DNA of 55,468 nucleotides from Myxococcota bacterium (lineage in GTDB: Bacteria; Myxococcota_A; UBA9160; SMWR01): NCBI GenBank assembly GCA_039030075.1, contig JBCCEW010000033.1, positions 1 through 55,468 on the forward strand. Direction: 5' to 3'. Positions 1 to 55,468 of the stretch are shown one piece after another. The notes beneath the pieces are model-generated. The model saw only the letters and a program-made list of their open reading frames with translations, made no database searches and was not told the DNA's origin. Made by a program: the position numbers and the translations under genes. Within the stretch, counting starts at the first letter, position 1. The number at the start of each line of letters is the position of its first letter.

Positions 1-293
1 CTCACCCCATCCGCGTCCGGGTCGGTGTCGAGCAGGTCGATCCGCATGGGGCTGGGGAACACCAGCTGGAGGATCCCGACCGGATCGCTCGGCACCAGGA
101 CGAGCGGCGGAAAGAGGAACGCAGGGTCGTTGAACGTGCCGCGCGTGGCCCGACAGACCCGATCGCCGTTGGGGCGGGTTTCGCATTCGGGCACGGCGAA
201 CTTCGACACGCTTTGCGCGGCGGTCGCATCCGTCGCGAGCACCAGCACTGCAGCGAGAAAACCCGCCAATCTGAATCTCGCGTCACACCGCAT
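1..293 (-). CDS. Secreted protein, N-terminal fragment (runs off left edge)
   Basis: Only the first ~97 codons are in the window. The ATG at 293 opens a frame with a clear Sec signal peptide: a basic start (MRCDARFR), a hydrophobic core (LAGFLAAVLVLA) and a TAA/AQS cleavage region. The mature part has two cysteines (PECETRPNGDRVCRATRG), possibly a disulfide. The last visible residues, DTDPDADGV, resemble a calcium-binding thrombospondin type 3 repeat, but only one partial copy is visible. The gene starts 10 bp after the DUF2235 gene on the same strand, so it is probably the last member of that operon. Function unknown. The overlapping longer frame beginning at 286 lacks a signal peptide and is Arg/Ser-rich noise. 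Confidence 0.6.
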   Translation of the reverse strand, partial: MRCDARFRLAGFLAAVLVLATDATAAQSVSKFAVPECETRPNGDRVCRATRGTFNDPAFLFPPLVLVPSDPVGILQLVFPSPMRIDLLDTDPDADGV

Positions 294-302
294 ACGCGCT
301 CC

Positions 303-2354
303 TTACCGAGGAACCGAGAGCCTTCGCCACTCGCCGGACCAGATCGTCAGGCTACGGCGTCGCAGGTAGCCGCTCGCGAGCAACACCGTCAGGCTCACGA
401 GCAGCAGCAGCCCCGTGAACCCATACGACTCGACGACCGGTGACACGACGTAAGTTCGCAGCATCTCGCCCCCCGGGAGCGTTCCTACGACACCATCGAG
501 CAAGCGGCCGAGCCAGCGAAAGACGCCGGAGATCATCCCGGTTCCGAGGATCTGCGACTCCGCGAACGCTCGGACCGGGACGCAAAGCGCGTCCGCCCAG
601 CGCTTCCCGAGCTCGGCGAGGGGGATCAGCAGTCGCTCGATCCCACACAGCTCGAGCTTCAACACACGTCCCCGGTTCGCGCCGAGCAGGGTGATCAGGA
701 GACCCACATAGAAGCTGTGCTGCACGACCTGGCGCCAGAAGGAAAGCCGCCGCGCCTTAGGGAACAGACTCCCCGACTCGGACCGCTGCAACACGATGTC
801 GCCGAGCGCGGGCGCGTCTGCGGGCAATGGGCCCTCGTTGCGCGTCCCTACCACCTCGAAGCACCGCGGTAGGTTTCCCGGAGCGTAGGCGCGGGGGCGC
901 AGTGCTGCGGCCCGATGGAGGGCGGTCCAGTGAATGCGAACCGGCGCACCGCTGCGGGAGCAGAGCCGCGGGATCGGCCGCGGCGAGAACCGGTAGATCG
1001 CGCTCGCCCCGGCACGCGAGTCATAGAGCGTGTCCGCCACGTTCTTTCGGGTCGCGATCTCCGCGAGTGCTCCGGGGCGCAGGCGAAGTCGTTCGTGGCT
1101 GGGAATGCGTTCCGGCGCAGGTCGCGTCGCCTCGCGGAGCATCCACTCGAGGGCGACGAGCGACATACCCTGCTTCGGGTACCCGCCGCCCACGTTGGAA
1201 TGCACCCCGGCGAACCACACCTGCCGGATCCGCGGGTCACCCGCCGGTCTCGGCTCCTCCGACACCGCGGCTAGCTCGTCCGAATCGACCGTCTGTTCCT
1301 CCGCCCGCGGATTTGGGTTGCTCGAGTATTCATCCTCGAACATCGCGCGCACGGCGATCCAGCGATTCCCGAGCCACTCACGAACATTCCGCAGCGCACG
1401 GCCGACAGCGTGGACCGGCGTTCTGATGAGACCGCTGGGAATCTCGTCACCCGTCCCGGCTTCTTCTCGTTCGTCCCAGAGTGTTGGGTGGAAGCTGAGA
1501 CGCTGGTCATCGATGGCCAGAGCATGGGCCGCCCGCTTCACCGCTTTCGAGAGCGTCCTGTCAGGGAACTTGAAGCGATAGATGAGCTCGTTCCAAAGAT
1601 TCGCGACGAACGCGACGGGGAACCCGACCGCCTCGACCGTGTCCCAGACACCGATGAACTCGACCTCGCGGTCTGTGTGGAACTCTCCTGGGCAATAGTC
1701 GACCCGCGGGCACCAGATCGGAAAGAAGCTCAGGAACCACTGGACCAAGCCTTTACCAAGGTCGGTATCTCGCAAATCGCGATACGCCGCCTCAGCCCGG
1801 AGCTGAAGCTCCCGCTCCCCTAGCTCCGGAATTGCCCTTTCCTGCTCATGAGTGGACGCCGACCCCCCCAGATCCGTTTCCGCCTTGGTCGGCTCATCCA
1901 CGCATCGGCGCCCACGCACGCACTTTGCGATCGGACCTCGTAGCCAAGTGGGCGTGTTCTGCGCAGAACTCTTCGTGGGAGTGCGCTTGATGATGCCCTT
2001 TCGCCCCACGAGCCCGGCAACGGTCCGAACCGTGAAGGCCCCGCGGCTGAAACCGAACAGGTAGATGCGGTCGCCGTCTTCGTAAACCCTCGCGAGCTCG
2101 ATGTACAGCTGGAGTACGTTCCGTTTGAGGCCCAAGCCAAACGCGCCTGTCAGGAGCTTCGCCGGCCGCCATTTTTGCGTACCCACGCCGTCGTCGTAGA
2201 TCGTGATCTGCTGCGGAGGCGTCTGCGCGTATGGGCGCGGGGTGGGCGCCTGGGTGTCGATGGCCTCGAACACCTTGAAGACGTTGGTCCCCCGCCCTTT
2301 CACGGCGGTGTTCCCGGTGCCGTCCGAACAGATGACGATGTTCTTCGGGGGCAT
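303..2354 (-). CDS. DUF2235 (Tle1-like alpha/beta hydrolase) with C-terminal membrane segments
   Basis: 683 aa, ATG start. The N-terminus (IVICSDGTGN, residues 6-15) and the nucleophile elbow GFSRG (101-105, Ser103) are the signatures of DUF2235, the alpha/beta-hydrolase family that includes type VI phospholipase effectors such as Tle1. GVWDTV and the later WFAGVHSNVGGGY supply the expected Asp and His. Two hydrophobic stretches near the C-terminus (around SFYVGLLITLLGA and GLLLLVSLTVLLASGYL) suggest membrane anchoring. It lies 10 bp downstream of the mono-haem lipoprotein gene and is likely co-transcribed with the cytochrome cluster. No type VI secretion genes are adjacent, so an effector role is not supported. 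A phospholipase or esterase acting at the membrane is a reasonable inference; the substrate is unknown. Confidence 0.8.
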   Translation of the reverse strand: MPPKNIVICSDGTGNTAVKGRGTNVFKVFEAIDTQAPTPRPYAQTPPQQITIYDDGVGTQKWRPAKLLTGAFGLGLKRNVLQLYIELARVYEDGDRIYLFGFSRGAFTVRTVAGLVGRKGIIKRTPTKSSAQNTPTWLRGPIAKCVRGRRCVDEPTKAETDLGGSASTHEQERAIPELGERELQLRAEAAYRDLRDTDLGKGLVQWFLSFFPIWCPRVDYCPGEFHTDREVEFIGVWDTVEAVGFPVAFVANLWNELIYRFKFPDRTLSKAVKRAAHALAIDDQRLSFHPTLWDEREEAGTGDEIPSGLIRTPVHAVGRALRNVREWLGNRWIAVRAMFEDEYSSNPNPRAEEQTVDSDELAAVSEEPRPAGDPRIRQVWFAGVHSNVGGGYPKQGMSLVALEWMLREATRPAPERIPSHERLRLRPGALAEIATRKNVADTLYDSRAGASAIYRFSPRPIPRLCSRSGAPVRIHWTALHRAAALRPRAYAPGNLPRCFEVVGTRNEGPLPADAPALGDIVLQRSESGSLFPKARRLSFWRQVVQHSFYVGLLITLLGANRGRVLKLELCGIERLLIPLAELGKRWADALCVPVRAFAESQILGTGMISGVFRWLGRLLDGVVGTLPGGEMLRTYVVSPVVESYGFTGLLLLVSLTVLLASGYLRRRSLTIWSGEWRRLSVPR

Positions 2355-2364
2355 GGGTCCTCGC

Positions 2365-3780
2365 TCAGGGCGCCGCGACGCAGGCGTCGAGGCAGTCGGA
2401 TCCGCCGGTCTTCACGAAGCAGGTCCAGGTGGCCTCATCGACCGCGCTGCAATCGGGGCCCGGACCGTGGCGCCGCTCCGGGTTCTCAGCCTCCGACACC
2501 ATCTCGAGATTCACGAGCTGGACGGCCTCCGCGGTCTCGTTGACCGTGCGCAGCGAGATCGTCGGATGTCCCTGGAACCAGCCGAAGTTCCGGACGTTCC
2601 AGTGCGGCGGCCGACCCGTCTCCCCGCTCGCCTGGAGGACGGACCGCGGCGCGTACGCGGTGACCCCCACGGGTGTCGGCACTCGTTCCGACGTGGAGTC
2701 GAGATCGAGGGCGTAGATCCGGGCCGTCGAGGTGTGACAGCTCACGCAGTCGGTCTCGAAGATGTTGGAGCGGGCCGGATCGTCGACGTGGAACACGAGG
2801 TTGGCATCGGTGCTGTCGTCGTCGAAGAGCGGCGATGTACGGATCGGCTGTTGCGGCTCGGGGATGACGTGACGTGGATCTCCGGGCTTGAAGCTGAGAC
2901 GCTGGTGGAAGACGCCCCCCGCCACACCGAACGAGAAGATCGGAAGCGGCGAGAAGGCCTCGAAGCCGCCCTCCGGCTTTGCCTCCATGCGTCCTCCTAG
3001 GAAGACCCACGGCTCAGGACCAGCGCGGAGGCCCATCAGCGCCGAGGTCCGCGCCACCGACTGGGCCGGCAGCTGCAGCACGAGTTGTCGCACCGCGGTC
3101 GCCACGGCCGTCGAGCCCGCGGCGAGCCCCGGGTGCACCCCGAGCGGAACTCCATCCGTCGGGGCCCCGGCCGCTTCCGAAGCCCGCTTCACCGCCCGAA
3201 GCAGCGGCAGCACCCCGTCCGTACTCGGTAGGGTGAACACCAGGTGGGCTGCGAAATCGACGTCTCGGTTGCCCTGGAAGGGCTGCGCCACCAGCCGGAA
3301 CTGGACGAGGCACGCCGCCGGCACGCCGAACTCGGTGAGCTTCGCGGTCAGCCCGGGCGAGGGATCGCGGACGGCGAGCGCCGGAGCGCAGGGGTCGAAG
3401 CGCGCCGCGACGATCCGCCAGTCGGCCCGCTCGGCCGCGCGACCCCCCGGCGCGACCTCGGGGTTGGAGCCCGGGACCCCAGGGAGGCCGTTCTGCGCGA
3501 ACGCCATCAGCGCGTCGAAGTCCTGGGCTCTCCACAGACCGCCCTGCTCACCCTCCTCGACCGAGATCTCGGGGAAGGGGCGACCGCCCCGGGGAGCAAA
3601 CAGGATCGACACGTCGTTGACGTCGACGAGGTCCGCTGCGGGCTCAACGGCTCGCGGAGACTCCGCGTCGCCGGGGTTCTCAGCCCGCGCCGGCGGGCTC
3701 GTTCCCCCGTTGCACGCGGCAACGGTCAGCCAACTCACGATAGTCGTAGCCAGGATCCGATTTGCCTGTGTTCTTCCCAC
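2365..3780 (-). CDS. Mono-haem c-type cytochrome-like lipoprotein
   Basis: 471 aa from a GTG at 3780, which has GGAG about 8 nt upstream. The first 23 residues form a lipoprotein signal (WLTVAAC, Cys23). One haem c attachment motif, CVSCH, lies at residues 345-349 (FETDCVSCHTSTARIY). No other domain is recognisable, and several cysteines elsewhere could form disulfides. The start lies 101 nt inside the 3' end of the di-haem cytochrome gene, in another frame. The good signal peptide and ribosome-binding site support this long overlap. The likely role is an outer-membrane or periplasmic redox partner of the upstream di-haem protein; this is inferred from position only. Confidence 0.75.
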   Translation of the reverse strand: MGRTQANRILATTIVSWLTVAACNGGTSPPARAENPGDAESPRAVEPAADLVDVNDVSILFAPRGGRPFPEISVEEGEQGGLWRAQDFDALMAFAQNGLPGVPGSNPEVAPGGRAAERADWRIVAARFDPCAPALAVRDPSPGLTAKLTEFGVPAACLVQFRLVAQPFQGNRDVDFAAHLVFTLPSTDGVLPLLRAVKRASEAAGAPTDGVPLGVHPGLAAGSTAVATAVRQLVLQLPAQSVARTSALMGLRAGPEPWVFLGGRMEAKPEGGFEAFSPLPIFSFGVAGGVFHQRLSFKPGDPRHVIPEPQQPIRTSPLFDDDSTDANLVFHVDDPARSNIFETDCVSCHTSTARIYALDLDSTSERVPTPVGVTAYAPRSVLQASGETGRPPHWNVRNFGWFQGHPTISLRTVNETAEAVQLVNLEMVSEAENPERRHGPGPDCSAVDEATWTCFVKTGGSDCLDACVAAP

Positions 3781-5716
3781 GGTAGTCTCCGAACTCGATC
3801 GTCTTGATGAACTCGATCAGCGCGTAGCGCTCGTCGACCTCGAGGCCCCTCCCGAGGCGTCCGGCGCGGTCGGGGCCGTCCACGAACTCGTGACCGGCGT
3901 TGCTGTTGCCGGGAAGGCTCGTGTCGAACTCGAAGTACCCACGGCCGCATTCGCTCTCGAACCCCACGTCTTTGGGGTCGAAATCCTTCGAGCCCAGGCA
4001 GAAGGTCTTCTCTCGCTGTTCTGCCGGAAGGAGCAGCTGATACAGCGTCCGAACCGAGCCGTTGTGCAGGAACGGCGCCGTGGCCCAGACCCCATTCAGG
4101 GGCCTTACGCGGTAGACGGGCTTGCCCGTGTCCGCGGGGGCCCGGTCCCGAACGAGGCTGGGTCGGCGCCCGTTGAGGACCCACTTCTCCTCTTCCGAGT
4201 AGCTGCAGCCTCGCTCCTCGGCAGCGGCGTACCAGCGCTCGGCGGCAAGCTGCGTGGCGCCGTCGAGCGCTACGCCCAGCGATGCCCGTTCGGGCGCTTC
4301 CTTGCGCTGTTCTCGCGGCAGGTCGATCTGGCGGTACCAACGCTCCGCGGCTTCTGCGGTGTTCGCCCCGGCCAGTCCCTTCTGGATCCGAAGGTCGCCC
4401 AACGCGAGCATGCGCTTGCGGAAGTTGATCGCCTGGGCGGGGTCGGTACCGACCGCATCGACCTCCTTCATCGTGAGCGGCAGCATCCGGACAGGTCGCA
4501 CCCCGAAGCGCGTCTCGCCGTCGATCCAGGCGTTGGAGTCGGGATCCGCGACCCGGGCGACATCCCCATGGCACTCGGCGCAGAGTTCCTCGTAGAGCTC
4601 GGCTCCCCGCTGCGCCTTGTCTCCATCGATGGCGCCGAAGTCCTCATGCCAGCGCGGCGACAGCAGCCCCTCGAAAGGCCGCTCACCCGCGAGGAACGAC
4701 TCGAGCCAGAAGAGATTGTCGATCTTCACGGTCGACGCGAAGTGCGCTTCGGGCGCACCACGGAGCTGAACCGGCGCGTTCACGCCGAGGGCCTCGCCGA
4801 CGTTGCGGGCCAACGGCTGGTGAATCGAGCCGTTGTACTGGACCCAGTCGAACCAATGGGTGTCCCAGATGTGCGGATAGGCCACGGGAGCGTCGAGGGG
4901 CTCGAAGTTCTGCCAGCCTTCCGCCCCTGGACCGCCCTGGGCGGCGAACACGTGGTTGCCGATCCGGCCGATCGCGTCCAGGCGCCCGAAGCCCTCTTCC
5001 TGGTTCTGGCGCGACCCATCCTCGCAACAGCCCTGGAAGCGATGCTGCTGGGCGTCGAAGTTCGAGAGCTGCTTGGCGCTCATCACCCGCAAGGCGAGCT
5101 TCAAGTCCTGGCGTTGGACCTCGGTGCAGCCATCTTCCTCCTCGCCGCAGACCGCGTCGGCGAAGTCGTTGAAGCGCCACGGAAGCACGTAGGTCGCAAG
5201 AATCGAATAGGCGAGCGCCGTGCGGAACTTCCCCAGGTCGGTCATCGCGGCGCCGCCGTCCACGCGGTAGGCCTTCCCCTCGAAGCGAAGCTCGCCCGTG
5301 TGACATGCGGCGCAGGTAAAGCCGAGCATCGGCTCGTCCTCGCCGGTCACCGGGTCCTTGAAATCGCCGTCGATCGCAAAGCCGACGGGCAAGGCGTGCG
5401 GGTTGTACGCCGTGTCCTTCGGGCTCTGGATGAAGCCGAACCGACTCAAGTAGTCCGGGTCGGCGACGCGCCCCCCGAAGAGCGCCGGCTGCCGCAGCGC
5501 GCGGAACCACTTCTCGGGCATGAGCTTCGTGCCCTGGCTGAAGTGATGGAACTTCCGGAGTTCCGCGTCGCTCTTCCACGCCTGGCCCTGTTCGAGCGGA
5601 ATCGGCGGCATCGGCTCCGTCTTCGGCAGCGAGACGAAGTCGCAGCCCAGGCCGATCGCCATCACTCCCCAGACGGTCGCCCAGCGGCCCAGCCGCAGTC
5701 TGCTTCGGTGTCCCAC
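3680..5716 (-). CDS. Di-haem c-type lipoprotein, RoxA/MauG-like (cytochrome c peroxidase superfamily)
   Basis: 678 aa from a GTG at 5716, with GAGGGGG just upstream. This start gives a clean lipoprotein signal ending in GLGC (Cys25), whereas the longer frame to 5794 adds a non-signal extension. Two haem motifs are present: CAACH (135-139) and CAECH (379-383). IWDTHWFDWVQYNGSI (about 283-298) and APFLHNGSVRTLYQLLLP match the central Trp-rich and MauG-type motifs of the RoxA-like di-haem family. The length and the haem spacing of about 240 residues match rubber oxygenase RoxA and its many uncharacterised relatives. It may act as an oxygenase or peroxidase in the periplasm or on the surface; the substrate cannot be read from sequence. 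It is first in a four-gene minus-strand cluster. Confidence 0.8.
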   Translation of the reverse strand: MGHRSRLRLGRWATVWGVMAIGLGCDFVSLPKTEPMPPIPLEQGQAWKSDAELRKFHHFSQGTKLMPEKWFRALRQPALFGGRVADPDYLSRFGFIQSPKDTAYNPHALPVGFAIDGDFKDPVTGEDEPMLGFTCAACHTGELRFEGKAYRVDGGAAMTDLGKFRTALAYSILATYVLPWRFNDFADAVCGEEEDGCTEVQRQDLKLALRVMSAKQLSNFDAQQHRFQGCCEDGSRQNQEEGFGRLDAIGRIGNHVFAAQGGPGAEGWQNFEPLDAPVAYPHIWDTHWFDWVQYNGSIHQPLARNVGEALGVNAPVQLRGAPEAHFASTVKIDNLFWLESFLAGERPFEGLLSPRWHEDFGAIDGDKAQRGAELYEELCAECHGDVARVADPDSNAWIDGETRFGVRPVRMLPLTMKEVDAVGTDPAQAINFRKRMLALGDLRIQKGLAGANTAEAAERWYRQIDLPREQRKEAPERASLGVALDGATQLAAERWYAAAEERGCSYSEEEKWVLNGRRPSLVRDRAPADTGKPVYRVRPLNGVWATAPFLHNGSVRTLYQLLLPAEQREKTFCLGSKDFDPKDVGFESECGRGYFEFDTSLPGNSNAGHEFVDGPDRAGRLGRGLEVDERYALIEFIKTIEFGDYRGKNTGKSDPGYDYRELADRCRVQRGNEPAGAG

Positions 5717-5777
5717 GGAGACCCCCTCTTGACGAGTGGCGTTCCTCGTCAAGCTAGGGGCACGGCCCGAATCGCGA

Positions 5778-5793
5778 TGTATACGGGGATACA
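5778..5793. promoter_or_regulatory. Short inverted repeat upstream of the di-haem cytochrome gene
   Basis: TGTAT at 5778-5782 and ATACA at 5789-5793 are inverted around a 6-nt spacer, in an AT-richer patch about 62 nt upstream of the GTG at 5716. It could be an operator or contain promoter elements for the minus-strand cluster. No convincing -35/-10 pair was seen. Confidence 0.25.
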
Positions 5794-5829
5794 CGCGGCC
5801 GCGTCTCGCGAAAGGACTGGCTCCGCGGA

Positions 5830-6309
5830 CTAGTGCATCACGCTCGCGCGGCGGCGCGCGGCTTCGCGTCGCAGGCGCACGATGCGCTCACCGAGCTCTT
5901 CTGCACCGATGCCTTCGAGCGGAGCAGCCGCGTCGGTCTGTCGCGCGACGTAGCCCGCGCTCCCGGCCTGGCCGCCCCCGGACAAGGGCGTGTCCCGCTC
6001 CGCTCGCTTCCGATCTTCGTAGGCCGACTCGGCCAGGAAGAGCAGCTGCTCGATGCGCTTCAGGGGCAGCGCCTCGAGTTCGTCGGCCGGCGGCAGCGGC
6101 GCGCGGGTCGCGTCCTCCAGGGTCAGCGGGGTCGCGCGACGACGACGCCCGGTGCGCGGCATCCCTACCTCGTCGCGGTTGTGGCGCTCCATCATCACCA
6201 CGAAGTCGAGGTGCCGCAGCCGGCGGGTCTCGCCGCGGAAGCCGAAGAGCAGCCCCACCAGGAACGTGAGCGCCCAGAAGCCGAGGTGGAGCATGCCGTC
6301 TTCGGTCAC
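5830..6309 (-). CDS. Small membrane-anchored protein (159 aa), unknown
   Basis: 159 aa from a GTG at 6309 that overlaps the TGA of the preceding gene (GTGA, 6306-6309), indicating translational coupling. One N-terminal transmembrane segment (LGFWALTFLVGLLFGF, about residues 9-24) is followed by a basic and then mixed-charge cytoplasmic-type domain. That domain contains LPLKRIEQLLFLAESAYEDRKR and a C-terminal heptad-like helix (EELGERIVRLRREAARRR). I do not recognise a family. The longer frame starting at 6510 is out of phase with the upstream gene and lacks this logic. Together with the 69-aa partner it may form a small membrane complex; this is inference. Confidence 0.6.
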   Translation of the reverse strand: MTEDGMLHLGFWALTFLVGLLFGFRGETRRLRHLDFVVMMERHNRDEVGMPRTGRRRRATPLTLEDATRAPLPPADELEALPLKRIEQLLFLAESAYEDRKRAERDTPLSGGGQAGSAGYVARQTDAAAPLEGIGAEELGERIVRLRREAARRRASVMH

Positions 6310-6515
6310 GGCCGCGCTCCCTGCTTGCGCATCTCGACGTGCCAGTCCCGGTAGACCTTGGCGACGCGGCGATACTCCTGCTCGCGCTGGGCGACCTCGT
6401 TCGGACCCAGCTCGGCGGCGCGCGACGCGCGCGCCTGATAGCGACCGATCCGCGAGCCCAGGAAGTAGGCCGCGACGGCGGGGATCAGTGTGTAGGCGAC
6501 GCCTGCCCAATCCAT
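6306..6515 (-). CDS. Small membrane protein (69 aa), unknown
   Basis: 69 aa, ATG at 6515. An N-terminal membrane segment (VAYTLIPAVAAYFLG) is followed by a strongly charged amphipathic helix (RIGRYQARASRAAEL through QREQEYRRVAKVYRDWHVEMRK). This single-TM-plus-helix layout is common in small scaffold or stress membrane proteins. Its stop overlaps the start of the 159-aa gene by 4 nt. Function unknown. Confidence 0.6.
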   Translation of the reverse strand: MDWAGVAYTLIPAVAAYFLGSRIGRYQARASRAAELGPNEVAQREQEYRRVAKVYRDWHVEMRKQGARP

Positions 6516-6572
6516 CCGGTCGTCCCCCCGCTCCGCGGCCCGCTCGGGGCCGAGGATCGGTTCACAACCGCC

Positions 6573-6578
6573 ATTCTA
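6573..6578 (-). promoter_or_regulatory. Candidate -10 element for the two small membrane protein genes
   Basis: On the minus strand this reads TAGAAT, a 5/6 match to TATAAT, about 58 nt upstream of the ATG at 6515. The -35 region is poor (GTATCC). The rest of the gap at 6516-6678 holds only small palindromes: CCCCTGCAGGGG at 6604-6615, and CGCAAG/CTTGCG at 6637-6652, the latter possibly marking the end of the upstream dioxygenase transcript. Confidence 0.25.
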
Positions 6579-6678
6579 CGAGAGCCGAACGCCCGGCGGA
6601 TACCCCCTGCAGGGGCACTTGGGCGGCCCGTCGCATCGCAAGCGCACTTGCGGGGGGACGCAGGCGCGTGTCGCGCCC

Positions 6679-7503
6679 CTAGAGCAGCCGCGCGGCGTCG
6701 TCGTAGTCCACCAGGCCGAGACGCGCGCCGAACTTCGGGGAGAACGAGCGGAAGCCCAGCAGGTACTGCACCCGCTCGGGCAGCGTCCGTGCCACCTCGA
6801 GCGGCACGGTGAGCTGGTAGTTCTCCTCTGCGCGCAGCCAGCCGCGACAGAAGCCGGCGTGGAGCCCCACGCGCCACTCGTCATCGGTGGTGTTCGCGCC
6901 GCCCCCGTGGATCACCTTGCCGCTGTAGAGCAGCGCCGAGCCCGCCGGCATCGTCGCCTGGCAGGTCTGCTCGGGCTCGACCGGAGGCAACGCGCCTTCC
7001 CAGGTGTGGGAACCCGGCGCGATCACCGTGGCACCATTGCGCTCGGTGAAGTCGGTGAGCGCGAAGATGGCGGTGACGGTGATCTCCTCTTCGCGGCAGG
7101 CCTCGGGCCAGTTGAGTTCGTCGCGGTGGAGCAGCTGCGGCGTTTCGTCGGGTCCGATGCAGATCAGCTGCCCCGTGTTGAGCCAGTACTCGTCGGGCGT
7201 GAGGTAGCGGTCGGCCATCGCCAGGTAGCGCTCGTCGCCGAGCAGCTCGACCCAAGCCGAGGACTTTCCCGGCAGCCCGGTGATGCGCTTGGTCTGCTCC
7301 CCGTGGAAGACGGTCCAGAGCCCTTCGGTGGTGCTGCCCGGCGTCTGGCTCGAGACGTGGGGACCGAGCTGCTGCTGCAGCCGCGCCAGCAGGTCCGGGG
7401 CGAGGAAGTCCTCGACGATCACGCCGCCGTCGGCGTCGAAGGCCTGCCATACGGTCTCCCAATCGAGCGGGGTCTTGGCACTGAAACGCTGGAGTTCGGG
7501 CAT
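6679..7503 (-). CDS. Phytanoyl-CoA dioxygenase (PhyH)-family Fe(II)/2-oxoglutarate oxygenase
   Basis: 274 aa, ATG at 7503 preceded by AGGAG with good spacing. The iron-binding triad is visible: His126 and Asp128 (LLHRDELNW) and His199 (SGKVIHGGGAN). Arg211 (DEWRVGLHAG) is suited to bind the 2-oxoglutarate carboxylate. The double-stranded beta-helix core, with FALTDFTERNGATVIAPGSH, is typical of PhyH proteins. It probably hydroxylates a small lipid, acyl or secondary-metabolite substrate in the cytoplasm. It is divergent from the TetR gene, with 87 bp between starts, and is probably its regulatory target. Confidence 0.85.
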   Translation of the reverse strand: MPELQRFSAKTPLDWETVWQAFDADGGVIVEDFLAPDLLARLQQQLGPHVSSQTPGSTTEGLWTVFHGEQTKRITGLPGKSSAWVELLGDERYLAMADRYLTPDEYWLNTGQLICIGPDETPQLLHRDELNWPEACREEEITVTAIFALTDFTERNGATVIAPGSHTWEGALPPVEPEQTCQATMPAGSALLYSGKVIHGGGANTTDDEWRVGLHAGFCRGWLRAEENYQLTVPLEVARTLPERVQYLLGFRSFSPKFGARLGLVDYDDAARLL

Positions 7504-7574
7504 GGGGGAAGCTCCTGGGGGTTCGGGGTCCGCACGGGACCGCTGGCCTGGGATGTGCGTTCGATCCAACTTTC

Positions 7575-7590
7575 GTGTACGATCGTACAC
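7575..7590. promoter_or_regulatory. Perfect 16-bp palindromic operator (TetR site)
   Basis: GTGTACGATCGTACAC is a perfect 16-bp palindrome ending one base before the ATG of the tetR gene. It lies in the shared 87-bp region with the divergent dioxygenase gene. TetR-family proteins bind palindromes of this length between divergent genes, so this is the likely operator for autoregulation and for control of the dioxygenase. Confidence 0.7.
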
Positions 7591-8214
7591 ATGCCGAAAC
7601 GACGCGTCAACCCGGCCCGGAACCCCAGCGCGAAACCCGCGGCGAACGAGGGCCGTCGCGAGACCATCCTCGACGCCGCCCTCGGACTGATCGCGCGCCA
7701 GGGCTTCGCCGCGGTGAGCCATCGCCGTGTGGCAGCGGCCGCGGGCGTGCCGCTCGGCTCCACCACCTACTACTTCGAATCGCGCGAGCATCTGCTGCGC
7801 GAGGCGTTCCGACGCTACCTGGCCCAGACCTCGGCCGAGCTGGCAGACGGCGCCCGCGCGCTGAAGGAGCGCCCCACCCTGGCCCGTGCCCTCGACTACC
7901 TGCTCGCCTACACCGAGCGCGAAGTCGCCGACCGGGCCGTCATCGTCACCGAGTACGAGCTGGTGCTCTTCGCGGCGCGCGACGGCTCGCTCGCCGAAGA
8001 ACTTCACGCCTGGTACGACGCCATGGTCGCCGACCTGGCCGAGGTGCTCGAGCGACTGGGCGCGCGCACGCCATTCGACGCGGCACGCGCGGTCTTCCAG
8101 ATGGTGCGCGGCTACGAACTCGAGGCGCTGACCCGCGGCGAGCCCCGCACCGCCGACCTGCGCCGCCGCCTCGAGACGTTGCTCACGTCCTACCTCGCGA
8201 GTTCCGGCGCCTAG
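7591..8214 (+). CDS. TetR-family transcriptional regulator
   Basis: 207 aa, ATG at 7591. After a basic tail (MPKRRVNPARN), residues ~21-70 form a TetR helix-turn-helix: GRRETILDAALGLIARQGF, then SHRRVAAAAGVPLGSTTYYF. The all-helical C-terminal ligand domain follows. No Shine-Dalgarno sequence precedes the start, because the operator palindrome occupies that position. The transcript may be leaderless or start just upstream. The start is chosen because no other start codon precedes the HTH closely. Confidence 0.85.
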   Translation: MPKRRVNPARNPSAKPAANEGRRETILDAALGLIARQGFAAVSHRRVAAAAGVPLGSTTYYFESREHLLREAFRRYLAQTSAELADGARALKERPTLARALDYLLAYTEREVADRAVIVTEYELVLFAARDGSLAEELHAWYDAMVADLAEVLERLGARTPFDAARAVFQMVRGYELEALTRGEPRTADLRRRLETLLTSYLASSGA

Positions 8215-8237
8215 GCGCGCGCTCCCCGCTCCCCGCT

Positions 8238-9287
8238 TCACGCCGCGCGCCTGCCGCGCACCGTGTCGGCCAGCTCGTAGAGCAGCGACTGGGTGTCGTC
8301 CCAGCCCAGGCACGCGTCGGTCATCGACTGGCCGTAGGTCAGCGGACGCGCCCTCCAATCCTGCCGCCCTGGCTCGAGATGACTCTCGAGCATCACGCCC
8401 AGGAGCGCCTGTTGGCCCGCGCGGAACTGGCCGATCACCTCCCGGCAGACACCGGGCTGGCGCTCGTGGTCCTTCCCCGAGTTGTCGTGGGAGCAGTCCA
8501 CCAGGACGCCCCGGGCGCTCGGGAGCTTTTCGGCGGCAGCCGCCACGTCGCTGGCGCTGTAGTTGGTCCGGCCCCCTCCGCCGCGGAGCACTACGTGACC
8601 GTCCGTGTTGCCGCGGGTCTTGATGACGGCCGTGGCCCCGCCGCCGGTCACGCCGAGGAAGCTGTGCCGGGCGGCCGCCGCCTGCAGCGCGTCGAGGGCC
8701 ACCTGAAGTCCGCCATCGGTGCCGTTCTTGAAGCCGACGGGCATCGAGAGGCCGCTCGCCATCTGTCGGTGTGGCTGACTCTCGGTAGTCCGCGCGCCGA
8801 TCGCGGCCCAGGAGATGAGGTCGCCGATGTACTGGGGCGTGACCGGGTCCAGGAACTCGCTCGCGCAGGGCAGCCCCAGCGCGTGGATGTCGAGCAGGAT
8901 CTGGCGTGCCAGCGCGAGCCCGGCCGGGATGTCGCAGCTGTCGTCGAGGTGGGGGTCGTTGATCAGCCCCTTCCAGCCCACCGTGGTGCGCGGCTTCTCG
9001 AAGTAGGCCCGCATCAGGATCACCAGCTGATCGCGCGTCTCCCCGGCTACCCGCGCGAGCCGCGACGCGAACTCGAGCGCGGCGTCGCGGTCGTGGAGCG
9101 AGCACGGCCCCACGATCACGGCCAGCCGCTGTCGATCGCGCCCGTGCAGGAGGTCGCGCAGGGCTTGGCGGGTCTGGGTGACGAGCGCCGCAGCCGGCTC
9201 CGGGATCGGATGCGCCTGCTTCACGTCGTCCGGGGAGACCAGCGTCCGGATCTCCACCAGGTTCCGGTCTTCGAGGGGTTCGGTCAT
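8238..9287 (-). CDS. aroG: 3-deoxy-7-phosphoheptulonate (DAHP) synthase, class I
   Basis: 349 aa from the ATG at 9287 (AGGAG about 8 nt upstream). It condenses phosphoenolpyruvate with erythrose 4-phosphate, the first step of the shikimate pathway. Class I AroF/G/H signatures are clear: GPCSLHD, KPRTTVGWKGL, ASEFLDP, GARTTESQPHRQMASGL, PVGFKNGTDG, and near the end DCSHDNSGK. Normal length for the family. A further in-frame extension to 9353 runs into the attenuator and is not translated. Expression is evidently controlled by the aromatic-residue leader peptide and terminator immediately upstream. Feedback regulation by a particular amino acid cannot be assigned. Confidence 0.92.
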   Translation of the reverse strand: MTEPLEDRNLVEIRTLVSPDDVKQAHPIPEPAAALVTQTRQALRDLLHGRDRQRLAVIVGPCSLHDRDAALEFASRLARVAGETRDQLVILMRAYFEKPRTTVGWKGLINDPHLDDSCDIPAGLALARQILLDIHALGLPCASEFLDPVTPQYIGDLISWAAIGARTTESQPHRQMASGLSMPVGFKNGTDGGLQVALDALQAAAARHSFLGVTGGGATAVIKTRGNTDGHVVLRGGGGRTNYSASDVAAAAEKLPSARGVLVDCSHDNSGKDHERQPGVCREVIGQFRAGQQALLGVMLESHLEPGRQDWRARPLTYGQSMTDACLGWDDTQSLLYELADTVRGRRAA

Positions 9288-9351
9288 GGCTTTGGCTCCT
9301 GGCGCCCGCCGTCGCCGCGGGGCGGCAACGCATCGGGCGAATGCGCTGTAC

Positions 9352-9390
9352 ACAAAGAAAAAGCCCCGAGAGGCCGTGCTCTCGGGGCTT
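9352..9390 (-). terminator. Attenuator terminator of the DAHP synthase leader
   Basis: On the minus strand a perfect 12-bp stem (AAGCCCCGAGAG / CTCTCGGGGCTT, 6-nt loop) is followed by TTTCTTTG, so the RNA ends in CUUUUUCUUU. It lies 24 nt after the leader-peptide stop and about 65 nt before the DAHP synthase start. The 5' arm (9388-9378) can alternatively pair with GCTCTGGGGC at 9446-9437, just after the aromatic codons, with a single bulged base. That pairing would be an antiterminator. Confidence 0.88.
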
Positions 9391-9414
9391 GGGGATTCGC
9401 TCTTTCGTCAGGCT

Positions 9415-9537
9415 CTACCTGCCCGCGCGTCTCCCTGCCCCAGAGCGCCAATAGAAGCCCCAGGCAAAGAACGACCCGGCAAACCCGAAGAAGCGGGCGG
9501 CCGAATCACGCGTTGCGGTGTGAGTCTGCGGAGACAT
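9415..9537 (-). CDS. Aromatic-rich leader peptide (40 aa) controlling DAHP synthase
   Basis: ATG at 9537, TAG at 9417-9415, with a weak GGACGAG-like ribosome site immediately upstream. Residues 16-30 read FFGFAGSFFAWGFYW: six Phe, two Trp and one Tyr in fifteen residues. Placement just before a perfect intrinsic terminator and the first enzyme of aromatic amino acid synthesis is the textbook layout of ribosome-mediated attenuation. Low charged tRNA-Phe/Trp/Tyr should stall the ribosome and favour the alternative pairing. The peptide is a sensor rather than a functional protein. Confidence 0.85.
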   Translation of the reverse strand: MSPQTHTATRDSAARFFGFAGSFFAWGFYWRSGAGRRAGR

Positions 9538-9558
9538 CTCGTCCAGAGTGCCCCATCT

Positions 9559-9594
9559 GGCTCCGGGAGGGAAGCCCTCTTCCCACCCGGAGCC
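9559..9594. terminator. Long hairpin between esterase gene and aromatic leader
   Basis: GGCTCCGGG-A-GGGAAG and CTTCCC-A-CCCGGAGCC form a 15-bp stem with one A/A mismatch and a CCCT loop. It lies after the stop of the esterase gene (9632) and before the leader peptide. No T tract follows, so it may be an unconventional terminator or an RNA-stabilising structure. Two adjacent palindromes (9606-9619 and 9617-9630) add to this structured junction. Confidence 0.45.
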
Positions 9595-9631
9595 GTGAAT
9601 GATGTCCGCCCGTGGGCGGCCTCGAGGCCGG

Positions 9632-10798
9632 CTAGGGGACCGGGACGAAGTCCTCGACGATGTCCACCCAGCCCGGCTTCATGCGCACGAAATCCTCGGT
9701 CCACTCGTAGAGCGGGACGTCGTCCGCCTCGCCGATGTAGAAGAGGTCGGTCCCGAGGGCCGTGTGGCTGTCGTCCCCGCTGCGGATGAAGCGCTTGTAG
9801 CGCTCCGGATGCAGCGCGTTCACTTCGCCATGCAGCGGCACGATGATGTCGCGGTAGGCCTGCTGGGTCGGCACCTGGAGGAAGAAGCGGTTCGTCGCGT
9901 CTCCATCGGTGCTGTAGAAGGCCTCCTTCACCGTGCTGTCGTTGTCGAGGCGCCATTTCACGATCTCGGTGCCCTGGTTGTCCGCCGAGCAGTTGGTGCA
10001 GCTGCCCGGGTAGAACTGCTCGAACTGCCAGTCGGCCGCGCGCGCGGCGATCCCGGCCGTGTCGTTCGGGTTGATCGCGATCGGTCCCGCATCGTTGAAG
10101 ACCCGCAGCCGCTTGTGGTTGCCGAAGATGAAGCGGGTCAGGAACGGCGCGAAGCCCGCCGCACCCACACCGCCCGCGCTGGCGCCAGACAACAGAACCG
10201 TCTGGGCGTAGGGGAACTCGTCCTTCGCCAGATCGAGGGCCGCCGTCAGGTTGCGCAGGCCGCGGTGGAAGCGGACCGGACCGAACGGGAAGTTCGGGTC
10301 GACGACGTCGTTGTCACCCGAGTGGACCGACCCGTCGCAGTAGGACACGAACATCACCGAGTAGTCGGCGAATGGGTTGTCGATCACCTCGGAGCCCGTG
10401 TCGAAGGAATCACCGAAGATCCCGGGGCTCACATCGCCCACGCTGTCCTCGGCGAGAATCGTGCAGAAGTAGAAGTCCTGCCAACACGCGCCGCCGCCGT
10501 TCAGGAAGATCAGCAGCTTGTACGGGTTCGCGGCCTTCGTGAACACCGTGAACGGCGTGCCGGCAATGCAGATCGGGCCGTCGCCGTTGTCGGTGTCGAA
10601 GGTGTGCTTCACGAAGCCGTTCGGCAGCGTCTCCGAGGTCGCCGGCGTGTAGTCGCCGATGTACTTCGTGACGCCCGCGAAGTGCAGCTCGAGCTTCGCG
10701 AAGAAATTCAGGCCCGGGCACTGAAGGCCCATCAGGGTGCAGCTCAGAAACAGCAGCGAAAGCACCGAGTACTTGCGCAGCTTCCGTTGGGTCCGCAT
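9632..10798 (-). CDS. Pectinacetylesterase/Notum-family secreted hydrolase
   Basis: 388 aa. An N-terminal signal (YSVLSLLFLSCTLMGLQC) is probably cleaved or lipidated, though neither cysteine sits in an ideal lipobox. The family signature is clear: LLIFLNGGGACW (about 95-106) forms the oxyanion region, VSYCDGSVHSGD follows, and the nucleophile elbow is SGASAGG (Ser207). The family (plant pectin acetylesterases and animal Notum) removes acyl groups from polysaccharides or lipidated proteins, so a carboxyl-ester hydrolase on the cell surface is likely. The terminal GDDSHTALGTDLFY probably supplies the catalytic His. It is last in a minus-strand run after two MFS genes and an SDR gene, with a 117-bp gap upstream. 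Confidence 0.8.
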   Translation of the reverse strand: MRTQRKLRKYSVLSLLFLSCTLMGLQCPGLNFFAKLELHFAGVTKYIGDYTPATSETLPNGFVKHTFDTDNGDGPICIAGTPFTVFTKAANPYKLLIFLNGGGACWQDFYFCTILAEDSVGDVSPGIFGDSFDTGSEVIDNPFADYSVMFVSYCDGSVHSGDNDVVDPNFPFGPVRFHRGLRNLTAALDLAKDEFPYAQTVLLSGASAGGVGAAGFAPFLTRFIFGNHKRLRVFNDAGPIAINPNDTAGIAARAADWQFEQFYPGSCTNCSADNQGTEIVKWRLDNDSTVKEAFYSTDGDATNRFFLQVPTQQAYRDIIVPLHGEVNALHPERYKRFIRSGDDSHTALGTDLFYIGEADDVPLYEWTEDFVRMKPGWVDIVEDFVPVP

Positions 10799-10829
10799 CG
10801 ATCCCTCCCCGCGACGGCTCGTCGCATAG

Positions 10830-10851
10830 CGCTCGCGGGGACACGCGAGCG
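10830..10851. other. Hairpin between SDR and esterase genes
   Basis: CGCTCGCG (10830-10837) and CGCGAGCG (10844-10851) form a perfect 8-bp inverted repeat with a 6-nt loop, 32 bp upstream of the esterase start. No T tract is present. It could be a terminator remnant, an operator or an RNA structure in the 5' leader. Confidence 0.35.
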
Positions 10852-10915
10852 TGGAGCGATCGTCTCACCCCGCGGACCGCGCGGTCAACGCCCCAGCGGG
10901 GCGCGGCGGGGCCGA

Positions 10916-11686
10916 TCAGCGCGCGATCAGGCCACCGTCGATGTTGACGGTCGCGCCGGTCATGAAGCTCCCGGCGTCGCTCGCCAGGAAGAGCGCCAGC
11001 CCGACGAGTTCGTCCGGATGGGCTGCCCGGGCCATCAGCGAGGCCTTGGCCATCTGGTCCTGAGCCTCGGGCGTGTTGTTGCGGACCATGTCGGTGTCGA
11101 TGGTGCCCGGCGCGATGGCGTTGATCCGGATCCCGTGGGGAGCCAGCTCGGCCGCGAGTGCGCGCGTGTAGGCCAGCAGCCCGGCCTTCCCCGCGGCGTA
11201 CATGTGGGTGTAGGCCGAGAACAGGTACGCCCCGACGCTCGAAACGTTGATGACCGAGGCGCAGGGGCTGGCCTTGAGCTCCTCGAGCGCCTCCTGGATC
11301 AGGAACACCGGCCCGCGCAGGTTGACCGCGAACGACTTCTCGAAGGCCTCGGCGGTCATCTGGCCGAAGGGCTGGGCCAACGCCAGGGCGGCGTTGTTGA
11401 CCAGGATATCGATGCGACCGAAGCGCTCGCGGGTCGCCGCCGCCAGGGCCGCACCCTGCTCGAGGTCGCCCATGTGGGTACCGACCGCCAGCGCCTCGCC
11501 ACCGATCGCTTCGATCTCCTTCACCACCTGCTCACAGGCGTCGGCCTTGCGGCTCGCGACCACCACCTTCGCGCCGGCATGGGCGAACCCGAGCGCGATC
11601 GAGCGTCCGATGCCGCGGCTCCCGCCCGTCACGATGGCCACCCGGTCGTCCAGGCGGAAGAGCTGTTCGTAGGCTTCGGCGTTCAC
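10916..11686 (-). CDS. SDR-family NAD(P)-dependent oxidoreductase
   Basis: 256 aa. The Rossmann nucleotide motif TGGSRGIG is at 20-27, NNAA at 97-100, catalytic Ser149/150 (INVSSVGAY) and Tyr163-x3-Lys167 (YAAGK). This is a classical short-chain dehydrogenase/reductase of FabG-like type. The ASRKAD after beta-2 favours NADP(H), as usual for Arg in that loop. It probably reduces or oxidises a hydroxy or keto group on a small acyl or lipid substrate. It follows the MFS gene with a 64-bp gap on the same strand and may share its transcript. Confidence 0.88.
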   Translation of the reverse strand: MNAEAYEQLFRLDDRVAIVTGGSRGIGRSIALGFAHAGAKVVVASRKADACEQVVKEIEAIGGEALAVGTHMGDLEQGAALAAATRERFGRIDILVNNAALALAQPFGQMTAEAFEKSFAVNLRGPVFLIQEALEELKASPCASVINVSSVGAYLFSAYTHMYAAGKAGLLAYTRALAAELAPHGIRINAIAPGTIDTDMVRNNTPEAQDQMAKASLMARAAHPDELVGLALFLASDAGSFMTGATVNIDGGLIAR

Positions 11687-11750
11687 GGGGCGTCCTCTCT
11701 CGGTACGGATTGGGGTTGGGCGATACGGCTGAGGGTTCGGGAACCGGGTT

Positions 11751-13079
11751 TCAGCTCGGAGGCGCTTGCGCGCGCACGAGATCGTCGCGGAACGAACGCG
11801 CCGCCCAGAAGTAGTGCAGCGCCGACCACAGCGCTCCTCCGGTCGCGACCCACAGCAAGGCGTAGCGCACCGAAAGCTGTCCGTACTCCGGGCGCAGCAG
11901 ATCGCTGAGCCAGCCCACCGCCTGCGGCCCCAGGCCCAGCCCGATCAGGTTCATGACGAAGAGCAGGATCGCTGCCACCAGCGCGCGCATCTCGGGGCGC
12001 GCGAGCCCCTGGGCCACCGCGAAGCTCGGGCCGAGGTACATGCTGCCCAGGAAGCTGGCGGGCAAGGCGAAGGCGAGTGCGACGTGGCCATCCGGCGAGA
12101 GGTACACACCGAATCCGAGCGGGACCGCCAGCAAGGTGCCGATGGCCGGCAGCCAGAGGTACCAGCGCGGATCACGCGGAGCGAGGCGGTCGCCGATCCA
12201 GCCGCCCAGGAAGGTGCCCAGGCCGCCGCCGATGAGACCGATCAGCGCCAGGTAGGTCCCGAGCTCGCCCTCGGAGAACCCGTGCACGCGGATGAAGTAG
12301 ACGGGCAGGAAGAGCCCGATGCCGTAGCCGTAGAACGCATGGAGCGCGGCGGCGAAGGACATGTGTCGAAACGACGCCAACGACGCCATGCGCTCGATCA
12401 CCGAGCGTAAGCTCGGCATCGCGGCGGGCGGCGCGCTGGGCGCCGCAACACCGCCGCGCGGCGGCTCGCGCAGCGTGAGCCGAACCACGACGGCGAGCAA
12501 TACACCGGGCAGCCCGACCACGAAGAACGCGGTGCGCCAGTCGAAGAACTCCTTCAGCCAGCCGCCCGCGAAGGTGCCGATCGCCGATCCGATCGGAATC
12601 CCGAGCGCGTAGATGCCCAAAGCCGTCGCGCGTCGCTCGGCGGGAAACAGGTCCGAGAGCAACGAGTGCGCCGGCGGCGAACACGCCGCCTCCCCCAGCC
12701 CGACACCCACGCGCGCCAGCGCGATCTCGAGGAAGCTGCGGGTCAAGCCCGTGACCGCCGTCATCGCGCTCCACACGAAGAGCCCGAGTGCGATGATCGA
12801 ACGCCGAACGCCGCGGTCGGCCCCGCGCGCAATGGGGATGCCGGCGAAGGTGTAGAAGATGGCGAACGCCAGGCCGCCGAGGAATCCGAGCTGGGTGTCG
12901 CTCAGGTCGAGATCTCGCCGGATCTCTTCCGCCAGGATGTTCAGGATCTGGCGATCGATGAAGTTGAAGATGTAGACGACGAGCAGGAGGCCCAGCGCAT
13001 ACCGGCGATAGGCGTCGCTGGGCTCCTCGGCCGGACGGGGGGCGCTCGCTTCCGGATCCGGCGCGGCGGGTGCGGTCAC
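11751..13079 (-). CDS. MFS transporter, spinster-like
   Basis: 442 aa, GTG start at 13079. Twelve hydrophobic segments follow a Pro/Ala-rich cytoplasmic N-tail. The start of TM1 (VVYIFNFIDRQILNILAEEI) and DLDLSDTQLGFLGGLAFAIFYT are characteristic of spinster-like MFS proteins, many of which move lysophospholipids, sphingoid or other lipophilic compounds. GADRGVRRS in loop 2-3 is the MFS motif. It is flanked by another MFS gene upstream (31 bp) and an SDR downstream. The substrate is unknown. Confidence 0.85.
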   Translation of the reverse strand: MTAPAAPDPEASAPRPAEEPSDAYRRYALGLLLVVYIFNFIDRQILNILAEEIRRDLDLSDTQLGFLGGLAFAIFYTFAGIPIARGADRGVRRSIIALGLFVWSAMTAVTGLTRSFLEIALARVGVGLGEAACSPPAHSLLSDLFPAERRATALGIYALGIPIGSAIGTFAGGWLKEFFDWRTAFFVVGLPGVLLAVVVRLTLREPPRGGVAAPSAPPAAMPSLRSVIERMASLASFRHMSFAAALHAFYGYGIGLFLPVYFIRVHGFSEGELGTYLALIGLIGGGLGTFLGGWIGDRLAPRDPRWYLWLPAIGTLLAVPLGFGVYLSPDGHVALAFALPASFLGSMYLGPSFAVAQGLARPEMRALVAAILLFVMNLIGLGLGPQAVGWLSDLLRPEYGQLSVRYALLWVATGGALWSALHYFWAARSFRDDLVRAQAPPS

Positions 13080-13110
13080 GGCCGCATGCTCCAGGGTCGA
13101 GCCCGTCGGG

Positions 13111-14352
13111 TCAAGCGGTGTTCGGCGCTGCGGCTGCGTCGCGGGCCACCCGCACCAGGGCTGCCCAGCTGAACGCCACGATGATGGTGACCCCGACGCC
13201 CATCACCGCGAGCGTCCCGCGCTCGCCGATGGCATCCGCCAGCCAGCCGATCGGGAGACCCACCAGCCCGAAGCCCGCGAAGGCCATCATGCTGAGGGCC
13301 ATCACCCGCCCCATGTACACGGGTGCCGTGGCGCGGATCAGCACCGCGCTGTTCAAGGTCTGGAATCCGCCCGAACACACGCCCAGCGCGAACGCCCCGG
13401 CCATCGCCACGGCGTAGCTGGGAACGAAGGCCAACGCGATCAGCGACAAGCCGAACCCCATCCCGAAGCTCGAGTAGAGCGCCCGGGCCTGCTCCGAATC
13501 GGCGAAGCGCGCGACCGCAATCGAGGTGAGCAGGCCCCCGACCGCGGAACTTCCCATCAGCCAACCGATCGCTTCGGCTTCGCGGCCCAGGGCGTTCTCG
13601 ACCAGGCCGGGCATCACGGTCACGTACGGGAAGCCCGCCATGATCACGAGTACGAACATCCACATCAGCAGCCGCAGGTGTCGGTCGGCGTGGACGTAGC
13701 GGACGCCCTCGGCGATGTCGGTCCACACCGATCCGATCTCACCCGTGCGGCGGCGCGACTTCGGAAGCCCGATCAACATCAGCGCGGCCACCGCGTAGCA
13801 GGCGGCCATCGCCAGATAGGCTCCCGCCGCCCCGACCGCGGGCCAGGCGAGGAAGAGCCCGGCGAGCGCCGGCCCGCCGATGCGAGACGCGCTGTTCGCG
13901 ATCTGGGAGAGCGCCACCGCGTTGCCGCGGCGCTCTTCGGGGACCACGTCCACCACCAGGGCCTGGCGCGCGGGGCCGATGAACGCGAAGCACGCGCCCA
14001 TTCCGAAGCCCCCCGCGGCGAGGTGCCAGAGCGCGAGCATCCCTTCGGCGAGAAGCCAGGCCGTCAGGACGAAGATGGCGCTCGTGATCCCCTGCCCGAT
14101 CGCGATCACCCGGCGCTTCGGCCAGCGATCCGCATACGCGCCTCCCAGCGGCGTGAGCAGAAACATCGAGAGCGCCTGACCAAACACCACGGTGCCCACG
14201 GCGCGGTTCGTTCCCGCCAGGTCGAAGGCCACCACGCTGTTGACGACGGTGGACATGAAGAAGCCCAGGAACGAGCTGAACGAGCCCAGCCAGAGGATGC
14301 GGAAGTGGCGCAGAGAAAGCGCGGCGAAGGTCTGACCGAACCATTCGGGCAT
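13111..14352 (-). CDS. MFS transporter, EntS-like (MFS_3)
   Basis: 413 aa from ATG at 14352. An upstream in-frame extension to 14505 would overlap the divergent crotonase gene and lacks membrane character. MPEWFGQTFAALSLRHFRILWLGSFSSFLGFFMS and GGAYADRWPKRRVI match the EntS/MFS_3 group of proton-driven exporters, which includes enterobactin and macrolide efflux proteins. Twelve membrane segments are evident. It is divergently transcribed from the crotonase operon. The cargo may be a siderophore, drug or metabolite; nothing nearby decides this. Confidence 0.82.
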   Translation of the reverse strand: MPEWFGQTFAALSLRHFRILWLGSFSSFLGFFMSTVVNSVVAFDLAGTNRAVGTVVFGQALSMFLLTPLGGAYADRWPKRRVIAIGQGITSAIFVLTAWLLAEGMLALWHLAAGGFGMGACFAFIGPARQALVVDVVPEERRGNAVALSQIANSASRIGGPALAGLFLAWPAVGAAGAYLAMAACYAVAALMLIGLPKSRRRTGEIGSVWTDIAEGVRYVHADRHLRLLMWMFVLVIMAGFPYVTVMPGLVENALGREAEAIGWLMGSSAVGGLLTSIAVARFADSEQARALYSSFGMGFGLSLIALAFVPSYAVAMAGAFALGVCSGGFQTLNSAVLIRATAPVYMGRVMALSMMAFAGFGLVGLPIGWLADAIGERGTLAVMGVGVTIIVAFSWAALVRVARDAAAAPNTA

Positions 14353-14455
14353 CGGCGCACGATAGCCTGCGACCGGATGGGCGCCGGACGGCAGGCGGCG
14401 CCGGGATCGGGCTAGAGTGCGGCCGGGACCCCACCCCGCCCGAGGAGAAGCCGCC

Positions 14456-15226
14456 ATGGGAAAGATCCACGTCGATCGCGACGACCGAGGCGTCGTCACG
14501 GTCACCCTCGACTACGCCGAGAAGAAGAACGCCATCGACCAGGACATGTTCGAGGGACTGCTGGGCGTGTTCCGGGAAGCGACCGAGCGCGACGAAGACC
14601 GCGTCCTGGTGCTCACGGGCGCCAACGGCGAGTTCGCAGCGGGAGCCGACCTCTCGGGCCAGGGGCCGGGCCGCCACCAGCTGCGCATGATGGACTTCTA
14701 CGGTTCGGTCGGGTTGGCGCTTCACCACCTCCCGAAGCCGGCGATCGCGAAGGTGCGCGGGCTCGCCGTCGGCGCGGGTCTCAATCTCGCGCTCGGCTGC
14801 GACCTGATCGTCGCCAGCGACACGGCGCGCTTCTCCGAGATCTTCGCGCGACGGGGGCTCTCCCTCGACGTCGGTGGCTCCTGGCTGTTGCCCCGCCTGA
14901 TCGGCATGCACAAAGCGAAGGAGCTCGCGCTCTTCGCCGACATCGTCCCGGCCGAGGAAGCCGAGCGCATGGGCCTCGTGAATCGGGTGGTCCCGGACGC
15001 CGAACTGGACGCCTTCGTCGACGACTGGGCCGGGCGCCTCGCCTCGGGACCGCCGCTCGCGCTCGCGATGAACAAGAAGCTGCTGAACAACGCGTTCAAC
15101 TGCGGCCTGGCCGAAGCGCTCGACGCCGAAGGGCTCGCCCAGAGCGTCAACACGGCGAGCGAGGACACCAAGGAGGGCTTCGCCGCCTTCTTCGAGAAGC
15201 GGAAGCCGGTCTTCCGCGGTCGCTGA
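14456..15226 (+). CDS. Enoyl-CoA hydratase/isomerase (crotonase) family protein
   Basis: 256 aa from ATG at 14456, with GAGGAG 8-10 nt upstream, so the longer frame from 14417 is rejected. Oxyanion-hole segments are present: GEFAAGADLSG and RGLAVGAGLNLALGCDLIVASD. By alignment to rat enoyl-CoA hydratase, the position of catalytic Glu144 is occupied by Phe (EIFARRGLSLDVGGS) while Glu164 is kept (AKELALF). This pattern suggests an isomerase or other crotonase reaction rather than simple hydration. First gene of a five-gene plus-strand run with the DUF1214, sulfotransferase and acyl-CoA ligase genes. Confidence 0.85.
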   Translation: MGKIHVDRDDRGVVTVTLDYAEKKNAIDQDMFEGLLGVFREATERDEDRVLVLTGANGEFAAGADLSGQGPGRHQLRMMDFYGSVGLALHHLPKPAIAKVRGLAVGAGLNLALGCDLIVASDTARFSEIFARRGLSLDVGGSWLLPRLIGMHKAKELALFADIVPAEEAERMGLVNRVVPDAELDAFVDDWAGRLASGPPLALAMNKKLLNNAFNCGLAEALDAEGLAQSVNTASEDTKEGFAAFFEKRKPVFRGR

Positions 15227-15266
15227 GCGTTCGGCCGTTCCCTTTCAAAAGAGGCTTACTACCCCG

Positions 15267-16460
15267 ATGACCGAGAAATCACTCGAGCTTCTCGACGGCT
15301 CCGCCTGGGCCGATTTCTGTGAGCGCCTCGCCGGGCTGGGAGAGGCGATCCGGGGGGAGCCCTATCCGAACGACCCGCGCAGCCGGGCCGAGGGTTACCG
15401 CGCGCTCACCCGTTGGCTCATCTACGCGCTGCAACAGGAGGTCGAGGCCGGCGACCCGCGCTTCCCGGGCTTCGTGCGCCACCAGGATCCCTGGAACCAG
15501 TGGGGCGGTCCCAACCCCGACAACGTCTACCTGCGCGCGAACATCGACCCCACCAAGACCTATCGGGTGTGGTCCGAGGACACACGCGGCCTGCGCCAGG
15601 CGATCTTCTCGCTCCACGAGGGCGACATGCATCTCAACGAGTACGGCGTCTTCGGAGAGCGCTCCTTCAGCGACTTCGAGACCGGGCCGAACGGCGAGTT
15701 CGAGCTGTGGCTCACCCCCGACGCCCACCCGGCGATCGAGGGGAACTGCATCGGCCTGCACCCCGACGCCCGCATCTTCACCATTCGGCAGTACCTCGCC
15801 GACTGGCAGAACGACGCGGCGCCGAAGTTCCACATCGCCTGCGAGGAGACCGTCGGCAAGCCGCGCGGTCCCATCGATCCGACCCAGCTCGCCAGCGGTC
15901 TCGACCGTTCGATCCGCTGGGTCGAGGCCTCGATGGAGTACTGGCACCGCTACACCAGCCGGGCCTGGTCGCGCGGCGCACCGAACGAGGCCGGGCCAGC
16001 GCAGAGCGCGCCTGGAGGCGCCGACAACATCCTCTACGGCAACTGCTTCTGGCAGCTCCTCCCCGACGAGGTGCTGTTGCTCCAGGTCGAGCGACCCGAC
16101 GCCCAGTACTGGAGCTTCGTGTCGCACACCCTGCCCTGGCTCGAATCCGGCGAGTGGGACCGCCGCACCACCAGCCTCAACGACCAGCAGGTCCACGTCG
16201 ACGACGACGGCATCGTGCGCCTGGTGATCTCGCACGAGGATCCGGGGGTCCCGAACTGGATCGACACCGAGGGCCGCGCGCGCGGCATGCTCGTGTACCG
16301 CTGGGTATGGGCCGAGAACAACCCCCAGCCCGAAGTCCGCTTGCTGCGACGCAACCAGCTCCGCGAAGTGCTGCCGCCCGGTCATCCGGAGGTCTCGCCC
16401 CAGGAGCGTCGTCAGCGCCTCGCCGCCCGCGCCGAGGCCGCCTGGGATCGGTTCCGGTAG
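15267..16460 (+). CDS. DUF1214 domain-containing protein
   Basis: 397 aa, ATG at 15267 (AGAGG upstream). No signal peptide. The C-terminal half (ILYGNCFWQLLPDEVLLLQVERPDAQYWSFVSHTLPW through DPGVPNWIDTEGRARGMLVYRWVW) matches the DUF1214 fold found in many bacterial proteins of unknown role. The N-terminal half is aromatic-rich (RHQDPWNQWGGPNPDNVYLRANID). Homologues usually sit among fatty-acid or aromatic catabolism genes, as here. The 5-bp gap to the sulfotransferase gene indicates one transcript. Function not established. Confidence 0.75.
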   Translation: MTEKSLELLDGSAWADFCERLAGLGEAIRGEPYPNDPRSRAEGYRALTRWLIYALQQEVEAGDPRFPGFVRHQDPWNQWGGPNPDNVYLRANIDPTKTYRVWSEDTRGLRQAIFSLHEGDMHLNEYGVFGERSFSDFETGPNGEFELWLTPDAHPAIEGNCIGLHPDARIFTIRQYLADWQNDAAPKFHIACEETVGKPRGPIDPTQLASGLDRSIRWVEASMEYWHRYTSRAWSRGAPNEAGPAQSAPGGADNILYGNCFWQLLPDEVLLLQVERPDAQYWSFVSHTLPWLESGEWDRRTTSLNDQQVHVDDDGIVRLVISHEDPGVPNWIDTEGRARGMLVYRWVWAENNPQPEVRLLRRNQLREVLPPGHPEVSPQERRQRLAARAEAAWDRFR

Positions 16461-16465
16461 GCACG

Positions 16466-17695
16466 ATGTCGCTCTGGACCCCCCCGCCGCGGCCGCGCTG
16501 GGTCGAGCGCCTGAACGCCCATGGGGATGCCGTGGGAGGAGCGCACCACCTCGTCTCCCTCGATCCCGACGTGCTGATCGCGACCGCTCGTGCGTCGTGT
16601 GGCCTCGAGGACTTCGGGGGCGACGAATGGGAAGCGCCGTACCGGCTCTTCGTCGAGTCCCTCGAGAACGAAGCGGCCCTGCACCTCACCGGGCGCCTCA
16701 TCACCCGCAGCGAGATCCTGCGCACCTTGCGCAATCGACTGCAGCTGGCCGACCTCTGGAAACGCCGACCCGAGATCCTCGAGGCCCCGCTGCTGCCGCC
16801 GGCGTTCATCGTGGGAGCCCCGCGCTCGGGCACCTCGATCCTGCTCGAGTTGCTGGCGCTCGACCCGGCGACGCGGTCGCCCGCGCTCTGGGAGATGCAC
16901 CACCCGGTCGAGGCGTTGGAAGGCGACGCACTGCGGCCGATCGGCGACCAGCTCACCCAGTTCTGGCACGACGTGCAGCCCGAGTACGAGACGATGCACG
17001 CGAACTCGGGCGACCTTCCGAACGAGTGCCTCTACATCTCGGTGCACGCGTTCCTTTCGGATCACTGGGGCGGCAACCACCACGTGCCCAGCTACTCCGA
17101 GTTCCTGGCGAGAGCCGACCAGCGCCCCGCCTACCGCTATCACGCGCGGTTCCTGCGGACCCTGCAGCAACGCCAGGGCGGCGAACGCTGGCTGCTGAAG
17201 GCGCCGAGTCATCTCTTCCAGCTCCGCGCGCTCTTCGACGTCTACCCCGAGGCGCGGATCCTGAGAACCCACCGCGACCCGCTGAAGACGATTCCCTCGA
17301 CGCTCAGCCTGATGGCCACCCTGCTCTGGATGCGCGGCGACATCGCGGACCCGGTCGGAACCGCCGAGCTCACCACCGCGGGCTACGCGGCGGTCTTCGC
17401 CCAGGAGATCGCACGCCGCGCCGACGGCCGGCTTCCCGACGACCAGTTCATCGACGTCCAGTACGCCCAGCTGCTCGACGACCCGGTCGGCGCGATCGAG
17501 GCGGTCTACGCGCAAGCCGAGTGGCGCTTCCCGTCCGGCCTCGCCGACGACATCCGCGGCTACCTCGACGCGCGCCCGCGCGGTGCCCATGGCGCGCACC
17601 GCTACTCGCTGGAAGGAATGGGCCTCGACCCCGAGAAAGAGCGCGCCCGCTTCGCCGACTACTGCGCCCACTACGGCGTCGCCGAAGAAGCCTGA
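16466..17695 (+). CDS. Sulfotransferase family protein
   Basis: 409 aa, ATG at 16466. The 5'-phosphosulfate loop GAPRSGTSILLELLAL and the 3'-phosphate motif RTHRDPLKTIPSTLSL mark it as a PAPS-dependent sulfotransferase of the Sulfotransfer_3 type. WLLKAPSHLFQLRALFDVYPEARIL between them is characteristic. It would transfer sulfate from PAPS to a hydroxyl of a lipid, sterol or polyketide-like acceptor. Many bacterial homologues of this long (about 400 aa) type lack an assigned substrate. It sits between the DUF1214 and acyl-CoA ligase genes, suggesting joint modification of an acyl-CoA-derived compound. Confidence 0.82.
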   Translation: MSLWTPPPRPRWVERLNAHGDAVGGAHHLVSLDPDVLIATARASCGLEDFGGDEWEAPYRLFVESLENEAALHLTGRLITRSEILRTLRNRLQLADLWKRRPEILEAPLLPPAFIVGAPRSGTSILLELLALDPATRSPALWEMHHPVEALEGDALRPIGDQLTQFWHDVQPEYETMHANSGDLPNECLYISVHAFLSDHWGGNHHVPSYSEFLARADQRPAYRYHARFLRTLQQRQGGERWLLKAPSHLFQLRALFDVYPEARILRTHRDPLKTIPSTLSLMATLLWMRGDIADPVGTAELTTAGYAAVFAQEIARRADGRLPDDQFIDVQYAQLLDDPVGAIEAVYAQAEWRFPSGLADDIRGYLDARPRGAHGAHRYSLEGMGLDPEKERARFADYCAHYGVAEEA

Positions 17696-17714
17696 TCGGC
17701 TCGAGCGAAACCGA

Positions 17715-19199
17715 ATGGCCGCGTCCGACAGCTACGACCCCACGGCCGCGGGCGCAGGTACCCTCCCCGCGCGCTGGGCGCGTCACTTTCGGACGCAGCC
17801 CGACGCCCCGTGCGCCTCGCTGTACGGCGGAGGCGCGCTCCGCTACGGCGATCTCGAAGCCGCCAGCGCCCGGGCCGCGGGCCGACTGGCGCGGGCCGGG
17901 CTCCGGTCCGGGGATCGCCTGCTGATCTCCGCCGAAGCGAGCCTCGACCTGGTCGTGGCCCACGTCGCCGCGCTGCGCTCGGGTCTCACGGTGGTGCCCG
18001 CGAACACCGCCTACGGCCCGGACGAACTCGCCCACTTGATCCGCGACGCCCGCCCGAAGGTCGCGCTCTTCGACGCGGGGGAGCGCGCCGACTGGGCACG
18101 CGCGGCGGATCCCGCGATCGAGGTCTGGACGCCGGCGCTGGCGCTGCCCGACGGCGACACGCCCGCACTCGACGCCGTCGATCCCGCGGCAGCGGGTCTG
18201 ATCGGATACACCTCGGGCACCACCGGCCGCCCGAAGGGCGCCGTGCTCTCCCACGCCAACCTGCTCGCCGGGCTCGAAGCGCTGCGCGTCGCCTGGGGCT
18301 GGACCCGGTCCGACCACCTGCTCCTCTGCCTGCCACTCTTCCACATGCACGGCCTGGGCGTGGGGCTCTACGGCACCCTCCACGCCGGCGCGGCGCTCAC
18401 ATCGTTGCCGCGCTTCGACCCGGACACCGTGCTCGCGATCGCGAAGGACGGCGACGCGACCCTGTTCTTCGGCGTACCGACGCTCTATCACCGGCTAGTG
18501 TCGCACCCGGAGGTAGCGGCTCTCGGTCGGCTGCGGCTCTGCGTGTCGGGGTCGGCGCCCCTGGCCGCCGAGCTCCACGACCGCTTTGCGGCCGCGACGG
18601 GCCAGCGGATCCTCGAGCGTTACGGCATGAGCGAGACGCTGATGCTCGCCTCGAACCCCCTGGACGGCGAGCGGCGCCCCGGCAGCGTCGGGTTTCCCCT
18701 GCCCGGGGTCTCCCTGCGGCTTTCCGAGGGCGCAGCGGTCGAGGTGCGCGGACCGAGCGTGTTCGCCGGCTACTGGGAACGCCCCGAGGCCAACGCGGAC
18801 GCATTTACCGGCGACGGCTGGTTTCGTACCGGGGATCTCGGGCGCTTCGACCCGGAGGGCTACCTCGTCCTCGATGGGCGGGCGAAGGAACTCATCATCA
18901 GCGGTGGCTACAACGTCTATCCTCGCGAGGTGGAGGAAGCGTTGCGCACCCACCCGGAAGTCGATGACGCAGCGGTCGTGGGCACCGCGTCCCCCGAGTG
19001 GGGAGAGGAAGTCACCGCCTACATCGTGTCCGCGTCTCCGCCGAGTCTGAAAGCACTGCGCGCGCACGTCGCCCCACTGCTCGCGGGCTACAAGCAACCG
19101 CGTCGGGTGCATGTGGTGGCGGCCCTCCCCCGCAACGCGCTCGGCAAGCTCCAGAAGCACCGGCTGCGGGACGGCCAGGTGATCCCCGAGGCGCCGTGA
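17715..19199 (+). CDS. matB: Acyl-CoA synthetase, malonyl-CoA synthetase (MatB)-like
   Basis: 494 aa from ATG at 17715; the longer frame from 17583 overlaps the sulfotransferase gene and is not conserved-looking. This is an ANL-superfamily adenylating enzyme: P-loop YTSGTTGRPKGAVLSH, RYGMSETLMLASNPLDG, GWFRTGDLGRF and the C-terminal GKLQKHRLR lysine motif. SNPLDGERRPGSVGFPLPGVSLR closely resembles MatB-type malonyl/methylmalonyl-CoA synthetases, which convert the free diacid, ATP and CoA into the thioester. It would supply malonyl-CoA or a similar short acyl-CoA. The TGA overlaps the GTG of the regulator gene (GTGA). Confidence 0.82.
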   Translation: MAASDSYDPTAAGAGTLPARWARHFRTQPDAPCASLYGGGALRYGDLEAASARAAGRLARAGLRSGDRLLISAEASLDLVVAHVAALRSGLTVVPANTAYGPDELAHLIRDARPKVALFDAGERADWARAADPAIEVWTPALALPDGDTPALDAVDPAAAGLIGYTSGTTGRPKGAVLSHANLLAGLEALRVAWGWTRSDHLLLCLPLFHMHGLGVGLYGTLHAGAALTSLPRFDPDTVLAIAKDGDATLFFGVPTLYHRLVSHPEVAALGRLRLCVSGSAPLAAELHDRFAAATGQRILERYGMSETLMLASNPLDGERRPGSVGFPLPGVSLRLSEGAAVEVRGPSVFAGYWERPEANADAFTGDGWFRTGDLGRFDPEGYLVLDGRAKELIISGGYNVYPREVEEALRTHPEVDDAAVVGTASPEWGEEVTAYIVSASPPSLKALRAHVAPLLAGYKQPRRVHVVAALPRNALGKLQKHRLRDGQVIPEAP

Positions 19200-22100
19200 T
19201 CCGGCGCTTTGCCGACGTCGAGCTCGATGCCGCGCTCTACCAGGTGCGCCGCCGCGGTCGCCCCGTGCGCATCGAGCCGAAGGTCTTCGACGTCCTCGCC
19301 TATCTCATCGAGCACTGCGACCGGGTCGTCTCGAAACAGGAGCTCCTCGACACGCTCTGGCCCGGCGAAGCCGTCAGCGACTCGGTGCTTCCGCGCTGCA
19401 TCGCCGCCGCGCGCCGCGCCGTAGGAGACACCCGGGGGCGACAGGCCCTGATCGCCACGGTGCACGGACGGGGCTATCGCTTCGTGGGCGAACTCGAACC
19501 CGCCTCAGAGCCGACGGCGCCCACGTCGCGCAGCGACGCCGCGTCGGCAACCGAAGCGGCCGTCGGCGACACCCGCGCCGACTTCGTCGGGCGCGGGAGC
19601 GTGCTGAAGCGGATCGACGAAGCGCTCCAGGACGCGCGTGGGGGAGCGACCCGCACCGTGTTCCTGGTGGGTGAACCGGGGATCGGGAAGACCCGCACCT
19701 GCGAAGAGGTCGCGCGGCGGGCCGCGGCGGCGGGTATGGGCGTGCTGCACGGTCGCTGCTTCGAAGGGGAAGGCGCTCCCGCCTACTGGCCCTGGGTTCA
19801 GGTCCTGCGCGGCTGGACCCAGCAGGGCGGCAGCGAAGCGCTGCCCACCGCTCTGCGAGACGCCGCCGCGGAGGCCGCCGCGTTCTGTCCGGACGTGGCC
19901 GCGCGCTTCCCCGACCTCCCCACCGTGGCGCCGGGGTCCGACGAACAGACGCGCTTCCGCCTCTTCGACAGCGTCACACGACTTCTCGCCTTCGCGGCTT
20001 CCCAGCAACCGCTGCTCGTGCTGGTCGACGACCTCCACTGGGCCGACCGCGACTCGCTGCGGCTGCTGCGCTTCCTGGCGCGCTCTCCGGATGCGGGTTC
20101 CATGCTGCTGCTCGCCACCTACCGCGACGTCGAGGTGCGTCGGCAGCACCCCCTCTCGACCGTGCTCGGCGAGATGGCGCGGGAGACCCGCTGCGATCGG
20201 ATCGAGCTGGCGGGGCTCAGTGCGGCGGAGGTCGAAGCGTTGCTCGAGGCGCACTCCTCGGAAGACGTGTCGGCGGGCTGGGTCGAGGCGGTTCACGGGC
20301 TCACGAATGGCAACCCGTTCTTCGTGCAGGAGATGGCCCGGCTGCTCGAGGATCGCGGAGAGTTCGAGCGCGTCGAGGTGCCGGCCTCGCTCGAGCTGCC
20401 CCAGGGCGTCCGGGACGCGATCGGACGTCGACTCTCGCTCGTGTCCGAGGAGTGCAACCGCGCGCTCCAGGCGGCTGCCGTGCTCGGACGCGGCTTCGAG
20501 ACGGCGCTGCTGGCGGAGGTCACCGAGGTTCCGAACGAGGAACTGCTGGAACTGCTGGGCGAGGCGTTGGCCGCCCAGCTGCTCGTGGAAGCGGGCATCG
20601 CCGGTTATGAGTTCGCGCACGCGCTGACCCGGCAGGTCCTGCACGAAGAGCTCTCGGTTCCCCAGCGCGTCCGTCTCCACGCGCGGGCCGGCGACGCACT
20701 CGCGCGCAAGCGCAGCCAGGGCCGGGACGACCTGGCGGCCGAAGTCGCGCATCACCACTACATGTCCGCCTCCGGTGGCGGCGAAGAGCGCGCGATCGCG
20801 AGCTGCATCGAAGCCGCCCGACAGGCCGAGCGCGTCCGCGCACACGACGAAGCCGCAGGGTTCTGGGAACGTGCCCTCGAGGTCTTCGATCTCGCGGGTC
20901 TCGGGGATCCGGCGCGACGCGTCGAGCTGCTGCTCGCCCTCGGTGACGCCCAGGCCGCCGCGGGGCTGCGCGAGCCGAGTCGTGCGCGCTTCCTCGAGGC
21001 GGCGCGCGGCGCCGAGAGCCTCGGTCGGAGCGACCTGATCGCGGAAGCCGCGGTCGGCGCGCGCGGCTTCGGAGAATCGGGCTCGCCGCCCCACCCCGGG
21101 GCGCTGGCGCTCCTCGAATCGGTGGAAGCGACCGGGGAGCGCACGCCTCCCGCATTGCGCGCGCGCGTCCTGGCGCGACTCACCGGTTCCGCTCCCCACT
21201 CCGACACGATGGCCCGGCGCGACGCCCTCGCCGCGGAAGCCTGGTCGCTCGCCCAGCAGACGGGCGACCCCACGGCCCTCGCCGACGCGTTGGCAGCGCG
21301 CTTCTGGGCCTCCCTTGGACCCGACCGGATCCCCGAGCGCGCGAAGGTGGCCGAAGAGGCGCTGACGCTGGGACGCCAGGGCGACCTCCGCTTCGAAACG
21401 CTCGGCTACGACGCACGCTACGGCTACCACGCGATCCTCGGCGACGGCGACGGAGCGGACCGCGACGCCAAGGGCTACCTCGCTACGGCGGAGCAGCTGC
21501 GGATGCCGATCTTCCGCTTCCTCGCCCGACTCATGCGCGGCGGACACGAGATGAGTCTCGGACACTTCGGTGCGGCCGAGCGCGACTTCGAGGAGGCCCG
21601 CCAGATCGGTCGCGGCACGGTCGGATTCTCCGAGCCGCTGTACATCGGCCAGCGCATCTGGTTGGCCGGGATGCGCGGGGAGTCCTTTGCCGACGCGGGC
21701 ACCCTCGATGGCTTCGCGAGCCTGCGCGAGGCCGGCTTCCTCGGCATCGGCTCGCTGATCCGCACCGCCACCTCGATGGAACACATCGACCGGGGCGACG
21801 CGGCTCCCGGGCAAGACGTGATGCGCGACATCCGCGACACGGGTCTCGCTTCCCTCGAGCCCGACGAGCACTGGCTGACCCACGTGCAGGTGCTGGTGGC
21901 ACTCGCGTGCCGCCTGGGCGATCGCGAGGCCGGCACCCGGATCGGCGAGGCGCTGCTCCCGAAGCGCGGCCTCGTGGTGATGCACGATCTCGTGCGCGTG
22001 AGCATCGGGACCGTCGAAACCCTGCTCGCGATGCTGGCGATCCTCGACCGACGACCGGACGAGGCACGCACCCATCTCGCCGCGGGGATGGCCCTCGAGC

Positions 22101-22285
22101 GGCGCGCCGGCCTGATGCCCGCGACCCTCGAGTCCGAGGCCCTGGGAGCCTCCCTCGACGCAGCGGCCGGGGACACCGCGGCGGCGCAGGCCGCCTGCGA
22201 GCGCCTGTCGGCGCGCGCCCGTGAGATCGGCACGGCCCGCCGCTACGACGCACCGCGGCCGTGGGTGCTCGAGGCGCTCGGGTAG
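19196..22285 (+). CDS. OmpR-type winged-helix / AAA ATPase transcriptional regulator
   Basis: 1029 aa from GTG at 19196, overlapping the ligase stop by 4 nt. Residues 1-100 form a CadC/OmpR-type winged helix (RIEPKVFDVLAYLIEH, SKQELLDTLWPGEAVSDSVLPRCI, IATVHGRGYRFVGEL). Residues ~128-400 are an AAA ATPase with Walker A GEPGIGKT (159-166) and Walker B LLVLVDDLHWADRD. The C-terminal ~600 residues are helical TPR-like repeats, as in large LuxR/SARP/MalT-style regulators. It has no membrane segment, so it is a cytoplasmic sensor-regulator. Coupling to matB suggests it controls this operon or responds to its product. Confidence 0.82.
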   Translation: MIRRFADVELDAALYQVRRRGRPVRIEPKVFDVLAYLIEHCDRVVSKQELLDTLWPGEAVSDSVLPRCIAAARRAVGDTRGRQALIATVHGRGYRFVGELEPASEPTAPTSRSDAASATEAAVGDTRADFVGRGSVLKRIDEALQDARGGATRTVFLVGEPGIGKTRTCEEVARRAAAAGMGVLHGRCFEGEGAPAYWPWVQVLRGWTQQGGSEALPTALRDAAAEAAAFCPDVAARFPDLPTVAPGSDEQTRFRLFDSVTRLLAFAASQQPLLVLVDDLHWADRDSLRLLRFLARSPDAGSMLLLATYRDVEVRRQHPLSTVLGEMARETRCDRIELAGLSAAEVEALLEAHSSEDVSAGWVEAVHGLTNGNPFFVQEMARLLEDRGEFERVEVPASLELPQGVRDAIGRRLSLVSEECNRALQAAAVLGRGFETALLAEVTEVPNEELLELLGEALAAQLLVEAGIAGYEFAHALTRQVLHEELSVPQRVRLHARAGDALARKRSQGRDDLAAEVAHHHYMSASGGGEERAIASCIEAARQAERVRAHDEAAGFWERALEVFDLAGLGDPARRVELLLALGDAQAAAGLREPSRARFLEAARGAESLGRSDLIAEAAVGARGFGESGSPPHPGALALLESVEATGERTPPALRARVLARLTGSAPHSDTMARRDALAAEAWSLAQQTGDPTALADALAARFWASLGPDRIPERAKVAEEALTLGRQGDLRFETLGYDARYGYHAILGDGDGADRDAKGYLATAEQLRMPIFRFLARLMRGGHEMSLGHFGAAERDFEEARQIGRGTVGFSEPLYIGQRIWLAGMRGESFADAGTLDGFASLREAGFLGIGSLIRTATSMEHIDRGDAAPGQDVMRDIRDTGLASLEPDEHWLTHVQVLVALACRLGDREAGTRIGEALLPKRGLVVMHDLVRVSIGTVETLLAMLAILDRRPDEARTHLAAGMALERRAGLMPATLESEALGASLDAAAGDTAAAQAACERLSARAREIGTARRYDAPRPWVLEALG

Positions 22286-22319
22286 CGCGTCGTCCGCGCT
22301 TTTCGCTCCTGAAATCAGG

Positions 22320-22361
22320 GGCTTCCGCACCACCCGAAGCCTCAGAAAACCATCAGGCTTC
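22320..22361 (+). other. Leader with alternative hairpins upstream of coq4
   Basis: GAAGCCT (22336-22342) can pair either with GGCTTC upstream (22320-22325) or with AGGCTTC downstream (22355-22361), giving two mutually exclusive hairpins. An additional short repeat CCTGA/TCAGG is at 22308-22319. It may be chance in a 153-bp gap, or a terminator/antiterminator pair. No T tract follows. Confidence 0.25.
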
Positions 22362-22402
22362 CGTTGGGACTCACCTTCGCGTCGGGCCGAGACTCCGGTT
22401 CG

Positions 22403-22421
22403 CGCGTGCATGGAGCACGCG
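22403..22421. promoter_or_regulatory. Inverted repeat just upstream of coq4 ribosome site
   Basis: CGCGTGC (22403-22409) and GCACGCG (22415-22421) form a perfect 7-bp inverted repeat around ATGGA. It ends 6 nt before the GGAGG at 22428 that serves the ATG at 22439. It could be a repressor operator or an RNA hairpin affecting translation. Confidence 0.4.
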
Positions 22422-22438
22422 AAATTGGAGGAACCCAC

Positions 22439-23269
22439 ATGTCGTCCGTCCAGCCGACCCTTTCTCTGACGCCCGCCGCCGCAGCGCCTCCGGTGGCGTC
22501 CGACGCCCCCCTCGAGGTCGGGCCGCCCCTGCCGAACCGCCCCATCGCCTGGCGTGATACGGCCCGGGGCCTCGCGCGGCTGCTCTCGAACCCAGAGCGG
22601 ACCGAGAGCGTCTTCGAGCTGATGCGGGCGATCGGCGGTCGCGGCAGCGAGCCGACCTTCCAGGCCTTCCGTTCGATCGGGGGCAGCGGCAGACTGCTCC
22701 ATCACGCGCCGGACCTGATCGCCGCGCTGGCCGATCGCGACAGCCTCGCGCGCTTGCCCGAGGGCAGCCTCGGCCGCGGCTATCTCGCGTTCGCGGAACG
22801 CAACCACGTGTCGGCCGACGGGTTGATCCAGGCCCGCGACAACACGGGACTGCGGGAGCTCCAGCCTTCCCTCGACCCTGCGCGCGCCTGGTTCTTCGAC
22901 CGCCTGAACCCGATCCACGATCTCTGGCACGTGCTCACCGGCTACGAGACCGACCCCGTCGGCGAAGTCGGACTGCTCGCTTTCACGATCGGACAGGGCT
23001 GCTCGGACCGGACCTTCAAGCTGCTGTTTGCCGTCGCGATTCTGCGGGGTTCCTGGAAGGACCGCTTTGCCTTCCACCGCTTCCTGTGGCGCGCTTGGCG
23101 CAGCGGCCGCCGGGCCCAGCCCCTGCTCGCCCTGCCGTACGAGGAGCTCCTCCGTCGACCGCTCGAGCCGCGGCGCGATCGGCTCGGCATCAAACGACTC
23201 GCGCTCGTGCACCCGCACGGCGTGCCCGCGCCGGTGGTCTCCCCCCAGGCCGCCACGGGTGCCGCATGA
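22439..23269 (+). CDS. coq4: Coq4-family ubiquinone biosynthesis protein
   Basis: 276 aa from ATG at 22439, chosen because GGAGG lies 8 nt upstream. The diagnostic metal-binding motif HDxxHx11E is intact: His160, Asp161, His164 and Glu176 (HDLWHVLTGYETDPVGE). Coq4 proteins act on the quinone head group during ubiquinone synthesis and are implicated in C1 decarboxylation/hydroxylation. The N-terminal ~35 residues are Pro/Ala-rich and variable. The TGA overlaps the ATG of the symporter gene (ATGA), an unusual partner. Presence of Coq4 argues for aerobic respiration. Some bacterial Coq4 homologues serve other pathways, so the precise role is inferred. Confidence 0.82.
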   Translation: MSSVQPTLSLTPAAAAPPVASDAPLEVGPPLPNRPIAWRDTARGLARLLSNPERTESVFELMRAIGGRGSEPTFQAFRSIGGSGRLLHHAPDLIAALADRDSLARLPEGSLGRGYLAFAERNHVSADGLIQARDNTGLRELQPSLDPARAWFFDRLNPIHDLWHVLTGYETDPVGEVGLLAFTIGQGCSDRTFKLLFAVAILRGSWKDRFAFHRFLWRAWRSGRRAQPLLALPYEELLRRPLEPRRDRLGIKRLALVHPHGVPAPVVSPQAATGAA

Positions 23270-24633
23270 GCGCTCCCACCCAGGAGACCCCCCTGCAGAC
23301 ACCGTTGGGTGTCCAGACTCTGGTGCTGTACGCGATGCCTTCGGCCGGGCTCCAGGCCTTGCTCTGGCTCGTGATCTTCTACGCGCTGAAGTACGGCAGC
23401 GACGTCCTCGGCGTCGCCCCGGCGATCGTGGGCGGGGTCTTCGCACTCGGTCGGGTCTGGGACGCCGTGTCGGATCCGATCGTCGGCCACTGGAGCGACC
23501 GCGCGCGCACCCGTTGGGGCCGACGCCGCCCCTGGCTCCTCGCAGGTGCCGTGCCGCTCGCGGTGGGGTTCTGGGCCTTCTGGCTGCCGATCTTTCCCGT
23601 CGGCAGCCTCGGCGCCACGCTGTGGATGGCTGCCGCCCTGCTCCTCTACCACACGGCGTACACGGCCGTGAGTATCCCGCACGCGGCCTGGGGCACCGAG
23701 ATCGCGCCGACGGCACAGGCGCGTACCCGACTCTACGCAGCGCGCGGTGTCGGTGAGCTCGCGGGGATCTTCGTCGCGATCGGAGCGCTGCATCAGATCG
23801 AGAATGCGCCCACCTCGGCGCCGGGCATTGCCGCGGCGCTCGGCGCGCTGGCCGCGACGTGTGCGGGCATCGCGGCCCTTCGTCTCCGCGAACCCGCACA
23901 GCCAGAGGGTGATGGCGGGAGCAGCCCGTGGCAGGCCATGCGCGACGTGCTCGCGAACCCGATCGCGCGTACGGTCCTCGCCGCGGTGTTCCTGGCGGAC
24001 GTCGGAACTGCGGCGATGGGTGCAGTCCTTCCCTTCTTGACCGAGTACGTGATGGACCGCCCGGGCACTTCGGCCCAGTTCCTCGCCGCCTTCGTGCTCC
24101 CGACCTGCGCTTCGATCCCGCTGTGGGTCGCTCTCGCCGGACGCATCGGGGCGTGGCGCACCTGGCAGTTCTCGTGCGCGCTCTCGGCATGCGCGTTCGG
24201 CGGCTACCTGTTCGTCGACGACCAGACCCCGTTGGCATGGCTCTTGGCAATCGGGGGCTGTGTCGGTCTCGGCCAGGCCGCGGCGCGCATCCTGCCCCCC
24301 GCCGTCCTCGGCGATGCCATCGAACGCGACCGGGCGCGTACGGGAGAGAACAAGGAAGGCGCCTATTTCGCTGCGTTCCATCTCGTTCAGAAGATCGGTG
24401 CGGCGGTGGCGGTGGGGATCGCCGGCCTCGTGCTGCAGTGGAGTGGCATCGGTGCGGGCGTCGCGCCGGGCCCGCGCGGCGAACTCGGCATCCGCTTCTT
24501 GATGTGCGTGCTCCCGACCCTCGCGATGGCGCTCTCCGTCGGGCTGTTGGCGTGGCGCCGACCGCGCGGGCAGCGGACGGAGCGGGCCGGCGCGGCCGCG
24601 CCCTCGGAGTCCTGGGCGGGGAGCGAGTGCTGA
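23266..24633 (+). CDS. GPH-family (MFS_2) sugar:cation symporter-like transporter
   Basis: 455 aa, ATG at 23266. Twelve predicted membrane segments. GRVWDAVSDPIVGHWSDRARTRWGRRRPW is the hallmark of the glycoside-pentoside-hexuronide:cation symporter family (MelB type), and the conserved Asp residues in helix II are present. The substrate may be a glycoside, but distant members carry lipids (the Mfsd2 type), and the link to Coq4 fits a lipophilic cargo equally well. It is translationally coupled to coq4. Confidence 0.82.
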   Translation: MSAPTQETPLQTPLGVQTLVLYAMPSAGLQALLWLVIFYALKYGSDVLGVAPAIVGGVFALGRVWDAVSDPIVGHWSDRARTRWGRRRPWLLAGAVPLAVGFWAFWLPIFPVGSLGATLWMAAALLLYHTAYTAVSIPHAAWGTEIAPTAQARTRLYAARGVGELAGIFVAIGALHQIENAPTSAPGIAAALGALAATCAGIAALRLREPAQPEGDGGSSPWQAMRDVLANPIARTVLAAVFLADVGTAAMGAVLPFLTEYVMDRPGTSAQFLAAFVLPTCASIPLWVALAGRIGAWRTWQFSCALSACAFGGYLFVDDQTPLAWLLAIGGCVGLGQAAARILPPAVLGDAIERDRARTGENKEGAYFAAFHLVQKIGAAVAVGIAGLVLQWSGIGAGVAPGPRGELGIRFLMCVLPTLAMALSVGLLAWRRPRGQRTERAGAAAPSESWAGSEC

Positions 24634-24705
24634 CCCGCCTCACCGAGTGCCCCGACCGCGCCCCGTGCCCTCAAGCCGGCGCCAGTCCCCTCCGAAGAAG
24701 CCGGC

Positions 24706-25041
24706 ATGCGGCGTGTGGTTCTCGTGGTAATCGCCGCAGGCGCCCTCCTGGCCTGTGCTCATGCGGAAAGCGATCCGGCACCGTCGGTTTCGCCGGCCGC
24801 TGACTCGGTCCGCCAGCTCCTCGACCAATCCGAGTTCTCTTTCGCGGATCCGGAATTGCTCGTGCGCTACCGGGCTTCGGGCCCTTACTTGCTCGTCGAC
24901 GAGGGGCCGGATCGGATGCGGTTCGAGGCGTCTGCGGGCGCCGGGGCGCCGGCGGCCCTCGTCACCGTGGAGCGTCGGGGCGACCAGCTCTGGGCGTCGT
25001 TCCGGTTCTCCGAGCGCGAGTTCCTGACCCGCCTCCAGTAG
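24706..25041 (+). CDS. Small lipoprotein (111 aa), unknown
   Basis: 111 aa, ATG at 24706. MRRVVLVVIAAGALLACAH is a good lipoprotein signal with lipobox LLAC (Cys17). The mature part is short, with a predicted beta-rich region (LLVRYRASGPYLLVDEGPDRMRFEAS through LWASFRFSEREFL). No family recognised. It starts 72 bp after the symporter gene. Two GC-rich hairpins follow (25051-25072 and 25077-25095); the latter, GGGCC/GGCCC, ends in TTT and may be a weak terminator. Confidence 0.6.
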   Translation: MRRVVLVVIAAGALLACAHAESDPAPSVSPAADSVRQLLDQSEFSFADPELLVRYRASGPYLLVDEGPDRMRFEASAGAGAPAALVTVERRGDQLWASFRFSEREFLTRLQ

Positions 25042-25126
25042 GCCCCCGCCGGCCTCCCGCTCGGGAGGGCCGATCCGGGCCCCGTTCGGCCCTTTCCGCG
25101 TCGTGACGAATCGCGGCCCGAGGGCA

Positions 25127-25155
25127 TTGCACCGTGTGCAGTTGACGAGCAAAAT
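25127..25155 (+). promoter_or_regulatory. Candidate sigma70-type promoter for the repeat/peptidoglycan-binding gene
   Basis: TTGCAC (25127-25132) and CAAAAT (25150-25155) are spaced by exactly 17 nt. Each matches 4 of 6 consensus bases in an otherwise GC-rich region. Transcription would start near 25162, about 90 nt before the ATG at 25254. The -35 overlaps a short repeat TGCAC/GTGCA (25128-25140). Confidence 0.4.
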
Positions 25156-25253
25156 CCCGCCGATGTCCGCGTGGATCCAGGATCCTTGCGGTCGGGGAGT
25201 GCTGCGAGCGCGGCGGGGCGCTCGAAAATCCATATACAGAACGGAGATTTCGG

Positions 25254-26198
25254 ATGAAGACCGCATGGATCATCAGCTCGATGGCCGCCCTCGGCATGAC
25301 CGCCGGGGCTGTCCAAGCGCAGAACGCGGTGGATCTGCCGCCCAACGCCAAGGCCGGCCAGTGCTACGCCCGGGTCCACGTGCCGGCGTCCTACGAGACC
25401 GACCAGCAGAAGGTGGTTCGCCGTGAGGCTTCCACCCGCATCGAGACCGTGGCCCCGGTCTACGAGTGGGTGGAGCAGAAGGTGCTCGTGAAGGAAGCCA
25501 CCGAGAAGCTCGAGATCGTGCCGGCTGCCTACGAGTGGAAGCAGGAAGAGGTGACCGTGAAGCCCGCCTCCTTCAAGCTCGTTCCGGTGCCCGCGAAGTA
25601 CGAGATGGTCGAGGAAAAGATCGAAGTGCGGCCCGCGCGCACCGAGTGGAAGAAGGGCCGCGGCCCGGTGGAGAAGGTCAACCACTCGACGGGCGAGATC
25701 ATGTGCCTGGTCGAAGTGCCGGCCGAGTACAAGACGGTGAAGAAGCGGGTGCTGAAGAGCGCTGCGACCACCCAGCGCGTCGAGATCCCGGCCGTGAAGA
25801 AGAACGTGCGCAAGCGGGTCGTGAAGACGCCGTCCAGCACGAAGAAGGTCACGATCCCGGCGGAGTACCGCACCGTCCGCGTGCAGAAGCTCGTGCAGCC
25901 GGCCCAGGAGAAGAAGATCGAGATCCCGGCCGAATACGAGACCGTCACGAAGCGCCGCCTCGTCAGCGACTCGAAGACCGAGTGGCGTGAGGTGCTCTGC
26001 GAGACGAACATCCGGCCCGACACGATCCAGGCCCTGCAGCGCGCGCTGAAGAACGCCGGTCACGACCCGGGCCCGATCGACGGTGTCGTGGGCCGCGAGA
26101 CCCTCGAGGCCGTGAACACCTACCAGAAGGCGAAGGGCCTGCCGACCGGCGGCTTGACGATCGCCGTCCTGAACTCGCTCGGCGTCAAGATTCGCTGA
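25254..26198 (+). CDS. Secreted repeat protein with C-terminal peptidoglycan-binding domain
   Basis: 314 aa, ATG at 25254 with GGAG upstream. A signal peptide (MKTAWIISSMAALGMTAGAVQA) precedes about eight degenerate repeats of roughly 20-30 residues. They are built on VPA/IPA-x-Y-x-x-V-x-x-[KR]-x-[LV]-V, for example IPAEYRTVRVQKLVQPA and IPAEYETVTKRRLV. Residues ~250-310 form a PG_binding_1 domain (DTIQALQRALKNAGHDPGPIDGVVGRETLEAVNTYQ). The protein is rich in Lys and Val, and the repeats probably form an extended beta structure that spans or decorates the cell wall. Codon use looks strongly biased and the gene has its own promoter and terminator, suggesting an abundant envelope protein. Confidence 0.82.
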   Translation: MKTAWIISSMAALGMTAGAVQAQNAVDLPPNAKAGQCYARVHVPASYETDQQKVVRREASTRIETVAPVYEWVEQKVLVKEATEKLEIVPAAYEWKQEEVTVKPASFKLVPVPAKYEMVEEKIEVRPARTEWKKGRGPVEKVNHSTGEIMCLVEVPAEYKTVKKRVLKSAATTQRVEIPAVKKNVRKRVVKTPSSTKKVTIPAEYRTVRVQKLVQPAQEKKIEIPAEYETVTKRRLVSDSKTEWREVLCETNIRPDTIQALQRALKNAGHDPGPIDGVVGRETLEAVNTYQKAKGLPTGGLTIAVLNSLGVKIR

Positions 26199-26244
26199 GC
26201 CGAGGGATCCGAGCGGGCGCCCCTGCCCGCTCTGCGTCCACGAG

Positions 26245-26279
26245 CGCCCCTGGGCTTCGGCCCGGGGGCGTTTTCGTTT
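26245..26279 (+). terminator. Intrinsic terminator
   Basis: CGCCCCTGGGC-TTCG-GCCCGGGGGCG forms an 11-bp stem with one G-U pair and a stable UUCG loop, followed by TTTTCGTTT. It lies 47 bp after the stop of the peptidoglycan-binding gene and ends 16 bp before the convergent methyltransferase gene. Confidence 0.88.
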
Positions 26280-26294
26280 CGGGGTGGCCCGGCG

Positions 26295-26990
26295 CTAGCG
26301 GCGCGCGCGCAGCCGCAGCATGAATTGGGCGTCGAAGCTGCGATCGCCGGACACGTGTCCCAGCTCCTGGAGCCGACCGAGGCTCTCGAGGGTCAGCCCG
26401 GCCCGGTTCGCCTGCTCGGCGTACCAGTCGAGCGGTCGCGCCAGGATCGGGAATCCCGCCCAGTTTCCGAGTCGCCCGTCTCCGAGGTGGACGTTCGCGT
26501 AGAACACGCCCTCCGCGGCCAGGTGACGGGCCACGAACGCGAGCGCGACGGCGAGCTCTTCGTCCTCCAGGTGCGGCAGCAGCCCGAAGGCCCAGACGAA
26601 CGCAAAGACCCGCCGCAGCTCGAGCCCGTCGAGGCTCTCGACGTGATCGATCCTCGGGTAGCGCTCGGCGAGCCCCGCCTCTTCGAGCTCGTGGCGGGCT
26701 TCGGCGATCACGTCCTTGCGGATGTCGATGCCCGTGTAGTGGCCGGCCGCCAGGAAGCCGATCAGCGGCAGGCCGCCGCGCAGCGTGCCGCAGCCCAGAT
26801 CGAGCAGGCTGTCTCCGGGCGCGAGCCCCATGCGCTGCAGGAAGTCGATCTGGAAGTGGCGTTGCATGCGCCACAGGTGGGGCGCTCCCGCACGCCCATG
26901 CCGCCACTCGGCGGCTCCCGGACCGAAACGGGTCGGGAAGAGCCGGGAGAGCCAGCGATCGGCCTGTTCGGAGAACGACGGACTGGGCAT
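26295..26990 (-). CDS. Class I SAM-dependent methyltransferase
   Basis: 231 aa from ATG at 26990; a TTG 13 codons upstream (27029) is an alternative start. SAM-binding motif I LLDLGCGTLRGGLPLI and the acidic GIDIRKDVIAEAR strand are clear, as is a Methyltransf_11/25-like order. HFQIDFLQRMGLAPGD before motif I resembles small-molecule methyltransferases. LGNWAGFPILARPLDWYAEQANRAGL near the C-terminus is unassigned. It is preceded by another methyltransferase gene on the same strand, so the two may be co-expressed. Substrate unknown. Confidence 0.78.
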   Translation of the reverse strand: MPSPSFSEQADRWLSRLFPTRFGPGAAEWRHGRAGAPHLWRMQRHFQIDFLQRMGLAPGDSLLDLGCGTLRGGLPLIGFLAAGHYTGIDIRKDVIAEARHELEEAGLAERYPRIDHVESLDGLELRRVFAFVWAFGLLPHLEDEELAVALAFVARHLAAEGVFYANVHLGDGRLGNWAGFPILARPLDWYAEQANRAGLTLESLGRLQELGHVSGDRSFDAQFMLRLRARR

Positions 26991-27088
26991 GCCGTCGCTA
27001 TCGGCCGGCCCCCCTTCAGGCTTGAGCAAGTGGGTGGCAGATTCGGCAGGAACTCCCTGCCCCGGCTGGGAAAGCTCGGAAGGCCCCG

Positions 27089-27880
27089 CTAGCGCTTCGT
27101 GGCCGCGAACAGGTAGCGGTTGATGCTGAAGAAGTACCGGCCGGCGGCCGCCAGCGCGCGCAGCTCGTCGCCCCAGGCAGCCGCCTCTTCCGGGCCCACC
27201 TCCTCCCGACCCGCGACGAACGCCTGGATCGCGACCAGGATGCCGTGGCTGTAGCAGTTGGGATGCAGGTGGGGATTCAGCAGCGGGATGACGTCGCGGC
27301 GCTGCACGGTGAGCCCGGCCGCATCGAGCCGGGGCCCCAGCGTGCGCGGCAGACAGGGATCGTGGAGGTGGGCCTCCCAGGCATCGAGCACCCGCCGCAT
27401 CCGCGCGCGGTCCTCGGTCTGCCAGACCGCAGTATCCCAGTCGGTATCGAGGATCACCGCCCGGCCCCCGACGCGCAGCACGCGGGCGATCTCGGCGAGC
27501 GCGCCGTCGAGGTCGGGCACGTACTCGAGCACCTGGGTGGAGACGACGGCATCGAAGGCGCCCGCGTCGAAGGGCAACGCCGTTGCATCGGCCGTGCGCA
27601 GGTCCACGCCCTCGCCACAGCGGGCGCGCGCCATTGCCAGCATCGGCTCACTCGTGTCGATGCCCGCGACGTGACCGTCCGCTCCGACGATGCGCGCCAT
27701 GTCATCGGCCAGGAATCCCGGCCCGACGCCGATGTCGAGGACCCGCTCGCCCGGCGCCAGACCGAGCGCGACGAGGGTCTGACTGCGCTGGGCGGCGACG
27801 TCGGGCGTGCGGTAGATGGCCTCGACACCGCGTGCCGCGCCGTCGTCGAAGGTGAGTCCCACGCCGGAAGCCTCTCGCAT
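27089..27880 (-). CDS. Class I SAM-dependent methyltransferase (UbiE/Methyltransf_11-like)
   Basis: 263 aa from ATG at 27880; the longer in-frame extension upstream is antisense to the MaoC gene and is rejected. Motif I VLDIGVGPGFLADDMARIVG, GIDTSEPMLAMARAR, the acidic DLRTADATALPFDAGAFDAVVSTQVLEYVPDL and LRVGGRAVILDTDWDT fit UbiE/COQ5-like and related Methyltransf_11 enzymes. It probably methylates a small quinone, lipid or metabolite. The C-terminal segment (NPHLHPNCYSHGILVAIQAFVAGREEV) is family-specific. Divergent from the MaoC gene with 72 bp between them. Confidence 0.8.
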   Translation of the reverse strand: MREASGVGLTFDDGAARGVEAIYRTPDVAAQRSQTLVALGLAPGERVLDIGVGPGFLADDMARIVGADGHVAGIDTSEPMLAMARARCGEGVDLRTADATALPFDAGAFDAVVSTQVLEYVPDLDGALAEIARVLRVGGRAVILDTDWDTAVWQTEDRARMRRVLDAWEAHLHDPCLPRTLGPRLDAAGLTVQRRDVIPLLNPHLHPNCYSHGILVAIQAFVAGREEVGPEEAAAWGDELRALAAAGRYFFSINRYLFAATKR

Positions 27881-27952
27881 CGCGCAGCCCGGAGCAAGCG
27901 CGCCTGCATCGGGAACCTGGCCTACCCTACGCGCTCGCGAAGGAGGAGCCAC

Positions 27953-28411
27953 GTGGCCCAGGAATTCCACAGCGCCGAAGCCTTGGAACAGGCGGTCGGT
28001 CAGAGCCTCGGTACCAGTGACTGGGTGTCGATCGCCCAGTCGCGCATCAACCAGTTCGCCGAGGCCACGGATGATCACCAGTGGATCCACGTCGATGTCG
28101 AACGCGCCAAGGCGGGCCCGTTCGGAGCGCCGATCGCCCACGGCTACCTCACGCTCTCGCTCGTCAACAAGTTCCTGCCCGAGTTGATCGTGGTGCCCAC
28201 GGCGACCATGGGTGTCAACTACGGCTGCAACAAGGTGCGCTTCCCGGCACCGGTGCCCGTCGACTCGCGAATCCGTGCCCACGGTGAGATCGCCGGCGTC
28301 GACAAGGTGCCCGGCGGCGTCCAGGTGGTCGTTCGCGTGAGTGTCGAGATCGAGGGCGGTTCGAAGCCCGCGTGTGTGGCCGAGACCGTCAGCCGCTTCT
28401 TGTTCGAATGA
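27953..28411 (+). CDS. MaoC-family dehydratase ((R)-specific enoyl-CoA hydratase-like)
   Basis: 152 aa, GTG start at 27953 with AGGAGG 7 nt upstream. The single hot-dog domain contains the hydratase 2 motif FAEATDDHQWIHVD, carrying the catalytic Asp and His, followed by APIAHGYLTLSLV. It hydrates trans-2-enoyl-CoA to the (R)-3-hydroxy form, or dehydrates it, in fatty-acid or polyhydroxyalkanoate metabolism. Length is typical of the small MaoC enzymes. The thioesterase-like gene follows 71 bp downstream and may share the transcript. Confidence 0.88.
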   Translation: MAQEFHSAEALEQAVGQSLGTSDWVSIAQSRINQFAEATDDHQWIHVDVERAKAGPFGAPIAHGYLTLSLVNKFLPELIVVPTATMGVNYGCNKVRFPAPVPVDSRIRAHGEIAGVDKVPGGVQVVVRVSVEIEGGSKPACVAETVSRFLFE

Positions 28412-28482
28412 ACCGCGAATGAACCGCGCATGATCCACACGCCTTCCGAAACCCTCGTAGCGCCCTCCCGACGGGAGTCCCC

Positions 28483-29364
28483 TTGAGCCATCCCTCGAAT
28501 TCGAACTCACTGGCCCTCTACGAGCGCGACGCAGATCGCTTCGTTCCCACGCGCCTCGCGCGCGGGCCCTGGCACAACGATTCCCAACACGGCGGCCCGG
28601 TGCAGGGTCTGCTCGCCCGCTGCGTGCAGGAGCACCCCTCCGAGCGCCCGATGCAGGTGGTTCGCTTCACCTGCGACCTGTGGCGAGCGGCGGCATTCGA
28701 GCCGCTGACCGTCTCGGTGCGCACCTTGCGCGACGGCAAGGCCGCGGAGTGGCTCGAAGCCGAGCTCCGCCACGGCGACCAGGTCGCCGCTCGCGCCACC
28801 GCCCTGCGCCTGCGCGAAGAGGACGTGCCCGCGACGCCCGACAGCACGCCGCACCCGCTCGGCGACCTCGAAGACGCGAGCTCCCCGATCCGCTGGCTCG
28901 GCACGAGCGGCGAGCGCGACGAGATCACCGACTTCGTGAACGCCATCGAGTTGCGCCCGGTCGAGGACTTCATTCGCCCGGCCGCATGGCTCCGCCTGCG
29001 GGTGCCGCTGGTCGCCGGCGAGGACACCACCCCCTTCGTCGCCGCCGCGACGCTCTGCGACATGGTCTATGGGCTCCCGATCGTGCGCGATGTGCAACGC
29101 GGCAATCCGATCGTCGCAGCCCAGCCCTTCGTGGCGATCAACGTCGACACGTCGCTCCAGTTCCACCGTTCCCCCCGCGGCGAGTGGATCGGCTTCGATG
29201 CCGAGGTCCGCTACGGACCCCACGGCGCCGGGCTCGGGCGTGCCGCCCTTTGCGACGAAGACGGCGCGCTCGGCTACGCCCAGCAATCTCTGCTGCTACG
29301 CGACAAGCAGGCACCGCCCGCCTGGGAATCGCGGCTGCGCCGCGACGCCGAAGAAGTCGGCTGA
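28483..29364 (+). CDS. Acyl-CoA thioesterase-like double hot-dog protein (TesB/4HBT_3 type)
   Basis: 293 aa, apparently from a TTG at 28483 (GGGAG upstream). The first half has the TesB-like WHNDSQHGGPVQGLLARCVQ and QVVRFTCDLWRAAAFEPLTVSVRTLRDGK segments. The second half repeats a hot-dog core ending in FVAINVDTSLQFHRSPRGEWIGFDAEVRYGPHGAGLGRAALCDEDG. This two-domain layout is typical of the thioesterase-like 4HBT_3 family. It likely hydrolyses acyl-CoA thioesters or binds acyl chains; the substrate is unknown. It ends 4 bp before the convergent DUF255 gene. Confidence 0.75.
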   Translation: MSHPSNSNSLALYERDADRFVPTRLARGPWHNDSQHGGPVQGLLARCVQEHPSERPMQVVRFTCDLWRAAAFEPLTVSVRTLRDGKAAEWLEAELRHGDQVAARATALRLREEDVPATPDSTPHPLGDLEDASSPIRWLGTSGERDEITDFVNAIELRPVEDFIRPAAWLRLRVPLVAGEDTTPFVAAATLCDMVYGLPIVRDVQRGNPIVAAQPFVAINVDTSLQFHRSPRGEWIGFDAEVRYGPHGAGLGRAALCDEDGALGYAQQSLLLRDKQAPPAWESRLRRDAEEVG

Positions 29365-29368
29365 CCGG

Positions 29369-31654
29369 TTAGCCCGACCGCTTCGGCGCTCGCAAGAGCT
29401 GACGCTCGAACTCGGCCGGGTCTGGGGTCGGGAACCGGCAGGTGCGGTTCTCGCACACGTAGGCGGTGGCGCGACCATCCCGTGCGGTCTTCCCGCCCAA
29501 CAGAGACACGAGGGCGCGGTTCGCCTCGAGCGCCTCCCCTTCGCGAACGATCACCTGGACGCGCTGGGGCTGATGGACCCGACGCAGCACCGCCAGTAGT
29601 GCCTCGGCTCCCCCGGCGTCCGCCCCGGCTTCGGGAAGCACCACGATCACTTCCTGATGCGCACCCTGCAGCCAGGCGAGCGCCTCGAGCAGCGCGGGCA
29701 TGCGGTCCGGGGTCTTCCGCAGGAGATCGCCGAAAGCGCGGAAGCTCTGCTCCGCCGCCTCGAGATAAGCCTCGTCTCCCGTGAGCGCGGCCAGCCGCAG
29801 CAGGTTCTGGGCCGCGACGCCATTGCCCGAGGGCAGCGCGGTCCCGTCGAGCACGGGTTTCTCGCGGACGAGCGGCGAGGCGCCCGCCCGCGCCGTGCGG
29901 AAGTAGCCGCCGGCGGGATCCGCGTACTCCGCATCGAGCCGCCGCTGCAAGTCGAGGGCGTCGCGCAGCCAGCGCGGCTCCGCGCTGACCTCGTACAAGT
30001 CGAGCAGCCCGGCCACCAGGAAGGCGTAGTCGTCGAGGAACGCGGGCCCGGAGCGCGCTACGTCGAGCTGCACGCGCGTCAACGCCCCGCGCTCGGTGCG
30101 TCCGGACAAGACGCGGTTCGCCGCAGCGGCCGCGGCGTCGACCCAGGAAGGTCGATCGAGAGCGAAGCCAGCCCGTGCAAACGCGGAGATCGCCAATCCG
30201 TTCCACGCCGTGACGAGCTTTGCATCGCGCAGCGGACGGCGCCGCGCCGAGCGCTCCCGCAACAGACGCGCCCGACCCTCCGCGATCTCCTTCGCCAGCC
30301 GTTCCGGCGGGATCGCGAGTTCGTCCGCCCACGCGGCGATGCGTCGCCTCGGTTGCAGGATGTGTCGGTCCCCGATCGCGAATGCCGCGTTCCCGATCCC
30401 CCAATAGGGGGTGAGACCCGCTCGCGCATCGGACCCCACCGCGGCGCGGAAATCTCGAGCGGTCCAGGTAAAGAAGCGCCCTGCCTCGGAGGCACTGGTT
30501 CGCCCCTCGTTGGCGGCGTCCGTCGCCGATGCGAAACCGCCGCCCGCGAGCGCGAAGTCGCGGAGCAGCGCCTCGCCCGTGTCGCGCGCCACCTCCGCGA
30601 AGAACGGGTCACCGCTCGCCTGCCAGGCCTCGAGGTAATCGAGACAAAGCCGGGCGTTGTCCGTGAGCGACTTCTCGAACTCGGGCACACGCCAAGCGGC
30701 ATCGCGTGTCGCGCGATGGAACCCGCCCCCCACCTGATCGCGCAGCCCGCTGAGCGCCATCGTCTCGAGGCTGCGCAGCACGGCGCTCGTCAGCGCGTCG
30801 TCCCCGTGCTGGGGGGCGCGCAGCAGAAAGCGATGGGGCAAGGCGTTCGGGAGCTTGCGGCCGGTTCCCACCCCGCCGTGGCGAGGATCGATTCGACGCT
30901 GCCAGGTCTTCGCGGCACGCAGGAGAACGGCGGGCTCGGGCAGCGTCGCGTCGGCCGGGGGCGCCGCTTCCAGAGCCTCGCGCACACGGTCGGTCCATCG
31001 GCGAGCGTCCTCGGCGACCCGCTCCGGGTCCTCATAGAGGGCCGTCACCGTCTCCAGCACCCGCGGCAGTCCCGGCTGACCGCGCCGATCGCGCGGCGGG
31101 TAGTAGCTCCCCCCGAAGAACGGCTCGCCCTCTGACGTCACCCACACGTGAACCGGCCACCCCACCGGTCGCCCGAGCGCTTCGAGGGCCGCGAGGTACA
31201 CGGCGTCGACGTCCGGCCGCAGATCCCGATCGACCTTGATCGCGACGAAGTCGCGGTTCAGCTGTTCGGCGATCGCCAGATCATCGAAGGACTCCTTCTC
31301 CATCACGTGACACCAGTGACAGGTCGCGTACCCGATGCTCACCAGCACCGGACGCCCGAGTTCCCGGGCGGCGGCGAAGGCCTCGTCTCCCCACGCGTAC
31401 CAGTTCACCGGGTTGTGGGCGTGCTGCAGTAGATACGGACTCGACTCGAGCACCAGGCGGTTCGTGAAGAGCGGACGTCCGTCGGGCGCACGATGCTGGC
31501 TGCGGATCGCCGACGTCGGACGCGCGTCCGCTGCCGCGACGAGCCGCGTCGCGAGGCTCGTCTCGAGCTCCGTTGCTCCCGGCAGGGGATCGGCGCCCGC
31601 CAACGCAGCCAGGCCGAGCGTGACGACGGCGAGCGCCGCCTGCTTCCCTCTCAT
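29369..31654 (-). CDS. DUF255 thioredoxin-fold / six-hairpin protein with signal peptide
   Basis: 761 aa from ATG at 31654, overlapping the enoyl-CoA hydratase stop (ATGA). The N-terminal thioredoxin-like DUF255 domain contains [16 protein letters not shown] (about 71-86) and [16 protein letters not shown], with CHWC at 112-115. A long alpha/alpha barrel resembling glycosidase-type hairpins follows, including [19 protein letters not shown] and [18 protein letters not shown]. This is the YyaL/spermatogenesis-associated protein 20 family. Unlike most members, this one starts with a plausible signal peptide ([21 protein letters not shown]), suggesting periplasmic location. Its activity is unknown; a thiol-disulfide role is possible. 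Confidence 0.82.
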
Positions 31655-32457
31655 CGGCCGCGGAAGACGGGCTCCCGCTTCTCCATGAACGCCCGCGGAC
31701 CCTCGCGCGCATCCTCCGAGGCCATCACGACGGCAGAGCACTCGTTCTCGATCTCGTACGCCTCGGCGAGCGGTACACCGCTGGTGCGAAGGACCGCTTC
31801 CTTCACCTTCTGCACCGCCAGCGGACCGTTCTTCGCGAGGCGCGCGGCGATCTCCTGTACCCGCGGCAGCAGCGCCTCGGGCGCCACCACCTCGTTGACC
31901 AGCCCGATGCGCAGCGCCTCTTCGGCGGGCATGCGGTCGCCGAGCAACAGGATCTCCATCGCCTTGCAGTGGGGCACCTGCCGGGCGAGCCGCACCATCG
32001 AGCCCCCACCCGGCACCAGGCCGCGCTGGACCTCGCTCAGGCCAAAGCTCGCGTTCGTCGAGGCGATCCGGATGTCCGTGGCCTGGAGCAGCTCACAGCC
32101 TCCCGCCAGGGCATAGCCGTTCACGGCCGCGATGATCGGCTTGTAGAGCTCGAAGGGCTTGAGCAATGCGACCGGCACCTTGTCGAGGTTCTCCAGCAGC
32201 CGGCGATCCCACTCGTCCTCGGGTGCGCGCGCCCCGGTGAACAAGGGCATCAATAGTTGGAGGTCGCCGCCGGCACAGAACGCGGTGTCGCCCGCTCCCG
32301 TGAGCACCGCGACCCGAGCGTCGGGGTCGTCGCGGAAGTCGAGCCAGGCGTCGGCGAGCTGCACCATCAGCTGGGGACTGATCGCGTTGCGGCGTTCGGG
32401 GCGATTGAAGGTGAGCGTCGCGACGCCGTCGCGCTTCTCGTAGAGCAGGTCGGGCAT
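31651..32457 (-). CDS. Enoyl-CoA hydratase/isomerase family protein
   Basis: 268 aa, ATG at 32457. Oxyanion-hole segments are [11 protein letters not shown] and [21 protein letters not shown]. Both catalytic glutamates aligned to rat enoyl-CoA hydratase are retained ([16 protein letters not shown] and [10 protein letters not shown]), so genuine enoyl-CoA hydratase activity is likely. It sits between an upstream SDR gene (11-bp gap) and the DUF255 gene (4-nt overlap), forming a three-gene minus-strand operon. Confidence 0.88.
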
Positions 32458-32468
32458 CGGGACTCCGG

Positions 32469-33248
<780 letters not shown>

Positions 33249-33309
33249 GCATCCTCCGACGGGCGGCCGAGTCTATCACCGAGCCCCGACGCCCCCTACT
33301 CTCCCCGCG

Positions 33310-33999
33310 ATGCCCGACCCCTCTCGCTCCGCCGCGCCCCTCGACCTCGAGGCCCAGATCGCGGCGGTCGACGAAGTGCTCTCGACCACGCGCTCGATTC
33401 GGCGGCGGCTCGACTTCGAGCGACCGGTGGAACCCGAGGTGCTCGAAGCCTGTATCGATGTGGCTGTGCAGGCGCCGACGGGCATCCCGCCCGAGAGCTG
33501 GCGCTTCCTGGTGGTCGATGCTCCCGAGCGGAAACGCGCCGTCGCCGACTGCTACCGCGCGGCCCTCGACGACCTCGTGGCCCGCCGCGGCGGGGAGCCG
33601 CCGAAAGCCGGGATCCGCGCCCTCGCCGACCGCCTTCACGAGGTGCCCGCCCTGGTCCTGGTCTGCGCCGAGGGGCGCCCGCCGGCCGACGACCCGGCCT
33701 TTCAATTGGCCTTCTACGGCTCGGTGCTGCCCGCCGCCTGGTCGCTGATGCTCGCCCTGCGCGCGCGAGGCCTCGGCAGCACCTGGACGACCCTCCTGGT
33801 CCAACGCGAGCGTGAAGTCGCGGAGCTCCTCGACATCCCCGCTGGAGTCAGTCTCACGGTGCTCCTGCCCGTGGGCTACATGCGCGACGCAGTGCTGCGA
33901 CCGGCCGCGCGCGCGCCGGCACAGCAGGTCTCGTTCTGGAACACCTGGGGCGCCCGACGCGGCGACGCTGGCACGCCCGAGAGCCCTGGGGCAGCCTGA
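33310..33999 (+). CDS. Nitroreductase-family flavoprotein
   Basis: 229 aa from ATG at 33310. STTRSIRRRLDFERPVEPEVLEACIDVAVQAPTGIPPESWRFLVVD is the FMN-binding start of the nitroreductase fold. GSVLPAAWSLMLALRARGLGSTWTT is the central helix, and VLLPVGYMRD follows near the C-terminus. These FMN enzymes use NAD(P)H to reduce nitroaromatics, quinones or enones. A physiological substrate cannot be read from sequence. Divergent from the SDR gene across 61 bp; the Rmd-like gene follows 4 bp later. Confidence 0.82.
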   Translation: MPDPSRSAAPLDLEAQIAAVDEVLSTTRSIRRRLDFERPVEPEVLEACIDVAVQAPTGIPPESWRFLVVDAPERKRAVADCYRAALDDLVARRGGEPPKAGIRALADRLHEVPALVLVCAEGRPPADDPAFQLAFYGSVLPAAWSLMLALRARGLGSTWTTLLVQREREVAELLDIPAGVSLTVLLPVGYMRDAVLRPAARAPAQQVSFWNTWGARRGDAGTPESPGAA

Positions 34000-34003
34000 G
34001 CCC

Positions 34004-34906
34004 GTGCGAATCTGGGTCAGCGGCGCGGCAGGTTTCGTCGGCAGCCGTCTGCGACCGCGTCTGGAGGCCGCGGGCCACACCGTGATCGGCGTGGACCGGG
34101 AGGTCGAGATCACCGACCCCGAAGCCGTCCGCGAGAGCCTGACCTCGGCCCGTCCGGATGCGATCCTGCACCTCGCCGCCCAGAGTTCGAGCACCCGCTC
34201 GGCCGCCGCGCCCGAACGCGCCGCCCAGATCAACTACGGCGGCACGGCCAACGTCCTCCAGCTGGCACGAGAACATCATTCGCAGTGCCGAGTTGTACTC
34301 GTCAGTTCGAGTGAAATCTACGGGAGTCGCTCACCCGGGGCGGAACCCTTCCGGGAGACCGACGGGCTCGCGCCGCGGACTCCCTATGCCCGGACCAAGG
34401 CGGCCGCAGACCTGCTCGCCGCCCGCTACGCCGCCGACGGCCTCGACGTCGTCCGCGCGCGCCCCTTCAACCACACGGGGCCCGGCCAGTCGCCCGACGC
34501 CTTCGTGGTCCCGAGCTTCGCCCGCCAAGTGGCCCAGATCGCCTCTGGGGAACGCCCCGCTGCGCTCCAGGTCGGCAACCTGGCCTCGGTGCGCGACTTC
34601 CTCGACGTGGACGACGTCATCGAGGCCTACCTGCGCTTGCTCGACCGCGACGTTCCGCCCGGGGCCTACAACATCGCGAGCGGCCAGGGGCGCCGGATCG
34701 GCGACCTCCTCGACGATCTGATCGCGCTCGCCGAAACCGAGGCCACGATCGAGGTCGACCCCGAACGCTTCCGACCGACCGACGACTCGGTGGGCGACGC
34801 GTCGAAGCTGCGGGCGGCGACGGGCTGGGAACCGAAGATCCCCTGGCGCGACACCCTCAGCCGCGTGCTGGAGTCGGTCGCCTCCACAGAAGCGCCACCC
34901 ACGTGA
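34004..34906 (+). CDS. rmd: NAD-dependent epimerase/reductase, GDP-4-keto-6-deoxymannose reductase-like
   Basis: 300 aa from GTG at 34004, four bases after the nitroreductase stop. Rossmann motif GAAGFVG (7-13), catalytic Ser in LVSSSEIYGS and PYARTKAAAD (Tyr-x3-Lys). FNHTGPGQSPDAFVVPSFARQVAQI is a distinctive segment of GDP-6-deoxy-4-keto-D-mannose reductases, which make GDP-D-rhamnose. The product would feed surface polysaccharide. No GDP-mannose dehydratase (gmd) gene is nearby, so the exact sugar remains inferred. The 3' end overlaps the convergent prmA gene by 50 nt. Confidence 0.78.
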   Translation: MRIWVSGAAGFVGSRLRPRLEAAGHTVIGVDREVEITDPEAVRESLTSARPDAILHLAAQSSSTRSAAAPERAAQINYGGTANVLQLAREHHSQCRVVLVSSSEIYGSRSPGAEPFRETDGLAPRTPYARTKAAADLLAARYAADGLDVVRARPFNHTGPGQSPDAFVVPSFARQVAQIASGERPAALQVGNLASVRDFLDVDDVIEAYLRLLDRDVPPGAYNIASGQGRRIGDLLDDLIALAETEATIEVDPERFRPTDDSVGDASKLRAATGWEPKIPWRDTLSRVLESVASTEAPPT

Positions 34907-35768
34907 CGCCACTCGCATCGACGGCCTCGACGCGTCCGTCGGCTTCCAACCCGGCTGCTTCGGCCCAGGCCGCGACGCGCGGCGCATCGCTGTCGAGCAA
35001 TCCCGAGAGCACCAGCGGGGCCCCGGGATCCAGGCGCGCCGCCACGTCGGCGAAGATCGGCTCGAGCTCGCGGCGCAGCAGATTGGCGACGACCGCATCG
35101 AACCGGCGCTGCGGAGCCAGCGCTTCGAGGGGTCCCGTGAACCAGACTGCGCCAGCCGCGAGACCGTTCTCGAGCGCATTCTCGCGACACGCCGGTGCGG
35201 CAAGTGGGTCGAGGTCGAAGCCCACCGCCGACACCGCGCCGAGACGCAACGCTGCCAGGGCCAGGACGCCGGTGCCGGCGCCGACATCGAGAACGTGGGC
35301 GGGTCCCGTCCCTTCGGCGTACAGGCGGTCGAGGGCGGCGAGCGCGAGGGCGGTCGACTCGTGGCCGCCGGTCCCGAACGCCTGGCCCGGGTCGATCACG
35401 AGTTCCTGCTGCCCCGGTGCCGGCGGGCTCGTCTCGAAGGAGCTGCGGATCCGCAGGCGCGGGGACACGTCGATCGGGGCCAGCCCTTCCTTCCAGGCCT
35501 CGGACCAGTCGCGCTCCTGCAGCTCTTCGGCCGACCCCACGATCACCTCGGGCACCTGGTTGCGCAGGGCGTCCTGGACGGCACCGACACAGGACGCGGG
35601 GACGTAGAGTCGCAGCATGCAGCCGTCCTCGTCCTCCTCGGCTCCGGCCGCGCCCTCGGCGAACGCCTCGGCCAACGCCCGCTCGGCACACGCGCGGTCG
35701 GGCGCGCGCACCGAGAACACCTGGACCCGCGCGCTCGCGGTGTTCGGACTCGTCGTCTGCTCCTCCAT
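34857..35768 (-). CDS. prmA: Ribosomal protein L11 methyltransferase
   Basis: 303 aa if the ATG at 35768 is used. The SAM motif VLDVGAGTGVLALAALRLGA, the preceding LVIDPGQAFGTGGHESTALALAAL and the catalytic-site VVANLLRREL are diagnostic of PrmA. PrmA trimethylates several amino groups of ribosomal protein L11. The first ~16 residues (EEQTTSPNTASAR) are unusual, and a GTG at 35720 would give the more typical start VFSVRAPDRACAERAL. That would also leave room for the divergent lipoprotein start. The 3' end overlaps the rmd-like gene tail-to-tail. Confidence 0.85.
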   Translation of the reverse strand: MEEQTTSPNTASARVQVFSVRAPDRACAERALAEAFAEGAAGAEEDEDGCMLRLYVPASCVGAVQDALRNQVPEVIVGSAEELQERDWSEAWKEGLAPIDVSPRLRIRSSFETSPPAPGQQELVIDPGQAFGTGGHESTALALAALDRLYAEGTGPAHVLDVGAGTGVLALAALRLGAVSAVGFDLDPLAAPACRENALENGLAAGAVWFTGPLEALAPQRRFDAVVANLLRRELEPIFADVAARLDPGAPLVLSGLLDSDAPRVAAWAEAAGLEADGRVEAVDASGVTWVALLWRRPTPARG

Positions 35769-36768
35769 GACGAGCGGATGCTACCTGGCCCACCTCGCGG
35801 ACGGACAGATGCGGCTGCTGCTCGGCCGTGAACCCGTCGCGAAGCTGCTCGACGACCCGACCACGCCCGAGGACTGGCGCGCACGGCTCACGCGCATCGA
35901 GGAAGTGCGCGAGGAAGCCCGCGCCCTCGGCCTCAACGTCGGCGAGCGCTACACCGCCTTCTCGGATTGGCCCGGGGACGCCGTGGTCACCAGCGTCGTC
36001 TCGACCCGCCCCGGCGAGCTCGAACCCACCACCCGCTGGTACCCGATCGTGGGCAGCGTGCCCTACCAGGGTTACTTCGACCCGGATCGCGCGGAGGCCG
36101 AAGCCCAACGTCGCCGGGAGGACGGTCTCGACGTCTGCGTGGTCCCGGTGCCCGCCTATTCCACCCTGGGCTGGTTCGACGACCCCCTCACCGGTCCGAT
36201 GCTTCGCATGCCCGAGGCGCGTCTCGTGGAGACGGTCTTTCATGAACTGGTGCACGCGACGCTGTTCCTGCCCGGCGAAGCCGACTTCAACGAAGGCTTC
36301 GCGACCTTCGTCGGTCAGGAAGCGCGGGTGCGCTTCTACGCGAACCGCGGCGAGGAAACCCGCGAACGCGCCGCGGTCGAGCGTGCGCGCGCACTGCGCG
36401 GCGAGATGTTGGCGTTGCGGCGCGCCATCGAATCGCTCTACGCCGAGGCCGCGGACCCGGAAGCCCGGGCCGAGCGGCGGCGCCAGCTCGAGGCCGCCGC
36501 GCGCGCACGCCTGACCGTGCTCTCCGGTCTCCCCCCAGACGAGGCCGCGGCGTGGGCCGAGCGGATCCGGTTGAACGATGCCTGCCTCGCACTCACCGGG
36601 ACCTACCACGCCGACCTGCCGCGCTGGTCCGAGCTGCTCCGAGCGTCCGGCGATGACCTCCGCCGCATGATCGATCGGGTCGCCGCGACCACCGAAGCCG
36701 ACGATCCACGCGCGGCACTCTTCGGCGCGAGCGCGCCCGGGGACGATGAGGCGACCGACCCGCCCTGA
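35740..36768 (+). CDS. Predicted aminopeptidase (PF10023-type) lipoprotein
   Basis: About 342 aa. The start is uncertain: a GTG at 35740 gives a short signal (FGLVVCSSMTSGC) with lipobox TSGC; an in-frame ATG at 35617 adds a Ser/Ala/Arg-rich extension. The zinc protease motif HELVH lies in VETVFHELVHATLFLPGEADFNEGFATFVGQE, a gluzincin-like arrangement with the third ligand Glu in NEGFATF. SGCYLAHLADGQMRLL after the lipid cysteine is typical of this predicted aminopeptidase family. It acts in the periplasm or outer membrane. Its 5' end overlaps the divergent prmA 5' end. Confidence 0.72.
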   Translation: MFGLVVCSSMTSGCYLAHLADGQMRLLLGREPVAKLLDDPTTPEDWRARLTRIEEVREEARALGLNVGERYTAFSDWPGDAVVTSVVSTRPGELEPTTRWYPIVGSVPYQGYFDPDRAEAEAQRRREDGLDVCVVPVPAYSTLGWFDDPLTGPMLRMPEARLVETVFHELVHATLFLPGEADFNEGFATFVGQEARVRFYANRGEETRERAAVERARALRGEMLALRRAIESLYAEAADPEARAERRRQLEAAARARLTVLSGLPPDEAAAWAERIRLNDACLALTGTYHADLPRWSELLRASGDDLRRMIDRVAATTEADDPRAALFGASAPGDDEATDPP

Positions 36769-36875
36769 GACCGCTGCCGTGGACCCGGCTCTTGCCGGCG
36801 CGTGAACACGCAGGCGACCGGCTGCGGCTCCAGCAGACGCGCTTTCCGGCCGAAGCAAGCCCGGTGGGCGATGCG

Positions 36876-37865
36876 ATGAGCGACCAGGGGGGCGGCGCAG
36901 CCGTTCTGACGACCGAAGCGGCGGCCCAGAAGGCCCAGTCGCTCTGCGACGGCGTCGCGCGGGCGGTGCGCGGGAAGCCCGATGTGGTGCGCCGCGCCGT
37001 CGAGACCTTGATCGCCGGCGGCCACCTGCTGCTCGAAGACGTGCCCGGGGTCGGGAAGACGACCCTCGCCCAGGCTTTGGCGCGCTCGATCGATGGTGAG
37101 TTCCGGCGCGTCCAGTTCACGAGCGATCTGTTGCCCGCGGACCTGCTCGGGAGCGCGCTCCCCGAGTTTCGCGACGGCGTTCCCACCGGCGAGCTGCGCT
37201 TCTCGCCGGGTCCGGTGTTCGGCCACGTGCTGCTCGCCGACGAGATCAACCGGGCGAGCCCAAAGGTGCAGTCGGCCCTGCTCGAGGCGATGGCCGAGGG
37301 CTCTGTGACGGCGGATGGACGCACGACTTCGCTGCCCCGCCCGTTCTTCGTGATCGCGACCCAGAACCCCCTCGATCATCACGGCACCCACCCGCTCCCC
37401 GAGTCCCAGCTGGATCGCTTCCTGATGCGTTCGGCCATCGGCTATCCCGACCCCGAGGACGAAGCCGCCGTGCTTCGCGAGGACCCGGCCGCGACCGCCC
37501 TGCCCCACCTGACCCCGGTGCTCCACCACAGCGAGGTTCTGGAGCTCCAGCGCGTGGCCAGCCAGATCAAGTTCCACGACACGCTCGTTGGCTATCTGCT
37601 TGCCCTGCTCACCGAGACCCGCGAACACGAGGCGATTTCGATCGGTGCGTCGCCCCGCGCTGGGATCGCCCTGCGGCGTGCCGCCCAGGCCCGTGCGCTG
37701 CTCGATGGTCGCGACTACTGCATCCCGGAAGATGTCCAGGGGCTCGCCGTCGACGTGTTGGCCCATCGGCTCAGCGTCGACGGTCGCGCCGGACAGCCCC
37801 TCGCTGCGGAGGAGACCGCGTGCATCCTACGCGAGATCCTGGAACGGACGAGCGTCCCGCTGTAG
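36876..37865 (+). CDS. MoxR-family AAA+ ATPase
   Basis: 329 aa from ATG at 36876; a GTG at 36864 is an alternative. Walker A LLEDVPGVGKTTLAQALA, Walker B VLLADEINRASPKVQSALLEAM, sensor FFVIATQNPLDHHGTHPLPESQLDRF and the C-terminal SIGASPRAGIALRRAAQA lid are classic for MoxR. These ATPases act as chaperones in assembling or activating envelope or redox complexes, usually with DUF58 (often VWA-like) and transglutaminase partners, as found immediately downstream. The 3' end overlaps the DUF58 gene by 46 nt. The 107-bp gap upstream shows no clear promoter. Confidence 0.9.
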   Translation: MSDQGGGAAVLTTEAAAQKAQSLCDGVARAVRGKPDVVRRAVETLIAGGHLLLEDVPGVGKTTLAQALARSIDGEFRRVQFTSDLLPADLLGSALPEFRDGVPTGELRFSPGPVFGHVLLADEINRASPKVQSALLEAMAEGSVTADGRTTSLPRPFFVIATQNPLDHHGTHPLPESQLDRFLMRSAIGYPDPEDEAAVLREDPAATALPHLTPVLHHSEVLELQRVASQIKFHDTLVGYLLALLTETREHEAISIGASPRAGIALRRAAQARALLDGRDYCIPEDVQGLAVDVLAHRLSVDGRAGQPLAAEETACILREILERTSVPL

Positions 37866-38848
37866 CGAAGCGGGCACTGGCCCCGCGCTCGTACTTCCAA
37901 CGCGCGCGCCGGTGGCTCGAACCGCCGCGCCGGCTGCGTCCGACGCGCGCGGGCTGGACCTTCTTCGCGCTGACCTTCGGGATCGGCTTCGCGGCGCTGA
38001 ACACGGGCAACAACCTGCTCTACCTGGTGCTGGCGCTCATGCTCGCCTTCCTGGTGCTCTCCGGCGTGCTCTCCGAGTCGGCGCTGCGCGGGGTCGCGGT
38101 ACGCCGCATCCTGCCCCGCGAACTCGGCGCCGAGGCCGATGCCTGGGTGCGCCTCGAGATCCACAACCAACAGAAGCGCGTCGCGGCCTACGCGCTGGCC
38201 GTCGAAGACCGGGTTCGTACCGAGACCGGCGAAGAGACCGCCGGCCGCTGCTTCGCCCTGCGCGTCGACCCGGGCACCCACGAAGTCCGCAGCTACCGGC
38301 TGCGTCCCGAGCAGCGCGGCGAGCTCGAGTTCCTCGGCTTCGTGGTCTTCACGCGCTTCCCCTTCGGCCTGTTCTCGAAGGCGCTCACCCTCGACGCCCC
38401 GGAGCGTGCCCTGGTCTATCCCGCCGTCGACCCGGTGCAGCTGCCCGCGCGGAGGATCGGAGTGGCCGAGAGCGGCGAGCACGCGATGCCCCGCACCGGC
38501 GCCGGCGACGAGGTCGAAGGACTGCGCGAGTTCGCGGCCGGCGACGCCTTGCGACGGATCGAATGGCGCACCTCGCTCCGCTCACGCGCGCTATGGGTCC
38601 GCGACGCCCAGGAACGCGATGCGGGCGAGGTCGAGGTGCGACTCCATACCGCCTCGCGCGCGCCGGGCGACGCCTTCGAGCGTGACGTGCGCAGCTCGGC
38701 CTCGGAGATCTGCGCGCTCCTCGAGGACGGGTTGCGCGTCGGGCTGCGCACCGACCACGACCGCCTCGACGCCGCCGAGGGGCCGGGCCAGCGCCAGCGC
38801 TTGCTGGCCTTTCTGGCGCGCGTGTCGCCGGCGGGGGCTTCGGCGTGA
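37820..38848 (+). CDS. DUF58 membrane protein
   Basis: 342 aa, GTG start at 37820, overlapping the end of moxR. Two adjacent N-terminal membrane segments (WTFFALTFGIGFAALNTGNNLLYLVLALMLAFLVLSGVL) are followed by a beta-rich region. The DUF58 core GLREFAAGDALRRIEWRTSLRSRALWVRDAQERDAGEV lies near the end. DUF58 proteins accompany MoxR ATPases and TgpA-type transglutaminases in envelope-associated operons. It ends in a GTGA overlap with the transglutaminase gene. Confidence 0.88.
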   Translation: MHPTRDPGTDERPAVAKRALAPRSYFQRARRWLEPPRRLRPTRAGWTFFALTFGIGFAALNTGNNLLYLVLALMLAFLVLSGVLSESALRGVAVRRILPRELGAEADAWVRLEIHNQQKRVAAYALAVEDRVRTETGEETAGRCFALRVDPGTHEVRSYRLRPEQRGELEFLGFVVFTRFPFGLFSKALTLDAPERALVYPAVDPVQLPARRIGVAESGEHAMPRTGAGDEVEGLREFAAGDALRRIEWRTSLRSRALWVRDAQERDAGEVEVRLHTASRAPGDAFERDVRSSASEICALLEDGLRVGLRTDHDRLDAAEGPGQRQRLLAFLARVSPAGASA

Positions 38849-40983
38849 GTCGCACCGACTTCCGCGTCGCCGTCCACGAACCGCGCCCGCCCTCGGCCTG
38901 GGTGATGGTCACCGTCGCGAGCGCCACGCTGTGGATCACCGAGCAACTCGAACCCTGGGCGATCGCGGCGCAGACGGCCGCGATCCTGCTCTCGCTCTGG
39001 CGGCGCAAGAATCCGTTCGCTTGGCAAAGCAACCCATGGCTCCTGAACGTCGGGATGATCGCGATCGTCACCGGCACGATCGCCGTTGCGCTCGGTGGCG
39101 GCCCCTCGACGATCGCCTTGGCGAACTTCGCCGCGAGCACCCAGGGCCTGCAGCTGATCGACGCGCGCCCGCGGCGCACCGAGTTCCTGTTGGTCGTGCT
39201 CGCGCTCTTCCAGGTCGTCCTGGCCGCGAACCTGACCGACAGCGTGTTCTTCACGCCCCTGCTGGTCCTCTTCGTGTTCGCGACGGTCTGGACGCTGGTG
39301 GTCCACACCCTGCGCAGCGAGGCCCTCGAGGCGGGACAGTCCGCCGAGCTCTCGCGTGCCTTCACGCCGGGGCTGCTCCGCACGACCCTGTGGGCATCGG
39401 CGTTGAGCGTGATCCTCGCGATGCTGCTCTTCGTGATGCTGCCGCGCCTGCGCTCGAGCGTGGTGCAGGGCCCGGTCGGAGGCCCCAGCGTGGCGACCGC
39501 CGGGTTCTCGGACCGGGTGGAGTTCGGGGCCCTCGGCCGCATCCGTCAGGATCCCCGGGTCGTGCTCCGGGTCGAGACCCTCGAAGGCGATCCGGTCCCG
39601 ATCACCGAGGCCTACTACCGCGGGCTGGCCTTCGATCACTTCGACGGCAAGAGCTGGTCGATCACGCCGCCGAACCGCACGCGGGTGCCGGGCACCGCGG
39701 AAGGCGGCGTCAGCCTGGGACCCACCCCCGAAACCGTGGACCTCGTGCAGCGCATCGTGCGGGAGCCCGTAGAGGCGGGGGTACTCTTCCGCGTGGGCGA
39801 GCCCCGCGGCGTCCAGGGAACCATCCGAAGACTCGAACGAGACGTGTCGGGCGGGCTCTACGCGGCCAACCAGAGTCAGTCGCGGGTGCGCTACACGGTG
39901 CGCAGCTGGCGGACGCGTCCCAGCCTCGACGCCCTGCGCGAGGATCGCGCGGTCGCGCCGCGGGGTCGCGCCGCGCGCCTGCTCTCGCTGCCGCCGCTCG
40001 CTCCCGAGGTCGAGGCGCTGGCCCGGCGCATCGTCGCGGAAGCGGCGACCGACGCCGACCGTGCCCGCGCGATCGAGTCCTACCTCGTGCGCGAGGGTCT
40101 CTACACCGACGATCCGCCCGAGAGCCAGCCCGAACGCCAGGACGACCCGCGCTCGCCGGTCGAACGCTTCCTGCTCGGAGAACTCGCCGGGCACTGTGAG
40201 TACTTCGCTTCGGGCATGGTGCTCCTCGCGCGCGAACTGGAGCTGCCCGCGCGGCTGGTCAACGGCTTCGCCGGCGGCCGCACCAACGCGATCGGAGGGT
40301 TCGTCGAGCTCACCCAGAGCGACGCCCATGCCTGGGTGGAGATCCACTACGCCGACGCGGGCTGGGTCCGCTACGACCCGACGCCGCCCGATCTCCGTGC
40401 TGCCCCGATCGCGGAACTCTCCCTTCGCGAGCGCATGCGCGACCTCGCCAGCGCCATGGAGCTCTGGTGGTTCCAGCGCGTGGTCGGTTTCGACCGCTCG
40501 GATCAGATGAACGCGATGCGACGCGCCTGGCTCGCCTGGCGGGCCCGCTCTAAGGACGGGAGCCGCCCCAAAGCGCGCGCGAAGGGTCAGGCAAACGCTT
40601 GGCGCGACGTCTTCGAGCGCCGCGAGGGGCTGGTCGCGGCGGGAGCCCTGGCCGGGATCCTGGCCTGCGGCGTCTGGCTCTGGCGCCGTCGACAGCGCCA
40701 GCACCGCGGTCCCCACGCGCGCTACGAACGCGCCCTGCGTCTGCTCGCCCGACGCGGTGTCGTGCGTGCTCCCGAGCAGAGCGCGCGGGCGTACGCCGAG
40801 ACCGTGACCGTCGCCTTCCCGCGCGAGGTGGCCGACGCCTTCGCTCGCCTGACCGAGGAGTACCTCGCCGAGCGCTTCGGCGAACGCCCGGACGCCGCTG
40901 CCGACACCCTGCAGCGCTTCGAAGCGGCGTTGGGACAGGCGCCCCGGACCGCGCGCTCGACCAACGCGCCAAGGGCATCCTGA
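38845..40983 (+). CDS. TgpA-like transglutaminase membrane protein (DUF3488/DUF4129)
   Basis: 712 aa, GTG start at 38845. The N-terminal ~200 residues contain several membrane segments (DUF3488). A periplasmic transglutaminase-like domain follows, with the triad visible: Cys in GHCEYFASGMVLLAR, His in SDAHAWVEIHY and Asp in WVRYDPTPPD. A further membrane segment (LVAAGALAGILACGVWLW) and a cytoplasmic DUF4129 tail (YERALRLLARRGVVRAPEQSARAYAE) complete the architecture. It is homologous to Pseudomonas TgpA, which is essential there for an unknown envelope function. Third gene of the moxR-DUF58-tgpA operon. Confidence 0.9.
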   Translation: MSRTDFRVAVHEPRPPSAWVMVTVASATLWITEQLEPWAIAAQTAAILLSLWRRKNPFAWQSNPWLLNVGMIAIVTGTIAVALGGGPSTIALANFAASTQGLQLIDARPRRTEFLLVVLALFQVVLAANLTDSVFFTPLLVLFVFATVWTLVVHTLRSEALEAGQSAELSRAFTPGLLRTTLWASALSVILAMLLFVMLPRLRSSVVQGPVGGPSVATAGFSDRVEFGALGRIRQDPRVVLRVETLEGDPVPITEAYYRGLAFDHFDGKSWSITPPNRTRVPGTAEGGVSLGPTPETVDLVQRIVREPVEAGVLFRVGEPRGVQGTIRRLERDVSGGLYAANQSQSRVRYTVRSWRTRPSLDALREDRAVAPRGRAARLLSLPPLAPEVEALARRIVAEAATDADRARAIESYLVREGLYTDDPPESQPERQDDPRSPVERFLLGELAGHCEYFASGMVLLARELELPARLVNGFAGGRTNAIGGFVELTQSDAHAWVEIHYADAGWVRYDPTPPDLRAAPIAELSLRERMRDLASAMELWWFQRVVGFDRSDQMNAMRRAWLAWRARSKDGSRPKARAKGQANAWRDVFERREGLVAAGALAGILACGVWLWRRRQRQHRGPHARYERALRLLARRGVVRAPEQSARAYAETVTVAFPREVADAFARLTEEYLAERFGERPDAAADTLQRFEAALGQAPRTARSTNAPRAS

Positions 40984-40992
40984 TCCGAGGCC

Positions 40993-41520
40993 TCAGTCGT
41001 CGTCGACGGTCAGGATCTTCCAGCCGCGCCCGACCCGGGCCAGCGCACGCTCGCGCGCGACGTCGAGGGACTCGGCCTCGACCTCGATGCGTCGCGAACG
41101 ACACCCCGCCACCTCGCGGACGCGGATCCGGAAGCGCGGTGCCGCCGCTGCGCCCTGCGCATCCGAGTCCGACGCGACGGCATCCTCCGCCCCACGGGCC
41201 GCGATCTCCTGCAGGAACTGGAAGTAGCGCTCGGGCGCGTTCGAGATCCGTACGCCCACGCCCGCTTTCTCGATCGCCTTCAGGCGGGCGGGCACGTGCT
41301 TCTGACGGGCGACTTCGACCTCGAGTTCGACGGACTTGCCGCGCTCGGTCTGCAGCTGCAGCGAGAGACGCTGGCGCAGCTCGGTCTGGGCCGTCGTCTG
41401 TACGAACAGCCCGCTCGGCGAGAGGTCGAGCACCATCCCGGTGTAGGACCCCTCGGCGTTCCGCAGCTGACACGGCACGCGTCGCTTGGTTCGGTTCTCC
41501 ACCCACGGCTGCCCCGGCAT
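40993..41520 (-). CDS. PilZ-domain c-di-GMP-binding protein
   Basis: 175 aa, ATG at 41520. The c-di-GMP signature is intact: RxxxR (Arg10-Arg14, NRTKRRVPC) and DxSxxG (Asp32-Gly37, DLSPSG). Residues ~1-100 form the PilZ barrel. The C-terminal ~70 residues (RFRIRVREVAGCRSRRIEVEAESLDVARERAL) form a second small beta/alpha domain that I do not recognise. It likely transmits c-di-GMP levels to motility or envelope targets. Convergent with tgpA (9-bp gap) and downstream of queE by 67 bp. Confidence 0.85.
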   Translation of the reverse strand: MPGQPWVENRTKRRVPCQLRNAEGSYTGMVLDLSPSGLFVQTTAQTELRQRLSLQLQTERGKSVELEVEVARQKHVPARLKAIEKAGVGVRISNAPERYFQFLQEIAARGAEDAVASDSDAQGAAAAPRFRIRVREVAGCRSRRIEVEAESLDVARERALARVGRGWKILTVDDD

Positions 41521-41587
41521 GCGTTTCGCCCCCCTGCGCCCCGCCCTGCCACTCGGTTTCGACGGCCTTCGCCGCCGCCTTGAGGAT

Positions 41588-42364
41588 TCAGGCGAGTCCG
41601 ATCGTCTTGTGGGTCTGGGGGATCGAGCGAACGTCCCGCAGCCCGCCGCGCTCCAGCCGGCGGTGCCACGCCAGCACCTGGTCCGGACGCGGCGCCGCGC
41701 GCACGGGCCCGGTGGGCGTCACGGGCTGGAGGATCACGGGGACCGAGGCATCGACCCCGACCACGGCTTCCAGCATGGCATCCAGCTCCGCGTTTTCCGT
41801 GGCGGGCGTCACGACCACCTTCACCACCGCCTCGGCAGAGCCGAGGGCCTCACGCAGGAAGGCGGCGTGGGTCGCGTGAAACGCCTCGCGCGCGTCGCGA
41901 TGCGAGGCGCCTTCGCGTCGCACCTCGCTGGCGAGCTTCCAATCCATCGAGACCACGTCGATCTCCGGGAGCACCTCGGCCAGACCCTCTCGCGCGAGCC
42001 CGTGGGTCTCGAGGAATCGCCGCGGGCCCCGGCCCCGCAGGCCGGCCGCCAGCGCCGCGACCGCCTTCGACTGCAAGAGCGGCTCGCCGCCGGTGAAGCT
42101 CACGAAGCGGTGCTGCTCGAGCTCGAACCGCTCCAGCCAAGCGAGCACCGTGTCGACCGGGACCGGGTTCTCGAAGGGGTGCTCGGACCCGTCCAGCTCC
42201 GTCACGCTTCCGGCGTCGGCGGGCTTCCAGGTGTGCGGGGAGTCGCACCAGCGGCAGCGGAGGTCGCAGCGGCCGAAGCGGACGAACACGGTCGAGGCGC
42301 CGACGTGGATGCCCTCCCCCTGGATCGAGGAGAACACCTCGACGAGATTCGCCGTCGCAGCCAA
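41588..42364 (-). CDS. queE: 7-carboxy-7-deazaguanine synthase (radical SAM)
   Basis: 258 aa, ATG at 42364. Radical SAM cluster motif C33-x3-C37-x2-C40 (RCDLRCRWCDS), the QueE-typical opening VEVFSSIQGEGIHVGASTVFVRFGRCDL, and FTGGEPLLQ. QueE converts 6-carboxytetrahydropterin to 7-carboxy-7-deazaguanine in queuosine and 7-deazaguanine synthesis. The other queuosine genes are not in the window. It lies 4 bp downstream of the 929-aa gene and is probably co-transcribed with it. Confidence 0.92.
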   Translation of the reverse strand: MAATANLVEVFSSIQGEGIHVGASTVFVRFGRCDLRCRWCDSPHTWKPADAGSVTELDGSEHPFENPVPVDTVLAWLERFELEQHRFVSFTGGEPLLQSKAVAALAAGLRGRGPRRFLETHGLAREGLAEVLPEIDVVSMDWKLASEVRREGASHRDAREAFHATHAAFLREALGSAEAVVKVVVTPATENAELDAMLEAVVGVDASVPVILQPVTPTGPVRAAPRPDQVLAWHRRLERGGLRDVRSIPQTHKTIGLA

Positions 42365-42368
42365 GCGG

Positions 42369-45158
42369 TCAGCCTTCGACGATGGAGCGCCCCATCGCGA
42401 TCTCCGTGATCAGCTCATCGAAGCGACCGCTCTCGCCGTGGAGTCCGTGCACACGCATGCGGGCCACGTGGTCGTCGTCAGCGAGGCCTTCGATCCAGGC
42501 ATGCTTCGACGACAGATGCGCCGTCATCGACCCGAGGTCGAGGCCGCGCTTCGCCCGCGAGTCGTCCCCGGACAGGATCACCAGATCCTGCTCGGGGCGC
42601 GTCACCAGCGAGAGCTGCGACTCGTAGCGCTCGCGCGCGATCCGCGCGGCCAGGTGCAGATCGAGAGGCTCGGGCACCTCGAGCACGACCATCGACAGGC
42701 CACCGAAGTGCACCAGCCGGAAGTCGCGCTCGGAGACGTACGCCAGCTCGGGCGGCAGCGGCGGTTCCGGGTTGTCGGCCACGACCTTCGCGAGGTCCGA
42801 CGGTCGACCCGCCAGCAGCGGCTCGATCTCGGCCCTGCGGTCGCCCGGGCGCGCGGCGATGTCCTGGGCGCGCTGCCACCACCAGCGGCCCCAACGCTCG
42901 TAGTCGTGCTGGGTGAACCGGCCGGTGATGAGCTCGACCAGCTTGTCCGAGAAGCGGCTGCGTCGGGTCCGCCCCGAGATCACCGCCGACAGCGACGAGT
43001 CGCTGCCCGGCTCCACGTGGACATGGTCCTCACCGAGCGCCGCACGCAGCGACACGAGGTCTTCCGGCGGCCAATCGTGATGGTCGTACCAGTCGAGCCG
43101 TCCGCGGTAGAGGCTCACCGTCTGGATCGTGTCCCGGGTCGGCGGCGATGCCGCGAAGCCCACCAGGAAGATCGGCGTCTGGTCCTTCAGCTCCGTTGCC
43201 GTCCCGCGGAAGAAGGTCATCAGGTCGGACTGGGGATAGACCCAGAAGCTCTCGACCAGGCGGACGTCCCGGGCCAGCACCACCGCCGTGAGCACCGACA
43301 CCGGATCCGCGTGCGCCAGGAACGCGGCCCGGCGTCGCGGAGCCGGCGGCGGCTCCTCGGGCTTCGCCGTGCGGGCGCGCCGGCGCTGCTCGCGCTGCTG
43401 CCGTGCACGGTCGGCTTCGTCGTCGCCCTCCTCGGCGTCGTCCTCGTCCTCGTAGGCCGCGGTGACCGCCTCTTCGGGATCGGGCGCTTCCTCGTCGAGG
43501 GGCGCCAGCGTCTCGTCGTCGTCGGTCTCTACGACTTCTTCATCGTCGGGTTCGCTTGGGGCGGTTCGAGGACCCGAGTCGTCGCGACCGTCGTCGCCCC
43601 CTTCGCGGGAGCGTTCACCCCGCGCGCTCTCTCCGCCGCGTCCGCGCCGTCCACGGCGCCGGCCCCGGCTCCGGCGACGCCGGCCGTCGCCGTCTTCCCG
43701 CGCCTCTGCCGGAGAGCCACCCTCGTCGTCGAGGTCGAAGAGCGAGACTTCCTCGAAGCGGCCGCCTTCGCGTTCGGAAGCACCGTCCGCCTCCGAGGCG
43801 GCGGGCGCGTCGCCATCGCTGGCCGCGGCGGCGGCTGCGCCGTCGCCCGCGCGCGAGCGTCCTCCGCGCGACCCGCGCGAGCGACGCGACCGACCCCGCG
43901 GCCGCTCCTCGCGATCGTCGCGGTTTTCACGCGAGCGTTCCTCGCGCGCTTCGCGCGGCGGCTGGGGTGCCTCGGCGATGGCCTCGCCGAGCACCGGCCG
44001 CGGGCGCGGCTCCAGGGTCCACTCGCCCCCGCGACGCGTGCGCGCGTCGAAGAAGGCGATCTCGGTGCCGAGCGCGGCGCTCGCTTCGAGGGCAATCGGT
44101 TCGAACTCCTGCGCGGCCAGCACCAGACGCGGCGGACCCGCCGACAAAGCCAGGCCGGCTTCGCGGGCGAGATGGGCCGCCACCTCGGGTGCGAGCGCGG
44201 CGCCGTCGAGGATCTCCGCGAGCTCGGTCAGGCCGAGCCGCTCCCGGGAGGCGCCGATGGTGATGCGCCCCTCGGCGTCGATCCCCACCCAGTCGATGGG
44301 CTCGCCCTCGAGCTGGGCAATCGGCCACAGGGCGCGGGCCACGACGGGCTGGGCCCGCTCGAGGATCGGCGCGAGGGCCGAACGGATCGCCGCTTCAGAG
44401 CCCCGCAAACGCCGGTCGTTCAGGAGCTTGCGGATCAACCCTTCGAGTCGATCCAGAGCGGTGGCGAGGTTCTCACCCGCACCCACCGGCAGGGAGGCGC
44501 GTTCGGGCTGGTAGACCTCGATGTTGACGCCGCCCGGCTCGGCCACGAGCGACGCACAGCGCCGCGCCAGGACCACCAGGTCCACCTGGCCGTCGGCGCC
44601 GCGGAGCGCCCCACCGTGCTTCGCCGCGAGCCCCTCGAGGCCCGCCAGCGCACGCCCGAAGGCCTCGCGGTCCCCACCGCGCTCGAGGCGCTGGGCCACC
44701 TGGGCCGGTGTCTGCAGCGGCGCGCCGGCCGTTTCCGGCGCCACCGACACCGGTTCCGTCGCGAGCGCGCTCGCGGTCAGGGACGTAAGCGGGAGCGGTG
44801 ATTCCAGCAGTGCCAGCCGACGGCGATCGGCCACGCTCCAATCGGGAGCGACCGCGAACAGCCGGGGGGCCGGAGCGTCTTCCTGGCTTCGGCGCGATCC
44901 GAGCGCCAGGGCCGCGAGCGCCGCGTCCGCGCCGCGTTCGGGGGCGAAGGCGACACCGATTGCCTGGCCCGACGTGTCCTCGCCCACACCGAGTGCGGCG
45001 AAGTGTTCCGGCAGCCCCTCGATCTCGAGGGGTTCGAGATTCGCGGCGGGCACGGCCCCGACCTCGACGATCCGCGCCATCCAGTGGGCCGCGTCGATCG
45101 GCTGGGGAGTTCCTTCCGAGTTGCCGCGGCGTCGACCGCGACCGAAGCGTCGCTTCAT
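42369..45158 (-). CDS. Large DHH-like phosphoesterase with Arg/acid-rich disordered linker
   Basis: 929 aa, ATG at 45158 with GAGGAT upstream. Three parts are visible. Residues 1-~400 are a mixed alpha/beta region of unknown family with a basic start (MKRRFGRGRRRGN). Residues ~400-610 are low complexity: an Arg/Gly/Ser-rich block (RGRSRRSRGSRGGRSR and RRRSRGRRRGRRGRGG), then an acid-rich block, resembling RNase E-type disordered RNA-binding linkers. Residues 613-929 have AHADPVSVLTAV and DWYDHHDW (DHH, 692-694), suggesting a DHH-family nuclease or phosphoesterase core. RNA or nucleotide processing is inferred. Co-directional with queE (4-bp gap). A hairpin (about 45172-45202) lies in the 190-bp upstream gap. 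Confidence 0.65.
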   Translation of the reverse strand: MKRRFGRGRRRGNSEGTPQPIDAAHWMARIVEVGAVPAANLEPLEIEGLPEHFAALGVGEDTSGQAIGVAFAPERGADAALAALALGSRRSQEDAPAPRLFAVAPDWSVADRRRLALLESPLPLTSLTASALATEPVSVAPETAGAPLQTPAQVAQRLERGGDREAFGRALAGLEGLAAKHGGALRGADGQVDLVVLARRCASLVAEPGGVNIEVYQPERASLPVGAGENLATALDRLEGLIRKLLNDRRLRGSEAAIRSALAPILERAQPVVARALWPIAQLEGEPIDWVGIDAEGRITIGASRERLGLTELAEILDGAALAPEVAAHLAREAGLALSAGPPRLVLAAQEFEPIALEASAALGTEIAFFDARTRRGGEWTLEPRPRPVLGEAIAEAPQPPREAREERSRENRDDREERPRGRSRRSRGSRGGRSRAGDGAAAAAASDGDAPAASEADGASEREGGRFEEVSLFDLDDEGGSPAEAREDGDGRRRRSRGRRRGRRGRGGESARGERSREGGDDGRDDSGPRTAPSEPDDEEVVETDDDETLAPLDEEAPDPEEAVTAAYEDEDDAEEGDDEADRARQQREQRRRARTAKPEEPPPAPRRRAAFLAHADPVSVLTAVVLARDVRLVESFWVYPQSDLMTFFRGTATELKDQTPIFLVGFAASPPTRDTIQTVSLYRGRLDWYDHHDWPPEDLVSLRAALGEDHVHVEPGSDSSLSAVISGRTRRSRFSDKLVELITGRFTQHDYERWGRWWWQRAQDIAARPGDRRAEIEPLLAGRPSDLAKVVADNPEPPLPPELAYVSERDFRLVHFGGLSMVVLEVPEPLDLHLAARIARERYESQLSLVTRPEQDLVILSGDDSRAKRGLDLGSMTAHLSSKHAWIEGLADDDHVARMRVHGLHGESGRFDELITEIAMGRSIVEG

Positions 45159-45348
45159 GATCCATCCTCAGCGCGCTCCGCCAGGCAGCAGGCGGGAGCG
45201 CAGCGCAGCGCCGGCCACCGGGGCGAGCGGGCGCTGGCAAGCGCGCGGCGACTCGGTCCTCGGGGCGGCGACAGTGGGACGCCCTGCCACCGACGCGAGC
45301 GAGCTGCGAGCGCGGTGATCGGGCGGTTCAGGGGGGAACGCGAGTCCG

Positions 45349-46545
45349 TCATGCGGACTCTCCGGAGCTGGGCGACGCGTCGTCCGCGTCTTCGCCCTCA
45401 CGCGCCCGCTGGAGGGCGGGCGCGAGGAGTCGTTCGAGCAAGCGGCGCGCCGTGGCACGCTGCGGAAAGGCGTCGTCCCGAAAGCCGGCGGCGACGGCCA
45501 GCGCGATGCGGGCGTCGTCGGTCTCGCCCTGCTTCCACCAGACGTAGGCCGTCTCGTCGAAGCGATGCGCCATGCGTTCGCGCTCGTCGGCATCGTAGAT
45601 CTCGTCGAGCCCGCGCTCGAGCGCCGCATCGATCTGTTCTTCGCGTGCCGCTTCACTGACCACCACGACGCCCTTGCCGATCTCGCTGAGCGCGTCGATC
45701 AGCGACTGCACCCGCTCGAGACGCGGCGGCCACGGGCCGACCTGTCCGGTCTCGATCCAACCGTCGAGGGTCTCGCGATCGACGGACTCCGCGGCGTCGA
45801 GGGCGGCCACGGCCTGGGCGCCGGGTGTCGCCGTGTCCGCGGGCACGTCGGTCAACCGACTCCGCCATTCGGCGAAGGTGCGCGGCGCGGGACGCTCACC
45901 CGACTGCTGGCCGGCCACCCGTCCGATCAAGGCCTGGAGCGAAGCGCGCTCCACCTCGATCGTGGCCCACGGCTTGCGGCGCTCGCTGTCGCGGAGGAAC
46001 TTGCGCGCGCGCGAACGGCCGGTCTCGTAGACATCGAAGTCGACGACCCCCCGAGCCTCGTCGAGCGCCAGCTCGAAGAGCCGCACGCCGCCGCCGGGCC
46101 GATCGGTCGCCAGGTAGGCCAGGCGGACCCCCTGCGGGTCGAGGGCGGTGATCCGCGCTTCGTCGACCGCGTCTTCGACGGGCGCCAACGTCGCGACCGT
46201 CTTCTTCGTCTCGGCCGGCGCCGCGACGGCTACGCCCTGGGATCGCAAGCGGTGGAGCACGCGACGCAGCGCCTTTCGCGCCGGCTTGGGCAGCGCGGCC
46301 GGGTCGAACGAGAGTACGGTCGACGCCAGCTCGGGCTCTTCCGCCCATGCCAGCGCGAGTTCGGCGCCCGCCTCGGGCTCCTGACTGAGCAGCCAACCGA
46401 GGAGCTCCTGTGCCTGGTCCGCGCTCAGGTTGTGCGCCAACTGGCCGGGATCGCCGTTCGCCGGACGAATCACGTCAGCGAGCGCGCCGAGCTCACTCGC
46501 CGCGCGCTCGAGGGCTTCGGGAAGCCCGATGTCGCTGCCGCTCAT
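45349..46545 (-). CDS. Hypothetical protein (398 aa)
   Basis: 398 aa from ATG at 46545, overlapping the cutA stop (ATGA, 46542-46545). No signal peptide or membrane segment. Mostly helical and acidic, with LPKPARKALRRVLHRLRSQGV (a basic helix) and VRLAYLATDRPGGGVRLFELALDEARGVVDFDVYETGRSRARKFLRDSERR as the best-ordered-looking part. The last ~20 residues are disordered (REGEDADDASPSSGESA). I do not recognise the family. The tight linkage with cutA and a dNTPase suggests a housekeeping cytoplasmic protein. Confidence 0.65.
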   Translation of the reverse strand: MSGSDIGLPEALERAASELGALADVIRPANGDPGQLAHNLSADQAQELLGWLLSQEPEAGAELALAWAEEPELASTVLSFDPAALPKPARKALRRVLHRLRSQGVAVAAPAETKKTVATLAPVEDAVDEARITALDPQGVRLAYLATDRPGGGVRLFELALDEARGVVDFDVYETGRSRARKFLRDSERRKPWATIEVERASLQALIGRVAGQQSGERPAPRTFAEWRSRLTDVPADTATPGAQAVAALDAAESVDRETLDGWIETGQVGPWPPRLERVQSLIDALSEIGKGVVVVSEAAREEQIDAALERGLDEIYDADERERMAHRFDETAYVWWKQGETDDARIALAVAAGFRDDAFPQRATARRLLERLLAPALQRAREGEDADDASPSSGESA

Positions 46546-46871
46546 CCGGTCGATTCCGTTCTGATCCAGTCGAGATAGCCTGCGCTGCCCCCCTCGATGG
46601 GGAGCGCGATCACCTCGGGTAGCTCGTAAGGATGGAGGTCCTTCACCCGGGCCGCCACCGCGTCCACCTGGGCCGCCGTGGTCTTCAGGATCAGCAGGAC
46701 CTCCGCGTCCACCTGGACCTCTCCCTCCCAGCGATAGATGGATTCCAGCCCCGGAACGACGTTTGCGCAGGCGATCCGGGCCTCGGACACCAGGGTGCGG
46801 GCGAGCTGGCGCGCCACCTCCAGATCGGGCGCGGTGACGAGCACCACGCGGGCGTCCGAGGGGGTCGTCAC
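46542..46871 (-). CDS. cutA: Divalent-cation tolerance protein CutA
   Basis: 109 aa from GTG at 46871, overlapping the dNTPase stop (GTGA). VVLVTAPDLEVARQLARTLVSEARIACANVVPGLESIYRWEGEVQVDAEVLLILKTT is a full-length CutA signature. CutA is a trimeric ferredoxin-fold protein linked to copper tolerance; its mechanism is still debated. Longer in-frame extensions upstream are antisense-type Arg-rich sequence and are rejected. Confidence 0.92.
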   Translation of the reverse strand: MTTPSDARVVLVTAPDLEVARQLARTLVSEARIACANVVPGLESIYRWEGEVQVDAEVLLILKTTAAQVDAVAARVKDLHPYELPEVIALPIEGGSAGYLDWIRTESTG

Positions 46872-48016
46872 GCGCCACCCCCCAGTCGGGCGTGCTCCTC
46901 GAGCGCGAACCGATCCGTCATGCCCGCGATGTAGTCCGACACGCAACGGTGTTCCCCGTCGAGCGTGAACCGGGCGCGCACCCCACCGGGGAGCTGATTC
47001 CCGTCGGCCGTGTAGGCCGCGAACAGGTGACGCATCACCGGCTCGGCAGTCGCGTTGCGTTCCCGAACGTGCGCGTGGTGATAGAGGTGCTCCCGGAGGT
47101 AGTTCTTGAGCGCCGCGAACGCGTGCGCCAAGCCGGTTCCGAGGCCCACCCAGCGCGACTCGGTCGCGCGCACGGCGTCGACGTTCTGGGGCGGATGCTC
47201 CGACAGCCGCCCTCCGGTGCTCTCGATCAGGTCGGTCGACAGCTGGTTGATGAGTCCGCCGATCGTGAGCGAGCGCAACACGCCCGCAGGAGCGTCCGGG
47301 TGCGCGCGGCGCATCTCCGCGGCCATCTCCTTCCAGAGCGGCACCGCATCCAGCGCGTCGACGGTCAAGATTCCCGAGCGCAGCCCATCGTCGAGATCGT
47401 GTCCGGTGTAGGCGATCTCGTCGGAGTGGTCGGCGATCTGCGCCTCGAGACACGGCTGCCGCGTGGCGTCGGGCACCTCGACGGGGTGCTCCCAGTGACA
47501 GCCATGCTTGAGGATGCCCTCGCGGGTCTCGTAGCTCAGGTTGAGACCCGGGAAGCTCGCGTAGCGCGCCTCGAGCCAATCGACGATGCGGAGACTCTGG
47601 CGGTTGTGGTCGAAGCCCCCGTGATCCGTCATCAACTCGGCGAGCACGCGCTCACCGGCGTGACCGAAGGGCGTGTGGCCGAGGTCGTGGGCCAGCACGA
47701 TCGCCTCGGCGAGTTCCTCGTTCAGGCGCAGGGCGCGGGCGATCGTCCGCGAGATCTGGCTCGCTTCGAGAGTGTGGGTGAGGCGATTGCGCAGGTGATC
47801 GCCCTCGTGGAAGACGAACACCTGGGTCTTGTACTCGAGCCGTCGGAACGCGCGCGAATGGACGATGCGATCACGGTCGCGCGCGAAGGCCGTCCGGTAG
47901 GGGTGCTCCGACTCGACATGCAGACGTCCGCGCGACGCGGCGCTGTGAACGGCCCAGGGCGCGAGCCGATCGCGCTCCTCCCGCTCGTAGGCCAGTCGGT
48001 CGCGGAGCGCCGTCAC
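46868..48016 (-). CDS. dgt: Deoxyguanosinetriphosphate triphosphohydrolase-like (HD domain)
   Basis: 382 aa from GTG at 48016, overlapping the stop of the 71-aa gene. HD-domain metal ligands are visible: His81 (HTLEASQISRTIAR), His110-Asp111 (VLAHDLGHTPFGHAGE) and a later Asp (QIADHSDEIAYTGHDLDDGL). EHPYRTAFARDRDRIVHSRAFRRLEYKTQVF is typical of the dGTPase-like dNTPase type. It removes triphosphate from deoxynucleotides and helps balance dNTP pools. Second gene of a five-gene minus-strand run that includes cutA. Confidence 0.9.
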   Translation of the reverse strand: MTALRDRLAYEREERDRLAPWAVHSAASRGRLHVESEHPYRTAFARDRDRIVHSRAFRRLEYKTQVFVFHEGDHLRNRLTHTLEASQISRTIARALRLNEELAEAIVLAHDLGHTPFGHAGERVLAELMTDHGGFDHNRQSLRIVDWLEARYASFPGLNLSYETREGILKHGCHWEHPVEVPDATRQPCLEAQIADHSDEIAYTGHDLDDGLRSGILTVDALDAVPLWKEMAAEMRRAHPDAPAGVLRSLTIGGLINQLSTDLIESTGGRLSEHPPQNVDAVRATESRWVGLGTGLAHAFAALKNYLREHLYHHAHVRERNATAEPVMRHLFAAYTADGNQLPGGVRARFTLDGEHRCVSDYIAGMTDRFALEEHARLGGGA

Positions 48017-48228
48017 CGCGCTGCCGACTCGTTGTCGGCCTCGCGCAGGACGGCGTCGAGACGTTCGCGCGAAGCGGCGTCGATGTCGTCGAGAGGCGGA
48101 CCTTCGGGGCCACCCGAGCCGGTACCGAGGGCCCAGAGGGCGACCCCGAGCGCCACCGCGCCCAGGCCCCAGGCCGCCCAACGCGGGAAACCGGATCGGT
48201 CGTTTCCAGATTGGCGAGCGCGCGGCAT
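48013..48228 (-). CDS. Small membrane protein (71 aa), unknown
   Basis: 71 aa, ATG at 48228. A basic start (MPRARQSGNDR), one membrane segment (WAAWGLGAVALGVALWALG) and an acidic soluble tail (PPLDDIDAASRERLDAVLREAD). The tail resembles a short regulatory helix. The stop overlaps the dNTPase GTG by 4 nt, and this coupling is the main evidence that it is real. Function unknown. Confidence 0.6.
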   Translation of the reverse strand: MPRARQSGNDRSGFPRWAAWGLGAVALGVALWALGTGSGGPEGPPLDDIDAASRERLDAVLREADNESAAR

Positions 48229-48278
48229 GCCTTCCTTCTTGCGCCCAGCTCCACTGCGCCCGGAGCGTCCCGCACCAC

Positions 48279-48292
48279 CGCACCGCGGTGCG
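48279..48292. promoter_or_regulatory. 14-bp palindrome between divergent genes
   Basis: CGCACCGCGGTGCG is a perfect palindrome in the 241-bp region between the 71-aa gene (minus) and the aminotransferase gene (plus). It could be an operator. No other convincing element was found here; TAGACT about 14 nt before the aminotransferase ATG resembles a -10 but is too close for a normal leader. Confidence 0.35.
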
Positions 48293-48469
48293 ACGCCCGA
48301 GGGTTCGAGGGCCGCGCGTGGGTCGGTCGGAGATCGAGCCGAGGCTGGAGCTGCGGTCGGAACCGGGGGGCAAGAGCGAAGGTGTCCTAGCCCCGGAAGC
48401 GTGTCAAACCCCTGCCAGCGCGACGAATTATCGCGCCCCGCGCACGACCGTCACGGCTAGACTGCCGCC

Positions 48470-49579
48470 ATGAGCGCCCGCCTCCCCCGACGCTTGCTGC
48501 TCGGCCCCGGCCCCTCGAACGTGCACCCGCGGGTCCTCGAAGCGATGTCGCAGCCGCTGGTCGGCCACCTCGACCCCGCCTTCCTCGGGCTGCTCGATCA
48601 GGTGCAGGCCGATCTGCGCCTGCTCTTCGGCACCGAGAACCCGTTCACGCTCCCGCTTTCCGCGACCGGAAGCGCGGGGATGGAAGCCTGTCTCGTGAAT
48701 CTGCTCGAACGCGGAGATCGGCTGCTCGTGGGCGTCTCTGGCGTCTTCGGCGAGCGCATGTGCGAGGTCGCCCGACGCGCAGGAGCCGAGGTCTCACGCG
48801 TCGACGCCGAGCCCGGCACGCCCCTGGATCCAGACGCCATGGCCGAGGCCCTGCGGCGCGTCCGGCCGAAGGTCGTCGCCTTCGTCCACGCGGAGACCTC
48901 CACCGGGGTGTGCCAGCCGGTGGAACCGATCGCCGACGCCGCCCGCGAAGTGGGGGCGCTCGTCGTGCTCGACTGCGTGACGTCGCTGGCCGGGCTGCCG
49001 GTCGAGCTCGACCGCTGGGGCGTCGCCGCCGCGTACTCCGGCACCCAGAAGTGTCTCTCCTGCCCGCCTGGGCTGTCTCCCGTGAGCTTCAGCGACGCGG
49101 CCCTCGAGGTGGTTCGCGAGCGGCAGCAACCGGTCCAGAGCTGGTTCCTCGACACGGGTCTTTTGGCCGGGTACTTCGGGGGCGAGCGCGTCTACCACCA
49201 CACCGCGCCCGTGACCGCGGTGATGGGCCTCGCCGAGGGCCTGCGCCTCGTACTCGAGGAGGGGCTCGATGCGCGCACGGCGCGACACCGAACGGCGGCG
49301 GAGCAGCTGATCGACGGTGTCGGCGAGCTCGGCTTCGAGCCCCTCGTCGACGAGGACTACCGACTGCCGATGCTCACCACCCTGCGCCTGCCCGCGGCCG
49401 TGCGAAAGGCGGGTGAGGCCGAGCTCCGCCGCAGCCTCCTCGACCGCTACGGCATCGAGGTCGGCGGTGGGCTCGGGAAGCTCGCCGGGCAGATCTGGCG
49501 AGTCGGCCTGATGGGCGAAAACGCCCGTGTGATCAACGTCGAAGCCCTGCTCTTCGCGCTTCGGCGCGAGCTCGGCTAG
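48470..49579 (+). CDS. Alanine/serine--glyoxylate aminotransferase (class V)
   Basis: 369 aa, ATG at 48470. Class V PLP enzyme: Asp168 (ALVVLDCVTS) and the Schiff-base lysine Lys194 (AYSGTQKCLSCPPGLSPVSFS). The opening LLLGPGPSNVHPRVLEAMSQPLVGHLDPAF and HAETSTGVCQP are characteristic of alanine-glyoxylate and serine-pyruvate aminotransferases. The enzyme transfers an amino group to glyoxylate in photorespiration-like or C2 metabolism. It stands alone between the dNTPase cluster and the cobalamin riboswitch. Confidence 0.9.
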   Translation: MSARLPRRLLLGPGPSNVHPRVLEAMSQPLVGHLDPAFLGLLDQVQADLRLLFGTENPFTLPLSATGSAGMEACLVNLLERGDRLLVGVSGVFGERMCEVARRAGAEVSRVDAEPGTPLDPDAMAEALRRVRPKVVAFVHAETSTGVCQPVEPIADAAREVGALVVLDCVTSLAGLPVELDRWGVAAAYSGTQKCLSCPPGLSPVSFSDAALEVVRERQQPVQSWFLDTGLLAGYFGGERVYHHTAPVTAVMGLAEGLRLVLEEGLDARTARHRTAAEQLIDGVGELGFEPLVDEDYRLPMLTTLRLPAAVRKAGEAELRRSLLDRYGIEVGGGLGKLAGQIWRVGLMGENARVINVEALLFALRRELG

Positions 49580-49612
49580 CGCACCGCTTCCTCGCCTCGC
49601 AGGACGCCCTGG

Positions 49613-49642
49613 TTGACTGGCTCTGGCCTCCTGGGGTATCAA
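49613..49642 (+). promoter_or_regulatory. Candidate promoter of the cobalamin-riboswitch operon
   Basis: TTGACT (49613-49618, 5/6 to consensus) is followed after 18 nt by TATCAA (49637-49642, 4/6). Transcription would start near 49649, about 95 nt before the riboswitch core. Apart from this promoter, the riboswitch and its expression platform, I see no gene in the 461-bp stretch 49580-50040. Confidence 0.4.
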
Positions 49643-49744
49643 GCTCCGCACAATCGAATAGAACTCGGAGAGGGTGTTCTCCCTGCGACACGCGGGTGCG
49701 TGAAGCAAGGGGACGGCGCTCCCCGCCGGGCTCGGGACCTTCGG

Positions 49745-49903
49745 GTATACGGGCCATGGCAGAGGGCGCTGCGGGAAGCCGGTGAGAATCCGGCGCGAGC
49801 CCGTCGCTGTGACCGGGGACGAACGTCGCACGATGCCACTGGCCATTCCGGCCGGGAAGGCGCGGCGCTCGGCTGATCCGGGAGCCAGAAGACCGGCCCT
49901 CTC
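49745..49903 (+). ncRNA. Cobalamin (B12) riboswitch
   Basis: Core consensus blocks occur in order: GGGAAGCCGGTGAGAATCC (49773-49791), then GCGAGCCCGTCGCTGTGA, then GCCACTGG, then GGGAAGGCG, and the B12 box GAGCCAGAAGACCGGCC near the 3' end. The closing helix is GGGCC (49751-49755) with GGCCC (49895-49899). The class is set by the B12 box and the GGTGxxAATCC block. It precedes a surface protein/TonB-receptor operon, so adenosylcobalamin or another cobalamin should repress expression. Confidence 0.92.
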
Positions 49904-49985
49904 CGCTGGCCTGCTCTTCTTCGGGGCACGAGAAGACTCGCCGCGCGTGGCAACAGCCGCGCGCGCCGTTCTCTCGCCCACGTTC

Positions 49986-50040
49986 CGGATGGAGCGGGCC
50001 TCCCGAACCGGCGCTCGACTGCAGCGCCACGGAGGATCCG
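49986..50040 (+). promoter_or_regulatory. SD-sequestering expression platform
   Basis: CCTCC (49999-50003) can pair with the Shine-Dalgarno GGAGG (50031-50035), extended by CGGAT (49986-49990) with ATCCG (50036-50040), which abuts the ATG. An inner hairpin GGCGCT/AGCGCC (50010-50015/50023-50028) closes the loop. No T tract is seen, so translational control by the B12 riboswitch is more likely than termination. Confidence 0.65.
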
Positions 50041-50847
50041 ATGCTGTCCAAGTACCTGGGAACCGTTGTCACGTTCGTTGCCCTGTTGCCCCTCACCGCG
50101 AGCGCTGTAGGCGTCATCGACTTCGAGGACGTCGGCGGCGGCTTGGCCCCTCAGAGCTTCTACAACGGCTCGGATGGCGCGGGCGGCTTCAGCAGTGGTG
50201 GAGCGGACTTCACCAACTCCTTCACCGATTTCGGGGGCGGTTTCGTCGGCTGGGACGGCTTTGCCTACTCGAACGTGGTGGATACGACCACGCCAGGCCT
50301 TGCGAACCAGTACGCCGCCTTCCCCGGCTCCGGGGTCGGGTCCAGCGCGAGCTACGGCGTCGCGTTCCCGAGTGGCTCGGGCTTGCCCGGCGTGTCGACG
50401 ATTACCCTCTCGAGTCCGCAGCCGGTCTCGGGCGGCTATTTCACCAACACCACCTACGCCGCCCTCTCGATGATGACCGGAGACACGTTCGCGAAGCAGT
50501 TCGGGGGACCGAGCGGGAACGATCCGGACTTCTTCCTGCTCGAGATCCTGGGCTACGACGCCGCGGACCAGCAGACGGGCAGCGTGCCGTTCTACCTGGC
50601 CGACTATCGGTTCGCGGACAATGCGCTCGACTACATCGTCGACGAGTGGGTCTGGGTGGACCTGGCGGGCCTCGGCAACGTCTCGCGCCTCGAGTTCGTG
50701 GTGAGCGGCAGCGACGTCGGGGGCTTCGGGCTGAACACCCCTGCGTACTTCGCCCTCGATGACCTCACGTTCGTGCCCGAGCCCAGCACCGCCGCCCTGC
50801 TCGGTCTCGGCCTGGCGTTGCTCGCGGCGCGCCGGCGCTCCTCGTGA
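50041..50847 (+). CDS. DUF4465 protein with PEP-CTERM tail (BtuH-like cobalamin-binding candidate)
   Basis: 268 aa, ATG at 50041 with GGAGG. A signal peptide (MLSKYLGTVVTFVALLPLTASA) precedes a full DUF4465 domain (about 25-240): SFYNGSDGAGGFSSGGADFTN, GWDGFAYSNVVDTTTPGLANQY, FTNTTYAALSMMTGDTFAKQFGG, and NALDYIVDEWVWVDLAGLG through NTPAYFALDDLTF. As I recall, the Bacteroides surface B12-binding protein BtuH belongs to this family. The C-terminus VPEPSTAALLGLGLALLAARRRSS (245-268) is a canonical PEP-CTERM signal, implying exosortase processing instead of lipidation. First gene after the B12 riboswitch. B12 binding is inferred. Confidence 0.88.
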   Translation: MLSKYLGTVVTFVALLPLTASAVGVIDFEDVGGGLAPQSFYNGSDGAGGFSSGGADFTNSFTDFGGGFVGWDGFAYSNVVDTTTPGLANQYAAFPGSGVGSSASYGVAFPSGSGLPGVSTITLSSPQPVSGGYFTNTTYAALSMMTGDTFAKQFGGPSGNDPDFFLLEILGYDAADQQTGSVPFYLADYRFADNALDYIVDEWVWVDLAGLGNVSRLEFVVSGSDVGGFGLNTPAYFALDDLTFVPEPSTAALLGLGLALLAARRRSS

Positions 50848-51650
50848 CCGGGGCAAGGTTCCTGGCGGCGAGCCTCGCGCTCGCCGCCGCGGGCGGTCCG
50901 TCATCCCCGGCGCACGCCGGCTTCGACGATCCCGGGCTCCTGCCCTCGGAGATGGTCGCGTGGGCGACGGGTGTCGACGAGACCGTGCGCGGTCCCCAGG
51001 ACATCGCCAACCCCACCGGCCCACTCGCCAGTCTGGGCATGCCCGTGATGGCGCTCGGGCCGGCGGCCTTCGACAACATGGATGTCGTCTCCCTGGGAGA
51101 CGGTGGCCACATCACCGTCACCTTCGATGAGCCCATCGTCGACCTCGAGGGCGACGACTTCGCGGTGTTCGAGAACGGCTTCTTCTCGGGGCCGGGGCTC
51201 TTCGCGGAGTTCGCTTTCATCGAGGTCTCGAGCGACGGCGTCTCCTTCGCGCGTTTCCCCTCGGAGACGCTGAACATGACGCCGGTGCCGTCCTTCGCAG
51301 TCATCGATCCCTTCGACTACGACTTCGCAGGCGACCAGCCGCTGGGTCTCGGCACGGGCTTCGACCTGGCCGACCTGGCGGGAGATCCGCTGGTCGTCGC
51401 CGGGACGGTGGACCTCTTCGACGTGGCCTTCGTGCGGGTGGTCGATGTCGTCGGCAACGGATCGACCGTCGACGCGTTCGGGGCCCCGGTCTACGACCCT
51501 TACCCGACGGCGTTCCCGTCGGGCGGGTTCGACCTGGACGCGGTGGGCGTCGTCCACCCGCTGCCCGAGCCCGGCGCCGCAACGGGGCTCGCTGCGAGCG
51601 GGCTGGTCCTGCTCGTGCTGCATGGGCGGCGTCGCATCCGCGGGTGCTAG
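50844..51650 (+). CDS. PEP-CTERM surface protein, candidate B12-uptake component
   Basis: 268 aa from GTG at 50844, overlapping the previous stop (GTGA). Signal peptide (FLAASLALAAAGGPSSPAHA), then a beta-rich body: VVSLGDGGHITVTFDEPIVDLEGDDFAVFENGF, FAFIEVSSDGVSFARFPSETLN and FDVAFVRVVDVVGNG. Proteins of this type are usually annotated only as cell-surface protein. The C-terminus LPEPGAATGLAASGLVLLVLHGRRR is a PEP-CTERM-like tail. Its position inside a riboswitch-controlled B12 operon suggests ligand capture or a scaffold for the receptor. No characterised homologue is known to me. Confidence 0.8.
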   Translation: MTGARFLAASLALAAAGGPSSPAHAGFDDPGLLPSEMVAWATGVDETVRGPQDIANPTGPLASLGMPVMALGPAAFDNMDVVSLGDGGHITVTFDEPIVDLEGDDFAVFENGFFSGPGLFAEFAFIEVSSDGVSFARFPSETLNMTPVPSFAVIDPFDYDFAGDQPLGLGTGFDLADLAGDPLVVAGTVDLFDVAFVRVVDVVGNGSTVDAFGAPVYDPYPTAFPSGGFDLDAVGVVHPLPEPGAATGLAASGLVLLVLHGRRRIRGC

Positions 51651-53650
51651 CGCGCGTCCGGCGCCGGCTCCGGGACGGGCCTCTCGTCGTCCTCCTCCTC
51701 GGGCTGCCTCTCGCAGGCACGGCCCAGGCGCCCGAGGAGGAGCTCCGCGACGAAGAGCCCGTCGGTGAGATCGTGGTACGGGGCGTGCGGCCCGGCGCGC
51801 TCCCCCGCGTTCCCACGGCGTCGAGCGACATCGTGGAGACCGACGACTTCGAGGCCGAGAACAAGACCCTCGCCGAGCTGCTCGACGGGCTGAGTGGCGT
51901 TCGGGTACGGCGCTTCGGCGGACGCGGCGAGGCGGCCGAGCTCTCGATCCGGGGATCGACCGCGAACCAGGTGGTCCTCACCCTGGACGGCGTGCCCGTC
52001 AACAACGCCCTCACGGGCCTCGCCGACCCGAACGACTATTGCCTGCCGCAGGTGGAGAGGGTCGCGGTGACACGAGGCGCGGGATCCTCTCAGGTCGGGA
52101 GTGGCGCGATCGGCGGCGTGATCGATCTCACCACCCGGTCGACGAGCGATGCGCCCACGACGGCGGTCACCTTCTCGGGAGGCGCCTTCGACACCTACGA
52201 GGGTTCGATCCGCCACGCGCGACCCCTCGGCGAGCTGGGGCTCCAGCTCGGCTACTGCGGCCTCACGACCGAGGGCGACTTCGAGTTCGCGCGGCCGACC
52301 CAGGTGGTGGCCGGTATCCCCATCGAATTCGAACCCGACGTCGCGACCCGGCTGAACAACGACCGGGTCCGCCACGGCGGGAACCTGGCACTCTCACATC
52401 CGCTCGGCATCGGCGAGCTTCGCCTGCGCAGCCTGTTCTCCTACGTCGACGGGGGGGCACCCGGCATCGACTCGGGGAATGGCCCCACCGCAGGGCAGGC
52501 GCTGGAAGCGCGCCGGCGCAACTGGTCCGCGCTGACCATCGCCGATTGGGAGGGCGTCGGCTTCCTGGAGGACACGCCGCTCCTCCGCGCGCATCACCGC
52601 TTCGAGGAACTGCGCTTCGAGAACCCCATGCCGGCACTCGGTGCCCCCATCGACACCCGCGCGCGCGTGCAGACCTACGGCGTCCAGGCGAGGGACGAGT
52701 GGGAGCCCCGGGTGCTCGGCAACGCACAGCACTTCCGCATCTTCGCCGACGGGACCCGGGACGAGCTGCGCGACGCCGACCAACGCAACCGACAACGCAA
52801 CCGCGGCGGCGTCGGCACAGAGTCGACGCTGCGGGCGCTGAAGGAGCGTGTCGTCCTGTCCGCGAGTGTCCGCCTCGATGGCGCCGACGGCTTCCGCAGG
52901 GCTTGGCTCCCGAGCGGAGGCCTCGCTGTGACGCCCGTGCCTTGGCTCCGCCTGCGCGGAAACGTGTCTCGTGCGTACCGCGTGCCGAACTTCAACGAGC
53001 TCTTCCTGCCGGATCAGGGGTTCATCCGAGGCAACCCGAACCTCGAGCCCGAGGACGCGATCAACGCCGACGTCGGCGCGGAGTTCCTGCTCGAAGCGCT
53101 CGGTCCGCTGCGCCGGGTGCGTCTCCGTGCGGCGCTCTTCCGGCGCGAGATCGAGGAGTCGATCGTGTGGGTGCTGGTGAGTCCGTTCACCGTGGCGCCC
53201 ATCAACACGGGCGATGCCACGGTCGAGGGAATCGAACTCTCCGGTTCGGTCTCCCTGTCACGTTTTCTCACGGTCTCAGCCCAGCACACGCACATCGATT
53301 CGGAGCGGGACGAGACCGGCAAGGAGCTCCCCGGACAACCCGAGTTCGAGACCTTCGGCCGGGTCGAGGTCGGCTTCCCGGACGTGGTGAAGCTCGTGGG
53401 CGAAGTGCAGGACACGGGCGAAATCCTCGTGAACGAGGGCGGCGGACGTCGCCTGCCCGCGCGCACGGTCTGGAACGCCAGTGTCTCGCTGAACCTCGCC
53501 GCCTGGTCTCCCCTGCAACGCTTCACGCGCGCACGCAGCCTGTGGGTCTTCTTCGAGATCGACAACATCGGCGACGTCGCCGTGCGCGACAGCCTCTCGT
53601 TTCCCCAGCCCGGACGGAACGCGAGCGCCGGCTTCGAGGCCCGCTGGTGA
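51644..53650 (+). CDS. btuB: TonB-dependent outer-membrane receptor, BtuB-like
   Basis: 668 aa from GTG at 51644, overlapping the previous gene by 7 nt. Signal peptide (GPLVVLLLGLPLAGTAQA), a TonB-box-like GEIVVRG, and a plug domain: LAELLDGLSGVRVRRFGGRGEAAELSIRGSTANQVVLTLDGVPVN through VAVTRGAGSSQVGSGAIGGVIDLTTR. A ~500-residue beta-barrel follows, including SRAYRVPNFNELFLPDQGFIRGNPNLEPE, and the protein ends in an aromatic residue (FEARW). The length and the upstream B12 riboswitch support cobalamin as ligand. The inner-membrane BtuCD/BtuF genes are not in the window. Confidence 0.88.
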   Translation: MLARVRRRLRDGPLVVLLLGLPLAGTAQAPEEELRDEEPVGEIVVRGVRPGALPRVPTASSDIVETDDFEAENKTLAELLDGLSGVRVRRFGGRGEAAELSIRGSTANQVVLTLDGVPVNNALTGLADPNDYCLPQVERVAVTRGAGSSQVGSGAIGGVIDLTTRSTSDAPTTAVTFSGGAFDTYEGSIRHARPLGELGLQLGYCGLTTEGDFEFARPTQVVAGIPIEFEPDVATRLNNDRVRHGGNLALSHPLGIGELRLRSLFSYVDGGAPGIDSGNGPTAGQALEARRRNWSALTIADWEGVGFLEDTPLLRAHHRFEELRFENPMPALGAPIDTRARVQTYGVQARDEWEPRVLGNAQHFRIFADGTRDELRDADQRNRQRNRGGVGTESTLRALKERVVLSASVRLDGADGFRRAWLPSGGLAVTPVPWLRLRGNVSRAYRVPNFNELFLPDQGFIRGNPNLEPEDAINADVGAEFLLEALGPLRRVRLRAALFRREIEESIVWVLVSPFTVAPINTGDATVEGIELSGSVSLSRFLTVSAQHTHIDSERDETGKELPGQPEFETFGRVEVGFPDVVKLVGEVQDTGEILVNEGGGRRLPARTVWNASVSLNLAAWSPLQRFTRARSLWVFFEIDNIGDVAVRDSLSFPQPGRNASAGFEARW

Positions 53651-55194
53651 GGTGGGCCCTCCTCCAGCGCGCGCGGCCCGGCGCCGCCCTCGCCCTCGCT
53701 GCGCTCGTCGCACTCGGTTGTGAGGGATCCGGCAGCAGCGGCGGCGGACTCGAGGTCTCGAACGAGCCGATCGCGCCGAACTGCACCCCCTTTGCCTCCC
53801 AGTTCCCTTCCGGCATGGTGCTGCTCGCGTCGGGTCGCGCGATCGCCTCTCAAGATCGGCCGGAGGCACTGCTCTCCTTCGACCTCGAGGGCAATGCCCC
53901 GGCGCTCCGCGCTGTCGACACGATTGGACCCGACAGCGACCTCGACGGGGTGGACGACCGCCTTGGGAACCCGATCGGGCTGCCCATCGCCCCGCGCCTG
54001 GGAGAGCTCAATCTCGCGCCCGACGGCACCGCCCTGCTGTCGACCAGCAACTATGAGCAGGTGCTGCTGCGCTGGACGTCTCCACTCGGTCCGCGCCTGA
54101 TCGAGATTGCGACGCCTCTGGGCCTCGACGTGTTCTACCCCGGACTCCCGGCGCCAGGCGGCTCCTCCATGCGCGCCGGGGTCTCGACCCTCGCCTGCGT
54201 GTCGCCGCCGGACCCCTTCGACTCCGGCGGCCAGGCGATCGGTGCCAGCTGCAATCCCAGCGCGCCGAGTTTCCTCACGAGCTTCACCGCGGGAGCGGCG
54301 GTCGTCGGCGGGCACCTGTTCGTCGCCACCTCGAACCTGGACGTCTTCGTGGACCGCTTCCGCCCCGGGACCGTGCTCGTCTACGACTGGGACGACACCG
54401 GTCCGCTGCTGCGCGTCGCGCCCGACGCGGCAACGCCCGTGCTCTTCACTACCGCGTTCAACCCCACGAGCGTCGCCCCCTTCACCACGCCCGGCGGACG
54501 CAACCTCGCGCTGGTGACCGCCACGGGGTCGATCGGCGCCGGCGTGGGAACCTCCAACGTGCGCACGGAAGGAGCCGTCGACGTGATCGACGCCGACACA
54601 CTGCGCATCGTGGCCACCATTCCGCTCGGATTCGCCGGGCCCTCCTACGATCCGGTGGCGATCGACCCGAGTGGCTCGGTCGCGCTCCTCGGGGCGACCT
54701 CGACCCGCCATCTCTTCGCCATCGATCTGCGCCCACTCGACGATCCAAACCTGTATCTCGGCGGGCCACCGGTCGTGCTCGATGGGCTGAGCGTCGGCTT
54801 CCCCGACGCGCGCATCTTCGACGCCGACCGACCCCTCGTGCTGCCGGACCGCCCCGATGGTGCGCCGGCCGTGGAATGCGACGGCTTCACCTTCACCGCC
54901 TGGAACGACGCGGGCGACGCGGCCTTCGCGACGGACTGGTGCGACGGCACGATCAGCACCCTGCGCGTCACGATCGCGCCGAGCGATCCCGTGCCCTTCC
55001 CGCGCGACCGGTTCGAAGTGACCGGACGGCTCGACTCCTTCGCGACGAGGCTGTCGCTGGGGCTGCTCCGGGCGCCGTCGCGTCCGCGCGTACGTCCCGG
55101 CATGCCGGGCATCGACTACCGCGGACCCGACGTCTTCGTGCTGATCGGCGACCCAGACGCGCAGATCTGTGCGCTGCGGATCGAGTCGCCGTAG
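53647..55194 (+). CDS. Beta-propeller-like lipoprotein (BtuG-like candidate)
   Basis: 515 aa from GTG at 53647 (GTGA overlap with the receptor stop). Lipoprotein signal with LVALGC (Cys25). The mature protein has blade-like repeats: LLSFDLEGNAPALRAVDTIG, GELNLAPDGTALLSTSNYEQVLLRW, GHLFVATSNLD, and VDVIDADTLRIVATIPLGFAGPSYDPVAIDPSGSVALLGATSTRHLFAIDL, the last being YncE-like. In Bacteroides the surface lipoprotein BtuG is a beta-propeller that binds B12 very tightly and caps BtuB. The same gene order (receptor next to propeller lipoprotein) under a B12 riboswitch supports an analogous role here. Sequence similarity to BtuG itself was not tested. Confidence 0.8.
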   Translation: MRWALLQRARPGAALALAALVALGCEGSGSSGGGLEVSNEPIAPNCTPFASQFPSGMVLLASGRAIASQDRPEALLSFDLEGNAPALRAVDTIGPDSDLDGVDDRLGNPIGLPIAPRLGELNLAPDGTALLSTSNYEQVLLRWTSPLGPRLIEIATPLGLDVFYPGLPAPGGSSMRAGVSTLACVSPPDPFDSGGQAIGASCNPSAPSFLTSFTAGAAVVGGHLFVATSNLDVFVDRFRPGTVLVYDWDDTGPLLRVAPDAATPVLFTTAFNPTSVAPFTTPGGRNLALVTATGSIGAGVGTSNVRTEGAVDVIDADTLRIVATIPLGFAGPSYDPVAIDPSGSVALLGATSTRHLFAIDLRPLDDPNLYLGGPPVVLDGLSVGFPDARIFDADRPLVLPDRPDGAPAVECDGFTFTAWNDAGDAAFATDWCDGTISTLRVTIAPSDPVPFPRDRFEVTGRLDSFATRLSLGLLRAPSRPRVRPGMPGIDYRGPDVFVLIGDPDAQICALRIESP

Positions 55195-55215
55195 CGAGAA
55201 GCAGCGCGCGATCGC

Positions 55216-55468
55216 CTAGAGCGCCTCGCCGAACAGCGCCTTCACCCGCGTCCACGCATCCGCCGCGGCTTCCTTCTGATAGGTGCCGCGCTGGTCACAG
55301 AAAAAGCCGTGATCGGCGCCGGGGTAGACGACCACCTCGGAGTCCACGTTCCCCGAGCCCAGGGCCGACTTGATCGTGGCGACCTGGTCTTCGGGGATCA
55401 TGCCGTCCTCGGCGCCGAACAGGCAGACGATCTTGCCGCGGATCTTCGGCGTGCGGCTCACCGTCGAC
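55216..55468 (-). CDS. Dienelactone hydrolase-like protein, C-terminal fragment (runs off right edge)
   Basis: Only the last ~83 residues are present; the frame is open to the right edge. KIRGKIVCLFGAEDGMIPEDQVATIKSAL carries the catalytic Asp region and VVVYPGADHGFFCDQRGTYQKEAAADAWTR the catalytic His (DHGF), as in dienelactone hydrolases. It is convergent with the B12 operon (21-bp gap), with no clear terminator between them. Confidence 0.85.
   Translation of the reverse strand, partial: STVSRTPKIRGKIVCLFGAEDGMIPEDQVATIKSALGSGNVDSEVVVYPGADHGFFCDQRGTYQKEAAADAWTRVKALFGEAL

Follow-up and report, generated by a model that had tools for sequence, protein, structure and literature searches.

A cobalamin riboswitch operon with predicted B12-binding proteins and exosortase-type tails in an uncultured Myxococcota-like order

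Four tightly packed genes behind a cobalamin riboswitch, two of them ending in tails of the kind processed by exosortases, raise the question of whether a surface B12 capture system known from Bacteroides is at work in a very different bacterium. The genes lie on contig JBCCEW010000033.1 of the Myxococcota assembly GCA_039030075.1, the whole 55,468-nucleotide stretch of which is referred to here as the window, and every feature of the operon described below is on its + strand. A preliminary description had proposed B12 scavenging with BtuB-, BtuG- and BtuH-type parts, and the riboswitch, synteny, profile and fold evidence supports this. In our judgment the operon very probably (at roughly 0.85) provides cobalamin-riboswitch-controlled B12 scavenging at the outer surface.

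The regulatory element is as well formed as first described. A covariance-model search with cmscan matched the cobalamin riboswitch aptamer RF00174 in full length (49747..49915; model positions 1-189) at 101.1 bits (E 3.5e-24), against a gathering score of 31.5 bits. Rfam matched nothing else in the window, and the 5.76 Mb assembly contains no further cobalamin riboswitch. In the MFE fold of the leader between the aptamer end and the start codon (49916..50040), a CCUCC further upstream is able to base-pair with GGAGG, the ribosome-binding site, a weak signal with a z of -1.5. A riboswitch ending in a terminator was rejected because a scan of the leader for intrinsic terminators gave none on the + strand; a promoter scan likewise found no promoter. 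We infer that the riboswitch acts by translational control. The described set of four genes follows at 50041-50847, 50844-51650, 51644-53650 and 53647-55194, with successive overlaps of 4, 7 and 4 nt. The arrangement recurs beyond chance: DUF4465, the family of the first gene, is carried by 26 of 80 genomes of the same taxonomic order, a riboswitch accompanies 22 of the 28 DUF4465 loci retrieved from that order, and genes 2-4 are found again beside DUF4465 there, which bears out the synteny expected under B12 riboswitches.

The host appears to need what such an operon would deliver. Its genome encodes MetH (1671 bits) and gave no match to CbiC, an absence that is not absolute given that the assembly is 95% complete; on these two grounds the organism is probably a B12 user that lacks de novo corrin synthesis and must import B12. 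A BtuF-like binding protein and a FecCD permease are encoded elsewhere in the genome, on contig C5. The sorting machinery is also at hand, with two exosortase matches over the cut-off (204 and 140 bits) and about 68 PEP-CTERM proteins. The deltaproteobacterium-like character ascribed to the host agrees with its deltaproteobacterial/Myxococcota assignment.

Gene 1 (50041..50847) encodes a DUF4465 protein with a signal peptide and a PEP-CTERM tail, as had been read from its translation. It matches PF14717 at 180 bits (E 6.3e-53; gathering score 25), and its sequence matches in the PDB are 4jqr (E 1e-23), 9hmu (E 2e-22) and 9fct, which is BtuJ1 (E 5e-20). DUF4465 is the BtuJ family, for whose members from many phyla B12 binding has been demonstrated, and the (G/N)TPAYF motif in the HI loop of these proteins bears a B12-binding Tyr (PMC13398666, 2026). 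Gene 1 carries this motif as NTPAYF (residues 232-237; 50734..50751). On the strength of PF14717, its similarity to PDB entries and the HI-loop motif, it falls within DUF4465/IPR027828, alongside D5EK51 (9HMU), BtuJ1 (9FCT) and BtuJ2 (9I2L; PMC13398666). Gene 1 is a member of the B12-binding BtuJ family, and its own binding of B12 is predicted from this sequence membership. The preliminary description had taken the protein for a BtuH, an identity we ruled out, since PF14717 defines the BtuJ family and HHalign of BtuH against DUF4465 gave 0.7%. The PEP-CTERM sorting signal of gene 1 (50773..50838) scores 28-30.4 bits, over the cut-off. The crystallised chain of D5EK51 stops at ...VPE, as though a PEP-CTERM tail may have been removed.

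The BtuH-like part of the operon lies in gene 2 (50844..51650), a secreted protein that no Pfam family covers in a Pfam search. BtuH is a B12-binding domain (PMC8941943). As no BtuH relatives were found in 13 genomes with the gene-2 family, 25 BtuH domains from the order Bacteroidales were sampled in their place, and HHalign of the gene-2 profile against these gave 94% (P 9e-8), a remote match to the N-terminal half only, whereas the DUF4465 and gene-4 controls gave 0.2-4.9%. The alignment takes in about 97 columns of a domain of about 270 residues (BtuH2, 7BIZ; the C-terminal domain of BtuG1, 8BLW), is about 28% identical over those columns only, and has the common pattern SLG-GG...I.N..G..DF...N.F; HMMER gave no significant match to the C-terminal half. 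Among PDB sequences the gene-2 profile reached 8blw_B (373-476; E 6.4e-4) and did not reach BtuH2 (7biz). Residues N111 and F113 of an ENGF motif, aligned to GNAF of BtuH, are invariant in 16 close relatives; of the BtuH2 contacts to B12, Asn399, Phe401 and Gln333 (approximate BtuH2 numbering), the Asn and Phe have putative counterparts in these residues and the Gln is not conserved. In a Foldseek search with the predicted fold of gene 2, the BtuG1-BtuH chain 8blw_B alone passed E<1e-3 (E 6e-5, probability 1.00); a TM-score of about 0.5 or above would mark the same fold as BtuH, and the comparison, made across the multi-domain chain, gave a TMq of 0.40 and an rmsd of 10.8. The BtuH-like part anticipated for the operon is probably gene 2 and not the DUF4465 protein.

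The matches ranked after 8blw_B include many CBM32/F5-8C-type domains (E 5e-3 to 6e-2), and the alignment suggests that the Gln with which BtuH2 contacts the ribose has no conserved counterpart in most gene-2 members. Both points would suit a reading in which gene 2 and its family do not bind B12 and are structural or assembly partners of the DUF4465 protein, such as a surface scaffold or a carbohydrate-binding, CBM32-like jelly roll, that happen to be co-regulated with it. We regard this as improbable, as 8blw_B stands apart in the fold search, the HHalign result is far above that of the controls, the gene-2 family is linked to the riboswitch in many phyla even where DUF4465 is absent, and a DUF4430 match adjoins the gene-2 domain in one member. 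The profile and fold comparisons support gene 2 as the BtuH-like component of the operon, homologous to the BtuH domain and predicted to bind B12. Its C-terminus runs from LPEP through a hydrophobic stretch to HGRRRIR, a degenerate PEP-CTERM-like tail (51564..51635) that scores 11.4 bits, below the cut-off. The claim of a second PEP-CTERM protein holds for the form of this tail and for relatives, 5 of 16 of which match PF07589 (PEP-CTERM) and several of which have canonical tails, but the protein's own signal is sub-threshold. With tails on genes 1 and 2 and exosortases in the genome, the suggestion that exosortase-type tails replace lipid anchors on two components is supported.

Gene 3 (51644..53650) is a BtuB-like TonB-dependent receptor, its place as third gene confirmed by Pfam matches to the barrel (PF00593, E 3.5e-33) and plug (PF07715, E 1.6e-17). 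Its specificity bears on whether the operon might, under a B12-responsive switch, import a different corrinoid, cobinamide or some ligand unrelated to B12 such as heme. The top NCBIfam model is TIGR01779 (TonB-B12) at 126.5 bits, far under the equivalog cut-off of 599.7 bits, and heme/hemoglobin receptor models match at 113 and 105 bits. The highest-scoring model is nevertheless that of the B12 receptor, the closest PDB relatives are BtuB entries (E. coli BtuB, E 2e-16), and two neighbours of gene 3 are members of B12-binding families, all of which makes a different ligand very unlikely and leaves B12 as the expected cargo.

Gene 4 (53647..55194) was described as a beta-propeller-like lipoprotein, and its AlphaFold model is indeed a beta-propeller, almost all beta (pLDDT 79.5), while a lipobox Cys25 (53719..53721; ...LVALGC25, with relatives such as LTGC and LAGC) is conserved in the alignment of relatives. 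The comparison with BtuG is less specific. Foldseek gave 500 matches at E<1e-3, of which the best 50 are mostly propellers, and 8okv (BT2095 with cyanocobalamin) ranks 46th (E 5.8e-6), so that the fold resembles propellers generally and not BtuG in particular. The protein has no Pfam match over the cut-off and no PDB sequence match, and assignment to BtuG by sequence was rejected because none of 16 family members matches PF16819. The order has 16 loci, this one included, in which gene 4 adjoins gene 3, and we describe gene 4 as BtuG-like by position and fold.

Gene-2 homologues are spread over many phyla. Of 79 family loci, 66 have a same-strand cobalamin riboswitch no more than 5 kb upstream, at a median distance of about 1.2 kb, and cmscan found the riboswitch positions again in nine of them; this linkage is frequent across phyla, also without DUF4465. 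The tails vary by phylum, being PEP-CTERM, T9SS or RTX. DUF4465 accompanies the gene-2 homologue at 41 of 80 loci, many of the homologues being adjacent to it or fused with it; at 17 loci the two share one frame. Within the present order, ten genomes (nine from a single family, the tenth from a different one) carry both binders in a single open frame, in both orders, and this frame contains a PEP-CTERM in its interior as well as a second signal peptide; one-frame genes also occur in a planctomycete and a verrucomicrobial genome; this recurrence makes a frameshift or assembly error unlikely. We tentatively propose, with the odds leaning somewhat against the proposal as a whole, that gene 2 represents a large BtuH-like family, as yet unnamed, of surface proteins that bind B12, under cobalamin riboswitches in many phyla and with the anchor swapped by phylum, a family which in the Myxococcota-like order and these two other genomes also forms a tandem precursor with BtuJ that exosortase and signal peptidase would cut internally into two B12 traps. 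A reading without such a split, whereby an uncleaved double-transmembrane hairpin joins the two domains or internal starts yield two proteins, falls just short of even odds. Possible in-frame start codons between the domains in several one-frame loci are in its favor, but L070 and L072 contain no ATG, GTG or TTG from the internal PEP motif to the point where the mature DUF4465 domain begins. Internal PEP-CTERM stretches are, moreover, detected by Pfam in L064, L113 and L141, while L065, L066, L069 and L070 have one as their second such stretch, and the one-frame genes keep signal-peptidase-like sites (AQA, AFA, ALA).

Compared with the cobamide loci of Bacteroides thetaiotaomicron (BtuB1/BtuGH/BtuH1/BtuJ1; PMC10404256, PMC8941943, PMC12751083), the operon has in common riboswitch control, a B12-scavenging organism, and the grouping of TonB receptor, propeller lipoprotein, BtuH domain and DUF4465 protein in one locus. 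It differs in that the accessory binders of B. thetaiotaomicron are all N-terminal lipoproteins whereas binders 1 and 2 here have PEP-CTERM or PEP-CTERM-like tails. The BtuH-like protein here also forms a distant branch, with neither PKD nor propeller as partner, PF16819 is missing from the propeller, and the transporter of the inner membrane is encoded elsewhere. The claim of a new architecture for B12 scavenging is weakened by PMC13398666, in which DUF4465 B12 binding across phyla, co-location of DUF4465 genes with TonB receptors and propellers, and a family range including Myxococcota are already reported; that paper makes no mention of PEP-CTERM, exosortase or fusions. A literature search joining PEP-CTERM with polyprotein found no paper, and one joining PEP-CTERM with a cobalamin riboswitch and TonB gave a single paper, on a denitrifying reactor and, judging by its abstract, off the subject. 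As in known PEP-CTERM/exosortase sorting (PMC1569441), canonical tails of PEP, hydrophobic stretch and Arg occur with exosortase genes in the same genome; unlike it, the relatives' signal also lies inside a frame, where another signal peptide and another substrate come after it, an arrangement that is apparently undescribed.

Taken as a pathway, low intracellular B12 would lead the riboswitch to permit expression of genes 1-4. The products of genes 1 and 2 would be exported by Sec, processed by exosortase at their tails, and retained on the cell surface or within the exopolysaccharide matrix, where they would trap B12 with high affinity. Gene order and fold suggest that these may hand B12 to the gene-4 lipoprotein, a BtuG-like lid on the BtuB-like TonB channel of gene 3 beneath it, from which the BtuF-like protein and FecCD permease would carry B12 into the cytoplasm for MetH.

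These findings widen the range of the surface B12 capture kit of the Bacteroides type to include a Myxococcota-like order that is uncultured, and suggest a pattern in which the binders are retained and the anchoring system is exchanged. They give a testable function to the uncharacterised gene-2 family, present in hundreds of genomes, and provide exosortase substrates with a predictable, readily measured ligand, pink B12. The tandem gene-2/BtuJ precursor, if true, would mean that the exosortase system has a polyprotein among its substrates, and the relatives' genes with internal PEP-CTERM signals offer natural material for how exosortases read position.

Our findings establish a real operon led by a cobalamin riboswitch, for which the function given in the preliminary description, B12 capture by a BtuB/BtuG/BtuH-type set, is probably right, with two of its labels corrected. 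The riboswitch claim was borne out by a covariance-model search, which returned a full-length cobalamin riboswitch at 49747-49915 on the forward strand (101.1 bits), the only one in the whole assembly. Four genes follow it on the same strand (50041-50847, 50844-51650, 51644-53650 and 53647-55194), with successive overlaps of 4, 7 and 4 nt, and are therefore likely to be translationally coupled. Control by the riboswitch may itself be translational, to which the fold evidence points weakly. The next gene-like frame, past 55194, has the opposite orientation; the window therefore seems to include the end of the operon. A class V aminotransferase gene (48470-49579), oriented like the riboswitch, lies 5' of it, outside the operon.

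In a Pfam search, gene 1 combines a DUF4465 domain (E 6.3e-53) with a PEP-CTERM tail; it matches the solved DUF4465 proteins 4jqr, 9hmu, 9qpm and 9fct in sequence and carries the NTPAYF motif of the B12-binding HI loop. B12 binding has been shown for eight divergent DUF4465 proteins (PMC13398666), and this role of the domain outside the gut is already in the literature; the Bacteroides members have been named BtuJ (PMC12751083). The earlier equation of DUF4465 with BtuH was therefore wrong, and its choice of B12 as ligand probably right. The solved chain of D5EK51, a crystallised DUF4465 protein (PDB 9hmu), stops at ...VPE, as though the construct had been made without the PEP-CTERM tail.

It is gene 2, for which a Pfam search of the gene and its relatives found no family, that resembles BtuH. 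Profiles of 16 and then 81 relatives matched a sole PDB chain, 8blw_B (residues 373-476; E 0.0028 and 6.4e-4, respectively), which is BtuG1, a protein whose C-terminal part is formed by a BtuH domain (PMC10404256). Profile-profile comparison with 25 BtuH domains gathered from Bacteroidales gave a probability of 94% (P 9e-8), against 4.9%, 0.7% and 0.2% for controls. For the AlphaFold model (pLDDT 88), too, no PDB chain other than 8blw_B matched below E 1e-3, and the TM-score to this chain was low (0.40). Together, sequence and model argue strongly for remote homology to BtuH in the N-terminal half, with a putative B12 site. The NCBIfam LIC_13355 lipoprotein may be related, given its weak match to the gene-2 family (50844-51650 and relatives at L105 and L127; E 0.035 to 1.6e-4).

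Of 80 genomes from the order, 26 encode a DUF4465 protein; a cobalamin riboswitch is present at 22 of 28 fetched loci, and several of the other six are truncated by the end of a contig. Genes 2, 3 and 4 occur together in most gene-2-bearing loci, and the records that match most closely are named as Myxococcales, Myxococcota or Deltaproteobacteria MAGs. One related locus (L045:5654-6387) has two cobalamin riboswitches pointing apart: a lone gene-2 homologue follows one of them, and DUF4465 with the remaining operon genes follows the other. Outside the order, 80 gene-2 relatives were kept of 569 from one genome scan, spanning Bacteroidota, Planctomycetes, Verrucomicrobia, Cyanobacteria, Desulfobacterales, beta- and gammaproteobacteria, Krumholzibacteriia and others; the papers searched held no description of this BtuH-like family outside gut Bacteroidetes. 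Cobalamin riboswitches were present in 77 of 79 genomes tested; at about 66 of 79 loci one lay upstream of the gene-2 domain, on the same strand and no more than 5 kb away, a count that is approximate because contig identity is unproven for short contigs in riboswitch-rich genomes; cmscan recovered their positions in nine loci. DUF4465 accompanies gene 2 at 41 of the 80 loci. Tails vary with the group: Bacteroidota members have T9SS tails, cyanobacterial ones RTX repeats, and others PEP-CTERM or VPxPA-like tails. Proteobacterial and Desulfobacterota-type members (L078, L085, L094, L114 and L120) share a GGCF(I/L/V)-like C-terminal tail, perhaps another sorting signal, which no NCBIfam model matched in L078 and L085. 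A 1036-aa Bacteroidales protein (L129:5751-8861) carries, besides the BtuH-like domain of the gene-2 family and a T9SS tail, a borderline match to DUF4430.

Ten genomes of the order carry gene 2 and DUF4465 in a single open frame, gene 2 first in nine and reversed in one, as do Aquisphaera insulae and a verrucomicrobial MAG. Between the domains lie a PEP-like motif, two hydrophobic stretches with an arginine-rich loop between them, and an A-x-A site; Pfam detected the internal PEP-CTERM in several frames. Two of the frames (L070 and L072) contain no possible start codon between the domains, and a single polypeptide is therefore expected; we infer that such precursors may be cut into separate proteins. 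The DUF4465 tree limits the gene 2-first type to one family of the order, requiring 2-3 changes, and places the reversed type in another. Direct fusion of the two domains, with no membrane stretches, is seen in Bacteroidota and some Planctomycetes. Two planctomycete giant proteins have one gene-2 domain followed in frame by three (L131:7902-13856) or two (L087:7830-12383) DUF4465 domains. Our literature search found no paper linking PEP-CTERM with a polyprotein, and neither these tandem precursors nor exosortase sorting of such binders were described in the papers searched.

Gene 3 encodes a TonB receptor nearest to BtuB, scoring far below the BtuB equivalog cut-off. Gene 4 keeps its lipobox cysteine in nearly all aligned relatives and is modelled as a propeller (pLDDT 79.5); BT2095, a cyanocobalamin-bound Bacteroides lipoprotein, ranks 46 among 500 structure matches under E 1e-3. 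The predicted fold thus fits BtuG, an identity that the sequence does not settle. The genome encodes MetH (1671 bits), and CbiC was not found in the assembly, which is ~95% complete; the host therefore probably depends on external corrinoid. Exosortase genes (204 and 140 bits) and ~68 PEP-CTERM proteins over cut-off make the predicted sorting signals of the operon credible. On another contig of this genome, a BtuF-like periplasmic protein (NF002894 at 46 bits, under cut-off; NF038402 over cut-off) adjoins a FecCD permease. Building on the observed riboswitch, gene order, families and host need, and inferring ligand binding, anchoring and hand-over between proteins, we propose that low B12 would switch on operon expression, that the two binders, brought to the surface by Sec and exosortase, would concentrate B12 within the envelope or matrix, and that the propeller lipoprotein would hand it to the TonB receptor, with the BtuF-like protein and FecCD permease completing import.
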